Shown piece after piece: positions 1 to 64,000 of a stretch of 64,000 bases of DNA. Both the position numbers and the translations under genes were made by a program. Within the stretch, counting starts at the first letter, position 1, and each line of letters opens with the position of its first letter. Below the pieces are notes generated by a model that had not been told where the DNA came from, did not search any database, and worked only from the letters and a program-made list of their open reading frames with translations. The DNA comes from Methylomonas sp. UP202 (GTDB taxonomy: Bacteria > Pseudomonadota > Gammaproteobacteria > Methylococcales > Methylomonadaceae), in the NCBI RefSeq assembly GCF_029910655.1, contig NZ_CP123897.1, positions 3,089,547 through 3,153,546 on the forward strand, read 5' to 3'.

Positions 1-828
1 GGCTATGATGCTGCGGTGACGGACTGGGTGGTGCGCCATCCGGAATTTGCCGGCATCATCGAGCAAGCGGTGGATTCGGTGGAGTTTGTCTCGACGCGGT
101 TGTCGTTTGATTTTCTGGTGGTCAGCGTTGGTTTGCCCGAAAGCTTGCCGCCGGTGGATGTCGCACGTCTGGAAAGCAAAATCGGTTCACTAAGTGAGCA
201 GATGTTCTACGAAATTTCCGTAGAAGCCAATCAACTCATCGAGCAATCTTTGCTGGGCAAAGAGCAAGTAACGCGTAATGCGTTACGGCCGATTCGCCGC
301 ATGCGCGACAAACTCGATGGTTTGGGCTTTCTGGATCATCGGGTCGCACCAGTCGTCAGCACCATTGACGATCTATTGGCGAGAATTCCCACCAAAGGCG
401 CCATTGAAGGCAGCGTTTTGCAGGAGATTATGGCCACGGCGATGCTGTTGTCCGATCCGGATAAAACCCGGCGACACGGTGAAGGCTTGTTAGCGGCTCA
501 ACCACCCGTTGTTGATGATGAAGTCATCGAACACGCGGAGACAGAGCCACCAACAGTAGCAACAACTATCATCGCTGAAACCGTTTCAGACAGCCACGAT
601 TTTTCCGATCTGTTTAACGGCATCTTTGACGATGAAATCGAACCTGAATCGGTATCGGAGGACTGGGCGCTTGGGGTCTTGCTAGATAAAAGCCAAGCCG
701 ATGCTGCTACTAATGATTCTGATGAAGACATCAAACCGGATGATCAATCCGATTTGGTAGCAGTCACTGCTGATGGCGATGATGATGAGGATGCTGCGGA
801 GCATTCTGACCAGGACTACTGGTTCTGA
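1..828 (+). CDS. DUF3150 family protein, 5' truncated by window edge
   Basis: The reading frame is open from base 1 (Gly-Tyr-Asp-Ala-Ala-Val-Thr-Asp), so the true start lies upstream of the window. The visible part (about 275 residues) has an N-terminal helical region and a strongly acidic, low-complexity C-terminal third rich in Asp/Glu/Ser. Proteins of this kind in proteobacterial integrative elements and plasmids are annotated DUF3150 and are usually encoded between a MoxR/CobS-like AAA ATPase and a CobT-like VWA protein; the VWA gene does follow at 902, so an AAA ATPase gene is predicted just upstream of base 1. The molecular role is not established; a chaperone-like remodelling function together with its neighbours is inference. 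Confidence 0.7.
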   Translation, partial: GYDAAVTDWVVRHPEFAGIIEQAVDSVEFVSTRLSFDFLVVSVGLPESLPPVDVARLESKIGSLSEQMFYEISVEANQLIEQSLLGKEQVTRNALRPIRRMRDKLDGLGFLDHRVAPVVSTIDDLLARIPTKGAIEGSVLQEIMATAMLLSDPDKTRRHGEGLLAAQPPVVDDEVIEHAETEPPTVATTIIAETVSDSHDFSDLFNGIFDDEIEPESVSEDWALGVLLDKSQADAATNDSDEDIKPDDQSDLVAVTADGDDDEDAAEHSDQDYWF

Positions 829-901
829 ATAACTATTCACCCACTGGGGCAAATTCATGTCCCTTTGGGGCCGTGGTTTGCCCTGAATTTTGGAGCACAC
901 C
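829..901 (+). promoter_or_regulatory. Hairpin-rich leader before the VWA gene
   Basis: The 73-base gap holds two tandem short stems: CCC-ACTG-GGG, then CCC-TTT-GGG enclosed by GGGCAAA and TTTGCCC. The ribosome binding site GGAG follows directly, six to eight bases ahead of the ATG at 902. The same outer-stem plus inner-stem layout recurs before other genes of the element (see 4,072, 4,875, 5,494 and 19,464). It could fold as an RNA leader or serve as a protein binding site; nothing here decides which. Confidence 0.45.
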
Positions 902-2722
902 ATGAAAAATAGAACCTTACACAACGCGTTCCCCATCGTTGCAGCGGCCATCGGCAATCGCTTTGGCATTAAAGTCAGCGTCGGGGGGGATCAAGCCTAT
1001 ACCGATGGCCAGTCAATTCAACTGCCAGCCTATGAGGGCGATGATCCGGATTATCAGGATGTCGCCTGGGGCTTGCTGGCTCATGAAGCGGCGCATATTC
1101 GTTATTCGGATTTCAGTTTGCGTTATGGCAACTCAGTCTTACGCAGGCGGTTATGCAATGCGATTGAAGATGTCCGCATCGAGTACGAACTGGCCAAAGA
1201 CTTTCCGGGTACCAGGCTGACGATACGCACGGTGATTGAAAAGATGATAGTCAAAGGCGACTTTGTGGCCAGCAATATTGATGACCATCCTGCCAATATT
1301 CTCTACAGTTTTGTATTGAAAAATTTGCGTGCAAGGGTACTGGGTCAAACGGCCTTATTGCCTTTGGTCGCGCAAACCGAAGTGGCACTGAAAGCGAAAT
1401 TTCCGAAAGGTGCCGTAACGCGGGTGAAAGGCTTGTTGTCCGAAGTGCCGCAGGGTTTGCAGTCAGAAAGCGATTGTCTGCACTTGACCGACCGTATCCT
1501 GACGATGATCGAGCAAGAATTCGAGCAACAACGGCAGCGTAATCAGGCACAGCCAGCGGCAGATGAGGACACACCGCCTGAACCGGATGATACGGATCAG
1601 GCCGCTGTATCAGCAGATTTGGACGATTCGAACGGCTCGGATTCCGAGGATGATATGGAACACGATCAACGTTTACCTGCCGATAATGACGACGAACAGT
1701 CTTCAGAATCCGGTGGTAACTATGATTCCAATCCGGAAAATCCTGAAGATGAATCCAGTACTGAGTCAAAAAGTTCTTCATCCAATCCTCAAGGTGATGA
1801 TGAAGAGTCAACTGAAATTACCGATCCAATGGGTGTCTTACAGACCTTATTGTCCGCTGCTGACAGTGACATCGACCAGGATCTGTTCGAATCCCTGAAA
1901 TCATCGTTATCGTTGGCCGCAGAAAACCTGTCGGAATTGCTGATGCCGAGCGGTAACGAGCCGCCTATGGATGATCGGGCCGGTGCGTTTTTGCTGCGCA
2001 AGGTGCAAAGCGAATCAGGAAAAATCCGCGCCGCTTTGCAAGGCTTGGTGCAATCGCAAACTCTCAACCGCTCGCAACACGCCTGTCGTGGTCGGCGGAT
2101 GGATGGCAAGCGTTTACACCGTTTGTCCTTGGGTGAAACCAAGGTGTTTCAGCGCAAACAGGCCAAATCGGCACCCAATACGGCGATACATCTGTTACTC
2201 GATAAATCCGAAAGTATGGGTTACCAAGTGACTGATAGCCAAGGCCAACCCATCGGATCGCGTATGCCGATTGCGTTGGAAGCCACCTTGGCACTGGCAT
2301 TGGCATTTGAAGGTATTCCAGGCGTCAATCCTGGCGTCACCGCGTTTCCAGGACATCAAGATGACTCGGTTTTTCGTCTGCTTGAGCATGGACAACGCGT
2401 GAATGCCCGAACCGGCGCCTTTTCGGTGGCAGCCACCGGCAGTACGCCGATGACCGAAGCGATTTGGTTTGGTGCTGCGTCGCTATTGTGTTGTCGAGAA
2501 CCGCGCAAGGTGCTGATGGTCATGACCGATGGTCAACCCAACGATACGCTGAGCACGCTGGATATTTTGCAGCGCTGCCGGGATAGCGGTATCGAAACGG
2601 TGGGCATTGGTTTGGGACTGGATGTCAGTCATCTATTCCCGATTGCCATCACCATTAACGATCTATCAGAGCTGAGAGCACAATTGTTCGAACTCTCGAA
2701 AGCGGTGTTGTTGGCGGCTTAA
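902..2722 (+). CDS. CobT-like von Willebrand factor A protein with HExxH motif
   Basis: A 606-residue protein. The N-terminal part carries HEAAH at about residues 61-65, a zincin-like HExxH pattern. A long acidic linker rich in Asp, Glu, Ser and Asn (about 205-305) resembles the spacer of cobaltochelatase CobT. The C-terminal VWA domain shows a MIDAS motif, DKSES, at about 433-437, with a conserved Thr in TGSTPMTEA and the MTDGQPND segment further on. CobT-like proteins work with MoxR/CobS-type AAA ATPases to remodel metal-binding or macromolecular targets; in mobile elements the target is unknown. The ATG at 902 is chosen because GGAG precedes it; the longer TTG frame at 890 would begin inside the ribosome binding site. 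Follows DUF3150 with a 73-base leader, probably one operon. Confidence 0.75.
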   Translation: MKNRTLHNAFPIVAAAIGNRFGIKVSVGGDQAYTDGQSIQLPAYEGDDPDYQDVAWGLLAHEAAHIRYSDFSLRYGNSVLRRRLCNAIEDVRIEYELAKDFPGTRLTIRTVIEKMIVKGDFVASNIDDHPANILYSFVLKNLRARVLGQTALLPLVAQTEVALKAKFPKGAVTRVKGLLSEVPQGLQSESDCLHLTDRILTMIEQEFEQQRQRNQAQPAADEDTPPEPDDTDQAAVSADLDDSNGSDSEDDMEHDQRLPADNDDEQSSESGGNYDSNPENPEDESSTESKSSSSNPQGDDEESTEITDPMGVLQTLLSAADSDIDQDLFESLKSSLSLAAENLSELLMPSGNEPPMDDRAGAFLLRKVQSESGKIRAALQGLVQSQTLNRSQHACRGRRMDGKRLHRLSLGETKVFQRKQAKSAPNTAIHLLLDKSESMGYQVTDSQGQPIGSRMPIALEATLALALAFEGIPGVNPGVTAFPGHQDDSVFRLLEHGQRVNARTGAFSVAATGSTPMTEAIWFGAASLLCCREPRKVLMVMTDGQPNDTLSTLDILQRCRDSGIETVGIGLGLDVSHLFPIAITINDLSELRAQLFELSKAVLLAA

Positions 2723-3078
2723 ATCTCGGCCAGTCAATTATCCGTAGTCCAATCCTTAGGTCATAACCTAAGCGATTGTGGCTATGGGTAGCTGATTGCA
2801 AACGCAGTTTGTCGAATGCACTCACTTCCTGGAGCCCATTCGACAAACAGACATTTCATGCGTTCTTTTCAAAGAATGCTGAATCCGACTTCGGTCGGCG
2901 TTCCGTCTTTAGACGGCGAGCACGTTAAGCCGTGATCGTGTCGGGTGCGTTAAGCCCGATGTTAATCGCAGTTTGCCCTGGCAAATTGTCTGTAATTCAT
3001 CCCGCTTCGGGCGACCATCGCCCGGCTGGGTGCTGTTCATTCGAAGTGTTTTCTTAAATTTTACAAAGGAGAACTTCA
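2723..3078 (+). promoter_or_regulatory. 356-base intergenic stretch with inverted repeats
   Basis: No convincing gene. It contains an 11-base perfect inverted repeat, TTTGTCGAATG (2808-2818) with CATTCGACAAA (2837-2847), which may terminate or regulate transcription after the VWA gene. Downstream are several short hairpins, including CGGG/CCCG around 2940-2960 and a compact GGGCGA-CCA-TCGCCC stem near 3009-3023. The ribosome binding site AAAGGAG precedes the ATG at 3079. The hairpins resemble the short leaders in front of other genes of this element. Confidence 0.4.
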
Positions 3079-3612
3079 ATGAACTTTATTTTCGGCATCA
3101 TCCTACTGGCTATGTTTATCCTCGCCTTGCGGGTGATTTGGGCAACAGCATCGCAACTGCTGGGCGCATTGAAACATGCGTCTCAAACGTTTCACAGCTA
3201 TCGTGCAAAGCGCCTAGCCCGAAACCGATTACCGGTGATCTTGCCCCAAATCCGTCATGAAGTGGATTGGTTGGCGATGTCAGATTCGGTGCGTCAGGAA
3301 ATTCATAGTCGCAATCGTGAAACGAATCGCGAGCTGGATCGCTTGGAACTCCAATATCAAGCCAAACAGAAAACGATCAAACTCTACGAGGCGGATATTG
3401 AAATCGCCAAACTAGAGCGAGATTTATTGAAAATCAAACCGACTATCGTCTCGGCGGAAACCGAGGCTAAACCCCGTCGGCGGTCTAAAAAAGTGGGCGA
3501 TTCAGCCCTGGTGGACGACAAATCCGCTAAGACTGCCCAACAGGTATTTCAATTGAGGGAAGCGCTGAAAGGTAATGCCAACGCACCGGCTAATCAGCAA
3601 GCCCGCCATTGA
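3079..3612 (+). CDS. Small membrane-anchored coiled-coil protein of unknown function
   Basis: The 177-residue product is not recognised as a named family. Residues 4-26 form one hydrophobic membrane segment, followed by a basic stretch and a long charged helical region (about 70-125) with heptad-like spacing, so a membrane-anchored coiled-coil is likely. The C-terminus is Lys/Arg-rich around 130-140. A good ribosome binding site (AAAGGAG) places the start at 3079. Its 3' end overlaps the convergent gene at 3590 by 23 bases. Context suggests a conserved accessory gene of the integrative element; function unknown. Confidence 0.6.
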   Translation: MNFIFGIILLAMFILALRVIWATASQLLGALKHASQTFHSYRAKRLARNRLPVILPQIRHEVDWLAMSDSVRQEIHSRNRETNRELDRLELQYQAKQKTIKLYEADIEIAKLERDLLKIKPTIVSAETEAKPRRRSKKVGDSALVDDKSAKTAQQVFQLREALKGNANAPANQQARH

Positions 3613-3967
3613 ATACTCGTAGCGTGATTCCGGTTCCTGTATTGATGCTGCGAACCGGAATTTCGCGTTGGTTGGATTCATCAGCAAACACCCAGCTACC
3701 TTCGGGCAATAACGACAACAGGTCGTTCTGGGTTTCCCGACGCATTTGGCGAATTTTGTTTAGAAACGGCCAGGCTTGTTCAGGATCGTCAACCCGATTG
3801 AGCACGTCGGCTTCCAAAACATCCAATTTTTGGAAAATTTGTTGGCAATGTCGAACGACTTTTAGTGGTTCGTCGACAGGAATAGCCATCGGTTTTTTCG
3901 TTGGAATCAGCTCCTCTGTCCGCTTCGGACTGAGGAAGTCAAAAATGCGCAAAATATCGTCAAACAT
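3590..3967 (-). CDS. Hypothetical protein of the integrative element
   Basis: A 125-residue soluble protein with no recognised domain, no signal peptide and no membrane segment. It is the only minus-strand gene in the first 7 kb and converges on the preceding gene with a 23-base 3' overlap. Coding is supported by length, protein-like composition and absence of a better frame on the opposite strand, but the upstream ribosome binding site is only weak (GAGAAA). Function unknown. Less certain than its neighbours. Confidence 0.5.
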   Translation of the reverse strand: MFDDILRIFDFLSPKRTEELIPTKKPMAIPVDEPLKVVRHCQQIFQKLDVLEADVLNRVDDPEQAWPFLNKIRQMRRETQNDLLSLLPEGSWVFADESNQREIPVRSINTGTGITLRVFNGGLAD

Positions 3968-4013
3968 GGCTATTTCTCTGCTTTTTAATGAGTTTTAGCC
4001 ACCATATACCGAT

Positions 4014-4133
4014 TTTTACGCGAATTCAACCCCGCTGAACGAGCTGTTTTTCGGCTTTGATCAGCGTTTTTAACCCTGCGGGAACCTCATCCTGCCGGGT
4101 GGTCGTTCCTGCGATTTTTTGGAGGCAATGACC
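4014..4133 (+). promoter_or_regulatory. Leader with paired stems before the zinc-ribbon gene
   Basis: CCCTGCGGG at 4074 is followed by GGGAAC, which can pair with GTTCC about 25 bases later, enclosing a smaller G/C-rich hairpin. A T-run and the ribosome binding site GGAGG (4121-4125) follow. Layout matches the other leaders of this element. Confidence 0.4.
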
Positions 4134-4796
4134 ATGTCATCAACACTAGAAAATGGCGTTAGCCATTCACATTCTGAAATTGAAGGTGTTCGGTATTTGA
4201 ATCAGTACCGCTGCCCTTACTGCAAAACCGAATGGGAGGATGTATGGGATTGCGGCTGTAACGATCGCTGCCCGGACTGTAACAAGGAGATCGAGCCTTA
4301 TGAAAGCGCATTGATCGAGGATGAATCGGCGGAATCCGACTCGCCAGTCCAAGAACCAGCCTTAGCCAATGCCACGCCGGAAGGCATGAATCGACTATTC
4401 GTAGTGTCCTACGAGATCGACTATGTCCATCGCGTGTCGGTAGGCATCACCGCGGAGTGTCCCGAATCGGCACAACAGATTGCCGAACAGGCATTCAATG
4501 ACGCCACCATTTGGGATGACACCGCCGCCATACCGTTATTGTCGGATGAATACCTTGAGTCGGGCGATGAAAGCTTGGTATGGGAATGCGTGGCCGTTGA
4601 ACAGCTGCCGGAACCGGATCATTCGGTACGGCAATTGAAGAAAGAACAAGCGGCCATGCGGGTTTGCCGGGGATTGGTTGAAGCCTATCAACAAGGTGAA
4701 GCCGGCGGCGGCAGTATCGATTGGGACGATTTGGATCAGTTAATCCCTCTGGCATTGCAAGCCTTGGGAAAAACAGCGCTCGAAATCAAATCCTAA
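4134..4796 (+). CDS. Zinc-ribbon hypothetical protein
   Basis: A 220-residue protein. The N-terminal third holds a zinc-ribbon-like set of cysteines (CPYC, CGC, CPDC within about residues 26-55), followed by an acidic linker and an unrecognised alpha/beta region. The ATG at 4134 is preferred: GGAGG lies eight bases upstream, whereas the in-frame ATG at 4128 is too close and the TTG at 4119 overlaps the binding site. It lies in a run of plus-strand element genes, each with its own hairpin leader. Function unknown; binding of nucleic acid or protein through the ribbon is inference. Confidence 0.6.
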   Translation: MSSTLENGVSHSHSEIEGVRYLNQYRCPYCKTEWEDVWDCGCNDRCPDCNKEIEPYESALIEDESAESDSPVQEPALANATPEGMNRLFVVSYEIDYVHRVSVGITAECPESAQQIAEQAFNDATIWDDTAAIPLLSDEYLESGDESLVWECVAVEQLPEPDHSVRQLKKEQAAMRVCRGLVEAYQQGEAGGGSIDWDDLDQLIPLALQALGKTALEIKS

Positions 4797-4874
4797 ACAA
4801 ATAGCGCGCGTTGTTCAGACGCGTAATTCGTAAAAGCCTGAGTTAGCCAAGTCATTCGATGCGGTGCTCAGTTT

Positions 4875-4949
4875 TATCCATCCACACGGGAATGTCCTAT
4901 TCCCGCTTGGGAATCGTGATGTTTCCGTTTTTTCATTGAGGACAACATC
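4875..4949 (+). promoter_or_regulatory. Leader with nested hairpins before the 4950 gene
   Basis: ACGGGAA (from about 4886) can pair with TTTCCGT ahead of the start (one G-T wobble) and encloses an inner hairpin ATTCCC-GCTT-GGGAAT. GAGGA precedes the ATG. Same outer-stem/inner-stem plan as the other leaders. Confidence 0.45.
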
Positions 4950-5447
4950 ATGACACAAATCTTTGAACACACCTTCAGCACGGGTCATTGCATCCACTAT
5001 CAGCGTTTGCCGTCCGGCACCTGTTACCACGCCGACACACCAGAACCGGTAGTTGAGTTGTTGGAACAACTTCGCCATAGCCGGCGCAAAATCCGGTTGT
5101 ATTACGGCGATACCCAAACCGGCCAGTCCTGGCACGATGAACACGATGTCATCGGCTGGATTGGTCGCTCAATGGGCACGATCAAAGTGCCGTTGTTGAT
5201 CGAACCCGGTGACATCGGCGGTCCGGCATTACTGGATCAGTGCATCGTCCGTATCGACAGTCCACGCCAGGTCCTTTACCAACACGATGATTTTCGGGTT
5301 GGCACAGTAGAACTGGTGAAAGGCGAGCTTAACCGCTTGCCTTGGGAAATCTGGATCGACGGCAGCGTGCATGCCCGGTTCAAAGTAAAAACCGAAGCCC
5401 GGCAGTATCAGGACTTCATTCAAGGTAAGCGGTTTGCGTTGATCTGA
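4950..5447 (+). CDS. Hypothetical protein of the integrative element
   Basis: A 165-residue soluble protein without signal peptide or membrane segment; not recognised as a named domain family. The composition (balanced, with many aromatic residues and a compact alpha/beta look) is that of a real globular protein. The ATG at 4950 has GAGGA at a good distance. It sits between the zinc-ribbon gene and the DUF4942 methyltransferase gene, each separated by a hairpin leader, so it belongs to the same accessory gene series. Function unknown. Confidence 0.55.
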   Translation: MTQIFEHTFSTGHCIHYQRLPSGTCYHADTPEPVVELLEQLRHSRRKIRLYYGDTQTGQSWHDEHDVIGWIGRSMGTIKVPLLIEPGDIGGPALLDQCIVRIDSPRQVLYQHDDFRVGTVELVKGELNRLPWEIWIDGSVHARFKVKTEARQYQDFIQGKRFALI

Positions 5448-5493
5448 CGCACCGTTTTCATTGTTGACACTCGGTTAAGCCGAGTTTTTCACA

Positions 5494-5562
5494 CTACCCC
5501 TGCGGGATGATTCTATCCCGCCAGGGTTGAATCGGTCGTCAGGGGTCTCATCGGAGATCATC
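5494..5562 (+). promoter_or_regulatory. Leader with nested hairpins before the DUF4942 gene
   Basis: An outer stem ACCCCTG/CAGGGGT encloses a perfect seven-base inner hairpin, GCGGGAT-gattct-ATCCCGC. The ribosome binding site GGAG follows, eight bases ahead of the ATG at 5563. This is the clearest member of the leader series. Confidence 0.5.
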
Positions 5563-6888
5563 ATGATAGACAATCATCAGTATTACCCAACGCCTGAAAC
5601 GTTAAGTATCAAGGCTTGGGAAACCTTCAAAAACCGGCAGTTCGTTCGTGTATTGGAACCCTCTGCGGGCGAAGGCCATTTATTAAAACCTCGACCTTTC
5701 AAACACTGGCAGAAAATTCCGGTCGATTGCATTGAAATCGATATCAGCAAACACCCTATCTTGCGTTCGCAGGGCTATTCGGTGGTGGGCATGGATTTTA
5801 TGCAGTTCAAAAGCGGCAGCCTGTATTCGCATGTGTTGATGAATCCCCCGTTTGCCGACGGCGCACAGCATGTGCTGAAGGCGTGGGAGATTTTATTCGA
5901 CGGTGAGATCGTAGCCATACTCAATGCCGAAACCTTGAAAAACCCGTTCTCCAAGGAACGAAAGCATTTGCTCCGATTGATTGAGCAGTTTGGCGAAGTC
6001 GAATACTTGTCGGCGATGTTTGCCGGCCAGGATGCCGAGCGCAAAACGGATGTGGAAATCGCACTGGTCTGGCTGAAAAAAACCTCAACGTTCGAAGAGG
6101 AGCTGTTAGGCAACATCCTCGATGACTTACGTCGCGATCAAGTGAGCGCCGAGCGTTTGGCCGGCGATGGCCAGCCCATCCATGAACTGGCGTTAGCCAA
6201 TGCCTTTATCGACAATGCGGTGCTGATGTTCAATGCCGCCGTCGAAGCGGCCCGGCAATCGGCATTTAGCGAGGCCCGTGCCATGCGCTATCGCAAAATG
6301 CTGGGGCAAACCCTCGGTGAATTGAATGGCGATGCGGCGGTCAAGTCCACGCAGTCCACGCTGGATTGGGTGAAGAATCAGCTTTATACCGATTACAGCG
6401 ACCTGAAAGATCGTGCCTGGTCCGGTATTTTGCGTTCCACGCAAGTCACCTCGCGGTTGTCGTCAGCGGCGCAAAAACGGCTGGAGTCGGATTTCGAGAC
6501 GATTAAGTCACTGGAATTCACCGTACCTAATATCTACGGTTTTTTACAGGGCATCATCGACCAGCAAGGCGATATTCAGCTGAGCATGGTCTGCGATGTA
6601 TTCGACCTGATCACTCGTTATCACAGTGACAATACCGTCTTTTACATGGGCTGGAAGTCCAACGATAAGCATCGCACGCTGGGCATGCGTATCAAAACCA
6701 CCCGCTTTGTCATTCCGGGTCATGCCACCGAATCGTATCAAAACGATTTGTCGTGGGAATCCCAACGGATGCTGGCGGATTTTGACAAAGTGTTTGCAAT
6801 TTATACGAAGCGCAACACTTGCCAAATATCCCAATACAGCATAGGCCGGGGTTTAGAGTTAATCAAGCGTTCTAAACACTTGCCTTAA
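5563..6888 (+). pseudogene. DUF4942 methyltransferase gene, 5' part, interrupted by the GInt at 6797/6798
   Basis: The N-terminal part is a Rossmann-type methyltransferase-like domain (LEPSAGEGHLL near residues 28-38, MNPPFADGA near 100), followed by the beginning of the DUF4942 domain. Real coding ends at 6797; the remaining 30 codons to TAA at 6886 come from the inserted element. The 3' part resumes at 18,935. Joining 5563-6797 to 18,935-19,463 gives one uninterrupted frame of 1,764 bases (587 residues) with the sequence VFA-MLDGK across the junction, as expected for an intact family member. The ATG at 5563 is preferred to the TTG at 5527 because GGAG lies eight bases ahead. Such proteins are putative adenine-type DNA methyltransferases common on plasmids and integrative elements. 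The truncated product lacks most of DUF4942 and is probably non-functional. Confidence 0.85.
6788..6884. repeat. GInt left-end recombinase-site repeats
   Basis: AAGTGTT in the host gene (6788-6794) faces AACACTTGCC (6814-6823) inside the element with a 19-base spacer that contains the junction. A second exact copy of AACACTTGCC lies at 6875-6884, in the same orientation. The inverted partner GGCAAGTGTT is at 18,904-18,913 at the other end. Tyrosine recombinases usually bind such inverted arms around the crossover, so these are candidate Gin protein sites; that role is inference. Confidence 0.6.
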
Positions 6889-7164
6889 AATTTTTGTAAT
6901 ATTTTCCGGCAGGTACTCGCCTAAATTAGACGATAACCCTGTCGACTCACGGTCTCAAAGAAATTTATTGATGAATTCGCAAGACAAATTCAGCGTAAAA
7001 GTAAGACAGTTTCAGCGCGGATAGCTGTAACGGCTTGCATTGTTACACCTTAGTTTGGAGTGCCCGTATTTGAAAAACACCGTCAAGATGAAGCTCGGCC
7101 AGAATCTAAGTATAATTGAAGCAACTCAATATCCAATGTTTTCAGCATAGTTCATAGCGCCGTT
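6885..7164. other. Non-coding A/T-rich end of the GInt
   Basis: No gene is seen between the end of the broken DUF4942 frame and the methyltransferase start. The stretch is rich in A/T runs and fits the short non-coding end described for GInts. It must also hold the promoter of the methyltransferase gene, but no strong promoter hexamers stand out. Confidence 0.5.
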
Positions 7165-8457
7165 ATGGAGTCAACTTTCATCACCAATCCCTCCTCTAGT
7201 TTCCAACGATGGACTAAGGGACGCGCTATCTCCACTATGGGCACCAATGCCGGCGCTGAAATATTACCTTTCCAGTCTTGGCGGCATTTCAAAGAAGCAT
7301 TTGCTCCTGAGTTAATAGAGAGAGCAGTCAGCCAAACATCGGGAAGCATTAAGCATATCGTCGATCCTTTCGGGGGTTCCGGAACTACTGCTCTAGCCGC
7401 TCAATTTCTTGGCATCAAGCCTACTACAATTGAGGTTAACCCTTTTTTAGCGGATTTGATAGAGGCAAAAATTTGTCATCTTGACGTCGATAACGCTGCA
7501 GCTGAATTTGCCCGCGTCGTTGAGCGTGCGTCTAACGAGCCCGGGCCGAAATTGCCAGTTTTTGACGGGGCTCCGGCGACTTTTGTGGAGCCGGGAGAAA
7601 ATGACCGCTATATTTTTTCACAGCCGATTGCTCGGCGATTTCTTGCGTATCGGTCTGCGATTGATGAAGTAAAGAACGACGCCTGCCGCAGATTGTTTCG
7701 CGTTGTTTTGGCCGCAACAGCAATTCCAGTCAGCAATGTTATGATTAGCGGCAAAGGACGTCGATATCGTAAAAATTGGCAGGCACGCTTAGTCGCCCCA
7801 AACAACGTAGACAATTTGTTTAAGGAAGGGGTGTTACAAGCTATTTACGATCTTCGTCGATTCGCCTCTCGGCCGTGCCTTGAATACTGCCTGTTACGAG
7901 GCGACGCGCGTAACTTAGCGGGCACCGTAGGCAACCACGATTTAGCCATCTTTTCACCGCCTTATCCCAATTCTTTTGATTATACGGATGTATACAATGT
8001 TGAGCTTTGGTCGTTGGGCTATCTGAACAGCAGAGAAGCAAACACAAGTCTGCGTCAATCCACTCTTAGAAGCCATGTTCAAATTCTCCGTGACTGGAGC
8101 CATAGCGGGCTTAAAAGCAACACTCTTGCAGCAACGATAGACTCACTCCAACAAATCCGAGAGAAACTTTGGAATCGACATATCCCTGAGATGATAGGGG
8201 CTTATGCCGATGACATGGCAACCGTTTTATCGCAACTTGCACTCGGGCTCAGGACCGGCGGGCGAGTTTATATGGTGGTTGGCGATAGTCGATATGCCGG
8301 AATTGATGTTCCTGTAGCTCAAATCCTCGATGAAATCAGTTCATCGTTTGGTTATAAAACTAAAGAATTGGAGCCTTGTCGATCAATGCGCGCCTCGCCT
8401 CAGCAAGGTGGACGGCAGGAATTACCAGAAACATTGGTCGTATTGGAACGCCGTTAG
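7165..8457 (+). CDS. Amino-DNA methyltransferase (N4-cytosine/N6-adenine type), GInt cargo
   Basis: A 430-residue protein with the two hallmark motifs of exocyclic-amino DNA methyltransferases: the AdoMet-binding DPFGGSGTT at residues 67-75 (motif I) with acidic E90 in IEVNPF after it, and the catalytic SPPY at about 264-267 (motif IV). The motif I-then-IV order and the Ser in SPPY are common in N4-cytosine enzymes, but the modified base cannot be fixed from sequence. The middle region is probably the target-recognition part. It converges on the nuclease-like gene and overlaps it by four bases, which ties it to the three-gene operon at 8,454-12,272. It may methylate self-DNA to protect it from the linked nuclease; this is inference. 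No clear ribosome binding site is seen ahead of the ATG. Confidence 0.85.
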   Translation: MESTFITNPSSSFQRWTKGRAISTMGTNAGAEILPFQSWRHFKEAFAPELIERAVSQTSGSIKHIVDPFGGSGTTALAAQFLGIKPTTIEVNPFLADLIEAKICHLDVDNAAAEFARVVERASNEPGPKLPVFDGAPATFVEPGENDRYIFSQPIARRFLAYRSAIDEVKNDACRRLFRVVLAATAIPVSNVMISGKGRRYRKNWQARLVAPNNVDNLFKEGVLQAIYDLRRFASRPCLEYCLLRGDARNLAGTVGNHDLAIFSPPYPNSFDYTDVYNVELWSLGYLNSREANTSLRQSTLRSHVQILRDWSHSGLKSNTLAATIDSLQQIREKLWNRHIPEMIGAYADDMATVLSQLALGLRTGGRVYMVVGDSRYAGIDVPVAQILDEISSSFGYKTKELEPCRSMRASPQQGGRQELPETLVVLERR

Positions 8458-9554
8458 ACACCTGTAAACCCTGCTTTTCTGGCATCATCCGAACTACCAA
8501 ATAAAGGTCGAACGTTGTATGCAGAAATCGGAGAGCATTTTGTAAGAGCGGTAACCACTTCCGTTCTCTCCATTAGGTTTTCTAGTTTATCTTGCCGCAA
8601 GTCAAATACCTCTAAAAGCCCTTCCTCTGCCTCCCGATTAGCTTTAAAAGCCCATGTTTGTTCAATTCCTTTAATAAGTGCTTCGATGTTAGCTTTACTA
8701 CTAACTGTTGTTGGAGTTTTTCCGATCGACGCATTCGCAAATGACTTAATAATCTTAAGCTCAATAATAGCCCAATAACTAAGAGCACCGTGCTCACTGC
8801 TCTTTTTTAACAATCGTACATCAATGCGCCCGATGCTCGTGGAATCTTCAGTTTCGGCTTTGACTATGCCGTGAAACCAATGATTAAGTGCTAATGTAAG
8901 ATTAGCCTGAATTGACTTTTCTGGCTGCGGTCCGGGAACGTAGCTATTCGCACGCTTCGACTCCCAAACTCCGCTTGCGCCACATGAAGGTGTAAGCAAA
9001 TGATGAATATGAAAATAATTTAGGGCGTCTAATAATTCATTTATAGTCGCTGTCGGCGGGGTATCTCGAATCGGGTCTAACCGGGCTGCATCATTAGCTC
9101 CAGATGGGCGCGTAGCCATAACTTTTTTCGTTCGATATACGATCACTATCGGGCAATCGGAAAGATTATTGTCGCAAAGCCATTCCAATATTGAATTTGA
9201 GTTCTTTACTGGTAAAGACATAAAGCGTCCGCGCGAAGCATCTAGACTACCAAAAAAAATACGGCCTAAGAGTGGCTCATTTGTGGCAACGAGATCGGCA
9301 AATGGTTCGTTGGCGCCTAGCTTTTGTCCTACTGCTCGTGGATGATCTACCATAACGAAAACAGCTTCATCCTGATGATCATCTTCATCTAACCAGCCAT
9401 TTTGCGCACGACCTTCCACAATAGACCTCACGGCCTGAGCAAAGCGAGCACTTTCATCGGCTTGTAGATTGGGTAAAGAGGGAAGATATCCAATAACAGA
9501 GGCTAGAGTTTGGTCATCTACTCCGGAGATTTGCCCGAGCGAATTATGCGGCAT
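8454..9554 (-). CDS. PD-(D/E)XK nuclease-like protein, putative defence effector
   Basis: A 366-residue protein. The C-terminal third has the pattern of a PD-(D/E)XK nuclease core: a helix (IQANLTLALNHWF), then GRIDVRLL with D245, then a strand ending IELK with E265 and K267, then a conserved-looking helix (KGIEQTWAF). The N-terminal 200 residues are unrecognised. It is the last gene of the operon and overlaps the middle gene by 11 bases. In Lamassu / ABC-three-component systems the effector (LmuA-like) is often a nuclease encoded beside the SMC-like ATPase, which fits. Alternatively it is a restriction enzyme for the convergent methyltransferase. Assignment rests on motif reading only. Confidence 0.6.
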   Translation of the reverse strand: MPHNSLGQISGVDDQTLASVIGYLPSLPNLQADESARFAQAVRSIVEGRAQNGWLDEDDHQDEAVFVMVDHPRAVGQKLGANEPFADLVATNEPLLGRIFFGSLDASRGRFMSLPVKNSNSILEWLCDNNLSDCPIVIVYRTKKVMATRPSGANDAARLDPIRDTPPTATINELLDALNYFHIHHLLTPSCGASGVWESKRANSYVPGPQPEKSIQANLTLALNHWFHGIVKAETEDSTSIGRIDVRLLKKSSEHGALSYWAIIELKIIKSFANASIGKTPTTVSSKANIEALIKGIEQTWAFKANREAEEGLLEVFDLRQDKLENLMERTEVVTALTKCSPISAYNVRPLFGSSDDARKAGFTGV

Positions 9555-10245
9555 CCATTACCTTCCCAAGATAGGTTGCATATAAAAAAAGTTTTTCACC
9601 CGGTCGAAGCGAAGAACTTTGCGGAAGAAAATTCTGGAAGCGTTGAGCTGTTAATACACTTAGGTTTGTGTCAGTGCCCCACTCGCCAAAATCAATGACA
9701 TTATTTAAAGCACCTCCGCTCCTATATGTAACGTCGGCCGCTACAGCTGCGTCAAGTTGGTCATCAGCCAATGTCGCCAAAGCGCAAGCGAGTTCAACGA
9801 GAAATGCATGGAGATTATAGTCACCATAATCAATGGCTTTATCAGCATCGCCGCCCCCAATTGCATTCAAGATAGGCTCCAAGAATTTAGAGGAAAAATT
9901 TAATCCATATTCTCCGTCAATACGAGCACCATCGTTCCCGCGATCAATATATTTCAAGTTGCTAATTTCAACCAAGCCAAGCACTACCAACCTATCTAAT
10001 TCAGATTGTAAATCAGGGTAGTGGGGACCTCCTTCGGATTTATATATCTTGCCGTCAAAAGGCACAAGATCCCACACCGGACTAAGCACATTGGCCAAAT
10101 AAGCAAAGGCGTGAAGACGAGAAGAGCGCAATGGAGCAATGCCGGCCCGTTCCGCCGCATCAAGTAAAAGTAATACTCGAGCGCGCTGTTTAAGCTGAGA
10201 AAGCTCAATGTTGCCGAGATTATTTTTAACCTGCTGATCAATCAC
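9544..10245 (-). CDS. Middle component-like protein of an ABC-three-component (Lamassu-like) system
   Basis: A 233-residue, soluble, mostly helical protein of no recognised catalytic family. Size, position between an SMC-like ATPase and a nuclease-like protein, and translational coupling (ATGA overlap with the ATPase gene, 11-base overlap with the nuclease gene) match the 'middle component' (LmuC-like) of ABC-three-component systems, which bridges ATPase and effector. The N-terminal half looks like a winged-helix-type fold (RLHAFAYLANVL, DLQSELDRLVVLGLVEIS), also typical of such middle components. The identification depends mainly on context. Confidence 0.5.
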   Translation of the reverse strand: MIDQQVKNNLGNIELSQLKQRARVLLLLDAAERAGIAPLRSSRLHAFAYLANVLSPVWDLVPFDGKIYKSEGGPHYPDLQSELDRLVVLGLVEISNLKYIDRGNDGARIDGEYGLNFSSKFLEPILNAIGGGDADKAIDYGDYNLHAFLVELACALATLADDQLDAAVAADVTYRSGGALNNVIDFGEWGTDTNLSVLTAQRFQNFLPQSSSLRPGEKLFLYATYLGKVMDAA

Positions 10246-12272
10246 GAATTGGCACCCGAAATTGCAGAAAGAAGCAGACGGTGGTACTTCTCTCTATCTT
10301 GAAGCAATGCCCGATTGGGTGCAGCAATGCTGAGAAGATTGAGTACGCGATGTAATCGTTCATCATTTTCTGACTCAATTTTTACCGGACCACCAAATAG
10401 TGAGGTTATCAAACCAGTGTTACTCAAATTACTAGTAACAATCAAACGATTATCATCGGTAGACGCAAACCTAGCAAGTGCACATCCAACTCTTTCCATC
10501 GCCACCCCATCTAAGCTTGCCTCAGGTGTTTCCATAACAAATGTGCATGCTCCATCACTTGTAGCAACCTTAACCAACGCCAAACGAAACGCCAAATCTA
10601 CCAGTTCACGTTGCGACTCTGACACATCAGAGGGATTATTACGCCGTACATAGCTGGGATGATTTGCAGCAGTCATTTCTGCAGCATATGCCGGAACCCT
10701 GATTCCATCCTCTCTACGTCCGCCTTGCATATAAGTCGATGTCAATGTTTCTTGTACAAGGCGGGCATCCTCTGCAATTAATTCTTTTATTAAACTCGCA
10801 AAGGTTTGCACGAGCTTGTCAGATTGGGCCGTAATCAGACCTTCTTTACTAGCAAAAAATTGCCTCAAATTTTGATAATGCTCCGCACGTTTCGCATCCC
10901 ACTCATTTTTCTCTCCTCGCAAAGCCTCCAAAGCAATTTCATACTTTTGGCTAGTCATAGAAGACGGTAATTGAGCGCGAAGACCTTTGGTTTTTCGCGT
11001 GCGTTCTTCCACGGCGGAACGTAATTGCACTATCTTCGCAAGAGTCTTCTCGTATCCTTCTTTGGCAGAATGCAACTGCTCTAAGCGCGCGTCTTCTTCT
11101 TGTCTCGTCAACTCGGCCAACTCCCTGGCTCGATCAAGATTAGCTTGTTCGAATTCATGTTGGGCAACTATATTCGCCTGCCTAGCCGGTTCAGCACCAC
11201 ATGAAGGACAACAACCATGAGCAATGAGCATTTCCAATTCAGCCCGTTTTGCAGATGCCTCAGCGTTGCAAACCAAACAACGATTCTCCGTCATAATTCG
11301 GGACACAACCAACCTCGCCGCGTCATCCATACTCGGAAAAAGCCGTAATAGCGCAGTGTACTTCAAGCGCTCAATAGCACTATTCGCTTCTTCGCGTTTC
11401 AGCTTTGCCCGTTCATGTTCTAGCCGGAATTGCTGGCGAAAGGTATCCAGGTCGGACAATTCGCTTTCGAGCGAGACGATTTCTTCAAGATCTGCTTCAA
11501 GTAGTTTTTGTTCTACCTCAAGATGAGCCAAAACTCCTTGTGAACCTGCCTCACGTTGCCTAGCTCTATTCAGTTCTTTTTCGGTTGAATTCGCTTGCCA
11601 TTGAATATTCCGAAATTTACTATCAGCGCTCTCAACATTCCGCTCTAATTCAGCAAGCTTATTAGCATCATTAGGCGCTAAAAATAGGGCCCGAAGAATA
11701 TGTCGCTGAGCATTCTTATCCCAAAGTGCTCCGGGGCGATCTTCATGAAATAGCACAACATGATGTAGCAAGAGCAAAACATCGACAAAACTACCAACAA
11801 CCATGAGTTCCGAAATTATATTTTGGAATTCTTTTTCGGAATCATCCTTGCTCGGATATGATGGAATTGGAATGTCGTCACGCAGACAAGAAACCAAAGA
11901 CAAGTCATTCAATCGTCTTGTAACAGTTAGCGTTGTAACGCCAAACAAAGCAGATAGCGTTACAGTGGCATCTTTTGCACCATCAGCCACCCGTTGAGCA
12001 AAAAAACTTTTTGCTTGGGGCGTCAATGGCACTGGCTTTTCTTGCTGAACAGAACCCTGTTGATATCCGGGACCGGTTCCAGTTAAGTCGTAAGGCCCAG
12101 TAAGAGACCGTAAAATCATGTTTAAAAGCGTAGTCTTACCAAGGCCGTTAATTCCTGCGATTAGGCTTAGCCCTGACTGAAAACTCCAGTCAATTCCACT
12201 GCCATGTGGTTCTCCAGGAAACAAACCATAATTTGAAACCTTAAGAGCTGTAAAAACTGGAAGTCTAATCAT
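10242..12272 (-). CDS. SMC/Rad50-like ABC ATPase with double-CxxC hook, putative defence sensor
   Basis: A 676-residue ABC ATPase. Walker A is GINGLGKTT (residues 40-48). Two coiled-coil arms flank a central hook with two CxxC pairs, C332/C335 and C355/C358, which could bind zinc within one chain. The ABC signature is SESQRELVDLAF (about 551-562), Walker B CTFVMETPEASLD (about 576-588) with catalytic glutamate and D-loop. The switch-histidine position reads TSNLSN, without His. In SMC-like defence ATPases (Lamassu LmuB, DdmC, other ABC-three-component systems) such proteins sense foreign DNA structures and release a nuclease partner. First gene of a three-gene operon with four- and 11-base overlaps. 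Its base composition is visibly more A/T-rich than that of the flanking chromosome. Confidence 0.8.
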   Translation of the reverse strand: MIRLPVFTALKVSNYGLFPGEPHGSGIDWSFQSGLSLIAGINGLGKTTLLNMILRSLTGPYDLTGTGPGYQQGSVQQEKPVPLTPQAKSFFAQRVADGAKDATVTLSALFGVTTLTVTRRLNDLSLVSCLRDDIPIPSYPSKDDSEKEFQNIISELMVVGSFVDVLLLLHHVVLFHEDRPGALWDKNAQRHILRALFLAPNDANKLAELERNVESADSKFRNIQWQANSTEKELNRARQREAGSQGVLAHLEVEQKLLEADLEEIVSLESELSDLDTFRQQFRLEHERAKLKREEANSAIERLKYTALLRLFPSMDDAARLVVSRIMTENRCLVCNAEASAKRAELEMLIAHGCCPSCGAEPARQANIVAQHEFEQANLDRARELAELTRQEEDARLEQLHSAKEGYEKTLAKIVQLRSAVEERTRKTKGLRAQLPSSMTSQKYEIALEALRGEKNEWDAKRAEHYQNLRQFFASKEGLITAQSDKLVQTFASLIKELIAEDARLVQETLTSTYMQGGRREDGIRVPAYAAEMTAANHPSYVRRNNPSDVSESQRELVDLAFRLALVKVATSDGACTFVMETPEASLDGVAMERVGCALARFASTDDNRLIVTSNLSNTGLITSLFGGPVKIESENDERLHRVLNLLSIAAPNRALLQDREKYHRLLLSAISGANS

Positions 12273-12731
12273 GACGCGGCAAATATTCCAAGATTATTCT
12301 GCAAAAACACAAATAAATTTTTTCCAATTCAAGGTGCATTTAAGTCATAGCGATAAAACGGCTAAGCCATTAAGTATCTGGCTTTCGATTACCGAAATAC
12401 GAAACCACAATTGCGTTTCACTATCAACCTAACAATACTCATCAATTCAGGAATGAAACATTACCGTTCGATTGACTACGGTTACAACCGTTTCATCTCT
12501 CCATTGGCCCAATTGTAGTCTCTTCAAAACATCATACTCAAGACCTGGCTCGCATTGCCATCAACCTATTATGAAATCGAGATGCCCAAGGCGGTATGGA
12601 ATCAGACTGTAAACGGCCTTTACTAGCTACTGCTCTTCTTTACGATAATTGATTAACTTAATATGTTCCATTTTGCATATCGTCGGTGACAGATAACTAT
12701 GGCTTGTAATAATCAAATTTCTGTCATTCAA
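12273..12731. other. 459-base intergenic region between GInt cargo and ginD
   Basis: No gene is seen. The A/T-rich stretch must carry the promoter of the minus-strand ATPase-nuclease operon and the end of the gin transcript. No terminator hairpin or promoter stands out clearly enough to name. Confidence 0.4.
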
Positions 12732-13217
12732 TCAGAGCTTTCCTTTCGGGATGGGGGCAACATTGCTTCGCGCACCACCTCGCATCTGCTCCAGCAGGGC
12801 ATCGTAGTCGTGACGCAACTTCTCATACTCGGCCTGGAGTTGCTGCAACTGAAGTTCAGTGACAATGTGCCGGTTCTGTAAGGCGTCGTGTTTTTCCTTC
12901 CAGCCCTCGGCGCGCTGCTGGTGAGTCTTGCGCACACGCATGCGCCCAACCGTCTCCTTCTTCTTGAGCGTTTCCAGCCAAAGCGAAGCGCGCACCTTGA
13001 GCGCGACGTTATCCTTTTTGTAGAAAGTCGCCTCGTTGATCCCTGCACGACGCGCGATTTCGGCCATTGACACCGCCCCCCCGTTTTGGGGATAAATTCC
13101 GCCGTTGACCTGCATTTCATCGCTGATCGCACGAATCGCCTCCTCCACGCGTTGCAAGGTCTTCGCGGTCCTGTCTGCGCCGCGCCTAAGGGCGGCTACC
13201 TTGTGACGCTCGCTCAT
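12732..13217 (-). CDS. ginD: GInt accessory protein GinD, HTH plus coiled coil
   Basis: A 161-residue protein with a helix-turn-helix-like segment SMAEIARRAGINEATFYKKD (about residues 50-69), which resembles TetR/KfrA-type HTHs, followed by a long coiled coil (about 100-145, heptads rich in Gln/Leu/Glu). Its start overlaps the end of the preceding recombinase gene by ATGA. In GInts the fourth gene of the operon codes for a small helical protein required with the three recombinases for integration and excision; the similar arrangement in Tn554 has TnpC. DNA binding as an architectural or directionality factor is inferred. Confidence 0.75.
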   Translation of the reverse strand: MSERHKVAALRRGADRTAKTLQRVEEAIRAISDEMQVNGGIYPQNGGAVSMAEIARRAGINEATFYKKDNVALKVRASLWLETLKKKETVGRMRVRKTHQQRAEGWKEKHDALQNRHIVTELQLQQLQAEYEKLRHDYDALLEQMRGGARSNVAPIPKGKL

Positions 13218-15361
13218 GCAGCCCCCTCCACTTCAGTCTCCTCGCACAGCGCGAACAGGGATTGAACATCGGGGTCGGCTAGGTACTTCTCTTTCAGGTC
13301 TGCGAAGTTTTCCAGTTCTTCCCGCAAGTTGCCCACTACGCCGGCCAGCACCAGCAATTGACCGTCGTCCCGAGCTTGGCGGGCAATATCCAAGTACCGC
13401 TCAATGATCTGCTCGCTGTCCCGGCGCCGCCGCTTGAGCACGATGCGATTGTCGCACTCATGCTGGCAGTTGGCTGTGTTGGGCTCCCCCTTGGAGCGTT
13501 TTTTCTGGCACAGACCGTCCTCGCCCGGTGCCTTGGAGCAAACGATGTTTTCCTGGATTAGACGCCAGCCTTGACCCTGAGCGGTGAGGAGATAGGCTAG
13601 ATCATAAGCTGAACCATCATCCCAAACGCGCCCGGATTGCTTCAAGTGGTCTTCCTCGTTGCGGACGGTTGTCACCAGGCGCGCAGCACCGGGGCCACCA
13701 TTTCCCGGGAGCGGGAGGCCGTCGCGCAGGGCCTGGTGGATTTCTTCAAGCGCTTCTGCGCAGTGCATGATGCGCAGCTCGCGCAATACCTTCTCGGCTT
13801 CCTCACGTACACCATGATCGCAGAGGATGTAATGCAATGTCATCTCGATGCTTTTGTGACCAAACAGGCGCTTAAGCACCAATGGCGAATTGAAGAGAGC
13901 GATGCCAGCCAATCGACCAATCGTCTTTCGAAACCGGTGCGCGTGGAAGTTGCTCCCGCCGGGCTTGGGATTTACGTTTAGGCGTTTGGCTAAGGCGGTG
14001 AGTGCATCGTTAAAACCAAACTGGGCCTCTTCGCCAACAAGGCCGCCAATACCAATACTCACCCACATGGCGTTGCCAAATCGTGAGGTTTGGGGCAGTG
14101 CGTCCCCCGGCTTCCTAGGCAACCAGCCCATCGCCGCAGCAAGCCGCGCCTGCTGACCGAGACATTGGCTAAGGATCTCCGGAGCAGGCCACTGCCGAAC
14201 ATCACCGAAGAGATTGCCGGAAAGTTTATAGGTAAAGCCCTTCAAGTAGTCATTGCCGTTCCGACCGACCACCACACAATCACGCGCAAGATTGGCAATT
14301 TCCCCGATCCGCCCGGCGCTGGCGAGTAAGGTAATGAAGAGGTGAGAAGCCTGGAGAGTGGCGCACAAGATGACGATATGCTCCCAGGTTCTTGGCGGCC
14401 ACTCGTGGGTATCTGTGCTAAAACTGCCTAACGAGGTTGTCAGCGGGAATGGCGGCAAAAGGCGGGAGCCAGCTCGGTCTAGCCATTGATTATACTCCAG
14501 ATGCGATTGGATAAGTTGCGAAATACGCTTTTTTGCATTTAGTGGCACCCAGTTGATAGATTCCAAATCCAGCCGTAGCGTTTCAAGGAGGCGCGTTAAG
14601 TTGGGGCCCATATCCTGCACAACCCACAGCACCCTCGGACCGATCTCGGCAAGCCAGTCCTCGGGGAAAGGTAAAAACGACACCGGCTTCTTCTGAGGCG
14701 GGCGGGCGACGTTTTTTTGCGCGGGCGCGGTCGTCCGCCGCATATCCGGCAGGAGCGGTGCATCAGACCAGACACCCCGTGCAACCAGCGTGTTCAAACG
14801 AGACAGTTCGCTCCTTGTAAACCTTGCGGATTTGTCACTATTGAGTTTTAGCAAATCCGCCTCAGTTAGACATTGTAACAAGCCAACTGCGGCAGGATAA
14901 TCGGCTTTGCGCCGAATTGCCCGTGCGGTGATTTGCGGCCAATGCGAATAGAGAGTCGTTGTAATAGTGCTTGGTTTGAGACGCACAGCCTTGCCGAGCC
15001 CCGTCCCCCCTGAAGGAACAAGGCGCATGAGCAATGCGAGACGGGTGAGCACCAGCACTCCCATATCCACCAGAGGTTCCAAGGACACTACTGCAGGCTC
15101 CTCCTTCTCCAGGAAGTTGCGCAGGCGACGGGCCAAGTCGATGTCCCTTTGAGCTGATGACAAAATGTTTGGAGCAAGAGATTTTGGAGTCTGCCACCGG
15201 CCCCAGAAGTCGCCATGGCCAGAGAGCCTCTGGGCGAGGAGCAAATCCTGTGGCCCGAGATGCTGAATATCTTCGATCCGGAACCGTTGTAGGACAGCGA
15301 AACGCCCTTCTTCGACAAGATCAATAGAGTCGTACCTAGTTTGAGTTTCCGGCGCGTTCAT
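13214..15361 (-). CDS. ginC: Tyrosine recombinase GinC
   Basis: A 715-residue phage-integrase-type recombinase. Catalytic features are visible: Arg in ASAGRIGEIANL (about residue 351), HAHRFRK as the HxxR box (about 470), and GHKSIEMTLHYI with the nucleophilic Tyr (about 511). About 200 residues follow the catalytic domain, including a cysteine-rich stretch (CSKAPGEDGLC ... CQHEC) that may bind zinc. Third gene of the gin operon, with four-base ATGA overlaps on both sides. Size and order match GinC of GInts. It acts on the element ends with GinA and GinB. Confidence 0.8.
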   Translation of the reverse strand: MNAPETQTRYDSIDLVEEGRFAVLQRFRIEDIQHLGPQDLLLAQRLSGHGDFWGRWQTPKSLAPNILSSAQRDIDLARRLRNFLEKEEPAVVSLEPLVDMGVLVLTRLALLMRLVPSGGTGLGKAVRLKPSTITTTLYSHWPQITARAIRRKADYPAAVGLLQCLTEADLLKLNSDKSARFTRSELSRLNTLVARGVWSDAPLLPDMRRTTAPAQKNVARPPQKKPVSFLPFPEDWLAEIGPRVLWVVQDMGPNLTRLLETLRLDLESINWVPLNAKKRISQLIQSHLEYNQWLDRAGSRLLPPFPLTTSLGSFSTDTHEWPPRTWEHIVILCATLQASHLFITLLASAGRIGEIANLARDCVVVGRNGNDYLKGFTYKLSGNLFGDVRQWPAPEILSQCLGQQARLAAAMGWLPRKPGDALPQTSRFGNAMWVSIGIGGLVGEEAQFGFNDALTALAKRLNVNPKPGGSNFHAHRFRKTIGRLAGIALFNSPLVLKRLFGHKSIEMTLHYILCDHGVREEAEKVLRELRIMHCAEALEEIHQALRDGLPLPGNGGPGAARLVTTVRNEEDHLKQSGRVWDDGSAYDLAYLLTAQGQGWRLIQENIVCSKAPGEDGLCQKKRSKGEPNTANCQHECDNRIVLKRRRRDSEQIIERYLDIARQARDDGQLLVLAGVVGNLREELENFADLKEKYLADPDVQSLFALCEETEVEGAA

Positions 15362-17475
15362 GTTGTTTCCTCAAGTGCTGCGATAGAACCTAAACCGGGA
15401 ACAAGGTGCTCGTTTAATAAGATGCGCATTCGCCATTTTTCTCGTGCCTCGGCCACCCTTTCGGCCAAATAAAGACTGTCGAGAAGAGCTTCCCCTTCTT
15501 GCAGCTCCTCCAGAAAACCGCCCCTCAGCCATGTCTCGCGCGGCAGGTAATCAGACATTGCCAGCAACTCTTCCACGCGCATAGCGATGCCGTCCAAAGA
15601 CTCTGGCAAGAACCTAGCATTGGGGCAATCCTTGAGACAGCGCTGCGTTCCGCACAGACGACCTTCCACGTGCCCGGGTACGACATAGGCAGGAGGATGT
15701 CTAGGGTCGGCGCAGCCCACGCCGACCCGGCTACGCATGAGTTGGCGGTATTCAGTAAGTCGCGTCACCATGTCCGGCGTCAGCGTACCATTGCGCACGA
15801 GCTGCGCGAGAATAGTCAAATCTATTCTCCCAAGATCTAGTTGGGCGAACAGATGGGACATAAAACGCTGTGCATACTCGTCGTTCTCTGCGCTGAAAAT
15901 GTTATTATCTAGGTAACGGCTTGTACTGCTGAGGGAAGAGTGCCCCAGCGCGAACATCACAGAGATGATATTGCCGCCCGTCCGAAGATAGACCCACCGA
16001 GCATAGATGTCGCGGAGGTCTGAAGGCTGCAAGGGGGGGATTTCCGTCTTCCCCAACAGTCTTCGTTTGGTGTTGAGGCGCTCTATCACCAGTCCAAGGT
16101 AGGGAATGGAATTTGGTGATCCGCTACATACGAATCTAGTTAACCTCTGGTCATCAAGCCAGTTGATCGCCCCAACGCGGTCAATGTATAGCCACACGCT
16201 ACAACTGCCTTGCCGGAGTTCCTGAACGCGCTTTAGTTTCGCATTTATGACTTTCTGTTCCTCACCACCAGACTGCATGCAAGCAAGTTCCTTGCGGGCC
16301 GCCTCATAGTCTCGCTTCAGGATACTCCTAAGCAGCTTGACACGCTCCACGTAGGCTGCGACGATCATCGGTGCAGAGGAAGAATGCTTTCTCAGGCCGG
16401 TGCAGAACTGCGTTTTACCTCGAGCTCGAGGCTTTTCAGCCTGTATGGTGACCTCCTGGTCTTCCCTCTCGCTGGCCGATAGGACAAGCTGCTTATCGTC
16501 CTTGGGGTGATCGAAGATCAGGTCTGGCGTGCTTCCGTCGAGATTTACCATTGTGCTGGGATTCCAGCCACTGTTCATCAGTGCCAAATGGAATGCGATC
16601 TCGGCCTCCTCAGCTGTAGGGAACAAAATCCCCCGCATCAGGTTGCGTTCAAAACCTCGGTCTTTGAATTTCTGGCTGCGATCCCCATCCAAGATCTGAT
16701 CGCCAGTTGGCACGAGGTTGCCGGTCTCCAACTGAATTCGCTGGAAGTGCTGCCAGTTCAATAGTAGGCGCTCCCCCTCCACGCCAAAATTGCACGGATT
16801 TTCGCCAGCAGCGCGCCTCGCCGCCTCAGCGCGAATCGCGTCATTCCGCGCCCATGTATGCCTGACTCGCTCCCAGTCCTGTTTGATTGCGGTCTTGAGT
16901 TCGCGTGCCTGGTCCTCCGGGATCATGCATCGTACGGGATCACCATCCTTTGGGGGCGACCAAAGCAACATCGGCAGACGCAGCAGCCTTCGCGCGTCGA
17001 TGACGATGGAGAGGAAATTCTTGAATATGTACCCTTTCATTCCACTCTGATGAGCCGCTGCCTCGTGAAGTTCGTTGAGGTCAGCCAATGATGTCACCCG
17101 CGTGATCGACTGGTCATCCAGGACCGAGTCATTTTCGAGGCTGTCGAAGAGTCTCCACCAGGCGCGAAGAGCCACGGTGTAGTTTTTGACTGAAGTGGAA
17201 CTAATCAACGCGCAGCGTCCCTCGATCGCAGGCGCTAGTTCGGTGATCAGTTGAGGGCGACCGGTAAAGGGGCCAGCCCAAGTTCCCGCTCCCATTGGAT
17301 GCGGATTTTGAAATTCCCCGTCAGCAAACGGATGCAGATCGACGAGGGTGCTTTTTGTGGGATGGCTGGTCCAGAAGCGCAAAGGATCATCGCTTTTGGG
17401 CACAAGGATGGGAGTGACCAGAGTGGCGCCGGCATGTTCTTTCAGGTGATCCTTGTTTTTCTTATTGATGCTCAT
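15358..17475 (-). CDS. ginB: Tyrosine recombinase-like protein GinB, degenerate active site
   Basis: A 705-residue member of the phage-integrase fold. The C-terminal box ALGHSSLSSTSRYLD keeps His and Tyr (about residue 520). The first catalytic Arg is not evident: the corresponding segment reads SGWNPSTMVNLD (about 303). The HxxR box reads SDLR (about 485), with the His missing. A cysteine-rich tail (GRLCGTQRCLKDC) follows. It may therefore be a structural partner rather than an independent catalyst; large second recombinases of such trios often deviate like this. Overlaps ginA and ginC by ATGA. Reading of the active site is by eye and should be confirmed by alignment. Confidence 0.75.
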   Translation of the reverse strand: MSINKKNKDHLKEHAGATLVTPILVPKSDDPLRFWTSHPTKSTLVDLHPFADGEFQNPHPMGAGTWAGPFTGRPQLITELAPAIEGRCALISSTSVKNYTVALRAWWRLFDSLENDSVLDDQSITRVTSLADLNELHEAAAHQSGMKGYIFKNFLSIVIDARRLLRLPMLLWSPPKDGDPVRCMIPEDQARELKTAIKQDWERVRHTWARNDAIRAEAARRAAGENPCNFGVEGERLLLNWQHFQRIQLETGNLVPTGDQILDGDRSQKFKDRGFERNLMRGILFPTAEEAEIAFHLALMNSGWNPSTMVNLDGSTPDLIFDHPKDDKQLVLSASEREDQEVTIQAEKPRARGKTQFCTGLRKHSSSAPMIVAAYVERVKLLRSILKRDYEAARKELACMQSGGEEQKVINAKLKRVQELRQGSCSVWLYIDRVGAINWLDDQRLTRFVCSGSPNSIPYLGLVIERLNTKRRLLGKTEIPPLQPSDLRDIYARWVYLRTGGNIISVMFALGHSSLSSTSRYLDNNIFSAENDEYAQRFMSHLFAQLDLGRIDLTILAQLVRNGTLTPDMVTRLTEYRQLMRSRVGVGCADPRHPPAYVVPGHVEGRLCGTQRCLKDCPNARFLPESLDGIAMRVEELLAMSDYLPRETWLRGGFLEELQEGEALLDSLYLAERVAEAREKWRMRILLNEHLVPGLGSIAALEETT

Positions 17476-18854
17476 TCAGCATCTCCTGTTTCATTCAGCG
17501 CAACCCATTGACGAGATATGGTCAGCGAAACATGCAGCTTCGAGAATAGCCATTGTAAGTAGATTTCTGTCGTTCGGGCACTGTGATGGCGCAGTTGCGG
17601 ACGGATTTCCAGTTGGATGACTGTCTGCGCTGTGTCCCGCAGAGCCATCACCATAGGATGCTCGTAACTGACGATTGAAGTCTTGATGACTTGCTGAATC
17701 AAATCGGCATGCTGCTTCATGCGCTCCTCCAGATAGCGACATGCCCACCAATCGCGCCCCATGTGGGGACTCCAATGCTCCGGACCTTCAACATGGGTCC
17801 AGAAAGTGTAAATCTGATCACCAGAGTAGCGCTGGCCGGTACCAGGATGGATGAACAGATGTACGGCCTGCTGCAGGATGCGGCGTTGCGCATCGACCGT
17901 ACTTCCCTTCTTCAGTAACGGTTTCAGGGAGAGGACGCGTTCCTTGTGTCGATAGTCATGGATGCGATGCGCGATCCAGAGCGGAACATGGATGGTGCCT
18001 TGCGGCCCGATCTTATCGCCGTGCTCGTCGACCCCGTACTCCTTGCCCTTGGTGCCGTACTTGAGCTCGATGAGCACGCTCTGTACCTCTTCGGGCTGGT
18101 CGGGATTGACGATCCTCCATTCCTTGGGGTTAATTGGCAGAGTATCCACCCGCCAGCACGCCGCTTCTTCGCGACGTATGGCAGTGTTGAGAATCAGATC
18201 CACGATCAGTCCCTCGGTTACTCCAAAGATCGGGCGCTCATGCACACGCTTCCGCCAGGCCTCGATCTCCTCCTGCGAGGGAAACGACAGGGTGCGCTTA
18301 TTGACTTTGACCTTGCCCTTTCTGCATTGGACTGACTTAACCTCATGGGACTTGCTGTTGTCGTGCGAACCAGCAATATAGGTGGTCGTGATCGTTGGGA
18401 TGGTGAAAGGCTCGCGTAGCCCCTTGTCCGCCGCCCACATTTGGTACTCTAGGGCGATCTGAACCCGAGCATTGACTGTCTCAGGGGCTAGTGGGCGGTT
18501 GTCTGCCGACCAGAGGCCTTTCAGCATTTCCTTTTGATAGCGCCCAATGAGGACATTAGTGTAATCGGCTGCCATCAGATTGACGGCTCGCGTCTCGGCC
18601 CATTCCAAGGCGTTGGCGAGCCATCGCGCAAAGTTGAGCATGCTGATCCGGCTCGGTGGGATGGGATTTCTTTTCTTCCCACGTCCCTTGGGGTCCCAAT
18701 AGCCCAGGCCACGATCGATCAGGAATTGATTAGGGAGCCTGGCGTAGCCTGGTTCAGAGTCGAAGATGAAAGGCAGATTTGCGACCGCAGCAAAGCCCGC
18801 TCCTGTCAAGATTCTGTGGTCAGCGAAGACGACCTTGAAGCCGTAATCTGGCAT
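17472..18854 (-). CDS. ginA: Tyrosine recombinase GinA
   Basis: A 460-residue recombinase. Catalytic residues visible are R227 in TAIRREEA, H364 and R367 in HMGR, then LRHHSARTTEIYLQ with His423/424 and Tyr432. The start at 18,854 is chosen because GGAG lies eight bases upstream and the site is inside the element; the open frame extends upstream to 19,130 but that part lies in the split DUF4942 gene and cannot be native. First gene of the operon; its stop overlaps the ginB start by ATGA. The promoter must lie in the last 80 bases of the element, close to or overlapping the end repeat, so recombinase binding could repress transcription (inference). Confidence 0.8.
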   Translation of the reverse strand: MPDYGFKVVFADHRILTGAGFAAVANLPFIFDSEPGYARLPNQFLIDRGLGYWDPKGRGKKRNPIPPSRISMLNFARWLANALEWAETRAVNLMAADYTNVLIGRYQKEMLKGLWSADNRPLAPETVNARVQIALEYQMWAADKGLREPFTIPTITTTYIAGSHDNSKSHEVKSVQCRKGKVKVNKRTLSFPSQEEIEAWRKRVHERPIFGVTEGLIVDLILNTAIRREEAACWRVDTLPINPKEWRIVNPDQPEEVQSVLIELKYGTKGKEYGVDEHGDKIGPQGTIHVPLWIAHRIHDYRHKERVLSLKPLLKKGSTVDAQRRILQQAVHLFIHPGTGQRYSGDQIYTFWTHVEGPEHWSPHMGRDWWACRYLEERMKQHADLIQQVIKTSIVSYEHPMVMALRDTAQTVIQLEIRPQLRHHSARTTEIYLQWLFSKLHVSLTISRQWVALNETGDAE

Positions 18855-18934
18855 GTAAAATTCTCCGTTTGTATACTTGCAGATTGTATCGATATTGTTT
18901 ATCGGCAAGTGTTTTTGTGAACTCAGGATAATGC
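18855..18934 (-). promoter_or_regulatory. GInt right end: ginA promoter region and end repeat
   Basis: This 80-base end holds GGCAAGTGTT (18,904-18,913), the exact inverted partner of AACACTTGCC at the left end, a related ATACTTGC (18,873-18,880), and a small CGATA/TATCG hairpin. Just outside, the host gene carries GGCAAGTAT (18,945-18,953), an imperfect direct copy. AAGTGTTT (18,907-18,914) is repeated at the left flank (6788-6795). The ginA ribosome binding site GGAG is at its inner edge. Joined to the left end in a circle, the two ten-base arms would face each other across 37 bases. Confidence 0.55.
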
Positions 18935-19463
18935 GATGCTGGATGGCAAGTATGAAGCGGCTGTAGGGCTGGAGTCGGTTTTCCGAAATCACTTCCATGC
19001 CCTGCGAACCGGGCAACGGATTAGCGGCAGCTATTTTGATGTTCGCTACTATCCGGGCGTGGGCACGATTCATTTCTTCCCCAGCAATAAAACGCTGATT
19101 GATCGGATGAATCGTCTGGTTGGCAATCATCGTCGTTGGCTACCACCTGCGGAGACCAATGCAGGAACTGGTTTTTGGCAGCAGTTCGACCAAGCGGAAA
19201 AGCTCGATAAGGCCTTCCGTACCGAAGTCAGTAAAGACTGTAAACGGGATGGCCGGTATTATCACTTTGATCCATTTTGGGCGATCAAATACGGCGGTGA
19301 ATCCGAACGTGAGCGAGGCCATACCCTGCTAACCCAGGCCATGAGCACTGTACTAGCAAATCATGGCATTGATCCCGATAGCTTGTTGGATAGCGATCAA
19401 AACGGTGTCCGCCAATTGGATTGGGATGGCCTGCCTGATAGTCATTTGGCTTTTGCTTCATAG
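18935..19463 (+). pseudogene. DUF4942 methyltransferase gene, 3' part
   Basis: This is the rest of the gene that starts at 5563. The frame continues as MLDGKYEAA from 18,936 and runs to the stop at 19,463 with the DUF4942 C-terminal region (for example YFDVRYYPGVGTIHFFP). No ribosome binding site precedes the ATG at 18,936, which is an internal Met codon of the original gene. It is probably silent unless the GInt excises. Confidence 0.85.
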
Positions 19464-19604
19464 CCGGCGCACAAAACCTAAAGCAAGTCTTTTAAATAAC
19501 CACTGGTCTAACCAGTATCACCCGCCTCGGGGAGATGAACGACTCTCCCCAAGGGGATAGTCTGTTTCATGTCTTTGGGGCTTTTTTATACCTGGAGATA
19601 ACAC
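19464..19604 (+). promoter_or_regulatory. Hairpin leader before the GHKL ATPase gene
   Basis: Contains ACTGGT-cta-ACCAGT, then GGGGAGA/TCTCCCC, then CCCCAA able to pair with TTGGGG shortly before a T-run. The ribosome binding site GGAG precedes the ATG at 19,605. It resembles the leaders upstream of the GInt insertion, as expected if the two halves were one gene series before insertion. Confidence 0.45.
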
Positions 19605-21260
19605 ATGAACACACAAACCCACGAAGTCGCGATGAAAGTTAACCAAGCCAACTTGGTTAAAAGTCTGCGCTTCAGCTTTACCAACAAAACCATGGAGCTG
19701 GGCGAGCTCATCCAAAATGCGCGCCGAGCTAATGCGGCCATGGTGGTGATTAACTTTTGTCCTGAAACCAAAACGCTACAGGTTTTGGATGATGGCTGCG
19801 GCATCGACTCGATTGCCACACTACTAACAGTCGCCGAATCCGGTTGGGATGCAGACGTGGTTGCCCATGAGCATCCGTTTGGAATCGGATTTTTATCGGC
19901 ACTGTTTGCCTGTCGGCAAATCAGCGTCATGAGCAAAAGCGGATCAATTGACGTCGAAACCGACCACATTTTGGCATTTAAACCAGTAACGATCACGCCA
20001 GTCCACGACTGGAGCGGTATCACCCGCATTACCTTGCAGGATGTGGAGTTGGACATGGGGCAAATTGCCACCACGCTGAAACGCTTGGTGCGCGGCTTTC
20101 CAATTCCAGTGCTGTTCAATGATCAATTGCTTGAACGCTCCTGCGCACTGGATAGTGGATTGACCTTTGTTGACACCGAGATTGGCGCGAGTTATTTGCA
20201 TGGCATAGACCAACCCAATGGGGCGCAGTATGAGTTCGATGTCTATCTGCAAGGTTTGCCCATATATTCCTCGCACAGCTACACATCGCATCGCCATATC
20301 ATTCATCTGGACTCTTCCCGTTTTCACGCTCGCTTGCCGGATCGTGACAAGCTGGTCGATGAAGCCGATGTGATCAAACGGGTTAAAGCGGTTCTGGCAC
20401 AGACCATCGAACAGCGCTTTATCCGGATGAAAGCCACTGTGTCTGCCGAAGCGTTCGTGGGTTTTTATGAAATGCTGCGGCATTGGGAGCTGTTAAAGTT
20501 ACTCAACGATGTACCTGTAGTGCCGCCAGAAGCCTTACGCGAAATCATTGCTTATCCGGTTTGCGATACCGAAGTTTTTGATGACTTCGAGCAGCGGCCG
20601 GAAAAAGCCATGACCCGTGCAGAAATTATGGCTCGTGGCATCGTCTCGATTGATGATGACATCAAACAGGACGGCGCAGGCCGTTATTTGTTTGCCTGGA
20701 GCCGTGATTATTTGTTGTATCACGGCACACTGGATAGCGGGCATTGGCTTCATAGTCTGGTTCGGCATCTCAATGATGAAGAGCTGGTGATTGAAACGGT
20801 CAATGAAAGCCATCAGGCTCAATTCAAAGGAGATTGGTGTTGGGTCTACGTGCGTTTTTGCGACGCTTACCGAATCCGGCTTGGACAGGATGTTGTTGAA
20901 ATCGGGGATCAGGCCTGCTACCAAGGCCAGGGAAACGCCGATGACATCATTGTGCCCAAAGGCGATAGCTCGGCTCAGGTGCTGCAACAAATGGCCAGCT
21001 TCAGAAGCGAATACGATGAATTTCAGGAATCGACCTTTGAAAGCGATTCGGATGCCTTCATCGCCTTTGTGGTGGCCAATACCTCCAGCGATCCGGCCAA
21101 TGCCATGCATCGGTTATTGCCGGATTTTTGCGGCTGTCCTGCACTGTACGGCAAAGCCTTTGTGGTGGAGTTGGATCAGCAAGGTAAACCGGCTTCGGTG
21201 ATGGCATATCCTGCAGATTCCGGTCAAAAGCAAATCTTTCAAACCAGTATGGATTGTTAA
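19605..21260 (+). CDS. GHKL (Hsp90/MutL/MORC-type) ATPase
   Basis: A 551-residue protein with an N-terminal GHKL ATP-binding domain: N-box ELIQNARRA (about 34-42), DDGCGID (62-68) and PFGIGFLSAL (91-100) correspond to motifs I to III of the Hsp90/MutL/histidine-kinase superfamily. The rest shows no recognised domain. There is no receiver or phospho-acceptor histidine motif, so it is not a sensor kinase; it looks like stand-alone GHKL ATPases of mobile elements and conflict systems. The ATG at 19,605 has GGAG upstream. It follows the split DUF4942 gene by 141 bases. Role (DNA clamp, chaperone or defence) is unknown. Confidence 0.75.
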   Translation: MNTQTHEVAMKVNQANLVKSLRFSFTNKTMELGELIQNARRANAAMVVINFCPETKTLQVLDDGCGIDSIATLLTVAESGWDADVVAHEHPFGIGFLSALFACRQISVMSKSGSIDVETDHILAFKPVTITPVHDWSGITRITLQDVELDMGQIATTLKRLVRGFPIPVLFNDQLLERSCALDSGLTFVDTEIGASYLHGIDQPNGAQYEFDVYLQGLPIYSSHSYTSHRHIIHLDSSRFHARLPDRDKLVDEADVIKRVKAVLAQTIEQRFIRMKATVSAEAFVGFYEMLRHWELLKLLNDVPVVPPEALREIIAYPVCDTEVFDDFEQRPEKAMTRAEIMARGIVSIDDDIKQDGAGRYLFAWSRDYLLYHGTLDSGHWLHSLVRHLNDEELVIETVNESHQAQFKGDWCWVYVRFCDAYRIRLGQDVVEIGDQACYQGQGNADDIIVPKGDSSAQVLQQMASFRSEYDEFQESTFESDSDAFIAFVVANTSSDPANAMHRLLPDFCGCPALYGKAFVVELDQQGKPASVMAYPADSGQKQIFQTSMDC

Positions 21261-21272
21261 AACTTAGTGCGT

Positions 21273-21302
21273 GAGCGCATTGTCCGTCCGGATAATGCGC
21301 TC
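21273..21302 (+). terminator. Probable terminator after the GHKL gene
   Basis: A nine-base perfect stem, GAGCGCATT (21,273-21,281) with AATGCGCTC (21,294-21,302), can extend by an inner TCC/GGA pairing. It lies 13 bases after the stop and is followed by a T-rich stretch. The convergent gene ends at 21,375, so it may act on both strands. Confidence 0.55.
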
Positions 21303-21374
21303 GATTTCTTTACCAAAATGAAAATCAATCATAGCTCCACCTCCATCAAATGGCTGAGACGACCTTTGAAAAGG

Positions 21375-22358
21375 TTATCGATCAACCAGTAACCGCCCGC
21401 AACGCGTGATTCGATCGAAACTGAAGACATGCTCCCTCGGGCTTTCGTAACACCGGCCAACCAATCTGCGCCGGTAATCCGGCTCGCCATTTTCGAGATA
21501 AATGGTGGCGCCACAAATTGGGCATGCCGCTGAATACCGGACTAACCGCACCACTCGTAAATCCCCATCACGAAGCAGCTCGAATTGAGCAGACTGTTCA
21601 TGAAAATTTGTGAACAGTTCATGGGCCACGACGATTCGATCATCCAACAATAATATCCAAGGCTTGATGATCGTGACCCAGGAACCATAGGGAATCGCAA
21701 AAATACTGACCAGTAATGTCAAATCTTGTGTTGTCACCGGCCTGGGCACGGATAACGATAGCCATCCAGCATAAGCAATTAACACCGCGAACCCAGCTAT
21801 GATTGCTAACCAACCCACTATAACCCAGACATGCCATTGTCTTAATTCGATTTGTCCACGCCAAAATAACCGGCTCGCGATCCAACTGGGTTTAACTTCA
21901 CCTAGTTCAGTCATTTGATAGCTGGCTTGCAAATCGGCTGCATTGTTCCTGCCCAGGACGCCTTCAATCGCTTGGTCTTCTTCCGTAATTTCCGGAACCG
22001 GTTCCGCTTTGATATAGAACGTCGTGTGTCGCCCCGGACCGCCCTTTGTGCTTTTACGGTCGGGCTTTGGATAACAAGGCAACCCTCGTTTACGAGCAAC
22101 CTCTACGATTTGCGGCTCGCGAGTTACGCAATATTTTTTCAATGACCCGGCCCAGTCGATCCATTTTTTGGGATCAGAACTTCCGATGGAGTCTCCAACA
22201 GCAGCAACGATTTCCTCGGCGGTGAACCGTCGCTTCGACTCGTCGAAATCCGCTTTCTTTAAGGATTCTAGGGCTAACGCGCGCAATATGCGGTGGCCTT
22301 TTTCATCGCTTGGCTCGCTATCCAACCAATCGATCAAGCATTGAATTACCTCACGCAT
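21375..22358 (-). CDS. Two-pass membrane protein with zinc-binding-type CPIC motif, unknown function
   Basis: A 327-residue protein. The first 150 residues are soluble and contain a basic region; two hydrophobic segments follow (about 175-200 and 215-240), then a C-terminal soluble domain with CPIC. No family is recognised. The ATG at 22,358 is preferred over the upstream TTG because a GGGGTGG sequence lies just before it. It diverges from the FlhDC-like operon across a 437-base gap. It may be a membrane sensor or conjugation accessory of the element, but this is speculation. Confidence 0.55.
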   Translation of the reverse strand: MREVIQCLIDWLDSEPSDEKGHRILRALALESLKKADFDESKRRFTAEEIVAAVGDSIGSSDPKKWIDWAGSLKKYCVTREPQIVEVARKRGLPCYPKPDRKSTKGGPGRHTTFYIKAEPVPEITEEDQAIEGVLGRNNAADLQASYQMTELGEVKPSWIASRLFWRGQIELRQWHVWVIVGWLAIIAGFAVLIAYAGWLSLSVPRPVTTQDLTLLVSIFAIPYGSWVTIIKPWILLLDDRIVVAHELFTNFHEQSAQFELLRDGDLRVVRLVRYSAACPICGATIYLENGEPDYRRRLVGRCYESPREHVFSFDRITRCGRLLVDR

Positions 22359-22795
22359 AAACCACCCCAAACCAGGTAACCGACAGTAACGGACTGGTTA
22401 GCGAATAGCCGATTCATAACAATGTCCTCCATAACAAATTCGGGATGAGCGATATAAAAATGATTTTGGAATGCACTTATTCAGGTCAAACACCAATTAA
22501 GGCGCCACTTGTTGTTGGCAAAGCCTCTGATAAGCAGAACGAGATTAGAAGAATTTCAGGATCATTCAATCCATCAGGGCGAACAAATAGCGTGGCGTTA
22601 TCAAATTGGCCATCTATCACATGCCGAAAAAGGCGTCGCAAGCGCAATAAGCCAATTATTTTCAACAAAGCCAAATCACATCAATCGGGGTTTCCAGAGG
22701 TTTGTGACCCAAATCAGGTCACTTTGCGACCGGGACATTTGCGCGTTGCCTGCCTAGCATATCGACAACAGTCGTTAATCAACACAGAGGCGTCT
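22359..22795. promoter_or_regulatory. 437-base divergent intergenic region with operator-like inverted repeat
   Basis: It separates the minus-strand membrane protein from the plus-strand FlhDC-like operon. An open frame runs through it in phase with the FlhD-like gene from 22,445, but that part has no family resemblance and is treated as non-coding. GTGACC-caaatca-GGTCAC (22,704-22,722) is a candidate operator about 75 bases ahead of the FlhD-like start. Promoters are expected in both directions but cannot be placed with confidence. Confidence 0.4.
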
Positions 22796-23089
22796 ATGTC
22801 AACACTGGATGAAGATCTTGCCCGATTAAATTTCGAATATCTCATGTTAGCCAGGGAATGCGCACGCGGTAATCCGGCCGAAACGGCCTGGCGCTTTGGA
22901 TTAGATCAGGTTTGCATAGACCTTCTCGCCAGCATGACACAGCAGCAACTTCGTGAACACGCCAAAAGCAGTCGTGCAGTAATTCAGCTATTGCCTGTCT
23001 ATGCCCCAAGCAACTTACCCATGGTTGCCTATGTGGATCTGCTCCAACCCAATATCACTGGAACCGCGGATAAAACCAATGCCCTTTAA
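22796..23089 (+). CDS. FlhD-like transcriptional regulator (SetD-like)
   Basis: A 97-residue protein. The segment from about residue 10 to 70 (NFEYLMLARECARGNP ... FGLDQVCIDLLASMTQQQL) follows the pattern of FlhD, whose N-terminal helices carry YLLLAQ, a conserved FRLGI and LAxLTLPQM. FlhD pairs with FlhC in a hexameric activator of flagellar genes; in SXT/R391-type integrative elements the homologues SetD/SetC activate transfer and excision genes. Start chosen at the ATG 22,796 with AGAGG just upstream. It overlaps the next gene, an FlhC homologue, by 11 bases, which shows translational coupling of the pair. Control of element transfer is the likely role. Confidence 0.7.
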   Translation: MSTLDEDLARLNFEYLMLARECARGNPAETAWRFGLDQVCIDLLASMTQQQLREHAKSSRAVIQLLPVYAPSNLPMVAYVDLLQPNITGTADKTNAL

Positions 23090-23687
23090 AAACAGGCCAA
23101 ACATTGGCGCAGACTTACTCTTGGCGGAAAGACTGATTCAACTCGGCGCCCGTCCGCCAATTGTCAGCCAGCTCTGCCATTTAACCCGAAAACAAAGCAT
23201 CGCATTTTTTAAAACGGTGCAAGGACAATCGCCCAAACAAGGCATGCTGCCACACGATCATCAATGGGCCATCCGCTCGGCATTCAACAACATTCATGCC
23301 TCGCTGTTTTTAGGCATGATCGAAGACATCAGACACCGGCTTTCTAACCCGAACCTGAGTGCGACCTTACTGGTTGCAGCCTATGAGATCTACAGCAACG
23401 TTGCTTCCAGAATTTTAGCCAATCGGCAATTCATGCAACCACGCTCCAGCCAACATTATCCGTTAGATATAAACCGGGCTTGGTATTTAATCACCATGCT
23501 CTCCACGGGTGATTTGGTATTCATTCTTTGCGGGCGTTGCCGCGCCCGTTATCTGGGCATGATTCACCCTGATGCCGCATTTAGTCAATGCCCTATCTGC
23601 GATGTGTGGACTGATAGCTCAGGTCGGCGACGCTGGGTTTCCGCAAAATCAAAAAAGCTCACATTGAACAAATCAAGCGCTCGTTAG
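23079..23687 (+). CDS. FlhC-like transcriptional regulator (SetC-like)
   Basis: A 202-residue protein with clear FlhC character: LLLAERLIQLGARPPIV at the N-terminus, then GQSPKQGMLP (FlhC has G-x-PPKGMLP), an NIHASLF segment, INRAWYLI, and a C-terminal zinc site of four cysteines (CGRC ... CPIC). In FlhC the four cysteines bind zinc and the protein contacts DNA. The ATG at 23,079 overlaps the FlhD-like gene, so both subunits are made together. No flagellar gene is near; a role as master activator of the integrative element, like SetC, is the best inference. Confidence 0.75.
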   Translation: MPFKNRPNIGADLLLAERLIQLGARPPIVSQLCHLTRKQSIAFFKTVQGQSPKQGMLPHDHQWAIRSAFNNIHASLFLGMIEDIRHRLSNPNLSATLLVAAYEIYSNVASRILANRQFMQPRSSQHYPLDINRAWYLITMLSTGDLVFILCGRCRARYLGMIHPDAAFSQCPICDVWTDSSGRRRWVSAKSKKLTLNKSSAR

Positions 23688-23719
23688 AGACGATCCATCA
23701 GCTACTAAGGAGAAGTCGC

Positions 23720-24313
23720 ATGCATATCGTTGTCGTCACAGCCACCAGTTCTCAAATTCCACAGTCGATCCACGGCAAAAATTTAGCCCGACTAGCGCGC
23801 GAGTGCTTTGCCAATCAGCAATCGCTGACACTCGATTTTAAGGACGTTAAAAGCATCACGCTGGGGTTCTTTCAGGAATTGTTTTTGCCATTGGTCGCCG
23901 AATTCGGATCCGATTTTCTGAAATCGAAACTGAAAATAGTCAATATGGCAGGGCACATCGACAAAATGATGCAGTCGGCATTCAAAAGTCTCGAGGTCTA
24001 CTTTGACAAACTGGCGGCGATCGATCAACTGGGTTGCGATGAAGAGATTTATGCCATGAATCAGGCTTGGCTCATCAAGGCCAGAGAAATCGCACGGGAG
24101 AACCCGGTGCTGACTGAATTAATCTTAGGGATTACCGATGAGGCCATGCGCTTGGCAGTTGGTCGTTTATCTTTAGAAGACATTGACTTAATTGCCCGCT
24201 CAAACTGGCTATGTTTTACCCCCCGATTTTCGAGTCAGTTTATTCAAAACATCAATAGAGATTCGCCTCCGATGATGGAAGCCATGCTTGGATTAAGTGG
24301 CACAATTGATTAA
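23720..24313 (+). CDS. STAS-like (DUF4325) domain fused to an FlhD-like domain
   Basis: A 197-residue protein. Residues 1-85 resemble the STAS-like DUF4325 domain (ARECFANQQSLTLDFKDVKSITLGFFQELFLPL), a fold often used for anti-sigma antagonist-type or phosphorelay interactions. Residues about 112-180 (AREIARENPVLTELILGITDEAMRLAVGRLSLEDIDLIARS) align by eye with the FlhD-like protein encoded at 22,796, for example ARE-AR-NP at the same relative place. It appears to be a second FlhD paralogue that gained an N-terminal signalling domain. AAGGAG precedes the ATG. It is followed by a second FlhC-like gene. Confidence 0.65.
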   Translation: MHIVVVTATSSQIPQSIHGKNLARLARECFANQQSLTLDFKDVKSITLGFFQELFLPLVAEFGSDFLKSKLKIVNMAGHIDKMMQSAFKSLEVYFDKLAAIDQLGCDEEIYAMNQAWLIKAREIARENPVLTELILGITDEAMRLAVGRLSLEDIDLIARSNWLCFTPRFSSQFIQNINRDSPPMMEAMLGLSGTID

Positions 24314-24325
24314 TGGAGGCAGCTA

Positions 24326-24793
24326 ATGCTCAAGAAATATCAACAACAAACCTTGGCGATAGAACTGCTCAATCTACATGCGAAAGTCAAAATCGTGCAT
24401 CAAGCAACGGGAATTCCGATCAAGCTTTTGCGGCAGACGTACCGTCAATTACATGGCCGATCGCCGAGTCGTGGGTCAATCAAGTTTTCAACCCGAGGTT
24501 TGACCGGTAGTCGCCGTAAGTATAAAGATGTAATCATCTTCGCCGTGTGTTTTCAGGTTGCCACAACCAAATCGACAGAAGGCCAAATCCAGACGCTAAT
24601 AACTGCCTTTAAAGCGTATAAAAAATCATATCCCTTGGGACAACTCGAGTTTTCCGATGCTTGGGTGGTTGCGCAGGACATCAAAGATAAACGAGTTCAA
24701 CTTTCGAAGTGTCCACAATGTCGATCTTGGGTTTTGTTAAAAGCCCGTGAAGATCTCGTTGATCGCTGCAGCGTCTGCAAAATACATTTATGA
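24326..24793 (+). CDS. Second FlhC-like regulator, shorter
   Basis: A 155-residue protein. The N-terminus (AIELLNLHAKVKIVHQATGIPIKLLRQTYRQLHGRSPSRG) has the FlhC pattern of a helical region followed by GxSPxxG, and the C-terminus has SDAWVVAQDI and a four-cysteine zinc site (CPQC ... CSVC). It lacks about 45 residues in the middle relative to the FlhC-like protein at 23,079. GGAGG precedes the ATG at 24,326, 12 bases after the STAS-FlhD gene. The four genes thus form two successive FlhD-FlhC-type pairs. Confidence 0.65.
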   Translation: MLKKYQQQTLAIELLNLHAKVKIVHQATGIPIKLLRQTYRQLHGRSPSRGSIKFSTRGLTGSRRKYKDVIIFAVCFQVATTKSTEGQIQTLITAFKAYKKSYPLGQLEFSDAWVVAQDIKDKRVQLSKCPQCRSWVLLKAREDLVDRCSVCKIHL

Positions 24794-24917
24794 GAAGGTT
24801 AACCAACACTATTTGAATCCTGAGGCAGAAAAAATGGCAGCTAATTCTGTCATTGCTTTAATTAAAACAAGGCCGGATTAAACCAATGACCTATTTATTA
24901 GTAGACAATATAAATAC

Positions 24918-25223
24918 ATGAGTAACGCCCACAAACGTCAGTCGGTATTGAGACCCATCATGATTGATCTTGAGGCGGTTTCGGAAGTCACAGGTCTTTC
25001 TGAATCTACTATCCAATCATTGATTCGTGCCGATGAGTTTCCCAAGCCCCGTAAAGCATCTGCACGCCGTTCATGCTGGTTGCTGCGCGAAATTGAAGAA
25101 TGGGCTGAATCGCGTCCTGTTTCCGATTTATTGCCCCCCCCTAATACGGCAATAGGCGGACGCAACGGCAAACCTAAATCTCGAAACGCTTTGCCAATGA
25201 CTCAAGATGCTCTGACAGATTAA
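24918..25223 (+). CDS. AlpA-family regulator / excisionase-like protein
   Basis: A 101-residue protein with a MerR-like winged helix typical of AlpA-type regulators: an HTH (AVSEVTGLSESTIQSLIRADEFPKP) followed by a wing with Arg/Ser and a WLLREIEEWAESRP helix. Such proteins act as excisionases or activate the neighbouring integrase in P4-like and other integrative elements. Its 3' end overlaps the convergent integrase gene by 50 bases. No strong ribosome binding site precedes the ATG; an alternative start is the ATG at 24,960. Position next to the integrase supports a role in excision. Confidence 0.8.
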   Translation: MSNAHKRQSVLRPIMIDLEAVSEVTGLSESTIQSLIRADEFPKPRKASARRSCWLLREIEEWAESRPVSDLLPPPNTAIGGRNGKPKSRNALPMTQDALTD

Positions 25224-26472
25224 AGAGCCATAGGCGTTTTTCATCGTCATATTGATGCCGATTATAAGTTCCCACCACACCGGGTAACATATGACCGAGA
25301 ATCGTTTCACCTACGGAATCAGGACATCCTAATTTTGCAAGCAAGGTGCGTGACGTCCGTCGCAAATCATGCGGTGCCCAATGAGTCACCGTTAATCGAG
25401 GCCTCACCTGCTCAGGGCGAATCTGACTATAGGGTTGCCTATAAAATACCTGTTCAGTGACGTATTTTTGTTCGATGTGCCCCACTTTATGACGGGATGG
25501 AAATAGAAAACCGTCTCCATATAGTTTTTTCCGCCGTAACACCACTGTCAAACCTCTACCGAATAAGGGCACCCTTTGATCCGTTGCGGTTTCATGTCGG
25601 GCGTTTTTCGTTCTCTTTTTCGGTATCGTCCACCATACTTGCCCGCCCTCTTCGCAAATTTCATTTCCTGACATACCGACAATTTCAGCGCCGCGAGTTC
25701 CAGTCCAAAGATAAAGCGTTAGAACGTCAGTAATTATCGGTGCGAAATTTGGAAGCCAAGCAATCAATTCGCCGATTTCGTCTTCAGTGAGTACGCGTTT
25801 GACCACGCCGATGTTCTTACCTTCTATAGTCTTGCCTTTTGACCTAATTTTTCCACGTAAAATTAAGCGCCACCAATTTACCGCGGCTTCAGGTAATCTG
25901 CCAGCATCCATTGCATAATCCCAGGCAGCGCCAAGCTCACACCGTAATTTTCCAGCCTGCACGGGCGATATTGCAGCGTACTTCTGAATCAAATCAAAAG
26001 CCATTGCTCGGGTAATTGCAGTGGATGGTAAATCCGCCATATCACCCAGCATCGTGTTAAACATCCTTGCAATTTCAGCAGAACCTTTTTTGGCTCTGTG
26101 GCGACAAACATGTCCCGCTAAATATTCATCGCACAGCACGCGTACTGTATAGCCGTTTTCAGAATTTGCCGCCTCTTGTTTTAACGTTAAGGCTTTTGCT
26201 TCTAATTTCGCTTGCTTGGCTTCTAATACAGGATCCCCGCCAGAATCACGCTGGTTTTTCAAAGCCTCCCAGGCGACAATAGCCGATGGAAATGACATTG
26301 ACGGCCAATGACCAATCGATACCTGCCGAAGGCGTCCATCAACACTGCTTCTGTATCGATAAAACCAAGTTCTCACCTTTGCCATGGCAGACAAACGCAG
26401 TCCAGGGTAATCATCAAAAGCTATATGCTGTCCAGGTAGCAAAGCTTTAGCGGTGCGGGCGTCGAATTGCAT
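25174..26472 (-). CDS. P4-type tyrosine integrase with DUF4102 domain
   Basis: A 432-residue integrase. The N-terminal DUF4102-like arm-binding domain (LPGQHIAFDDYPGLRL ... WFYRYR) is followed by a core-binding region and the catalytic domain. The catalytic set is complete: Arg in WTGTRGAEI (about 260), HDLRRT (His about 368, Arg about 371), ILGHML and Tyr in GTYNRHQY (about 403). It is transcribed away from mutS. The start codon lies at the edge of an 18-base inverted repeat cluster (26,472-26,547), which probably contains its promoter or arm sites. It integrates and excises the outer element. No tRNA gene is nearby, so the target is probably the region upstream of mutS or its 5' end. Confidence 0.9.
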   Translation of the reverse strand: MQFDARTAKALLPGQHIAFDDYPGLRLSAMAKVRTWFYRYRSSVDGRLRQVSIGHWPSMSFPSAIVAWEALKNQRDSGGDPVLEAKQAKLEAKALTLKQEAANSENGYTVRVLCDEYLAGHVCRHRAKKGSAEIARMFNTMLGDMADLPSTAITRAMAFDLIQKYAAISPVQAGKLRCELGAAWDYAMDAGRLPEAAVNWWRLILRGKIRSKGKTIEGKNIGVVKRVLTEDEIGELIAWLPNFAPIITDVLTLYLWTGTRGAEIVGMSGNEICEEGGQVWWTIPKKRTKNARHETATDQRVPLFGRGLTVVLRRKKLYGDGFLFPSRHKVGHIEQKYVTEQVFYRQPYSQIRPEQVRPRLTVTHWAPHDLRRTSRTLLAKLGCPDSVGETILGHMLPGVVGTYNRHQYDDEKRLWLFNLSEHLESLAKRFEI

Positions 26473-26547
26473 TTTAGTATAGGTTTTTTGTAGCGAAGAT
26501 GATGCGAGTATAACCCGAAAAAACCTATACTAAAACCTATACTAAAA
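26472..26547. repeat. Inverted and direct repeats at the integrase end of the element
   Basis: TTTTAGTATAGGTTTTTT (26,472-26,489) is an exact inverted copy of AAAAAACCTATACTAAAA (26,518-26,535), with a 28-base spacer. A third copy, AAAACCTATACTAAAA (26,532-26,547), directly overlaps the second. The first copy touches the integrase start codon. They are candidate arm-type sites for the integrase or AlpA-like protein, or an autoregulatory operator. Confidence 0.6.
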
Positions 26548-26637
26548 GGTAAAGTGCAGGTAAGTTTTAATAAGTGTCGATAATGTTACACTCAATAGAA
26601 AGCCAACAAACGTTACTTATATATCATATAGTTATAA

Positions 26638-29223
26638 ATGAACAACCAGAGAACACAAGACATTAAGCAAGACGAGAAAACGCAACACACCCCGATGATG
26701 CAGCAATATCTCCGCATCAAGGCTCAACATCCGGACATTCTGCTGTTTTACCGGATGGGCGACTTTTACGAGCTGTTTTACAACGACGCCAAACGCGCCG
26801 CTCAATTGCTGGACATTACCCTGACCGCACGCGGCGCATCGGCCGGAGCGCCGATTCCGATGGCCGGCATTCCCTATCATGCCGCCGAAAACTATATCGC
26901 CAGACTGTTGAAACAAGGCGAATCGATCGCGATTTGCGAGCAAATCGGCGATCCCGCCAAATCCAAGGGGCCGGTCGAACGTAAAGTCGTACGCATCGTC
27001 ACGCCCGGTACCGTCACCGACGAAGCCTTGCTGGAAGATCGCAAGGACAATCTGCTGGTGGCGCTGGCGCGCTTCGATAAATCCATCGGCGTCGCTTGCC
27101 TGGATTTAACTAGCGGCAAGTTTGTGTTGCAGCAGTTGGAAAATGACAGCCAATTGCAGGCGGAAATCGAGCGTCTGAATCCTGCTGAACTGTTGTTCAG
27201 CGAAGACCAAGCCCTGCCGGCGTCCATCAAGGAACGCAAGGGTTTGTGCAAACGCCCGCCTTGGCATTTCGATTTGGATAGTTGCCGCCAACTAATTTTG
27301 AAGCAATTCAACTGTCACGATCTGAAAGGCTTCGGTTGCGAGCACCTGCCGGCGGCGATTTGCGCCGCCGGTTGCTTGCTGCAATATGTGCGGGATACCC
27401 AGTTCAACGCCCTGCCCCACATTCAGGGCATTGCCGTCGAACACGCCGACGACGGCATCAGCTTGGACGCCGCCAGCCGCCGTAACCTGGAATTGGACAG
27501 CCACCCCAGCGGACAAATGCAATACACGCTGCTCGGCGTGCTGGACAAAACTGCAACCGCGATGGGCAGCCGCTGTTTGCGGCGCTGGCTGCACCGGCCG
27601 TTGCGCGACCAGGCCGTGGTCAACGGCCGCTATGCCTGCATCGCCAGCCTGCTCGAAAACGAGCTATACCGTGATTTGCAAACCAGTTTGCGCCAAGTCG
27701 GCGACATCGAACGCATCAGCTCGCGGATTGCGTTGAAATCGGCGCGGCCGCGCGACCTGCTGACCTTGCGGCTGACCCTGGCGGTACTACCCGAATTACA
27801 ACAAAAACTGGCCGGCAGCGACAATCCGCATCTGGAAGCGTTATGCGGCCAGTTGCGCGAACACCCTGAATTGGTAGAACTGTTACAACGCGCCATCATC
27901 GAAAACCCGCCGATGTTGATCCGCGACGGCGGCGTGATCGCGCCGGGTTTCAACGCCGAGCTGGACGAATTACGCAATCTCAGCCAAAACGCCGACCAGT
28001 TTCTGATCGACATGGAACAGCGCGAGCGCGCCGCCACCGGTATTGCCAATCTCAAGGTCAATTACAACCGGGTGCACGGCTATTACATCGAAATTTCCAA
28101 CGCCCAGGCCGACAAGGTACCGGTGCATTACACTCGCAAACAAACTCTGAAAGGCGCCGAGCGCTATATCACGCCGGAACTCAAATCGTTCGAAGACAAG
28201 GTGCTCAGCGCGCGGGAAAAATCGCTGGCCTTCGAAAAAGCCTTGTACGACGACTTGCTCGATACGCTCGGCGAAGCGCTGCCCGACTTGCAACAATGCG
28301 CGACGGCTTTGGCGGAACTGGACGTGCTGGTCAACTTTGCCGAACGCGCCGAAACCCTGAACTGGACTCAGCCGGTATTGACTCAGGAGCCCGGCATCCA
28401 CATCGTCGCCGGTCGTCATCCGGTGGTCGAGCAATTGTCCAGCATACCGTTCGTCGCCAATGATTTGGACTTTTCCGGCGACCGCCGCATGCTGGTGATC
28501 ACCGGGCCCAACATGGGCGGTAAATCGACCTACATGCGCCAGGCGGCGCTGATCGTGCTGTTGGCGCACATCGGCTGTTACGTGCCGGCGCAGTCGTTGA
28601 CGTGCGGGCCGGTCGATAAAATCTTCACCCGCATCGGCGCCTCGGACGACCTGGCCAGCGGGCGCTCGACCTTCATGGTCGAGATGTCGGAAACCGCCAA
28701 CATCCTGCACAACGCCAGCGCCAACAGTTTGATTTTGATGGACGAAATCGGCCGCGGCACCAGCACCTTCGACGGCCTATCCCTAGCCTGGGCTTGCGCA
28801 GACTACTTGGCGCGCCACGTCAAAGCCTTTACCTTGTTCGCCACCCACTACTTCGAGCTAACCACGCTGGCCGAAGAACAAACCGGCATCCACAACATTC
28901 ATCTGGATGCGATGGAACACGGCGACAAGATCGTGTTTTTGCACGCGGTCAAGGATGGCCCGGCCAGCCAAAGTTACGGACTGCAGGTCGCGGCCTTGGC
29001 CGGTGTGCCGCAATCGGTGATCGCCAACGCCAAGCACAAGCTGGCGCAATTGGAAAACACCGCCTACATCGAGCAGCAAAGCCACCAGGAAATTAATCAG
29101 TTCGATTTGTTTACCAGCCGCGAATGCCATCCCGCCGTGGTGCTGCTCGAAGAAATCGATCCGGACCTCCTCAGTCCGCGCCAAGCCTTGGACACCTTAT
29201 ACCGGTTGAAGAAAATGCTCTAG
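26638..29223 (+). CDS. mutS: DNA mismatch repair protein MutS
   Basis: An 861-residue MutS that recognises base mismatches and short loops and recruits MutL. The mismatch-binding Phe-x-Glu is F43-Y44-E45 in GDFYELF. The ATPase domain has Walker [11 protein letters not shown] (about 622-631), [14 protein letters not shown] and a FATHYFEL segment. Length is usual for the family. The conserved block HTPMMQQYL begins at residue 17, after an unusual polar stretch, and no ribosome binding site precedes the ATG in a very A/T-rich stretch. The integrative element ends just upstream, so the native 5' end may have been replaced. An alternative start was sought: ATG codons follow only inside the conserved block. 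Confidence 0.95.
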
Positions 29224-29431
29224 AAACCATCAGCGCCGTCGCTCGCCCATTGGATTAAGCGACGTCTCCCCGGCTGTTTGGCGCGGAGCCACGCAAAAAT
29301 CTCGGCCCGGCCTACAGACGCGCCAAAACCGCAACCACGAATGTTTGCTTGCAACGCGAACCGCGACGAAATACCAAAACGCTGTCCGCTGACTATAATC
29401 GGCAGTGATTCTTCAAACTTTCTCCGCATCG

Positions 29432-31702
29432 ATGCCAAGACGGCTAAGCAAGCAAACGCCCATCGCGCTAATCCTGGCCGCCGCGATAGTGACCTTGACC
29501 TGGACCGACGCCGCTTGGCGACTGGACCGCTGGCTGTACGACGCCTGTTTGACTTGGCTGGCCAAGCCCGCTTCCGCCGATATCGTCATCGTCGAAGTCG
29601 ATCAGCGCAGTCTTCGCACGCTGGGGCGCTGGCCGTGGCCTCGCGATATCCACGCCAAGCTATTGCGCAAATTGGCCGCGGCCCGGCCCACCGCGATTGC
29701 GCTGGATTTTGTGTTCTCCGAGGCCGATGCCGAGCACCCCGAAGCGGATGCCGAGCTATCCATGGCCTTGCGAAACAGCGGCCCTGTGATTCTACCGGTC
29801 ATCATCGAAAGCAACGCCGATTCCCTGGTCGAAACCTTGCCGATCGCTTCGTTTCGCTCGGCGGCGATTCTGGGCCATGCCAACTTGGAAATAGACAAAG
29901 ACGGGGTCGGGCGCGGCCTGCTGTTATGGAGCGGGCTAGGCGCCGCTCGTTGGCCGGCGATGGCACTTGCAGCCTATGCGGTCCGCTATCCGGACGCTTT
30001 AAAAGCATCGACCGGCGCGCGGACAGGCAATAATCCGGCTGGCGTCGTCACCGGATTGGCCGGCGACCATCGGGTCGGCTTGCCGTTTTACGACACCAGC
30101 ACCGACTTCGTCCGGGTGTCTTATGCCGACGTGCTGTCCGGCGCCGTGGCCGACCGGGTTTTCAAGGATAAATTCGTCTTGGTCGGCTTGACCGCCGCCG
30201 GCATCGAGCGAGAATTACCGGCCCCGCTCGCGGTTGGGAATCGGCCGCTAAGCGGTGTCGAATTTGTCGCGGCCGGGCTGGACGCCTTATTGAAACAGAA
30301 ATTTTGGCAAGAACTGCCGTGGCTCTGGCAGTGCGGTGTGGCACTGCTGCTGACCGGCTTGACCGTCGGTGCTGGCGCTTGGGCACCGGCGCGCTGGCTG
30401 CCGCTGGTCGTAGCGGCCTTTGCGGTTGGCACGGTCGTTCTCAGTCTGTTGTTGTTGGCGTTCGGCGGCTATTGGTTTGCACCGGCAGCCACCGTCACGG
30501 TCGTATTCCTCAGCTATCCGCTGCGCAGCTGGCGCCAATTCGAAAAACTGCTGCAATCCTTGTTTGCCGAACGTAAACGGGCTTACATCACATTGAATGC
30601 GATTGTCGATGCTGTCGTGACCACGCGCGATAACGGCGAAATCGACTTCATGAACTCCCGCGCGTTGGATATGTTCGGTCCCAAACTGCTCGAAGCCGGC
30701 CGTAACATTGACCAGTTATTTTCAGCACAAGCCGGCGGAAAGCTCTGGCTCCCTAGCGAGTTGATCGCCGAGAGCCGGAGCGGAAACGCGCCTCTCAAAT
30801 TCGAACACTGCCGACTGACCGTTAGCGATCAACAAAGTGTGACCGCCAATTTGGTAGTGGCACCGTTGTTCGGCAGTCAAGGTGAAGCACTAGGCGCGGT
30901 GATTACGGTCAACGACCTTAGCGAGCGCATGCTGATGGCAAAACTCTTGCTTAAAAAAGCCGAGGAATTTAGCGAGATTCGCGAGTCCATGGATCGCGTC
31001 GAGCAAATGAGTACCGCCAAAAGCCAATTCATGGCCCAAATCGGCCACGAACTGCGCACACCATTGAACGCGGTGATCGGCTTTGCGCAGTTGCTGCAAA
31101 TGGAGGACCCCGAGCACCCGCTGGCCGCCGAACATCTGGAAGCCGCAAACGAAATATTCAAGGCCGGCATGCACTTACTGAATTTGATCAACGATTTGCT
31201 GGACTTGGCCAGAATCGAATCCGGAAAGCTGAGTCTGAACCTGACCGCGGTCGAACTGACAACCCTGTTGGACGACTGCCTGGCCTGGATCGCACCGCTC
31301 GCCAACCCGAACGCGATTGTCGTAGAGCTGGCCAACCCGCTGGCCCCGACGACCTGTCTCTACGCCGATGCAGGCCGCGCCAAGCAGGTCTTGCTGAACT
31401 TTTTGTCCAACGCCGTCAAATATAACCGGCCCGGCGGCCGCGTCGTCGTGTCGACCCAGACCACCGACGCCGGCTACGTCCGCATCGCGGTGACCGATAC
31501 AGGGCCGGGATTGAGCACGGCGCAACTCGATCGCCTATTCAAGTCATTCGAACGCCTGGATGCCGAACATAGCGGTATAGAAGGGACAGGCATCGGCTTG
31601 GCTATCGCCAAGCAACTGACGGAGCTGATGGCGGGAAGAGTCGGCGTCAGCAGCATCCCGGAGGTTGGCAGCACGTTCTGGGCTGAATTTCCACCCGCAT
31701 AA
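29432..31702 (+). CDS. CHASE2-domain sensor histidine kinase
   Basis: A 756-residue membrane sensor. One N-terminal transmembrane helix is followed by a periplasmic CHASE2 domain (about 30-280, with VEVDQRSLRTLGRWPWPR and LDFVFSE typical), three closely spaced transmembrane helices (about 290-370), a PAS domain, a HisKA domain with phospho-acceptor HELRTPLNAVIGF (His about 539) and a HATPase domain (DTGPGLS, GTGIGLAIAKQLTELM). The signal is unknown. No response regulator is adjacent. The start is uncertain: the GTG at 29,405 and the ATG at 29,432 both lack a good ribosome binding site. FecR-domain and OmpA-like genes follow, a common trio. Confidence 0.85.
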   Translation: MPRRLSKQTPIALILAAAIVTLTWTDAAWRLDRWLYDACLTWLAKPASADIVIVEVDQRSLRTLGRWPWPRDIHAKLLRKLAAARPTAIALDFVFSEADAEHPEADAELSMALRNSGPVILPVIIESNADSLVETLPIASFRSAAILGHANLEIDKDGVGRGLLLWSGLGAARWPAMALAAYAVRYPDALKASTGARTGNNPAGVVTGLAGDHRVGLPFYDTSTDFVRVSYADVLSGAVADRVFKDKFVLVGLTAAGIERELPAPLAVGNRPLSGVEFVAAGLDALLKQKFWQELPWLWQCGVALLLTGLTVGAGAWAPARWLPLVVAAFAVGTVVLSLLLLAFGGYWFAPAATVTVVFLSYPLRSWRQFEKLLQSLFAERKRAYITLNAIVDAVVTTRDNGEIDFMNSRALDMFGPKLLEAGRNIDQLFSAQAGGKLWLPSELIAESRSGNAPLKFEHCRLTVSDQQSVTANLVVAPLFGSQGEALGAVITVNDLSERMLMAKLLLKKAEEFSEIRESMDRVEQMSTAKSQFMAQIGHELRTPLNAVIGFAQLLQMEDPEHPLAAEHLEAANEIFKAGMHLLNLINDLLDLARIESGKLSLNLTAVELTTLLDDCLAWIAPLANPNAIVVELANPLAPTTCLYADAGRAKQVLLNFLSNAVKYNRPGGRVVVSTQTTDAGYVRIAVTDTGPGLSTAQLDRLFKSFERLDAEHSGIEGTGIGLAIAKQLTELMAGRVGVSSIPEVGSTFWAEFPPA

Positions 31703-31780
31703 GCCGCAATGCTGTCTATACTTGCCCGCTAACCCACCGCGCTGTCTGCGCAAGGCTTTCGGACTTTCGAGAGGGCATCC

Positions 31781-32221
31781 ATGAAAATCGTATTCTTGTG
31801 TTTGATCTGGCTGAGCTGTGCCGCCGGCTCGGTCCGGGCGGAGCAATCGGCCATCGGTTACGTCAAAACGGTCGCCGACGCGACGGTGATTGTCGAAGGC
31901 GATCTGCAAATTCCGGCTGTATTAGGCTCGCCGATTAGAGTCGGTCAAGTCATCAAAACCGACGAGCGCGGCGCGGCCGGAATTACGTTGAAAGACAACA
32001 CGGTACTATCGATAGGACCGAACACCGAACTGGAGATCAAGGCCTACCAATTCGAACCGCAACAAGAGCGCTTGGAACTGAACGCCAGCTTGCTGAAAGG
32101 CACGCTCCAATACATTTCCGGGGTTATCGCCAAACTCAAGCCCGAGGCGGTAACGCTGAAAACGCCGTCCGGCGTCATCGCGGTGCGCGGTACGCGGTTT
32201 CTGGCCAAAGTCGATCCATAA
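31781..32221 (+). CDS. FecR-domain periplasmic protein
   Basis: A 146-residue exported protein. A signal peptide (MKIVFLCLIWLSCAAGSVRA) is followed by a FecR-like domain: GYVKTVADATVIVEG, then IRVGQVIKTDERGAAGITLKDN and the C-terminal TLKTPSGVIAVRGTRF motif. The family is thought to sense or bind in the periplasm beside CHASE2 and OmpA-like proteins. It lies 78 bases after the kinase and 12 bases before the OmpA-like gene. Exact function is unknown. Confidence 0.85.
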   Translation: MKIVFLCLIWLSCAAGSVRAEQSAIGYVKTVADATVIVEGDLQIPAVLGSPIRVGQVIKTDERGAAGITLKDNTVLSIGPNTELEIKAYQFEPQQERLELNASLLKGTLQYISGVIAKLKPEAVTLKTPSGVIAVRGTRFLAKVDP

Positions 32222-32233
32222 GCGGGAGCAGCC

Positions 32234-32827
32234 ATGACTATCAATCGAATGAAACCCTTAACGCTGCTGCTGGCCGTCGCGCCAATGTTCGTCGGCTGTA
32301 GCTCGTCGTATCTGGTGTTGTTGGAAGATCACGACGGCAGTACCGGCCAGGTCGTGTTCAAATCGGCCGACGGCGAAACGGTGTTGGACCGCGCCGGATC
32401 CGCGACCCGCATCGACCGGAAAGGGGACGTATTTCAGGCCGACCAAAAACAAATTGAATCAGACTTCGGCCGGGCGCTCGGCTCAGAGCCGGTCAGGCCG
32501 GAAGTATATCTGCTGTACTTCGAAACCGGCGGTACCCGCTTGACAGCGGAATCGGCGGCGCAGTTGCCTAAAATCATCGAATCGGCGAGCCGTCACCCGG
32601 CCGCCGATATTTCCATCATCGGCCACACCGACACCGTCGGCGCGGCGGCGGACAACGAGACGTTGGCGAAAGAACGTGCCGAACAAGTGGCTAAGCTATT
32701 TGGTGCCGGACAGTTGGATGTCAAGGAAATTGCGGTGACTTCTCACGGTGAGAAAAACCCGCTGGTAAAAACCGCCGACGAAACACCGGAACCGAAAAAT
32801 CGGCGGGTAGAAGTTACGATACGCTAG
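32234..32827 (+). CDS. OmpA-like lipoprotein
   Basis: A 197-residue protein with a lipoprotein signal (LLLAVAPMFVGC, Cys about 22) and a C-terminal OmpA-like peptidoglycan-binding domain (about 95-197: YFETGGTRLT, IIGHTDTVGAAADN, LAKERAEQV, NRRVEVTIR). The lipid anchor places it in the outer or inner membrane, with the OmpA domain contacting peptidoglycan. It is the last gene of the CHASE2-FecR-OmpA set, with 12 bases to the FecR gene. It may give the system its cell-wall contact. Confidence 0.85.
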   Translation: MTINRMKPLTLLLAVAPMFVGCSSSYLVLLEDHDGSTGQVVFKSADGETVLDRAGSATRIDRKGDVFQADQKQIESDFGRALGSEPVRPEVYLLYFETGGTRLTAESAAQLPKIIESASRHPAADISIIGHTDTVGAAADNETLAKERAEQVAKLFGAGQLDVKEIAVTSHGEKNPLVKTADETPEPKNRRVEVTIR

Positions 32828-32867
32828 GGCAGCGAGTCTTCTTGAAAAATTTTAAAGTGGTCTAAAA

Positions 32868-32891
32868 CCCGCTAAACGGTCGCTTAGCGGG
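32868..32891. terminator. Terminator-like hairpin between convergent genes
   Basis: CCCGCTAA (32,868-32,875) and TTAGCGGG (32,884-32,891) form an eight-base stem with an eight-base loop between the OmpA-like gene and dsbC. Flanking A and T runs are short, so it is a moderate candidate that may serve both strands. Confidence 0.5.
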
Positions 32892-32914
32892 AGTTTGGCG
32901 AGCAAACCGCCGGC

Positions 32915-33625
32915 TTATTCGCTGGACAGGATTTTGGCGAGCTGGGCTGCCGGCACGTATCCCGGTAATACGTTACCTTTTTCGGTGACAATCATCGGCG
33001 TGCCGTTCATGCCGAATTCCTCGCCCAAAGCCATGTGATTGTCGACCGGATTGTCACAGGCCTTGCTATCTAGATTTTCGCCTTTCTTGGCAGAGGTCAG
33101 CGCCTTGTTACGATCGGGCGCGCACCAAACCGACACCGCTTTCTTATAGGAATCCGAACCTTTGCCGGCCCTGGGGAAAAACAGGTAGCGTATGGTGATG
33201 CCCTGCGCCTGATATTGCTCCATCTCGGAATGCAGTTTCCGACAATAGCCGCAATCGATGTCAGTGAACACCGAGACCTGATGCTTAGGCGATTCTGGCT
33301 TGAAAATAATCATATTTTTCTCGCCGACTTTGTCCAGCGCGTTTTTTCTGGCGCCGGCCTGCTTGGTTTCGGTGATGTTTTTCTTGGCCTCGGCATCGAA
33401 CAACTGTCCTTGCAGCAAATACTTACCGTCTTCCGAGGCATAGAAAATATTGGCGCCCATCGTCACTTCGTATAATCCCTTGATTTCAGCCGGCGTGATT
33501 GAATCGACCTGTCCGGACGGCATGAATTCGGTCAAGGCTTTCTTGATGGCGGCTTCGTCGGCGGCCGCGTTCGCACTGATCGCGGCCGAAGCGGCAATCA
33601 CCAGGGTTCGAAACAATGTTTTCAT
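32915..33625 (-). CDS. dsbC: Thiol:disulfide interchange protein DsbC
   Basis: A 236-residue periplasmic disulfide isomerase. A signal peptide of about 22 residues (ending SANAAADE) is followed by an N-terminal dimerisation domain and a thioredoxin-fold domain with the active site C125-GY-C128 and cis-Pro loop (NGTPMIV). It rearranges wrong disulfides and is reduced by DsbD. The second Cys pair (WCAPDR ... ACDNP) matches the structural disulfide of DsbC. The ATG at 33,625 is chosen because the open frame upstream spoils the signal peptide. It lies 61 bases downstream of rseP, in the place where bamA is usually found. Confidence 0.9.
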   Translation of the reverse strand: MKTLFRTLVIAASAAISANAAADEAAIKKALTEFMPSGQVDSITPAEIKGLYEVTMGANIFYASEDGKYLLQGQLFDAEAKKNITETKQAGARKNALDKVGEKNMIIFKPESPKHQVSVFTDIDCGYCRKLHSEMEQYQAQGITIRYLFFPRAGKGSDSYKKAVSVWCAPDRNKALTSAKKGENLDSKACDNPVDNHMALGEEFGMNGTPMIVTEKGNVLPGYVPAAQLAKILSSE

Positions 33626-33686
33626 GGAATAGTCCGAGGGATGGGAAAGAAAGCGGTTGACTCGACGCGGCGCGAATCGTTCCAAG

Positions 33687-35051
33687 TTATTGGAACAATC
33701 GATCGATATCCAAAAACATCGCCAGCGCCATCAGCATCATTAGTAAAAACATGCCGACTTGTTGAAAATACATTTGGATCTTGTCCGGCAACGGCCGCCC
33801 GCGCAGGGCTTCGACCAGATAAAACAGCAGGTGACCACCATCCAGCACCGGTACCGGCAACAGATTGAGGACACCCAAGCTGACGCTGACCAAACCGAGA
33901 AATTTCAAAAATGCCGTTAGGCCCATTTCCGCCGACTGACCGGCATATTGGGCAATACTGATCGGACCGCTCAAATTATCGACCGAAGCCGAACCCACCA
34001 ACATTTTGCCCATCATTTTCAGCGTCGCGGTCGCGTAAAACCAGGTCCGCTCCAAGGCCAACGGCACCGCTTCCCAGGGGCTTTTAGACGACTTGACCAA
34101 TACCGAATCGCTCAATTCCTTCGGAATGTGGACGCCCGCGCCGATCTTGCCGATCTCCCGGCCGTCGTCCTGATGTTCGCGGCGCGGCGTTAGCGTCAAC
34201 GGCAGAGTTACGTTGTCGCGCTCTATCAGCAACTTGATCGGTTGATCCGGTCTAGCCTGCACATAATCAACCCACTGTTGCCATTCGCCGATCGGATTGC
34301 CATCGGCGCTAAGGATCAGATCGCCGCTCAACAAACCGGCCTGCTTGGCGACACCGTCTTCAAGCAGTTTACCCACTACCGGCTTGACGACCGGCATCCA
34401 CGGCTTTAGGCCCAGGCGTTTGTGTAACACTTCCGGAGAGTCGACGTCGCTGGGCTGTAATTGCAACTGTCTGACCTGCCGGCTATCGTCGCTGGTTTTG
34501 ACCTCGACGTCGATTTGCGTCTGACCGTCGATGGCCAACGATAGCACGGCATCCAAGGCATCCATCCAGGTCGGGGTGTCCTTGCCGGCCACGCCGACGA
34601 TTTCTTCGCCAGCCGTGAAACCGGCAGCGGCCGCCAACGAATCCGCTTCGACACCGCCAATCACAGGTCTAACGCCGACTTCGCCCAGCACCAGCACGGT
34701 CCAAAACAAAACCACGGCCAGCGACAGGTTAGCCAACGGGCCGGCCGCGACTACCGCTGTTCTGGCCCACAAGGGTTGACGGTTAAACGCATAGGGTAAA
34801 TCCTCGGGACTCACCTCGCCTTCGCGCTCGTCGACCATTTTGACGTAGCCGCCCAACGGCACGGCGGCAACGACGAACTCGGTGTCATGGGGCGATTTAC
34901 GCCAAGTCCAAAGTGGCTTGCCGAAACCGATGGAAAAACGAATCACTTTGACACCGACTTTACGCGCCACCCAGAAATGACCGAATTCGTGAAATGCGAC
35001 CAGAACCGCGATAGCGACGATGAAATAAAAGACGGTGTGCAGAGTATCCAT
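33687..35051 (-). CDS. rseP: RIP metalloprotease RseP
   Basis: A 454-residue site-2 protease. HEFGH at residues 21-25 supplies two zinc ligands and LDGGH near 403-407 contributes the third. Two PDZ-like domains lie in the periplasmic middle part. Four transmembrane segments are evident at the ends. It cleaves the anti-sigma factor RseA after DegS to release sigma E, and removes signal peptide remnants. It follows dxr by two bases in the long minus-strand operon. Confidence 0.95.
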   Translation of the reverse strand: MDTLHTVFYFIVAIAVLVAFHEFGHFWVARKVGVKVIRFSIGFGKPLWTWRKSPHDTEFVVAAVPLGGYVKMVDEREGEVSPEDLPYAFNRQPLWARTAVVAAGPLANLSLAVVLFWTVLVLGEVGVRPVIGGVEADSLAAAAGFTAGEEIVGVAGKDTPTWMDALDAVLSLAIDGQTQIDVEVKTSDDSRQVRQLQLQPSDVDSPEVLHKRLGLKPWMPVVKPVVGKLLEDGVAKQAGLLSGDLILSADGNPIGEWQQWVDYVQARPDQPIKLLIERDNVTLPLTLTPRREHQDDGREIGKIGAGVHIPKELSDSVLVKSSKSPWEAVPLALERTWFYATATLKMMGKMLVGSASVDNLSGPISIAQYAGQSAEMGLTAFLKFLGLVSVSLGVLNLLPVPVLDGGHLLFYLVEALRGRPLPDKIQMYFQQVGMFLLMMLMALAMFLDIDRLFQ

Positions 35052-35053
35052 GG

Positions 35054-36238
35054 TTAGGCGGTCAATTCGGCAATGATGTCGTTAGCGACTTGCCTTGCTT
35101 GACTGTCGGCCCGCAGGATCAGTTCCAAACTATCGGCGCTGTCCGCTTGAAACCTCGCCATGCCGCGCTCGATAACTTTGGCGATATCGGTGAACTTGAT
35201 TCTTTCGTTCAAGAACGCGTCGACCGCGACTTCGTTGGCAGCATTCAACACGGTCGGCATGATACCGCCGGCCTTGATCGCTTCGTAAGCCAGGCGTAGG
35301 CAGGGGAAGCGGTTTAAATCGGGCTGTTCGAAGTCCATGTGCTTAACCTCGAAGATATTCAGCGGCGCGACGCCGGAATCGAAGCGTTCCGGCCACGCCA
35401 TCGCGTAGGCGATCGGCGTACGCATGTCCGGGTTGCCCATTTGCGCCAATACCGAACCGTCGACGTAATCGACCATCGAATGGATGATGCTTTGCGGATG
35501 TATTACGACTTGGATCGCATCCGGGTCCATGTTAAACAACAAACAAGCTTCGATCAGCTCCAGCCCTTTATTCATCATCGTCGCCGAATCGACCGAGATT
35601 TTCCGGCCCATATCCCATTTGGGATGCGCTACCGCCTGTTCGGGCGTGACGGCATCCAGATCGGCGATCGGCGTTTGCCGAAACGGACCGCCGGACGCGG
35701 TCAACAAAATACGCCGGGCTTGCTTGGCGGTATGCCCGGTCGTGTAACCGGCCGGCATGCATTGAAAAATGGCGTTATGTTCGCTATCGATCGGCAACAG
35801 CGTCGCACCGGAGTCGGCGATCGCTTGCATAAAAATCTGCCCGGACATCACCAAGGCTTCCTTGTTCGCCAATAACACGGTTTTTCCGGCCTTGGCGGCC
35901 GCCAGCGTCGGCAACAAACCGGCCGCGCCGACGATCGCGGCCATGACCGCGTTGACGCTATCCAGCGTTGCCACGGTTTCCAGCGCCTCGGCGCCGGCCA
36001 GCACGGTAATGTCGGCGATCGGCGACCCGGCGATTTTGGCTTTAAACGCGTCGGCATTGGCCGGGTTGGCGACGACCGCGTAATCAGGCTTATGCACCAG
36101 ACATTGCTGATACAGTGCTTCGATGTTGCCGTTGGCGGTCAGCGCGACGACGCGATATTGATCGGAATGCCGCGCGACGACATCCAGCGTGCTGACGCCA
36201 ATAGAACCGGTCGCGCCCAGTATGCAAATACCTTTCAT
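35054..36238 (-). CDS. dxr: 1-deoxy-D-xylulose 5-phosphate reductoisomerase
   Basis: A 394-residue enzyme that converts DXP to MEP with NADPH, the committed step of non-mevalonate isoprenoid synthesis. The N-terminus has the dinucleotide-binding [13 protein letters not shown] (8-20). Metal and substrate motifs are present: [43 protein letters not shown]. The start overlaps the cdsA stop by four bases. It lies in the same operon as uppS, which uses isoprenoid products. Confidence 0.95.
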
Positions 36239-37158
36239 GAGTAAAAAATCCGGCCGATCAATAAAATACCCGCATAGAAGAACGGTGTCGCGGCGACGAT
36301 GCTGTCTATCCGGTCGAGCACGCCACCGTGGCCCGGCAACAAGCTGCCGCTATCCTTGACGCCCTTGCGCCGTTTGACCAAACTGAAAAACAAATCGCCA
36401 TAGATCGAGATCAAAACGGTGAATACCGACAGCATCAACATATCGAAAAACACCAATTCGTCCAGGAACTGCATCATGCCTTCCTGGGCTTGCGCCGATT
36501 CGGTGGAAATGGTTTTACCGTAAATAAAGAAGCCTATTCCACAGACTACCGCCGAGACCAACGCACCGTACATGCCTTGTATGGTTTTGCCGGGGCTGAT
36601 CTCCGGCGCCAATTTGTCGGTGCCCCATTTTTTTCCGGCGAAATAAGCGGAAATATCGGCGGCCCAGATCAACAACAATAAGTAGATCACCATGCCGGAC
36701 CCGTAATAGGCGCGCAGTTTGCTCAGGAACATCCAGGCCGACATCAACACCAACCAGCCCAGGAAGGCTTGCAGGCGTGGCGAAAATTGGGCCGTCAATA
36801 GCTGCGGCCCAGTCTGGCGTATCAGCACCATGGTCAGAATCCAAAACAACACCGGCGCGAACACCAACCATTCCAACACATCGGAATAATCTTTGATTTC
36901 CGGCCACTCCATCGCTTCGCTGAGCAACTCCAGCAATTCGGTCCAATAAGTGACGCCGAACATCGGCACGAGCATTGCGCCGAAAAACAATAGCTTACGC
37001 CCCAGGCTATCGACGCCGGTCAACGCCAGCCATTCCCAAGCGGCGATAAAGGTAATGATGGCAATAAATAACGAAAACAATAGAGCCGGTAATTTGAAGA
37101 CGGCAACGATAACCAGTGCCGCCAACACCGAGGCGGTTAAAACGCGTTTCAATAACAT
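36235..37158 (-). CDS. cdsA: Phosphatidate cytidylyltransferase CdsA
   Basis: A 307-residue inner-membrane enzyme that makes CDP-diacylglycerol from phosphatidic acid and CTP. About eight transmembrane segments are evident. The C-terminal family signature is present ([25 protein letters not shown]). The 38-base gap to uppS and the four-base overlap with dxr place it in the operon. The longer cytoplasmic/periplasmic loop near 70-90 is rich in Glu and Trp, perhaps lineage-specific. Confidence 0.95.
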
Positions 37159-37196
37159 GAGCTGATTTTCTTATACTTATGGTTATGGAAAAATCC

Positions 37197-37961
37197 TTAG
37201 CGCACTTTTTGAGCAATGACCTGCTCGCCAGTGTGCCCGAAGCGACGTTGCCTGCCCTTGAAGCTGGCGATCGCTTTATCGAGCGAGGCCTGATCGAAAT
37301 CCGGCCATAAGGCGTCGGTAAAATAAAATTCGGTATAGGCCGATTGCCACAGCAGAAAGTTGCTGATGCGCTCTTCCCCGCCGGTGCGAATAAACAAATC
37401 CGGCTCCGGCAAGCCGGCGGTCATTAGATGACTATCGACCAACTCTTCAGTCACGTCGGACACTTGAATGACGCCGGCCAAAACGTCGGCGGCTATTTTA
37501 CGCGCGGCTTGGGTAATATCCCAGCGTCCGCCGTAATTGGCGGCTATCAGCAGGGTCAAACCGGTATTCCGAGAGGTCTGCTGCTCGGCGGCGGCGATCT
37601 TTTGTTGCAGTTTCTCGGGAAAGGCGTGCTTGTCGCCGATGATTTTCAAGCGGATGTTGTTCTTGTCCAGTTTGTCGACTTCCGATTGCAGCGTCGCCAT
37701 GAACAATTCCATCAGCAAACTGACTTCGTCCTGCGGCCGGCGCCAATTCTCGCTACTGAACGCGAACAGCGAGAGCACTTCAATGTGCTGTTTCGCGCAA
37801 TATTCGACGATTTTTCTGACCGCCTTGACACCGGCGTGATGCCCCATGATTCTAGGCATCATCCGCTTCTGCGCCCAACGGCCGTTGCCGTCCATAATGA
37901 TGGCTATATGACGGGGATTACCATTATCCACGACCGTTTTTTCGTTGCTGACAGCAGTCAT
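37197..37961 (-). CDS. uppS: Undecaprenyl diphosphate synthase
   Basis: A 254-residue cis-prenyltransferase that adds eight isopentenyl units to farnesyl diphosphate to make the C55 carrier for cell-wall synthesis. The catalytic motif is HIAIIMDGNGRWA with D24. Others are FSSENWRRP and the C-terminal LFIRTGGEERISNFLLWQ with Arg ligands. A very strong ribosome binding site (GGGAGGTGA) precedes the ATG. It lies 12 bases after frr. Confidence 0.95.
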   Translation of the reverse strand: MTAVSNEKTVVDNGNPRHIAIIMDGNGRWAQKRMMPRIMGHHAGVKAVRKIVEYCAKQHIEVLSLFAFSSENWRRPQDEVSLLMELFMATLQSEVDKLDKNNIRLKIIGDKHAFPEKLQQKIAAAEQQTSRNTGLTLLIAANYGGRWDITQAARKIAADVLAGVIQVSDVTEELVDSHLMTAGLPEPDLFIRTGGEERISNFLLWQSAYTEFYFTDALWPDFDQASLDKAIASFKGRQRRFGHTGEQVIAQKVR

Positions 37962-37973
37962 TTCACCTCCCGA

Positions 37974-38531
37974 TTACATCGAAAGCAGGTCGGCTTCTTT
38001 CTCTTCAAGATGCTTTTCCACTTCCTTGATGTATTGATCGGTGAGCTTTTGAATTTTATCTTCGGCCTGACGAGCGTCATCCTCCGAAATCAGCTTTTCC
38101 TTCAACGCGTCCTTGACCGCCGCATTGGCGTCTCGACGGATGTTGCGTATCGCCACCCGTCCTTGTTCGGCTTCGTTTTTGACGATCTTCACCAGATCGC
38201 GGCGGCGTTCTTCGGTCAGGGCCGGCAACGGCAAGCGTATCACCGTACCTTGAGTGGCGGGATTCAATCCCAATCCAGACGACAATATGGCTTTTTCAAT
38301 AGCGCCGACCATGCTTTTTTCCCAGGGTACAACTTTCAGGGTACGCGCGTCTTCGACGGTAACGTTGGCCACTTGGGATAGCGGCGATTCCGAACCGTAA
38401 TAAGACACGCTGATTTGATCCAGCAGGCTGGGATGCGCCCGCCCGGTCCGAATTTTACTGAAGGCTTTCTGCAAAGCCTCTATGCTCTTCACCATTCGGC
38501 TCGCGGCATCTTGTTGAATATCGCTGATCAT
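37974..38531 (-). CDS. frr: Ribosome recycling factor
   Basis: A 185-residue protein, the usual length, that splits post-termination ribosomes together with EF-G. Family motifs are visible: [53 protein letters not shown]. It starts five bases after the pyrH stop and is followed by uppS. Co-transcribed with the translation genes upstream. Confidence 0.95.
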
Positions 38532-38536
38532 TGTTA

Positions 38537-39256
38537 TTAATTCCTCACGATTAGAGAGCCAATGTCTTCGCCGCGCATCAGGCGCATCACCGCTCCCGGC
38601 TCAAAAACATTCATGACCCGCATGGGTAAATTGTTGTCCCGGCATAAGACCAAAGCCGTGGTATCCATCACGTTCAAACGCTGGTCTATGGCTTCGTCGT
38701 AGGTCAAACGCGGGTAAAAAACCGCATCGGCCACCTTGTTGGGATCGGCGGAATACACACCCTTGACCTTGGTCGCCTTGATCATCAAATCGGCGTCGAT
38801 TTCGATCGCGCGCAGACTGGCCGCGGTATCGGTGGTAAAAAACGGGTTGCCGGTACCGGCCGCGAAAATCGCCACCCGGCCTTTTTCAAGGTGACGCACG
38901 GCACGGCGCCGGATGTAATCCTCGCAGACCTGATTAATTTTCAACGCCGTCATCACCCGCACCGGCTGACCCAGGTATTCAAGAGCGTCCTGCATCGCCA
39001 AGGCATTGATCACGGTTGCCAACATACCCATTTGATCGCCGGTCACCCGATTCAGGGATTCCGACGCCTTTTCGCCGCCGCGCAGAATATTGCCGCCGCC
39101 AATTACCAGCCCCACTTGCACGCCGGCGTCGCATAAATCCTTCACTTCGAGGGCTAAGCGTTGGACGATATCCGGATCGATACTGCCGCCCTTCTCGCTC
39201 ATTAGGGCTTCGCCGCTCAACTTCAGCAAAATTCTTTGGCAAATCATTTGATTCAT
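38537..39256 (-). CDS. pyrH: UMP kinase
   Basis: A 239-residue hexameric UMP kinase of the amino-acid-kinase fold, which makes UDP from [14 protein letters not shown] near the N-terminus binds phosphate; [12 protein letters not shown], the [15 protein letters not shown] segment and [16 protein letters not shown] are typical. It is feedback-inhibited by UTP and activated by GTP in most bacteria. The start at 39,256 has an alternative nine bases downstream (second ATG); no strong ribosome binding site decides. It follows tsf after a 141-base gap with hairpins. Confidence 0.95.
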
Positions 39257-39310
39257 AATCGAACGTCCGTCGGGAGTTTCAGTTAAAGCAACGAATTGTA
39301 GAACATAACC

Positions 39311-39387
39311 GCGTCGAGTCTCCTCGACGCGCGAACTAAGCGTAAGTTCGGGCGGAAACCGTTCTTGGCTCGGTGCCGGTTTCCGCC
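39311..39387 (-). terminator. Tandem hairpins between tsf and pyrH
   Basis: An 11-base perfect stem, GGCGGAAACCG (39,351-39,361) with CGGTTTCCGCC (39,377-39,387), lies just after tsf on the minus strand. An eight-base stem, GCGTCGAG/CTCGACGC (39,311-39,330), follows. Neither is followed by a long T-run, so they may be partial terminators, RNA-processing sites or repeat-type palindromes that tune pyrH expression below that of tsf. Confidence 0.5.
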
Positions 39388-39397
39388 TCGGCGCGGC

Positions 39398-40282
39398 CTA
39401 GCCTCTAACTTGCGCCATAACCTCGGCCGCGAAATCTTCTTCTTTCTTCTCGATGCCTTCGCCAACTTCGAAACGAGCGAAGCGTACCGCCGAATTGCCT
39501 TTCTCTTTCAAAAGTTGGCCGACGGATTTGCTGTCGTCCTTAATAAAGGCTTGGCCTTGCAACGTGATTTCCGACAAAAACTTGTTAATGCGGCCTGAAA
39601 CCATTTTTTCCACGATGTCCGCCGGCTTACCTTTGATTTTCTCTTCTTGCTGCGCCAAGAAAATTTCTTTCTCTTTTTCAAGGGTTTCCTGTGCAACTTG
39701 ATCGGCGGAAATGCAAATCGGCTTGCTGGCGGCAACGTGCATCGCAATGTCTTTTCCCAATTCGGCATCCGCTTTTGCCAACTCGACGATAACGCCGATT
39801 TTGCTACCGTGCAGATAAGCCGCTTGACCGCCATCGGTGGTGGTGTATTTGACAAAACGGCGCACGGTGATGTTTTCGCCAATTTTGGCGATCAATGCCC
39901 GCCGGGTTTCGTCCAAGCTGACGCCCGTACTCAACAACATGGCTTGCAAATCTTCGTCGCTATTGACATTGCTGTTCAGCAAGCTGTTGACCACATCGCT
40001 GGTGAATCCGATAAAGTCTTCACCCTTGGCCACGAAATCGGTTTCGCAGTTGACGTCGGCCATCACCACGGTTTTGCCGTCTTCGGAGACTTTGACGCCG
40101 ATAATGCCTTCGGCCGCGATACGGCCGGACTTTTTATCGGCCTTGGCCAAACCTGCCTTACGCATGTTTTCGACTGCCAATTCCATATCGCCGTTGGCCT
40201 CGACCAGGGCCTTCTTGCATTCCATCATGCCGGAACCGGTACGCTCACGCAGTTCCTTGACCATCGCCGCACTTATACTCAT
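39398..40282 (-). CDS. tsf: Translation elongation factor Ts
   Basis: A 294-residue guanine-nucleotide exchange factor for EF-Tu. The N-terminal UBA-like domain (VKELRERTGSGMMECKKALVEANGD) and the TDFVAK motif that contacts EF-Tu are intact. GAGGA precedes the ATG at 40,282. It is separated from rpsB by a terminator-like hairpin, as in other gammaproteobacteria. Confidence 0.95.
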   Translation of the reverse strand: MSISAAMVKELRERTGSGMMECKKALVEANGDMELAVENMRKAGLAKADKKSGRIAAEGIIGVKVSEDGKTVVMADVNCETDFVAKGEDFIGFTSDVVNSLLNSNVNSDEDLQAMLLSTGVSLDETRRALIAKIGENITVRRFVKYTTTDGGQAAYLHGSKIGVIVELAKADAELGKDIAMHVAASKPICISADQVAQETLEKEKEIFLAQQEEKIKGKPADIVEKMVSGRINKFLSEITLQGQAFIKDDSKSVGQLLKEKGNSAVRFARFEVGEGIEKKEEDFAAEVMAQVRG

Positions 40283-40311
40283 CGTTATTTCCTCAAGTTT
40301 ATTAACTAAAA

Positions 40312-40335
40312 AAACGCCTCACTAAGGAGGCGTTT
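40312..40335 (-). terminator. Rho-independent terminator/attenuator between rpsB and tsf
   Basis: On the minus strand a nine-base stem (AAACGCCTC with GAGGCGTTT) with a six-base loop is followed by a run of six T. This is a good intrinsic terminator. Partial read-through would let tsf be expressed at a different level from rpsB. Confidence 0.75.
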
Positions 40336-40413
40336 AAAAGACATACGGTACCGGACGCAAATCAAGCACCCGGGAGGGTCCGGCGACAGGGCCGGACACT
40401 ATCGAAAGTTTGC

Positions 40414-41157
40414 TTACGCTTCCGCTACGACTTCTTCGACGAAGTCGTCGGACTTGCCGCCGGCATCCATCCGCAAGGCTTTAGCTTCCAAAATCGCCGC
40501 GGCCGCACTTTGGCAATACAAGGTAACGGCGCGTATCGAATCGTCATTACCGGGAATGACGTAATCAATGTTGTCTGGAGAGTTGTTCGAATCGACAACG
40601 CCAACCACGGGAATGCCCAATTTCTTGGCTTCCATAATGGCATTTTTTTCGTATCCGACATCCAAAACGAAAATCGCATCGGGTATGCCGCGCATATCCT
40701 TAATACCGCCCAAGCTACGCTCCAGTTTATCCAGCTCGCGCTCCATGCCCAGGGCTTCTTTTTTGCTGAAGCGTTGATACAGTGTGCCGTCGGCTTTCAT
40801 CGCTTCCAGTTCCTTCAAGCGATTGATCGATTTCTTAATGGTCTTGAAGTTGGTCAACATGCCGCCCAACCACCGATGGTTGACATAAGGCATGCCGCAA
40901 CGCGCCGCTTCTTCAGCCACGACTTTACGGGCAGCTTTTTTGGTACCCACGAACAATATGGTACCTTTATTAGCGGTCATTTGACCTAAATAGTTCATCG
41001 CATCGTTGAACAACGGCAAGGTGTGTTCCAGATTGATGATATGAATTTTGTTACGAGCTCCAAACAAATATGAAGCCATTTTGGGGTTCCAGTAACGGGT
41101 TTGGTGACCGAAGTGCACACCCGCTTCCAGCATTTGACGCATTGACACTGCTGCCAT
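40414..41157 (-). CDS. rpsB: 30S ribosomal protein S2
   Basis: A 247-residue S2. The N-terminus [22 protein letters not shown] is the family signature; [16 protein letters not shown] and [33 protein letters not shown] follow. AGGAG precedes the ATG. First gene of the rpsB-to-rseP block, divergent from map. A probable promoter and structured leader lie upstream. Confidence 0.95.
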
Positions 41158-41294
41158 TTACTTCTCCTAAAATTGCCGAATAATTCGGCGTTGGGTTACG
41201 CCTCCACTGATCCCGACCGGTGACCCGACTTTTCTAAAAAGGCGAGCACCCCACCGATCGTGTCGATAAGTGTGAGTATTGGTTACTTGGTGAA
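41158..41294 (-). promoter_or_regulatory. rpsB mRNA leader, candidate S2 autoregulatory element
   Basis: The leader is about 137 bases. On the minus strand it includes GGTGGGGTGCTCGCC, a GGGTCACCGGTCGGGATC block and, just before the ribosome binding site, the hairpin GCCGAA-TTA-TTCGGC. Gammaproteobacterial rpsB leaders carry a conserved structure (Rfam t44 type) through which S2 represses its own operon. The match here is judged from memory and position. Confidence 0.45.
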
Positions 41295-41300
41295 CTTACC

Positions 41301-41329
41301 TTTATACCATGATCGCGTTTTCCCAACAA
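41301..41329 (-). promoter_or_regulatory. Probable sigma-70 promoter of rpsB
   Basis: Read on the minus strand: TTGTTG (41,324-41,329) as -35, a 17-base spacer, and TATAAA (41,301-41,306) as -10. Transcription would start near 41,294. Spacing is ideal and the location upstream of a conserved leader supports it. Confidence 0.6.
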
Positions 41330-41421
41330 GCTTAAACCTGCTAGACTGCGCTGCCTTAGCGGCGCACTCCGCGATGCGATCCGGCGCAGCTCCTTGTTTT
41401 TTCAACCATTACAACCCTCGA

Positions 41422-42186
41422 ATGACTATCAGCATTAAGAACGCCGACGAAATCGCCAAAATGCGCGTGGCCGGAAAATTAGCCGCCGAAGTACTGGAAA
41501 TGATTGCACCGCATGTCGTTGCCGGCGTGACCACCGAAGCGCTCGATAAAATTTGCCATGATTACATCGTGGACGTTCAACACGCCGTACCGGCACCACT
41601 GAATTATCGCGGCTTTCCGAAATCGATCTGCACGTCGGTCAATCACCAAATCTGCCACGGCATTCCGAGCGAAAAGAAACTAAAAAACGGTGACATCGTC
41701 AATGTCGATATCACGGTCATCAAGGATGGCTACCATGGCGACACCAGCAAAATGTTTTGCATCGGCGATGTCAGCCCGCACGCCAAGCGCCTGGTGGACG
41801 TCACGCGCGAATGCCTGATGCTGGGAATTGCCGAAGTCCGCCCCGGCAAGCATTTTGGAGACATTGGGCTTTCGATTCAAAAACATGCGGAGGCCCATCG
41901 TTATTCGGTGGTCAGAGAGTTCTGCGGGCACGGCATCGGCAAACAATTTCACGAAGAACCCCACGTCATGCATTTCGGTAAGCAGGGCGAAGGTGCGATG
42001 TTCGAGCCAGGCATGATTTTCACGATAGAGCCGATGATCAACCTCGGCAAGCGCCACATGAAAATCCTCGGTGACGGCTGGACCGCAGTCACCAAGGATC
42101 ACAGCCTTTCAGCACAATGGGAACACACGATTCTGGTCACCGAAACCGGCCACGAAATACTCACCCTGAGGCAAGAGGAGCTGTGA
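41422..42186 (+). CDS. map: Methionine aminopeptidase, type I
   Basis: A 254-residue enzyme that removes the initiator Met. The pita-bread fold motifs are intact: VNHQICHGIPSEKKL, NVDITVIKDGYHGDTSKMF with two metal-binding Asp, GHGIGKQFHEEPHV with metal-binding His, and IFTIEPMI with Glu. The start at 41,422 matches the usual N-terminus (TISIKNADEIAKMRVAGKLAAEVL); the open frame upstream to 41,260 crosses the rpsB promoter. It is followed by glnD, as in many gammaproteobacteria. Confidence 0.95.
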   Translation: MTISIKNADEIAKMRVAGKLAAEVLEMIAPHVVAGVTTEALDKICHDYIVDVQHAVPAPLNYRGFPKSICTSVNHQICHGIPSEKKLKNGDIVNVDITVIKDGYHGDTSKMFCIGDVSPHAKRLVDVTRECLMLGIAEVRPGKHFGDIGLSIQKHAEAHRYSVVREFCGHGIGKQFHEEPHVMHFGKQGEGAMFEPGMIFTIEPMINLGKRHMKILGDGWTAVTKDHSLSAQWEHTILVTETGHEILTLRQEEL

Positions 42187-42191
42187 AAGGC

Positions 42192-44822
42192 ATGTGGTTT
42201 TCCGAAAACGACTTTCTGAGTTGTTTCGGCGAAGAGAATCCGGTTGCCTCGTTCAAAAGCGCCATCGCCAAGGAAAACGCACATTTAAAGCTTCGCTTCA
42301 ATCCCGATAAAGCAACCACCGGACTACTGACCGAGAAAGCCCATTTTATCGACAACTTGCTGCAAGCCTGCTGGAAGCACTTCATGGGAGCTTGCGATAC
42401 TCACCACGGCTTGGTGGCGACCGGCGGTTACGGGCGCGGCGAACTGTTCCCCTACTCAGACATCGATATATTGGTACTACTGGACCCTGCTTGTGCCGAA
42501 GATTATCGGGAAGCCGTCGCCGGGTTTGCCAACTTCCTTTGGGACATTGGCCTAAAACCCGGACTAAGCACCCGCAGCGTTGCCGAATGTCTACAAGCCG
42601 CGGCAGCCGACCAAACCGTGTTTACCAGCTTGCTGGAGATGCGTCTGATCGCCGGCAGCACAACGTTATTCGAAACCTTGAAACAGCAAGTAAATTCCGA
42701 CACGCTCTGGCCGTCCGAAAAATTCTTTCCGGCCAAACTCAGCGAACAAGAACGCCGCTACGCCAAGTTTCACGACACCGCTTACAATCTTGAACCCAAC
42801 ATCAAGGAAGGCCCCGGAGGCCTGCGGGATCTGCAAGTCATCAGTTGGGTATTCAAACACCACTACAAAGCCGCGTCGCTACGCGAACTCATCAAATACG
42901 GCTTTCTACCCAAATCCGAATACGACAATCTGATCACTGCCCGCGACATACTCTGGCGTTTGCGATTTGCGCTGCACAACCTGACCGGCCGCTGCGAAGA
43001 CCGTTTGCTGTTCGATTATCAACGCGAGCTCGCCGCCCAACTCGGCTATTTCGACGCGAACGACCAGCCGGATGTCGAGCAATTCATGCAATTTTTCTTC
43101 AAGACCGTCGTCGATATCGAGCGACTCAACGAAATGCTGTTGCAATTGCTCAACGAAAAACTGATCAGCAACAAGGAAAGCTTGAATCCGATCCCCATTA
43201 CCGCGAATTTTTCGTCGATCGACGGCTACCTGGAGGCCTCCAACAAAGATGTTTTTCAAAAACAACCGCTGGCGTTACTGGAAATATTCTTGATTTTGCA
43301 ACAATCGCCGTCGCTAAAAGGTATCCGCGCCAGTACGATACGGTTAATCCGAAAAAGCTTGCCCTTGATCGACGAAGAATTCCGGCAAAACAAGCGCGCC
43401 AACCGTTTGTTTATGGACATACTGCGACAACCGCGCGGTATCACCCACCAGCTCAAGCGTATGAACCGCTATGGGATCCTGGCGGCCTACTTGCCGGACT
43501 TCGCCAATATTGTTGCCCGCATGCAGTACGACTTGTTTCATATCTACACGGTCGACGAGCATACGCTGTTCGTGATTCGTAACCTGCGCCGCTTTTCGCT
43601 GGCCAAGCACAACAAGGAATTACCGTTTTGCAACAATATTTTCCTGCTGATTTCCAAGCCGGAAATTTTGTATATCGCCGCGTTGTTTCACGACATCGCC
43701 AAAGGTCGCGGCGGAGACCATTCGACATTGGGCGAAACCATCGCCCGCCAGTTTTGCCAACAGCACGAGCTGCCCAGCTCAGACACCAAGATCATCACTT
43801 GGCTGGTTCGCAACCACTTGCTGATGTCCATGACCGCGCAGCGCAAGGACATCAGCGATCCCGACATCATTCACGACTTCGCGCTGCATGTCGGCAGCAT
43901 CGAATATCTGAACTACCTGTATCTGCTGACGGTGGCCGACATTAGGGCGACCAATCCCAGCCTTTGGAATGCCTGGAAAGACGCGTTACTAAAAGAACTG
44001 TATATTTCGACACATCAGGCGCTGCATCGCGGTCTGCTTAATCCGATGGCCAGATCGGAACGCCTCGAGGAAAACCGCAAGGAAGCCCGAGAGGAATTGA
44101 TAAAGCTCGGTTTATCGCCGACATCGATAGAACGTTCTTGGCAACACGTCAGCGACGATTATTTTTTACGATACTCCGGCGACGAAATCGCTTGGCATAC
44201 GGTCGCGATTGCCGCCTGCCACGACCACGAATTGCCCCTGGTGCTGTTGCGCCCGCAAACCCTGCGCGGCAGCGCGGAAATCTTCGTGTACGCCCGCAAC
44301 GAAGTTCAGATTTTTTCGATCTGCACCGCGACGCTCGATCAATTAGGCCTCACCATCCTCGACGCGCGGATCATCACAACCGCCGACCAATACGTCCTGA
44401 ACAGCTTTCAAGTCCTGGAACAGTCCGGCAAACCGATTACCGATTTGCACCGGGAGGTGCATATCTGCACATCATTACGTCACGGACTGCTAACCAAGAC
44501 CGTCAAATCATCTAAAAACATCCACAAGCAATCGCGGCAAGCCAAGCACTTCCCAATCAAAACCACGCTGACCTATCTGGAAAATCCGTCGCATAAGCAT
44601 ACGATACTGGAATTGGTGACAACCGACAGAGCCGGTTTGTTGTCGACGATCGGCCGCGCCTTTACCGAACAAAACATCCAGCTGCACGACGCGAAAATCA
44701 CCACAATAGGCAGCCGAGCCGAGGATATGTTTTACATTAGCGCACTGGACGGCACGCCCATTACCGATCAGCACCAGCGACAAGCGTTGCGCGATACCAT
44801 ACTGCAACTACTGAGCGGCTAA
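42192..44822 (+). CDS. glnD: PII uridylyltransferase/uridylyl-removing enzyme
   Basis: An 876-residue bifunctional nitrogen sensor that uridylylates PII when glutamine is low and de-uridylylates it when high. The nucleotidyltransferase site is GGYGRGELFPYSDIDILVLL; the HD domain has HDIAKGRGGDHS; two ACT domains at the C-terminus (LPLVLLRPQT ... and HTILELVTTDRAGLLSTIGRAF) sense glutamine. The ATG at 42,192 has AGGAG 11 bases upstream; a GTG at 42,183 overlaps the map stop and is the alternative. It works with GltB (46,318) in nitrogen assimilation. Confidence 0.95.
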   Translation: MWFSENDFLSCFGEENPVASFKSAIAKENAHLKLRFNPDKATTGLLTEKAHFIDNLLQACWKHFMGACDTHHGLVATGGYGRGELFPYSDIDILVLLDPACAEDYREAVAGFANFLWDIGLKPGLSTRSVAECLQAAAADQTVFTSLLEMRLIAGSTTLFETLKQQVNSDTLWPSEKFFPAKLSEQERRYAKFHDTAYNLEPNIKEGPGGLRDLQVISWVFKHHYKAASLRELIKYGFLPKSEYDNLITARDILWRLRFALHNLTGRCEDRLLFDYQRELAAQLGYFDANDQPDVEQFMQFFFKTVVDIERLNEMLLQLLNEKLISNKESLNPIPITANFSSIDGYLEASNKDVFQKQPLALLEIFLILQQSPSLKGIRASTIRLIRKSLPLIDEEFRQNKRANRLFMDILRQPRGITHQLKRMNRYGILAAYLPDFANIVARMQYDLFHIYTVDEHTLFVIRNLRRFSLAKHNKELPFCNNIFLLISKPEILYIAALFHDIAKGRGGDHSTLGETIARQFCQQHELPSSDTKIITWLVRNHLLMSMTAQRKDISDPDIIHDFALHVGSIEYLNYLYLLTVADIRATNPSLWNAWKDALLKELYISTHQALHRGLLNPMARSERLEENRKEAREELIKLGLSPTSIERSWQHVSDDYFLRYSGDEIAWHTVAIAACHDHELPLVLLRPQTLRGSAEIFVYARNEVQIFSICTATLDQLGLTILDARIITTADQYVLNSFQVLEQSGKPITDLHREVHICTSLRHGLLTKTVKSSKNIHKQSRQAKHFPIKTTLTYLENPSHKHTILELVTTDRAGLLSTIGRAFTEQNIQLHDAKITTIGSRAEDMFYISALDGTPITDQHQRQALRDTILQLLSG

Positions 44823-44827
44823 ATGCG

Positions 44828-46051
44828 CTAACCCAATAACAAACGTTCGCCGCGAGCCAATTTTGGCAGCCGACCTTCCAATCCCATCGCCGCCCTCATC
44901 ACCTTATTCCGAGCCGGAGAGATACGTTGCGCCAACCCGAGGCCCAAATTACGTAAAACCTTTAAAGGCAAGATGTCGTTGCTAAACGATTGATAAAACA
45001 CATCCATCACCGTCATCATTTTCAGATTTTCGTTACGGCGCATCCGTTCATAGCGCTGCAATACGGCCGAATCGCCGATCGCCTTGCCCTGTTTGCCGGC
45101 TTCGATCAGCACTTCGGCCAGCGCGGCGGCATCCAACAAACCGATATTGACACCTTGACCCGCCAGGGGATTGATCATGTGCGCGGCATCGCCCACCAAG
45201 GCGACGCCTTGCTTGAAGTAATGCTGTGCATGTTGGCGCCGTAACGGAAAACTGGCGACACCCAACACTCGCTGGATTTCCCCGAGACAATCCGGGAAGG
45301 CACCCGTCAGTTCGCGCTTCAACTCTTCGACGGGCAATGCCTGCAAACGCTTAACTTCGTCGGGCGAGTTATACCAAACCAGAGAAGCAAAATGGCCGGT
45401 CAGGGGCAGGAACGCTTGCGGTCCGGACGGGACAAAGCGTTGCCAGGTGATATCTTGTTGGGGATATTGAGTCTCGACGTAGATCACCAGCGCATGCTGG
45501 TTATAATCCCAACTGGTCACCCCAAGCCCAACCGCTTGCCTAACCCTGGAATGACCTCCGTCGGCCCCGACCAACATGTTTGTGGCGATTTTGGTGCCAT
45601 CGGCCAACGTCAATTCCGTCCGGCCGGCTAGATAGTCGATAGCCTCGATCGAACACGGCGCGAGCAGCTCGATATTGGCGAAATCCGGCAAGCGCTCCAG
45701 CAAGGCCAACTGCGTGACGCGATTTTCGACAATGTAACCCAACTCCGACGCATTGATATCCTTACTGTTGAAGGTGGCGTCGCCCGCCGTTTCCCAAACG
45801 CGCATGCGCTGAAAAGGGCAGCATCGCTTGGACTCGATACCCTGCCAAGCGCCCACCATCTCGAGTATGGTTTTGGACGCAATACTCAACGCAGACACTC
45901 TTAAATCGTGCGGTTGTTCCGGCGCAAACGGTTCCGGCAAACGGTTTTCGAGCAGAGCCACCTTCAAGGCGCTACCGCCCAGACAGCAGGCGACCGCCGC
46001 ACCCACCATTCCGCCACCCACAATTACTACATCGTATTGTTGTTTCATCAT
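44828..46051 (-). CDS. FAD-dependent ubiquinone-biosynthesis hydroxylase (UbiH/UbiF/VisC family)
   Basis: A 407-residue flavin monooxygenase. FAD motifs are YDVVIVGGGMVGAAVA at the N-terminus, LVGADGGHSRVRQ (about 160-175) and GDAAHMINPLAGQGVNIGLLDA (about 285-306). These enzymes hydroxylate the ring during ubiquinone synthesis. UbiH, UbiF, UbiI and UbiM cannot be told apart by eye, so no symbol is given. It converges on glnD with five bases between stop codons and diverges from gltB. Confidence 0.85.
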   Translation of the reverse strand: MMKQQYDVVIVGGGMVGAAVACCLGGSALKVALLENRLPEPFAPEQPHDLRVSALSIASKTILEMVGAWQGIESKRCCPFQRMRVWETAGDATFNSKDINASELGYIVENRVTQLALLERLPDFANIELLAPCSIEAIDYLAGRTELTLADGTKIATNMLVGADGGHSRVRQAVGLGVTSWDYNQHALVIYVETQYPQQDITWQRFVPSGPQAFLPLTGHFASLVWYNSPDEVKRLQALPVEELKRELTGAFPDCLGEIQRVLGVASFPLRRQHAQHYFKQGVALVGDAAHMINPLAGQGVNIGLLDAAALAEVLIEAGKQGKAIGDSAVLQRYERMRRNENLKMMTVMDVFYQSFSNDILPLKVLRNLGLGLAQRISPARNKVMRAAMGLEGRLPKLARGERLLLG

Positions 46052-46317
46052 TTTTTATAGTGTGTTGCCGTTTATGCAATGGATTTGAAGCCGGCTTGGC
46101 CGGCCCCAGGAATGACAGGCTCTAGCGCGCATGGTATCATTGGAAAGTTTCACCAACCGAAAGCCACCTTGGCCAACGAGAACTGGTTGCGACGACTAGC
46201 GCAAAGCGAACTTCTCAAATATAGTGACTCTATCACGCGGTCGATTTAAAAACCATAAACCTGCCGGCAGGCCACTTCGGGTGGTTCATTAATCAGGAAG
46301 ACAGGATCTGGATAGCT

Positions 46318-49300
46318 ATGAATACACACGCCCAGAAAAACAACACATTCATGCTCTACGACGCGGACTTATCGCAAGACAGTTGCGGCGTGGGCTTCAT
46401 CACGCGCAAGGATAGCAAACAGACTCACGAGTTATTGCTGAAGTCGCACGAGGCCTTATGCACGATCCCGCATCGCGGCGGCATGAGCGCCGAGGGCATC
46501 GGCGACGGCGCCGGCGTGAATATCGACCTGTCTTTGAAGTTTTTCCGCAAGGTCACCGGCGATGCAACGCTGGAACTAGGTCAATTCGGCGTCGCCAACT
46601 TCTTCTTCCCGGAAGATCACGCCCATTACGATTCCGAAGCACAAAAATTGGTCGAAGAACATCTGAAGGAATTCGATCTGCCGGTCATCAAGTGGCGTGA
46701 GGTGCCGGTCGACCATTCGGTATTGAATACAGCCTCTGTCAAGGCTCAACTACCTATCAAACAACTGATTTTCGGCCGCCCCGCATCGTTGAAGGATGCT
46801 AGCCACGAGCTGTTCGAAAAACATATTCAGCAAGCGCTGCTGACCATCGAAGTCGACGGTTTCGGCCGCCCGGAATTGCGCGGATTTTATCCGTTGTCGA
46901 TGAGTTCGCGCACCCAGGTTTACAAAGGCCGCCTGAATTCGTTTGAAGTTATCCCATACTTTATCGACCTATACGACGCCGACCACGAAATCAGCACGCT
47001 GTTTTTCCACACCCGCTTTTCGACCAATACCGCGCCGGCGACGATGATGGCCCAGCCGTTCCGCTACATGGCCCACAACGGCGAGTTGAATACCGACAAG
47101 AAAAACCGTCTCAGTGAAAACGCCATTGCCCGGCAAAATAACAAACACATCGTATTTCCGTGCGGCCAGTCCGATTCCGGCCGCCTCGACCAAACCCTGA
47201 CTCGCCGCATCAACGAAGACGAACTCGACATCGTCACCGCGATTCTGGCGATGATGCCGCCAGCCTGGGAAAACGACCCTACTTTGTCCGATGACGTGCG
47301 CGCGATGCTGGAATATTTCAGCTTGTACGAAGAGAAAAACGACGGTCCGGCGGCGCTGATCTTCAATGACGGCGTCCGTGTCGGCGCTCGCCTCGACCGT
47401 CTCGGGCTACGCCCGTTGCGTTCGGTGGAAACCCAAGAATATTTGGCGGTGATGTCGGAGGCCGGCCAGATCGATTTCCCGCCGGAACAAGTTCTGCGCC
47501 GCGGCCGGATCGAAGCCGGCGGGATGCTGTATTTCGATCACGGTACCGGCGAGTCGTACAACAGCCATCAGGTCATGGAACGCCTGGCGAAACAGAAAGA
47601 TTACAAAGCCCTGTTGGCCCAGCGTTGCGTTCACATGAACGAATTGCCGAAAGTCGAATTGTCCGAAATCGGCAACGACCACGAACTAAACATTGATCAA
47701 CGCCATACCGCCTATTCGCTGAATCAGGAAAGCTTCAAATTCCTGCTTGATCCGATACTGCAAACCGGTTTGGAAAAAGTGTCCGCGATGGGTTACGGCC
47801 TGACTCCGAACGCGCTCAGCGCGGCCGAAGGCGGCATGTCGCGCTATTTTAGCCAACGTTTCGCCCAAGTCACCAACCCACCGTTGGATTCGTTGCGCGA
47901 GAGCGACGGTATGACCCTGCGCGTCGCGCTGGGTGCGAAACCTACCTTCGCGCCGCCGACCAGCAAGCAATTGATGGTCGACTCGCCGATCCTGCAACGC
48001 ACCCAGCTTGAGCAAATCCGTCGGCAAAACCAAGTTAAAACCGTCACCCTGGACGCGCTGTACACCCCGAATTTCGACGATGCCGACCAAAACGAGCTGG
48101 CTCTGGAACAAGCCCTGCTCGCGGTGTGCGAACAAGCGGAACAGGCCGCGCGCAACCACACCGGCATCATCATCCTTAGCGATGCCAATATCGGCAAAAC
48201 CAAGGCAGCGATCCCAGCCCTGCTAATGATCGCCGCCGCCAATCAGCATCTGGTCAAACAAGGTTTGCGCTTCAACTCGTCTATCGTCATGGAAACCGGT
48301 CAAGCCGCCAGCCCTCACGACGTTGCGACGATCTTGGGCTTCGGCGCGTCGGCGATTTGTCCGCTCAGCGTGCATAACCGGGTGATGACCGAATACGGCG
48401 ACGAGGCGGGCCGCAAGAAAGCCTTGTACAACTTCCAGAAAGGCGTCGAAAAATCGCTGATGAAAACCATGGGCAAGTTCGGATTGTGCACCGTGGAAAG
48501 CTACATTGGCGGCGAGTTCTTCGAATCCAACTATCTGGACACCGACGAGCCGAAACTGAACGCCTACTTCCCCAACATCAACTCGTCGGTCGGCGGCGTG
48601 CGCTACGCCGACATCGCCGCCAGCAACACCGAATGGCACCACAAGGCGCTGTCGGTGCAAGGCGAGAACGACATTCCGTTCCTGGGCCTGTTCAAGGAAC
48701 GTCAGGACGGCGCCGGCCATACCTTCGGCAATACCGCAGTGCGCGAATACATCGCGATGACCGACGAACCTATTTTATATATAGCGCGGGAGCAGGCTAA
48801 CGAAGCGAGCGACACCGCTTACCGCGATTTCGGCTACGATAAACGCACGCCGGAGCAGATCGACGCCTTCGGCATTACCCCTGCGTATCGCAGCTTCGCT
48901 CGCAATTTGACGCTGGAACGCGCCAATCGCCCCGCCGCGCTGCGCGACGTGATGGAGTTTCCAGTCGACGTGACCACCGCCAATACACAAGCGGAATTCG
49001 ATCGCCTGTTGGGCAGCCAAAACCTGCTTGGCAACAACAACTTCCTGGTTCGGGGCCTGAAAGTCAGCCAAATGGATAATTCGGTTTTCAATGTGAGTTT
49101 TACTGAAAATAGCGGTAAAACCCGTCTGGAACCGCTAGCGGCACATCTGAAAGCCCGTTTCTCCAGCCAGGATTTCAGCATCAATATCGAAACGGATACG
49201 CTAAAAGTAGTGGTCAACGATGGCGACAGTTTGATCTACCGCTATTTGAGTAACGTCCGCACTGCCCGCGAGCGTCTGGATTTGAGTCAAGTCCAACCGG

Positions 49301-51798
49301 CTCACGAAATTACTCCGACGTTCGCCTCCGGCGCGATGAGTCACGGCGCTTTGCTGGCCGAAGCTCACGAAGCCGTCGCCCAAGGCACCAATATCGCCGG
49401 CGCCATGAGCAACTCCGGCGAAGGCGGCGAACATTCCAGCCGGTTCGGCACCCTCCGTTCCAGCAAAATCAAACAGTTTGCGTCCGGCCGCTTTGGCGTC
49501 TGGGCCGGCTATCTGGCCGACCCTAATCTGGAAGAAATCGAAATCAAGATCGGCCAGGGGGCCAAACCCGGTGAAGGCGGTCAATTGCCCGCGCCGAAAG
49601 TGTCGGTCGAAATCGCCGCACTGCGCGGCGGCACCCCCAAAGTCGAGTTGGTCAGCCCGCCACCCCACCACGACACCTACTCCATCGAAGACTTGGGCCA
49701 ATTGATTCACGACGCCAAAGCCGCTCGCGTCCGCGTGGTCGTTAAACTGGTGTCGTCGGAAGGCATAGGCACTATCGCGGTCGGCGTCGCCAAAGCCGGT
49801 GCCGACGTCATCAACGTCGCCGGCAATACCGGCGGTACCGGCGCCGCAGCCGTAACCAGCTTGAAAAACACCGGCCGTTCGCCGGAAATCGGCATCGCCG
49901 AAGTGCATCAAGCGCTGGCCGTCAACGGCTTGCGCGATAAAGTGATCCTGCGTTGTAGCGCAGCCCATCAAAACGGCGCCGACGTGGTCAAATCCGCGAT
50001 TCTCGGCGGCGACTCCTTCGAGTTCGGCACGACCGCGCTGATGATGTTGCGCTGTGTGATGGCGAAAAACTGCAACATTCGCTGCCCGGCCGGCCTGACT
50101 ACCGCGCACGAAGAATTCAAGGGCGATCCGCGCGTGTTGGCGCAATTCTTTATGAATTTGGCCCATGAAGTCCGCGAGATCCTCGCCGACCTGGGTTACA
50201 CCAGCTTGAAGGAAATTCGCGGTAAAACCGAATTGCTGCATTTGATCGACCATCCCAGCATGGTCGGCCAAATTCATTTGCAGAAGTTACTGGCCGAAGT
50301 ACGGGAAGTCAAAATTGCCCAACCGGTCTATCTGGAAAAAGACTTTGCCATCGACGACTGCATTTTCCCGCAAGTCAAAACCGCGTTGTTCCAGCAAGGA
50401 CTGAAACAAATCGTCATCGAAGGAGACGAGTTCAAGCTCAACAACCGCAATAAAACCGTCGGCGGCCAAACCGCGATCGACCTGGAGCGCTTTTTGGCCT
50501 ACGAAATGAGCGCCGAACAAGCCGCCGCATCCAAAATCGTGTACACCAACCAGCACGGCCGCCGCTATCTCGCCGACGACACGATCATCGTCCGTACCCA
50601 CGGCTCGGCAGGTCAAAGCTATGCGGCCTTTAATAACGACGGCATGCGCATGGAACACACCGGCACCTGCAACGACGGTGTCGGTAAAACCGCGTGCGGC
50701 GGAGTTATCGTCATCAAATCGCCCGGTGGCGGGTCTAAGCTGCCCGGCGAAAACGTGCTGATCGGCAATTTCGCGTTATTCGGCGCATCCGGCGGCAAAA
50801 CCTTCATCAACGGCGAGGCCGGCGACCGCTTCGCAGTGCGAAACTCCGGTGCGATGGCCGTCGTCGAAGGCGTCGGCGACTTCGCTTGCGAATACATGAT
50901 CAATGGCGCGGTGTTGAATTTAGGCGGCTTCGGCAAAGGTTTCTGCACCGGCATGTCCGGCGGCAATGCCTACCAATACGACCCGGAAAATCGTCTGGAA
51001 GACCTGTACGACGCCACGTCCGTGTCTATCCACGGCCTCACCGACGGCAGTGAGCTCGCGGCCAGCCATGAACAGTTCGTTCTGTACATGCTGGAACAAC
51101 ATATCGAACACACCGGTTCGGAAAAAGCGAAAACGATTTTGAACAATTGGGCATACGAGCGCCAGCACTTCAAATTCGTGCTGCCGTTGTGGTTGAATCG
51201 CACCCAAACTGCTGAGTTTCTCAGTAAATCGATGGATCGCAAGGCCATGATCGAGGAATTATCGGTCGCCCTCGCCCAGCAGCAAATCGAGCAAATCAAA
51301 CAGGCTTACACCCTTGATAAGGCCCTGTTCGATGGCGCGATTCCCGCTTACGGCGAAACCGACGGCGAATTGACCTTGAAATTGATCAATAGCTACGCTG
51401 TCATCGACAAGGCGCAACAAATCGCCCGCGACCAGCTCCAAAAAGCAGGGCAAACCGCCACGCCGGCACAGGTCGATCAACAGGCCCGCAAACTGGTGAT
51501 GGAACGGCCACGCAAGTTACAAGACGCGCTGATCAAAAATATCCGCGAGGCCTATAGTCAATACGACGACGGTCAATTAGCGGCATTGATGGCGGCAAAG
51601 CGCCTGAACGATTACAAGACCACGCTGATGCTGCGCGATGTACAAAGCATCTACTCGATCGGTTCGACTGCCTGGATCATCGAGCAAGACCGTGTCAATC
51701 GCGCGGCATTGGTCAATTTACCTTCGGTCGACAAAAACCTGGCCAGCCTGGAAAGCCTGACCATCGTCCAAAACATGCTGGAATGCGAGGCAGCGTAA
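46318..51798 (+). CDS. gltB: Glutamate synthase large subunit, extended form
   Basis: A 1,826-residue protein, about 300 longer than usual GltB. Class II glutaminase domain begins near C23 in DSCGVGFI; RFSTNTAPATMMAQPFRYMAHNGELNT is the glutaminase signature. The synthase domain has GEGGEHSSRFG, KPGEGGQLP and GNTGGTGAAAVTSL. The iron-sulfur cysteines appear as CVMAKNCNIRCPAG, spaced C-x5-C-x3-C rather than the usual x5/x4. The GXGXG beta-helix domain (GGFGKGFCTGMSGGNAY) lies at about 1,550. An extra C-terminal helical region of about 250 residues follows. No gltD is adjacent; a diflavin reductase follows at 51,941. It makes glutamate from glutamine and 2-oxoglutarate. Confidence 0.9.
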   Translation: MNTHAQKNNTFMLYDADLSQDSCGVGFITRKDSKQTHELLLKSHEALCTIPHRGGMSAEGIGDGAGVNIDLSLKFFRKVTGDATLELGQFGVANFFFPEDHAHYDSEAQKLVEEHLKEFDLPVIKWREVPVDHSVLNTASVKAQLPIKQLIFGRPASLKDASHELFEKHIQQALLTIEVDGFGRPELRGFYPLSMSSRTQVYKGRLNSFEVIPYFIDLYDADHEISTLFFHTRFSTNTAPATMMAQPFRYMAHNGELNTDKKNRLSENAIARQNNKHIVFPCGQSDSGRLDQTLTRRINEDELDIVTAILAMMPPAWENDPTLSDDVRAMLEYFSLYEEKNDGPAALIFNDGVRVGARLDRLGLRPLRSVETQEYLAVMSEAGQIDFPPEQVLRRGRIEAGGMLYFDHGTGESYNSHQVMERLAKQKDYKALLAQRCVHMNELPKVELSEIGNDHELNIDQRHTAYSLNQESFKFLLDPILQTGLEKVSAMGYGLTPNALSAAEGGMSRYFSQRFAQVTNPPLDSLRESDGMTLRVALGAKPTFAPPTSKQLMVDSPILQRTQLEQIRRQNQVKTVTLDALYTPNFDDADQNELALEQALLAVCEQAEQAARNHTGIIILSDANIGKTKAAIPALLMIAAANQHLVKQGLRFNSSIVMETGQAASPHDVATILGFGASAICPLSVHNRVMTEYGDEAGRKKALYNFQKGVEKSLMKTMGKFGLCTVESYIGGEFFESNYLDTDEPKLNAYFPNINSSVGGVRYADIAASNTEWHHKALSVQGENDIPFLGLFKERQDGAGHTFGNTAVREYIAMTDEPILYIAREQANEASDTAYRDFGYDKRTPEQIDAFGITPAYRSFARNLTLERANRPAALRDVMEFPVDVTTANTQAEFDRLLGSQNLLGNNNFLVRGLKVSQMDNSVFNVSFTENSGKTRLEPLAAHLKARFSSQDFSINIETDTLKVVVNDGDSLIYRYLSNVRTARERLDLSQVQPAHEITPTFASGAMSHGALLAEAHEAVAQGTNIAGAMSNSGEGGEHSSRFGTLRSSKIKQFASGRFGVWAGYLADPNLEEIEIKIGQGAKPGEGGQLPAPKVSVEIAALRGGTPKVELVSPPPHHDTYSIEDLGQLIHDAKAARVRVVVKLVSSEGIGTIAVGVAKAGADVINVAGNTGGTGAAAVTSLKNTGRSPEIGIAEVHQALAVNGLRDKVILRCSAAHQNGADVVKSAILGGDSFEFGTTALMMLRCVMAKNCNIRCPAGLTTAHEEFKGDPRVLAQFFMNLAHEVREILADLGYTSLKEIRGKTELLHLIDHPSMVGQIHLQKLLAEVREVKIAQPVYLEKDFAIDDCIFPQVKTALFQQGLKQIVIEGDEFKLNNRNKTVGGQTAIDLERFLAYEMSAEQAAASKIVYTNQHGRRYLADDTIIVRTHGSAGQSYAAFNNDGMRMEHTGTCNDGVGKTACGGVIVIKSPGGGSKLPGENVLIGNFALFGASGGKTFINGEAGDRFAVRNSGAMAVVEGVGDFACEYMINGAVLNLGGFGKGFCTGMSGGNAYQYDPENRLEDLYDATSVSIHGLTDGSELAASHEQFVLYMLEQHIEHTGSEKAKTILNNWAYERQHFKFVLPLWLNRTQTAEFLSKSMDRKAMIEELSVALAQQQIEQIKQAYTLDKALFDGAIPAYGETDGELTLKLINSYAVIDKAQQIARDQLQKAGQTATPAQVDQQARKLVMERPRKLQDALIKNIREAYSQYDDGQLAALMAAKRLNDYKTTLMLRDVQSIYSIGSTAWIIEQDRVNRAALVNLPSVDKNLASLESLTIVQNMLECEAA

Positions 51799-51905
51799 CC
51801 GAAATCGAAGTGGACCAGGTTAACCTAGGCCGCAGTCCGGCTATCTCGCCTTTGCGCCGGGTAGCGTTCCACTCGATCCAAGCTACGTTGATTTATATAG
51901 AGACC

Positions 51906-51925
51906 GGACCGGCGCAAGCCGGTCC
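51906..51925 (+). promoter_or_regulatory. Stable hairpin ahead of the diflavin reductase gene
   Basis: GGACCGGC-GCAA-GCCGGTCC is an eight-base perfect stem with a GNRA-type tetraloop, 15 bases upstream of the ATG at 51,941. There is no T-run after it, so it is not a clear intrinsic terminator. It may tune read-through from gltB, stabilise the mRNA or be a dispersed palindrome. Confidence 0.4.
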
Positions 51926-51940
51926 CAAGTTGGTAGAGAA

Positions 51941-53680
51941 ATGAAATCACCTTTTATCCCTGAAAACGCCCCCTACTCCGACTCACAACGTGCCTGGCTC
52001 AGCGGTTTTTTCGCCGGCATGCACAGCCATATGCTTCACAGCGCCGGCAGCGTCAATTCCGCCAACGCCCGCAACTTACATATTCTGTTCGGCAGCCAGA
52101 CCGGCAATTCCGAATCCCTGGCTCACGACGCCGCCGCCCGCGCCAAAAGCCACGGTTTGGTTCCCATCGTTAAAGGCATGGACGAAATCGAAATCGGTCA
52201 ACTAGCAAATATCGAATACCTATTGATCATCACCAGCACCTATGGCGAAGGCGCCATGCCAGACAACGCCGAAATGCTCTGGGAAGCCGCCAGCGGCGAC
52301 AGCGCCCCTCGCCTGGAAAAACTCCATTACGCGGTGTTGGCGCTGGGCGATACCAGCTACGATTTGTTTTGCCAAGCCGGCAAGGACTGGGACGAACGCC
52401 TGCAAGCCCTGGGAGCCAACCGCTTGTTCGAGCGGGTCGATTGCGACGTCGATTTCGAAGCGCCCGCCGAACAATGGCTTAGCGAAGTGATTCCGTTGAT
52501 GGCCGACGGCGCCGAAACCGTCGCGGTTGTCGATACCGAGGCTCAGCCAAGCAAATCTCAATACAACCGCAAAAATCCATTCCCGGCCAAACTGTTGGTC
52601 AATCGCTTGTTAACCGCCGGCGACTCGTCCAAGGAAACCCGCCACTACGAAATATCGATCGCCGGTTCCGGCCTGAATTACGAGGCGGGCGACGCAATGT
52701 GCGTGGTACCGACCAACTGCCCGCTACTGGTGGCCGATCTGGTCAAGGCCCTGGGTTGCAGCGGCACCGAGGAAGAACCGGTAAACAGCGAACTGATGAC
52801 GCTTTCGGAAGCATTGCGCACTCACTTCGAGATCAAAACGCCAAGCAAGGAGTTGATCGAGGAAATCGCCAAACGCTCTGGCGATCAGGAACTCAACGCG
52901 CTGCTGCAAGCCGGCGACAAGGACAAACTCGCCGATTACCTGTGGGGTCGCGACACGCTGGATCTGCTGATGCAGTTCCCAGGCGTCGAATTTTCCGCCG
53001 CTGAATTTCTGCGCCTGCTAAAGCCGTTGCAACATCGAGCCTACTCGATCTCGTCGAGCAGCAAGCAACATCCCGATGCCGTCCACCTGACCGTCGCCAG
53101 TGTGCGCTACGACGCCCACGGCCGGCATCACAAGGGCGTCTGTTCCACCTATCTGGCCGATTTAGTCGATGAAACCACCGATGTGCGGATTTTTTTCACA
53201 CCGAACAACAATTTCCGAGTTCCGAGCGACGACAATTTGCCCATGATCATGGTCGGTCCCGGCACCGGCATTGCCCCGTTCCGCGCCTTCTTGCAAGAAC
53301 GCCAAGCCCGCAAGGCCAGCGGCAAGAACTGGTTGTTTTTCGGCGACCGTAACGCCGCGACGGATTTCATTTACCGCGACGAAATCGAGGCGATGCAAAG
53401 CAACGGTCTGCTGACCAAGCTGGATCTGGCCTTTTCCCGCGATCAAGCGGAAAAGATTTACGTCCAGGATCGCATGAAGGAACACGGTGCCGAGTTGTTC
53501 GCCTGGTTGGAACAAGGCGGTTATTTCTTCGTGTGTGGCGACGCCTATCGCATGGCCAAGGACGTCGATCAAGCCTTGCTCGACGTCATCCGCGAACACG
53601 GTAAAATGACATTGGTCGAAGCCGTGGAATACGTCAACCAATTGAAAAAAGACAAACGCTACGTACGCGACGTTTATTGA
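51941..53680 (+). CDS. CysJ-type diflavin reductase (sulfite reductase flavoprotein-like)
   Basis: A 579-residue protein with flavodoxin domain (FGSQTGNSESLA about 50-61, STYGEGAMPDNA about 104-115), FAD-binding domain (RAYSISSSSKQH, GVCSTYLAD) and NADPH-binding domain (VGPGTGIAPFRAFLQERQA, FGDRNAATDFIY, C-terminal RYVRDVY). Such proteins pass electrons from NADPH via FAD and FMN to a partner, usually the CysI haemoprotein. No cysI is adjacent; gltB lies 142 bases upstream on the same strand. It could reduce sulfite reductase encoded elsewhere, or serve as the electron donor of the unusual GltB. The symbol cysJ is withheld for that reason. Confidence 0.85.
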   Translation: MKSPFIPENAPYSDSQRAWLSGFFAGMHSHMLHSAGSVNSANARNLHILFGSQTGNSESLAHDAAARAKSHGLVPIVKGMDEIEIGQLANIEYLLIITSTYGEGAMPDNAEMLWEAASGDSAPRLEKLHYAVLALGDTSYDLFCQAGKDWDERLQALGANRLFERVDCDVDFEAPAEQWLSEVIPLMADGAETVAVVDTEAQPSKSQYNRKNPFPAKLLVNRLLTAGDSSKETRHYEISIAGSGLNYEAGDAMCVVPTNCPLLVADLVKALGCSGTEEEPVNSELMTLSEALRTHFEIKTPSKELIEEIAKRSGDQELNALLQAGDKDKLADYLWGRDTLDLLMQFPGVEFSAAEFLRLLKPLQHRAYSISSSSKQHPDAVHLTVASVRYDAHGRHHKGVCSTYLADLVDETTDVRIFFTPNNNFRVPSDDNLPMIMVGPGTGIAPFRAFLQERQARKASGKNWLFFGDRNAATDFIYRDEIEAMQSNGLLTKLDLAFSRDQAEKIYVQDRMKEHGAELFAWLEQGGYFFVCGDAYRMAKDVDQALLDVIREHGKMTLVEAVEYVNQLKKDKRYVRDVY

Positions 53681-53687
53681 CAACATG

Positions 53688-53720
53688 GGCGAGCTGCCGG
53701 TTAGAAACCGACAACTCGCC
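53688..53720 (+). terminator. Hairpin after the diflavin reductase gene
   Basis: GGCGAG (53,688-53,693) with CTCGCC (53,715-53,720) encloses CGGTT-aga-AACCG, forming an interrupted stem eight bases after the stop. There is no clear T-run, so terminator function is plausible but unproven. Confidence 0.4.
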
Positions 53721-53933
53721 GGTCCAGTTCCTCGAGCCGCCAGCAACGCCGATTCCATTCGAGTCCGGCTAAACCTAGCCGTTGGCAATGCGGCGATTTT
53801 CCGCCGGTTTTGGCCGAAACATCCTTCCTCCGCCCGACAAAATCCCGCTCGATCGACCCCGTATTCGGCTAAAATCGCCGGCTGATCCCGGCGCATCCGT
53901 GCCGGATACCATCAATTTGATAGGACGGCTAGC

Positions 53934-54974
53934 GTGGCCCATTCCGCTTACACTCTGAACTTGACATCCGGCCAGATCGATCTTAGTCACGGCGGCGGCG
54001 GCCGGGCGATGGCGCAATTGATCGATGCCTTGTTTATCAAGCATTTCGACAACGACTTATTGAAGCGCCGCAACGACCAGGCTGTTTTTCAGGTCCCGGC
54101 CGGCCGGCTGGCGATCAGCACCGACGGCCACGTGATCTCGCCGCTGTTCTTCCCAGGCGGCGACATTGGCGCGCTCGCGGTGCATGGCACGCTGAACGAT
54201 GTCGCAATGTCGGGTGCCCGGCCCTTGTATTTGGCGGCCGGGTTTATTCTGGAGGAAGGCCTGGCGCTGGCCGATCTGGACCGTATCGTCGCCAGCATGG
54301 CCGCCGCCGCCAAAGCCGCCGGCACTCCGGTGGTGACAGGCGACACCAAGGTCGTCGAGCGCGGTAAGGGCGACGGCGTATTCATCACCACGACCGGCGT
54401 CGGCATCGTGCCGGACGGCGTTGATATCGCCGGTGACCGCGCCGAGCCCGGCTGCGCGGTGTTGGTCAGCGGCAGCATCGGCGACCACGGCGTGGCGATC
54501 ATGGCCGGCCGCGAGAATCTGCAATTCGGGACCAGCATCGTTTCGGATTCGGCCGCGCTGCACGGCTTGGTAGCGGATATGGTGGCCGCGGCGCCGACCC
54601 GGATACGCTGCTTGCGCGATCCGACCCGCGGCGGCTTGGCCACCGCACTGAACGAACTGGCCGAGCAATCCGGCGTTGGCATCGTCGTCGACGAAAACCG
54701 CATCCCTATTAAGGCCCAAGTCAGAGCGGCTTGCGAGATTCTCGGCCTCGATCCGCTTTACGTCGCCAACGAAGGCAAGCTGGTCTGTATTTGCGAAGCC
54801 GACGCCGCCGAAACCTTACTCAATACGATGCAGAACCATCCGTTGGGTCGGGATGCCTCGATCATCGGTACCGTCGTCGCCGATCAACACCATTTCGTGC
54901 AAATGACCACCGGCTTCGGCGGCCGCCGTATCGTGGATTGGCCCGCCGGCGAACAACTGCCGCGCATTTGCTGA
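53934..54974 (+). CDS. hypE: Hydrogenase expression/formation protein HypE
   Basis: A 346-residue AIR-synthase-fold protein that dehydrates the carbamoyl group on its C-terminal cysteine to cyanide for the NiFe-hydrogenase active site. The C-terminus ends PRIC with that Cys (346). The N-terminus has LSHGGGGRAM and the FPGGDIGALAVHGTLNDVAMSGA segment is typical. It starts with GTG, preceded by AGGAC. Its stop overlaps the hypF start by one base (TGATG). No hydrogenase structural gene is in the window. Confidence 0.95.
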   Translation: MAHSAYTLNLTSGQIDLSHGGGGRAMAQLIDALFIKHFDNDLLKRRNDQAVFQVPAGRLAISTDGHVISPLFFPGGDIGALAVHGTLNDVAMSGARPLYLAAGFILEEGLALADLDRIVASMAAAAKAAGTPVVTGDTKVVERGKGDGVFITTTGVGIVPDGVDIAGDRAEPGCAVLVSGSIGDHGVAIMAGRENLQFGTSIVSDSAALHGLVADMVAAAPTRIRCLRDPTRGGLATALNELAEQSGVGIVVDENRIPIKAQVRAACEILGLDPLYVANEGKLVCICEADAAETLLNTMQNHPLGRDASIIGTVVADQHHFVQMTTGFGGRRIVDWPAGEQLPRIC

Positions 54975-57286
54975 TGCCCGGCCTGGCGATCCGGGCGCGC
55001 GGCGTGGTGCAGGGCGTCGGTTTTCGACCGACGATCTGGCATCTGGCCAAAACATACCATTTGACCGGTTCGGTCTGGAACGATCAGGAAGGCGTGATGA
55101 TTCACGCCTACGGCCCTGCAAGCGTGTTGGCGGAGTTCGCGGAGGCGATTCCCAAGCACCTGCCGCCGCTGGCCCGATTGGACGCGCTGGAAAGCGCCGA
55201 ACTGCTCGGCAGCGCGCCGGACGAGTTCCTCATCGTCGCCAGCGCCGGCGGCCGCGCGGCCGATACCGTCATCGCGGCCGATGCCGCCACTTGCCCGGCT
55301 TGTCTGGCAGACATTGCCGATCCCGGCAACCGCCGCTATCGCTATCCTTTCACCAACTGCACGCATTGCGGTCCGCGTTTATCCATCGTCCGCCGCGTAC
55401 CTTACGACAGGCGCCATACCAGCATGGCCGGTTTCGCGATGTGCCCGGAATGTCTAAGAGAATACCAAGACCCGGCCGACCGGCGCTTTCACGCCCAAGC
55501 CAATTGCTGTCCGGTGTGCGGCCCCAGGCTGTGGCTGGAAGATAGCAAAGGCCCCCTCCCCGGAAAACCTATAGATCAGGCGGCCGCCGCGATCCGCGCC
55601 GGACGGATCGTCGCGATCAAAGGCTTAGGAGGGTTTCATTTGGCTTGCGATGCCACTAATGATGAGGCAGTGCGCCGATTGCGCCGGCGCAAGCGCCGCT
55701 ACGCTAAGCCGTTCGCGTTGATGGCCCGCGATATGACGATGCTACACCGCTACGCCCAGTGTTCAGCGTTGGAAAGCGCCGCGCTGCAATCCCCGTCCGC
55801 GCCCATCATAGTGCTGACGGCGGCCGGCGCCGCGCTGGCGCCTGAACTTGCCCCCGGCAACGACAAACTGGGCTTCATGCTGCCGTATACACCGCTGCAT
55901 CATTTGTTGACAGCCGAGCTGAACACCCCCATCGTGCTGACGTCCGGTAATGTTAGCGACGAACCGCAATGCATAGACAACGCGGCGGCCCGCGCCGAAT
56001 TAACCGACATCGCCGACCTGTGGCTGATGCACGACCGCGATATTGTCAACCGATTGGATGACTCGGTGGCGCGGCTAGTGGACGGCGAAATTCGCTCGTT
56101 GCGGCGCGCGCGCGGCTACAGCCCGCAAGCGTTGATTCTCCCCACCGGCTTCGAGCAGGCGGATGGCATCCTGGCAATGGGTGCCGAATTGAAAAACAGT
56201 TTTTGCCTGATTCGGCGGGGTCAAGCCATCGTCGCCCAACATGTCGGCGACCTGGAAAACGCGGCGGTACAACGCGACTACCGCCAAGCGATTGATCTGT
56301 ACCGCCAACTGCACGGCTGTAAGCCGACACGGATCGCAATCGACCGCCATCCCGGCTATCTGTCCAGTGCTCACGGCCGCGAACTGGCCGCCGCGCTACC
56401 CGCCGAGCTGAACGAAGTCCAGCATCACCACGCCCATCTGGCCGCTTGTCTGGCCGAGCACGCCGCGCCATTGACCGGGCCGCCGGTGCTGGCGGCGATA
56501 TTCGACGGCCTGGGTCTGGGTGACGAAGGCAGTCTATGGGGCGGCGAATTTTTCTGGGGAGGCTACCGGACTTGCCGGCGTCTCGCGCATTTTGAAGCGA
56601 TCGCCCTGCCCGGCGGCACGCAGGCGATTCGGGAACCGTGGCGAAACGCATACGCTCAGCTCGCGCACTATTTCGCTTGGCCCGACCTGATCGCCGAATA
56701 CGGCGGTCTGGATATCGTGCAATTGCTGAATCGCAAGCCGTTGGCAACTTTGGACGCGATGATCGCAAAAGGCTTGAACTCGCCACCGGCTTCATCGTGC
56801 GGGCGATGGTTCGACGCGTTTGCCGCCGCACTTGGCCTTCACGCCGAGTTCGCCGATTACGAGGGCCAAGCGGCAATCGCATTGGAGACCTTGGCCGGCC
56901 CGGCATTTTTCGGCGAGCGAGCTTATCCGGATGCTTGGACTTTGGCCCAAACCGGCGAGAGTCGGGTACTCAGTTGGCGCGGGTTGTGGCTGGCGGTACT
57001 AACCGATTTACGCGACGGTACCGATCTAGCCCGCGTGGCGGCCCGCATTCATCACACATTGATCGACGCCGCATCGGCAATCTTATCTACGTTGGCAACA
57101 ACCCACTCGGCGGATACCGTGGTGCTGAGCGGCGGCGTGTTTCAGAATCGTTTGCTATTGGAAGGTCTATCGGCGAAGTTGAGAACCGCCGGCTTTCAGG
57201 TGTTGGCACCGCGCGCCTATCCGGCCAACGACGGTGGTCTGGCGCTGGGTCAGGCGGTCATCGCGGCGGCGGCGGCAGCGCGATGA
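54974..57286 (+). CDS. hypF: Carbamoyltransferase HypF
   Basis: A 770-residue enzyme that makes thiocarbamate on HypE from carbamoyl phosphate. Domains in order: acylphosphatase (RARGVVQGVGFRP, residues 6-19), two zinc-finger-like segments (C107/C110, C129/C132; C157/C160, C179/C182), YrdC-like domain (GRIVAIKGLGGFHLACDATN) and Kae1-like domain (VQHHHAHLAACLAEH with metal-binding His; VVLSGGVFQNRLL). The start at 54,974 overlaps the hypE stop. The open frame runs further upstream to 54,731 but that part lies within hypE and is not native. Confidence 0.95.
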   Translation: MPGLAIRARGVVQGVGFRPTIWHLAKTYHLTGSVWNDQEGVMIHAYGPASVLAEFAEAIPKHLPPLARLDALESAELLGSAPDEFLIVASAGGRAADTVIAADAATCPACLADIADPGNRRYRYPFTNCTHCGPRLSIVRRVPYDRRHTSMAGFAMCPECLREYQDPADRRFHAQANCCPVCGPRLWLEDSKGPLPGKPIDQAAAAIRAGRIVAIKGLGGFHLACDATNDEAVRRLRRRKRRYAKPFALMARDMTMLHRYAQCSALESAALQSPSAPIIVLTAAGAALAPELAPGNDKLGFMLPYTPLHHLLTAELNTPIVLTSGNVSDEPQCIDNAAARAELTDIADLWLMHDRDIVNRLDDSVARLVDGEIRSLRRARGYSPQALILPTGFEQADGILAMGAELKNSFCLIRRGQAIVAQHVGDLENAAVQRDYRQAIDLYRQLHGCKPTRIAIDRHPGYLSSAHGRELAAALPAELNEVQHHHAHLAACLAEHAAPLTGPPVLAAIFDGLGLGDEGSLWGGEFFWGGYRTCRRLAHFEAIALPGGTQAIREPWRNAYAQLAHYFAWPDLIAEYGGLDIVQLLNRKPLATLDAMIAKGLNSPPASSCGRWFDAFAAALGLHAEFADYEGQAAIALETLAGPAFFGERAYPDAWTLAQTGESRVLSWRGLWLAVLTDLRDGTDLARVAARIHHTLIDAASAILSTLATTHSADTVVLSGGVFQNRLLLEGLSAKLRTAGFQVLAPRAYPANDGGLALGQAVIAAAAAAR

Positions 57287-57299
57287 CCCGAACGAAGGC

Positions 57300-58046
57300 T
57301 CAAGTATTCAACGTCTCCATCAAATCGATCATGAACTCCATGTCTTCATCTTCCAGAGCTTGCCAACCGGAAAATCCTAGGCTTTCCAGTACGCCGGGGC
57401 CCTTGTCTTCCTCGGCCATCCGCACCAACAGATCGCGAATCTCCTGGCGCCGCTCGGCCAGACGCGGGCCAACCAGCAGTGCGTGGTTGATGACGCTGAT
57501 CTGACTACGTACCAACACCCTTAGTTGCTTTTTGATCATGCCGGATAAGTTGTCGAAGGCTTCCGCTAAGAAAATGCCGACATCGGCTTCGCCCTTTAGC
57601 AGGTGCTTGGCAACCAACACGTAATTGTCGGATAGCAATGCTTGAATGTTGCCGCGGTCCAGATCGGCCGGTTCCAACATGATCATGCCCATCAACCGCA
57701 CGTCCGGATCTTCGGTGTGGGCGACGCGGATACCCGGCGTCAGATCCGCTACGTCCTGAATCGGGCTGTCGGCGTTGACCGCGATCACCGCCTCATCCGA
57801 CAAGCCCACCGGCTTGACCAGGGGTAGAAAGCCTTTCTCCCGGACCAGCATCGCCGCGTCGAACGGATTGGCATAGATCAAGTCCACCCCATCGGCCGCG
57901 ATAGCTTGGTGCAAGCGATGATAATGGTCGTACATCTCCAAATGGATCGCGGCGGCGGTGTGTTTTTGCAGCCACGTATTGAAGATATACCATCCGGACA
58001 AACGATCCGGCGCAAAATCGGGACTAACGGTAAACAAATAAGTCAT
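57300..58046 (-). CDS. PhnD-like substrate-binding protein without signal peptide
   Basis: A 248-residue protein of the PhnD/periplasmic binding fold (FTVSPDFAPDRLSGWYIFNTWL, DLIYANPFDAAMLVREKGFLPLVKP, GEADVGIFLAEAFDNL). There is no signal peptide; the start at 58,046 has AGGGGA upstream. No ABC transporter genes adjoin. It is the last gene of the seven-gene operon with the GTPase, Roadblock and PAS proteins, so it may be a cytoplasmic ligand-sensing domain for that signalling system rather than a transporter component. The ligand is unknown. Confidence 0.7.
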   Translation of the reverse strand: MTYLFTVSPDFAPDRLSGWYIFNTWLQKHTAAAIHLEMYDHYHRLHQAIAADGVDLIYANPFDAAMLVREKGFLPLVKPVGLSDEAVIAVNADSPIQDVADLTPGIRVAHTEDPDVRLMGMIMLEPADLDRGNIQALLSDNYVLVAKHLLKGEADVGIFLAEAFDNLSGMIKKQLRVLVRSQISVINHALLVGPRLAERRQEIRDLLVRMAEEDKGPGVLESLGFSGWQALEDEDMEFMIDLMETLNT

Positions 58047-58061
58047 AACGCGTTCCCCTGC

Positions 58062-58538
58062 TCAGATTAGCGTCGAATAGAGTTGGATGCTGTCTTCGAT
58101 CTTGCGGCGCGAGGGCTTACGCCTGACCGAGGTATACCCGACCACCTGACCGTTGCGGACGTTGGGAATGACGGTCGCCTTCACCCAATAATAGCCGCCG
58201 TCCTTGCGCAAATTCTTCACGTAACCCTGCCATTTTTCGCCGCGCCCGACGGTGTCCCACAAGTCCTTAAACGCGGCGGCGGGCATATCGGGATGTCTTA
58301 GCACACTGTGCGGCATGCCGATCAACTCTTGCACGGCATAGCCTGACATGTCGATAAAGGCTTGGTTGGCGTGGCGAATGATGCCGTCCGGCGTCGTCGT
58401 CGAAACAATCAGTTTGCCGTCCGGATACGGGGTTTCCAGTTCGGTATACAGTACTTTACGGCTGCTTCCGTCAAAATAGGTCAGCGTCGTCTCCTTGAAG
58501 TCGCCTACGATATCCTCGGGCTTCATATCAGCAATCAT
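58062..58538 (-). CDS. Stand-alone PAS-domain protein (Aer-like)
   Basis: A 158-residue protein whose middle part is one PAS domain (TTPDGIIRHANQAFIDMSGYAVQELIGMPHSVLRHPDMPAAAFKDLW, then WQGYVKNLRKDGGYYWVKATVIPN). This resembles the PAS of aerotaxis receptor Aer, which binds FAD, so redox or oxygen sensing is possible but not shown. No kinase or methyl-accepting domain is attached. The ATG at 58,538 is chosen because GGAG lies seven bases ahead; the GTG at 58,550 overlaps that site. Second to last gene of the operon. Confidence 0.8.
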   Translation of the reverse strand: MIADMKPEDIVGDFKETTLTYFDGSSRKVLYTELETPYPDGKLIVSTTTPDGIIRHANQAFIDMSGYAVQELIGMPHSVLRHPDMPAAAFKDLWDTVGRGEKWQGYVKNLRKDGGYYWVKATVIPNVRNGQVVGYTSVRRKPSRRKIEDSIQLYSTLI

Positions 58539-58565
58539 GATGCGCTCCACTAGCGTTTGAGGGAA

Positions 58566-58928
58566 TTACAACATTTCGGCGATGCTCTCGGCCGCCCGTT
58601 TGACGTCCAGAAATATCAAACCCAACTTGGCGTTAGGCTTGGCCAGCACCGTCAAAACCGCCTCGCGCCCGGCGTAAGTCATTAGCACGTAGCCCTTGTC
58701 GCCCTTAATCAACACTTGCTCCAGGCCGCCGCGACTCAACTCCTGCGCGGTGCGGTCACCCAACGACAACATCGCCGCGCTCATGGCGCCAACCCGGTCC
58801 TCGTCCATGCTGGCAGGCAATACCGAGGCCATCATCAAACCATCGGTGGAGATCACTCCGGACGCTTCGATGTCCGCCGAAGTGCCGTTCAGCTCGGTCA
58901 AGACCGAGGTCAACATGTCTGCTCTCAT
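58566..58928 (-). CDS. Roadblock/LC7-domain protein (MglB-like)
   Basis: A 120-residue single-domain Roadblock/LC7 protein (LTELNGTSADIEASGVISTDGLMMASVLP, AAMLSLGDRTAQELSRGGLEQVLIKGDKGYVLMT, LGLIFLDVKRAAESI). Such proteins regulate small GTPases, as MglB does for MglA. An MglA-like GTPase lies two genes upstream in the same operon, so it is probably the GTPase's activator or platform. AGAGGA precedes the ATG. Confidence 0.85.
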   Translation of the reverse strand: MRADMLTSVLTELNGTSADIEASGVISTDGLMMASVLPASMDEDRVGAMSAAMLSLGDRTAQELSRGGLEQVLIKGDKGYVLMTYAGREAVLTVLAKPNAKLGLIFLDVKRAAESIAEML

Positions 58929-58983
58929 AGTGTGGTTTCCTCTGTTTTCAGGTGATAAATTAAAACCGCCGGTTTGCCGCCGG

Positions 58984-59619
58984 TCATTTCAGATAGCGAG
59001 TAATCAATGCCCACGCCAACGAGACGAACTCGGCGTGATTGAAATGCGGCACGCCGCTGATCGCCAACACAAAGCGGTGCTTGCCGACGAACATCGGCCA
59101 AAAGCCAATTTGACTATTCCCGAACGGATCGACAATCGCCAAGGCGTGGCTGGCGATTCCCAGGTTATTAACCAGTAGACCGGACCGGCGCTTATGCACT
59201 GTCGCCAATTCCGCGCTCAGTGCCGATAACTCTTCAGCGACCTCATGCGGGAATCCGCTGCAAGCCAAGTAAAAACCTTGATCGTCGGCGAGCAAGACTT
59301 TTCCGGACTCGGCGATCAAGCCCAACATTGCCGGCAGAATATCCTCCAAAGCCCCTTGCGGCGCCGTTATCGGCGCGTCCAGACCTTGAACCCAACCAAG
59401 CTTTTGGCAATACGACAGCAATTGCATGGCTTTTTCGGTTTCGTCGGTTTCCATCAAGGCCATTAAGCGACCTTCGGTCAATTCCGGCGTTTGCTCCAGC
59501 TTCAACAACTGATTCAGAAAGCGACGCGGCTTATCTTCGGCGGGACTGGCGATCGCGTAATAAGCGCCGGCGGGCGTCGGATATAAATACAAACCTTGTT
59601 TTAGTTCGTAAGCGGCCAT
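58984..59619 (-). CDS. Roadblock/LC7-like partner protein with N-terminal extension
   Basis: A 211-residue protein. The C-terminal half (about 95-211: LGLIAESGKVLLADDQGFYLACSGFPHEVAEELSALSAEL ... LAWALITRYL) has the pattern of a Roadblock/LC7 fold. The N-terminal half (YELKQGLYLYPTPAGAYYAIASP; a helical segment with LMETDETEKAMQLLSYCQKLGWV) is likely a small winged or PqqD-like domain. The ATG at 59,619 is chosen because it lies four bases after the GTPase stop; the longer frame would overlap the GTPase gene by 86 bases. Probably a second GTPase partner. Confidence 0.65.
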   Translation of the reverse strand: MAAYELKQGLYLYPTPAGAYYAIASPAEDKPRRFLNQLLKLEQTPELTEGRLMALMETDETEKAMQLLSYCQKLGWVQGLDAPITAPQGALEDILPAMLGLIAESGKVLLADDQGFYLACSGFPHEVAEELSALSAELATVHKRRSGLLVNNLGIASHALAIVDPFGNSQIGFWPMFVGKHRFVLAISGVPHFNHAEFVSLAWALITRYLK

Positions 59620-59623
59620 GACT

Positions 59624-60160
59624 TCAGCCCACCAAACCAGGATCGAGCGAGTACAACAAGGACTGGACCAACAGCGAGACATCGGCCCGCTCGCGAGCGT
59701 CGACGGCAAATACCGGCGGATTCAAACCCAAGGTTTGCAACTGTTGATGGTAGTCGTCTATCGCCGGCGTGCTGCTCAAATCCATTTGGGTGACGCCTAT
59801 GGCCACGCCGGTGGTATCGATAAATTTACCGAAGGCATCCAGAAAGAATTTCATGTCTTGAAACGGATCGGCCCTGGTGTTGTCGAGCAGCAAGACCAAG
59901 CCGATACCGCCGACGGTCAGAATCTCCCACATGAAATCGAAGCGCTCTTGGCCCGGTGTTCCGTACAAGTGGATCTTTTCGCCGCCGGGTAAATTCATCA
60001 CGCCGTAATCCATGGCCACGGTCGTCGATTCCTTGCGGTTCTTAGTCATATCGCTAGCGGCGGCATCGGTCTTGACCGGCGGCAGATCGCTGATCGAATG
60101 TATAGCGGTAGTCTTGCCGGCGCCGACTGGGCCGGTGAATATGATTTTGTATTGACTCAT
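59624..60160 (-). CDS. MglA-like small Ras-family GTPase
   Basis: A 178-residue GTPase. G1/P-loop is GPVGAGKT (10-17), G3 is GTPGQERF (67-74), with the TPGQ of MglA rather than DTAGQ of Ras, and G4 is TQMD (124-127). AAGGA precedes the ATG. In Myxococcus MglA directs cell polarity; in Streptomyces conservons similar GTPases work with Roadblock proteins. Here two Roadblock-type proteins follow directly, so a GTPase switch is likely. Its output is unknown. Confidence 0.85.
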   Translation of the reverse strand: MSQYKIIFTGPVGAGKTTAIHSISDLPPVKTDAAASDMTKNRKESTTVAMDYGVMNLPGGEKIHLYGTPGQERFDFMWEILTVGGIGLVLLLDNTRADPFQDMKFFLDAFGKFIDTTGVAIGVTQMDLSSTPAIDDYHQQLQTLGLNPPVFAVDARERADVSLLVQSLLYSLDPGLVG

Positions 60161-60175
60161 CGTGGTTCCTTATCG

Positions 60176-61351
60176 TTATTGCTCGCCGCGCAACTTCCCA
60201 AGAATCTTGCTCAACAGACCTTGGTTTTTGGCCGGTCTTGGGGCCGGTTGGGCGACCACCGCGTCGGCTTGGCGTTCGGATTGGCGCAACAAGCCCAGCG
60301 TATGACAGGCACTGACGAACACAAAGACGTATTGCATCTTGATCCGCAGCACTTCGGCGATTTCCAACGGCGTGCGCGGTTGCTGGATCAACAAGGCCGC
60401 GATCCGCAAAGCTTCCGGGGTAATCACCAAGCGGGTAAAGTTAGGCCAGCGGTCCAGATATACCGGCTTGTAAATATCGATTCCGATCGGAAATCGGCCC
60501 TTGGAGGTCCAAATCGCCAGTTTCCAAAGAAAAGCCGACATGTCCTGATGTTTTTCAGCGTCGCGGGGCGCCGGGTCGGTCAAATCGAATACCGACAATG
60601 TCATGTTCCCCGCCGAGGCCCGGTTCAGCACCACCCCGGCGAATGCCCGCAATTGCTTGTCATCGGCATCCAACCAGATTTCCTCGGACTCGGGAAAAAT
60701 CAACAACGGCTTCCAGATCGAGTTCAGCCGTAGTGCCTTATGCTGCAAGCGGGCGGTCTTGAATGCCGATTGCACAAAGCCCAGGAAATAATGTCTCGGA
60801 TCAAAATACGCGGTGCGCCATTGAGCAGGGTCGTCGAAATCGATATCGGCCAATGTGCCGAGGAAGGTGCGGAACCCGCTATCGCTCAGTTGCGCCGCAG
60901 TCCGGTGTTTGCTGGATTTCAATCGCTCCGGGCGAGGTTGTCCGGACGATACCGATTCAGACGCATGCTCGGCTTCCGATCCGCGGCTGGCGGGGTGACG
61001 GAGTTTTTCGGCGACCTTTCGAGCCGCCAAAACATCCCGCACTTGCGCGAACACCGACAGCATTTGTTGAGCATTGACCGGCTTCTTAACGAAAAACGCG
61101 TTTTCAACCCGCAGGTCATAGAGCGACAACAATACTAACGGTCTACCAGGATTGGCGGCGCGCCGGGCTTTAATGATATCGGCCGCCTTGGCGTGGTCGG
61201 CATCGATCAGGTCCAGATCCGCTTCGTCTTCGTTGACGACGACCGCTACTCCGCGGCAAGGTCCTTTCAAATACATGGCCATGGTTTTGCCGGTCCGGCC
61301 GTCCATCGCGAATAACGCGGCCCGCAAGGCCGGGGGCACGTGAAGTGTCAT
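60176..61351 (-). CDS. Receiver-like protein with C-terminal winged-helix-like domain
   Basis: A 391-residue protein. Residues about 30-115 look like a response-regulator receiver (VAVVVNEDEADLDLIDAD with acidic residues, PLVLLSLYD, ENAFFVKKPVNAQQMLSVF with the conserved Lys-Pro). The middle contains a long disordered linker (about 120-155). Residues about 305-355 (LVITPEALRIAALLIQQPRTPLEIAEVLRIKMQYVFVFVSACHTLGLL) have a winged-helix look. It begins within the preceding gene's stop (ATGA overlap) and precedes the GTPase by 15 bases. It may connect the GTPase module to a phosphorelay. Confidence 0.6.
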   Translation of the reverse strand: MTLHVPPALRAALFAMDGRTGKTMAMYLKGPCRGVAVVVNEDEADLDLIDADHAKAADIIKARRAANPGRPLVLLSLYDLRVENAFFVKKPVNAQQMLSVFAQVRDVLAARKVAEKLRHPASRGSEAEHASESVSSGQPRPERLKSSKHRTAAQLSDSGFRTFLGTLADIDFDDPAQWRTAYFDPRHYFLGFVQSAFKTARLQHKALRLNSIWKPLLIFPESEEIWLDADDKQLRAFAGVVLNRASAGNMTLSVFDLTDPAPRDAEKHQDMSAFLWKLAIWTSKGRFPIGIDIYKPVYLDRWPNFTRLVITPEALRIAALLIQQPRTPLEIAEVLRIKMQYVFVFVSACHTLGLLRQSERQADAVVAQPAPRPAKNQGLLSKILGKLRGEQ

Positions 61352-62034
61352 GAGCTGATTCCGTCAAAGTAAACCGCAACTTGGCGCCAGCCGTCCACAA
61401 GAGCCACGCCGGCGTCGCTCAATGCTCGGTATTGCCGGCGAAAGCGTTCAGCATTTTTGGTAGAGCGATATAACTCCAACAGCGAGTTCTGCAAGTCCTC
61501 GCGTTCGGGTTGTTGAATCAATCCGGTTTCCAACGCCTCGATCGCCTGGCTCAATTGGCTGTACTCGATGAAATCGTTAGCCAGTGCCAGATAGTCGTAT
61601 TGAGTGTCGGCTCCCCGGACCTGTTGAACCAAGTCCGAGCTTCCCAACATACCGTCGGTAAATAACGTGTAACGATTCGCCACGCGCGTACCGGGCTTGA
61701 GTAAAGCCGCCGCTTGGGCGACACTCAATTTACCGCGACAGGCGGCGAGCAATCGGGCGCGTAACGCGGAACCGCGTCCGCCCAAGATAATCGTTAAATC
61801 GAGCAATGCGGCAAATAGCTGCTCGGATAAGTCGCTACGGTAACAGCGATAAATACGCCGCAAATGGCCAAGCAGATCGGCGGGTTGTTTGCGGACCGCG
61901 AAGACCAGGACATTCAAGGCCTGCTCGCCGTCCGGATCGATGCCAAACGCCGCCAAGCGAGCATCGGACCAGAACTCGGACTCCGCCGCTATGACCGTCC
62001 GAGCGGTTTCTAAACCAAAATCGCTTTGAAGCAT
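61348..62034 (-). CDS. FimV-C-terminal/TPR-like protein, first gene of GTPase operon
   Basis: A 228-residue soluble helical protein. The C-terminal part (YDYLALANDFIEYSQLSQAIEALETGLIQQPEREDLQNSLLELYRSTKN) is a tetratricopeptide-type repeat similar to the C-terminal domain of FimV/FimL-type proteins. GGAGGG precedes the ATG at 62,034. It lies 61 bases downstream of argH and overlaps the next gene by ATGA, so it opens the seven-gene operon. FimV-like and MglA-like partners point to polarity, pili or surface behaviour, but this is inference. Confidence 0.65.
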   Translation of the reverse strand: MLQSDFGLETARTVIAAESEFWSDARLAAFGIDPDGEQALNVLVFAVRKQPADLLGHLRRIYRCYRSDLSEQLFAALLDLTIILGGRGSALRARLLAACRGKLSVAQAAALLKPGTRVANRYTLFTDGMLGSSDLVQQVRGADTQYDYLALANDFIEYSQLSQAIEALETGLIQQPEREDLQNSLLELYRSTKNAERFRRQYRALSDAGVALVDGWRQVAVYFDGISS

Positions 62035-62095
62035 TGCCACCCTCCGAACCAAGACCGTTCGAAAGGGTAGCAGCGAATCAGATAATTACCGCGAT

Positions 62096-63487
62096 TTAAC
62101 TAAGGATTTGCCGGCGCGCGTCACAAATTGCCTGACGCACCGTCTCCGGTGCCGTACCGCCAATATGCTTGCGCAAAGCCACCGACCCTTCTAAGCCGAG
62201 GATATCGAACACATCTTCCGCAATGGTTGCCGAGAAACTTTGCAATTCGGTCAGGGTTAATTCCGACAAATCCCGACCGGTCCGCAAACCCAGGCGAACC
62301 GCCAAACCGACCACCTCGTGCGCATCGCGGAACGCCATGCCCTTACGGACCAAGTAGTCGGCTAAATCGGTCGCAGTCGCAAACCCGCGTTTGGCGGACT
62401 GATACATGTTTTCGCGCTTGGCCTGGACGCGCGGCATCATGTCGGCAAAAGCCCGTAGACTGTTGACGACGGTATCGACGGTATCGAATAACGGCTCCTT
62501 GTCTTCCTGATTGTCCTTGTTGTAGGCCAGGGGTTGGCTTTTCATCAACATCAGCAAGGCCATCAAATGCCCGGCCACCCGGCCGGACTTGCCGCGCACC
62601 AACTCCGGTACGTCCGGGTTTTTCTTCTGCGGCATGATCGACGATCCCGTGCAAAAGGCGTCCGGAATATCGATGAAGTCGAACTGAGCACTAGCCCAAA
62701 GTACCAGCTCTTCGGAAAACCTGGACAAATGCAACATCACTAGGCTGGCGGCGGCGGTAAACTCGATCGCGAAATCGCGATCGCTAACCGAATCCAGCGA
62801 ATTGTTGGACGGCCGGGAAAAACCCAGTAATTCCGCAGTCAAGAAACGATCCAGCGGATAACTGGTACCGGCCAGCGCCGCCGCTCCCAGCGGCATCACA
62901 TTGATGCGCTTGCGGCAATCCTGGAAGCGCTCGGCGTCGCGGCTCAGCATCTCGAACCAGGCCATCAAATGGTGGCCGAAGGTCACCGGCTGGGCCACCT
63001 GCAAATGGGTGAAACCGGGCATGATCGTCGCGGCCTCGCGTTCTGCCAGATCCAGCAACGCGGTTTGCAGACGCCGCAATTGCCCCAGAATGACGTCGAC
63101 TTCGTCGCGCAAATACAAACGAATGTCGGTGGCGACCTGATCGTTACGCGAACGTCCGGTGTGCAGTTTTTTGCCGGCGATACCGATCAGGTCGGTCAAG
63201 CGCGCTTCGATATTCATGTGAACATCTTCCTGCTTTATCGACCAGACGAACTCGCCGCGTTCGATTTCACCGCGAATTTGCGCCAGCCCGCTACGGATGT
63301 CGGCCAGCTCCTGTTCGGTCAAAATCCCAATCTTATGGAGCATCGTCGCGTGCGCCAACGAACCCTGAATATCCTGCAGGGCCATGCGTTGATCGAAACC
63401 GACCGAGGCGGTGAATTCCTCGACGAAGGCGTCGGTGGCTTCGGCGAAGCGGGCGCTGGAGAGTTTTTCGGAGTTTACATTTGACAT
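62096..63487 (-). CDS. argH: Argininosuccinate lyase
   Basis: A 463-residue enzyme that splits argininosuccinate to arginine and fumarate, the last step of arginine synthesis. Family signature [16 protein letters not shown] contains the catalytic Ser loop. [13 protein letters not shown] and [19 protein letters not shown] are the other conserved regions. The ATG at 63,487 (MSNVNSEK) gives the usual length; the longer frame upstream would cross the divergent promoter region. Confidence 0.95.
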
Positions 63488-63618
63488 AGGCAACGATCGC
63501 AAGCGGCAAAAAACGCCGATTATACCGTCGACGACCGGAATCAAAATTAGGATTTGCGATATTCAGCCGGCCATGCTTCGGGCATAATCGGCCAAAACCG
63601 ACACTCAGGAGATCACCA

Positions 63619-63966
63619 ATGACATTCAAATCAGCCATTTTGGCCGGCGCGTTAATCCTACTCGCCGGTTGCGGACACGGTTACGAAGGCGAATACCGGG
63701 CCGAAGGCGGCTCGGAAAACCAGTTCATCGACGCCGTCGCGAAAATCATCGGCGACCAAACCTTGGTCATTGGCAAAAACTACCTGGATTCCAACGGCGA
63801 ACGCACCGAATTCGCCGACATTTTCGTCCGCGAATCCGGTAGTCAGTCGTATTTGGTATTCAAGAAAGCCGACGGCTCGGAAGAGGCCTGGAAAATCGTC
63901 GACCAAGACACATTGGAACGTGGCGGCGACTTGGTATCGATCAGGATGAAACGGGTTAAATCCTGA
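63619..63966 (+). CDS. Small lipoprotein of unknown function
   Basis: A 115-residue protein with a lipoprotein signal peptide (ILAGALILLAGC, lipobox Cys 18), followed by a small beta-rich domain (EGEYRAEGGSENQF ... TLVIGKNYLDSNG ... LVFKKADGSEEAWKIVDQDTL). No named family is recognised. AGGAG precedes the ATG. It diverges from argH. It is probably an envelope protein. Confidence 0.8.
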   Translation: MTFKSAILAGALILLAGCGHGYEGEYRAEGGSENQFIDAVAKIIGDQTLVIGKNYLDSNGERTEFADIFVRESGSQSYLVFKKADGSEEAWKIVDQDTLERGGDLVSIRMKRVKS

Positions 63967-64000
63967 GATGATCACCAATTCAGATTTTACCGCTACGTTC

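Follow-up and report, generated by a model that had tools for sequence, protein, structure and literature searches.

The 64,000-nucleotide stretch of Methylomonas sp. UP202 DNA analyzed here (the window) carries a compact set of four genes that we read, with a probability of about 0.6, as an ATP-dependent, restriction-modification-like defense system built on an SMC-like ATPase. This reading builds on gene content, motifs, two predicted folds, conserved linkage of the genes, correlated divergence of their products and the presence in some loci of one methyltransferase beside two modules. The methyltransferase gene converges tail to tail with an operon on the reverse strand (8454-12272), in which the ATPase, a middle protein and a nuclease are transcribed in that order with all frames overlapping (Table 1). 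The overlap is 4 bp between methyltransferase and nuclease, 11 bp between nuclease and middle protein, and 4 bp between middle protein and ATPase; the positions, the four-base overlap of methyltransferase and nuclease and the convergent orientation are as the earlier note had described them. Conserved motifs, together with two confident structure models (nuclease and middle protein), rule out an artifact of ORF calling. No further ORF of at least 60 aa was found in 12150-12760. A 65-aa ORF lies antisense at 7152-7349.

Table 1 Features of the four-gene locus and of the island that carries it (positions in the window)
Feature	Position	Strand	Remark
DNA methyltransferase	7165-8457	+	430 aa
RecB-like PD-(D/E)XK nuclease	8454-9554	-	366 aa
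Middle protein	9544-10245	-	233 aa, GTG start
SMC/Rad50-like ABC ATPase, LmuB-like	10242-12272	-	676 aa
GInt-like island	~6803..18934		approximate extent; break read by eye against an intact DUF4942 gene
ginD-like	12732-13217	-	assigned by position
ginC-like	13214-15361	-	weak Phage_integrase match below cut-off
ginB-like	15358-17475	-	weak Phage_integrase match below cut-off
ginA-like	17472-19130	-	assigned by position; no Pfam match

The methyltransferase displays motif I (DPFGGSGTT) at residues 67-75 and a catalytic SPPY motif at residues 264-267, and it matches PADLOC MTase_II (PDLC03224, 3.5e-44) and PF01555 (5.9e-9). In the latter match, residues 34-99 correspond to profile positions 159-219, so that the enzyme's N-terminus aligns with the C-terminal portion of PF01555, which identifies the enzyme as circularly permuted. 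The motif rule presumably places it in the cytosine-N4 type, and the modified base is therefore probably cytosine N4. A target-recognition domain was not identified.

The ATPase contains a Walker A motif, a SESQ signature and a coiled-coil region that bears two CxxC pairs (C332, C335, C355 and C358), which supports the proposed SMC-like protein with coiled coils and a hook-like cysteine apex, as read from motifs. The LmuB model of PADLOC (PDLC03859) matches 30 of 31 ATPase members (best 1.8e-22) and is the best PADLOC match of the window ATPase (5e-9); weaker coverage was obtained with mad3 (26/31, best 3.3e-10), PbeC (PDLC02747; 20/31, best 1.2e-10) and PDLC02730 (15/31, best 3e-12). The mad3 and mad8 matches in the window are confined to the P-loop region. 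Three ATPase relatives from outside the family profile score 205-636 bits against it and other ABC/AAA proteins at most 33 bits, a gap that assigns the family to a clade of its own despite the LmuB match. Among PHROGs, the window proteins matched methyltransferase, SbcC-like and unknown families, with zero matches for the nuclease or the middle protein.

The nuclease consists of an unassigned N-terminal domain (residues ~1-205) and a C-terminal nuclease core (~211-319) with the motif GRxD...ELK...QxxxF/Y. Asp245, Glu265, Lys267 and Gln299 are invariant in an alignment of 34 members, and Glu212, Glu236, Gly242 and Arg243 are nearly so. The predicted structure (pLDDT 89.7) shows the order H-E-E-E-H-E at 211-319, as read from the DSSP string; motif residues and model thus bear out the suggested PD-(D/E)XK fold. 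Of the folds that had been expected from structure prediction, the nuclease core was modeled, whereas the ATPase head and hook are read from motifs. PDDEXK_9 matches 23 of 32 nuclease members (best 6.3e-5; window weak, 0.014), none of the 32 matches a PADLOC model or a Pfam model of ABC-three-component (ABC-3C) C-terminal domains, and the libraries searched gave no match to a solved fold. The middle protein is predicted to be helical with a single two-strand hairpin (pLDDT 91.8). Foldseek against solved structures returned nothing for it at E 1e-3 or better, none of 31 members matched the Pfam MC families, and there was no DndE match in PADLOC or Pfam; the same Pfam library does pick up MC4 and MComp1 in the Lamassu-like loci retrieved. 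In PADLOC, which may hold no LmuC model, the only match was a chance one to MTase_II, and hhalign against one MC4-type LmuC gave E 0.0044 at a probability of 8% over 71 columns, so that a distant relationship may still exist. Except for the weak PDDEXK_9 match, the middle protein and the nuclease belong to families without a model or solved fold in the libraries searched.

The four genes are almost always found together. Among the matches listed, the ATPase led to 42 loci, counting the window, and 36 of these have the methyltransferase (26/31, 6/7, L010, L012, L013 and the window), which played no part in finding them. Of the six loci without it, three end at contig ends (L030, L035 and L075), two have truncated ATPases (L041 and L042) and one lies outside the family (L044); none of the 42 loci listed has intact ATPase, middle and nuclease frames, sequence on both sides, and yet no methyltransferase. 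Searching in reverse, two of 72,556 plasmid records carry a methyltransferase of >40% identity, and these are the same two that carry the ATPase, while among 398 genomes no match was better than 1e-34 besides the methyltransferase profile's own five members. Linked loci vary in arrangement (convergent, upstream or same strand) and include ATPases only 20-24% identical. The set occurs in records labeled Pseudomonadota, Myxococcota, Thermodesulfobacteriota, Actinomycetota and Chloroflexota, several of which are metagenome bins, and this recurrence in several phyla puts the locus beyond chance. Linkage of this extent rules out a chance neighborhood, and it upholds the earlier note on the dedicated methyltransferase and on the four genes as a conserved unit; the contrary pattern that the note had named, relatives never linked to a methyltransferase, did not arise. 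Decay is seen in L013, which retains an open methyltransferase frame beside a frameshifted ATPase and has no recognizable nuclease, and in L042, which has lost the methyltransferase together with the leading part of the ATPase.

The divergence of the four proteins is correlated. For 24 single-module loci, Mantel r is 0.91 for ATPase and nuclease, 0.86 for ATPase and middle protein, and 0.77 for ATPase and methyltransferase, values that shared descent can also give; with L023 included the last one drops to 0.55. The trees have several groups in common. Three loci (L012, L020 and L031) contain two modules each, with ATPases 24-27% identical and one methyltransferase in the stretch read. Conversely, one unlinked close relative of the methyltransferase was found on a phage-like contig beside a KaiC-like gene (L086), and the methyltransferase of L038 groups away from the clade of its ATPase partner. 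The orphan and the swapped partner are what would be expected if the methyltransferase were a passenger, or a separate orphan enzyme merely adjoining a nuclease operon; this is highly improbable given linkage in the large majority of loci, in several arrangements and across distant ATPases. As points against the restriction-modification reading we note L086, L038 and the diverged methyltransferases of L023 and L039 (26% and 24% identity to that of the window).

Eight of 29 loci have a small HTH gene that diverges from the methyltransferase gene. All eight match HTH-type Pfam models, only those of L020 and L024 above a cut-off. Controller genes occupy such a position in some restriction-modification loci; the window locus has no controller gene.

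The earlier note had filed the operon with Lamassu/ABC-3C systems. The assignment is not supported in that form. Of the four proteins only the ATPase resembles its Lamassu counterpart, LmuB; it is similar in size to the SMC/Rad50-like ATPases of these systems and likewise equipped with a cysteine apex, and a small middle protein, overlapping genes and an effector that can be a PD-(D/E)XK nuclease are shared features as well (PMC10586767). However, in the window and its relatives the operon starts with the ATPase gene and ends with the nuclease gene, whereas the effector gene comes first in those three of five fetched LmuB-model loci whose order could be read (L068, L069 and L071). The nuclease domain is C-terminal here, in contrast to LmuA, where the effector domain is N-terminal and a docking domain C-terminal, as in the control L069 (hydrolase N-terminal, CTD8 C-terminal). 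Each ATPase chain has two CxxC pairs, no ABC-3C middle-component or C-terminal-domain Pfam model is matched, and a dedicated methyltransferase is present. An ordinary Lamassu system is thus rejected on three defining features (middle component, LmuA architecture and gene order), and on our best reading the system works partly like Lamassu rather than being a proven member. In searches for ABC-3C middle components, Pfam MC4 was matched in none of 299 genomes, where no control matched either, and MC2 in 1 of 185; an MC4-type protein matched one plasmid record and no viral contig.

The same likeness would allow Lamassu-like abortive infection, in which the ATPase complex senses aberrant phage or plasmid DNA structures, the nuclease attacks all DNA and the role of the methyltransferase is limited to raising the threshold or protecting the host chromosome. 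We keep DNA-structure sensing, which the earlier note had suggested, only as part of this alternative. The reach of the LmuB model across the family and the three-part layout with a middle gene are in line with this, and Lamassu is described as structure-sensing and abortive in PMC10586767. We consider abortive infection unlikely, since neither the middle protein nor the nuclease has a match beyond chance among PADLOC or ABC-3C Pfam models, the five fetched LmuB-model loci have no relative of the window methyltransferase within the 6-9 kb read, and retention of the methyltransferase suggests that the mark is central.

The nearest precedent is provided by methylase-coupled CxC-type ABC ATPase/DndE systems (PbeABCD-like), some of which, according to PMC10853773, have cytosine-5 or permuted cytosine-N4 methylases. 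They share with the present set a cysteine-hook ABC ATPase paired with DNA methylation in place of phosphorothioation, and a permuted N4 methylase. Unlike them, the four genes here lack DndE, an HKD-helicase nuclease and a disordered small protein, and the nuclease is RecB-like; DndE has two ribbon-helix-helix domains, whereas the middle protein is predicted to be helical apart from its hairpin. PbeC was found in 1 of 143 genomes and DndD in 3 of 143, numbers insufficient for building a tree of the ABC clades.

Classical restriction-modification systems (Types I-III) keep methyltransferase and nuclease as a unit of adjacent genes with an optional HTH gene, as do the loci described here, but the four genes here encode neither a helicase/translocase nor a specificity subunit and have an SMC-like ABC ATPase in their place. 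DISARM, BREX and MADS are multi-gene systems linked to methylation and likewise tie it to a multi-protein defense complex; of their markers, the four window proteins show none besides the mad3/mad8 P-loop matches. A more specific proposal, which we put forward tentatively and at somewhat less than even odds, is that the loci represent a separate class of ATP-dependent restriction-modification, where the place of the helicase motor is taken by a double-CxxC, zinc-apex SMC-like ATPase and an ATPase-middle-nuclease complex would read a permuted cytosine-N4 mark. A single mark might then serve to license more than one diverged complex, as the two-module loci L012, L020 and L031 suggest. No earlier description of the four-gene set was recognized from titles and abstract openings in the literature searched, a search outside which the main ABC-3C survey lies (Krishnan 2020, doi 10.1093/nar/gkaa726). 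As a concept, pairing an ABC ATPase with a methylase is not entirely novel (PMC10853773).

The four genes make up the entire cargo, as had been proposed, of a GInt-like island, which interrupts a DUF4942 gene. This gene is intact in Methylomonas koyamae pLM6 (L055) and is represented in the window by two pieces lying apart, where blastn covers 5596-6723 and 19015-19379; the break at ~6803/18934 was read by eye from translations. The annotated ginA start at 19130 overlaps the split gene, hence the true start is probably lower. A GInt was taken to have a ginABCD operon with three tyrosine recombinases, cargo adjoining ginD, and flanking imperfect direct repeats of 10-17 nt. The layout agrees with that of GInts in PMC5385486, and the target gene is split; two of the three recombinase candidates match Phage_integrase, both below the cut-off, and comparison of 6501-7165 with 18701-19200 revealed no exact repeat of at least 10 nt and no 16-mer with three or fewer mismatches. 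The gin-like operon (12732-19130) is the vehicle and lies outside the four-gene system.

Relatives also sit on plasmids and viral contigs; the latter were found in a profile scan, whereas a scan with the single window ATPase gave no match, and a phage record collection yielded no match to the ATPase (E limit 1e-5) or the methyltransferase (1e-10). Such mobility, and the report in PMC5385486 that GInt cargo includes restriction-modification modules which may help fixation, would suit a selfish addiction module, where loss of the island lets methylation fade, the nuclease attacks the chromosome and defense is a side effect. As any restriction-modification system could act in this way, defense is still compatible, and selfishness as the main role appears improbable.

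In the restriction-modification-like reading that we prefer, the methyltransferase would mark host DNA, probably at cytosine N4 within a specific sequence. The SMC-like ATPase may dimerize via its coiled coil and cysteine apex and hold DNA or travel along it, the middle protein would bridge ATPase and nuclease, and the ATPase would license the RecB-like PD-(D/E)XK nuclease to cut DNA without the mark. Modified base, complex formation, cutting of unmodified DNA and defense are what we infer from the locus. Transfer of the block as one cargo means that the nuclease arrives with its own protection.

How a DNA-scanning ATPase leaves the chromosome of its own cell untouched is a question raised by Lamassu-type SMC-like systems. 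A branch tied to a dedicated methyltransferase offers one answer that is specific and open to testing, and would connect SMC-like defense to classical restriction.

ORF reading of the window returned the four genes exactly at the positions proposed in the earlier note, and the coordinates bear out the 4-bp tail-to-tail overlap of the methyltransferase and nuclease genes as well as the overlaps within the operon (11 bp between the nuclease and middle genes, 4 bp between the middle and ATPase genes).

Genes of the methyltransferase-operon set with coordinates in the window
Gene	Position	Strand
Methyltransferase gene	7165-8457	+
Nuclease gene	8454-9554	-
ATPase gene (operon)	10242-12272	-

The methyltransferase carries DPFGGSGTT (motif I) close to its N-terminus and SPPY, generally taken as a cytosine-N4 signature, at 264-267. 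Pfam PF01555 aligns by its C-terminal part with the N-terminus of the enzyme, i.e., the protein is circularly permuted. The nuclease has the pattern GRxD...ELK...QxxxF/Y, and its assignment as a PD-(D/E)XK enzyme agrees with the predicted C-terminal core, which follows the H-E-E-E-H-E order of that fold (DSSP string read by eye). Predicted models of the nuclease and middle protein are confident (pLDDT 89.7 and 91.8), and neither has a Foldseek match among solved structures at E 0.001 or better (best E 0.083 and 0.074, respectively; low TM-scores). The highest-probability match listed for the middle protein, replication terminator protein (0.75, E 0.35), is not significant and would fit a winged-helix-like body. 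The ATPase combines Walker A and a SESQ signature with four cysteines, arranged as two CxxC pairs with a spacing of about 19 residues, that are invariant in 31/31 aligned members. Where a glutamate usually follows the acidic residue of Walker B, the ATPases have T, A, S or G; PMC10586767 reports glutamine at this position in Lamassu LmuB proteins in general.

Downstream of the four genes lie ginD, ginC, ginB and ginA candidates, assigned by placement; two have weak, sub-cut-off matches to Phage_integrase, and a Pfam search gave no such match for the ginA candidate. Direct repeats, with which GInts are reported in PMC5385486, were absent at the search settings used. The halves of an intact DUF4942 gene on Methylomonas koyamae plasmid pLM6 match window positions 5596-6723 and 19015-19379 (blastn), and the break, judged by eye, lies near 6803 and 18934, which gives an island of about 12.1 kb with the four genes as cargo. 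That they are its sole cargo holds, the two intergenic stretches checked containing one other ORF of at least 60 aa (65 aa, on the strand opposite the methyltransferase start). The split DUF4942 gene itself occupies 5527-6888 and 18936-19463; among plasmids, its best relatives belong to Methylomonas, e.g., pLM6, and the window may therefore contain an integrated plasmid-like element.

Linkage was searched with the ATPase as seed, and the methyltransferase was not used as query. The ATPase is present in 5/299 genomes surveyed and the middle protein in 2/369, the window's own genome included in both, and two plasmid records match the ATPase. All of the first six relatives inspected have a methyltransferase relative nearby (43-57% identity). 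An ATPase-profile scan of genome contigs gave at least 31 loci, with all four genes in 26/31 of the matches listed, three of these 26 being members of the HMM training set (window, L008-L012, L013). Viral contigs gave seven loci, six with the methyltransferase, including some whose ATPases are just 20-24% identical; two of the viral loci, L077 and L079, have sequence in common and are probably copies of one element. With loci identical in place counted once (L014 = L008, L040 = L011, L043 = L009), the co-occurrence of the four genes that the earlier note had set as a check is found elsewhere, the methyltransferase being linked at 36/42 loci among the matches listed (both scans, L010, L012, L013 and the window). 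The six others comprise loci that end at contig ends (L030, whose ATPase is additionally split across two frames, L035 and L075), truncated ATPases (L041, L042) and a different AAA protein (L044); no intact operon with both flanks lacked the methyltransferase among the loci examined.

The overlap of methyltransferase and operon is exactly 4 bp in 10 of the 23 convergent loci measured (8/21 from relatives, plus the window and L010), the remainder lying between 26 bp of overlap and a 52-bp gap. Elsewhere the methyltransferase flanks the operon at its ATPase end (L011, L032, L038, L079) or comes after the nuclease gene in the same orientation (L023, L039, L073, L076, L078). This constant pairing despite varied layout argues for a functional tie. 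In L012, L020 and L031 two modules (ATPases 24-27% identical) have one common methyltransferase in the stretch read. In 8/29 loci inspected by eye (L008, L010, L012, L013, L020, L021, L024 and L033) a gene of 102-153 aa is divergent to the methyltransferase; it is absent at the window locus. Each of the eight has an HTH-type Pfam match with E no higher than 0.1, and those of L020 and L024 alone exceed a curated cut-off. In the proteins of L010, L012, L020, L021, L024 and L033 the C-terminal part shows, by eye, a W-D pattern with a G/N-A stretch after it, and these may represent a controller family.

Searches in reverse, from the methyltransferase, gave ten profile matches at 1e-20 or better in 398 genomes. 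Five, near 1e-200, are the profile's own source genomes, all with the ATPase (from a survey covering 299 genomes, versus 398 here); the methyltransferase survey therefore shows the absence of unlinked close relatives and is not an independent success. For the other five (about 1e-30 to 1e-34), none of the remaining three proteins was matched within roughly 1.5 kb. Among 72,556 plasmids, identity to the window methyltransferase exceeds 40% in two records only, both ATPase-bearing. Four viral loci exceed 40%: L085 and L087, at the same places as L074 and L079, respectively, have the module, and L084 has a nuclease piece at its contig end. The sole clear exception is L086, a phage-like contig with a phage lysozyme gene, where the methyltransferase lacks the module and instead converges, overlapping by 9 bp, on the gene of a KaiC-like ATPase of 869 aa; this pair (6959-10855) may represent a further methylase-linked system or else an anti-restriction gene.

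Over 24 single-module loci, two-module and incomplete loci being excluded, distances of the ATPase correlate with those of the nuclease (r 0.91), middle protein (r 0.86) and methyltransferase (r 0.77; p 0.0001 each, 9,999 permutations); the last falls to r 0.55 over 25 loci once L023, whose methyltransferase is an outlier, is added. The trees have in common the groups window, L008 and L027, and L021, L024 and L037, and L038 is swapped between them. In the first group, L008 belongs to Mesorhizobium and L027 bears a Myxococcota MAG label, which suggests co-transfer of the genes, unless the L027 contig is misbinned. As to decay, L013 (Azospirillum brasilense) has an open methyltransferase frame and a frameshifted ATPase, with a KAP-family NTPase gene (11774-13348) separating the broken module from the methyltransferase; no nuclease is recognised, a 300-aa ORF without Pfam match lying at its position. 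In L042 the methyltransferase and the ATPase front are gone, with the middle and nuclease frames retained. Small as these numbers are, the apparent direction of decay is that which a nuclease-antidote pair predicts.

The proposed likeness to Lamassu and ABC-3C operons, the latter's Pfam names reportedly tracing to Krishnan 2020, stands for the ATPase, for which the LmuB model matches 30/31 members, but not for the middle protein, the nuclease, or the gene and domain orders, which are opposite to those of Lamassu-like operons such as L069. A family HMM sets the ATPase apart from other ABC proteins, and the middle protein and nuclease have no counterpart among PADLOC or ABC-3C Pfam models; as a control, the Pfam library labels a Lamassu-like operon (L069: middle protein MC4, C-terminal domain CTD8). 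Comparison with one MC4-type protein (hhalign E 0.0044, probability 8%) gives a weak hint of a distant tie of the middle protein, and three further profile comparisons match strongly in the ATPase P-loop region only. The set may thus resemble Lamassu in part of its working, as a candidate rather than an established member. Elsewhere in the host genome (G000:C1:4810894-4812369), outside the window, a long frame encodes a distant SMC-like protein (LmuB match 4e-22).

The four genes would best be accounted for as a restriction-modification system in which the SMC-like ATPase acts as a DNA-handling motor. Among the literature searched, the nearest published idea (PMC10853773) couples CxC-type ABC ATPases and DndE to cytosine methylases; the methylase coupling is alike and the other parts differ.
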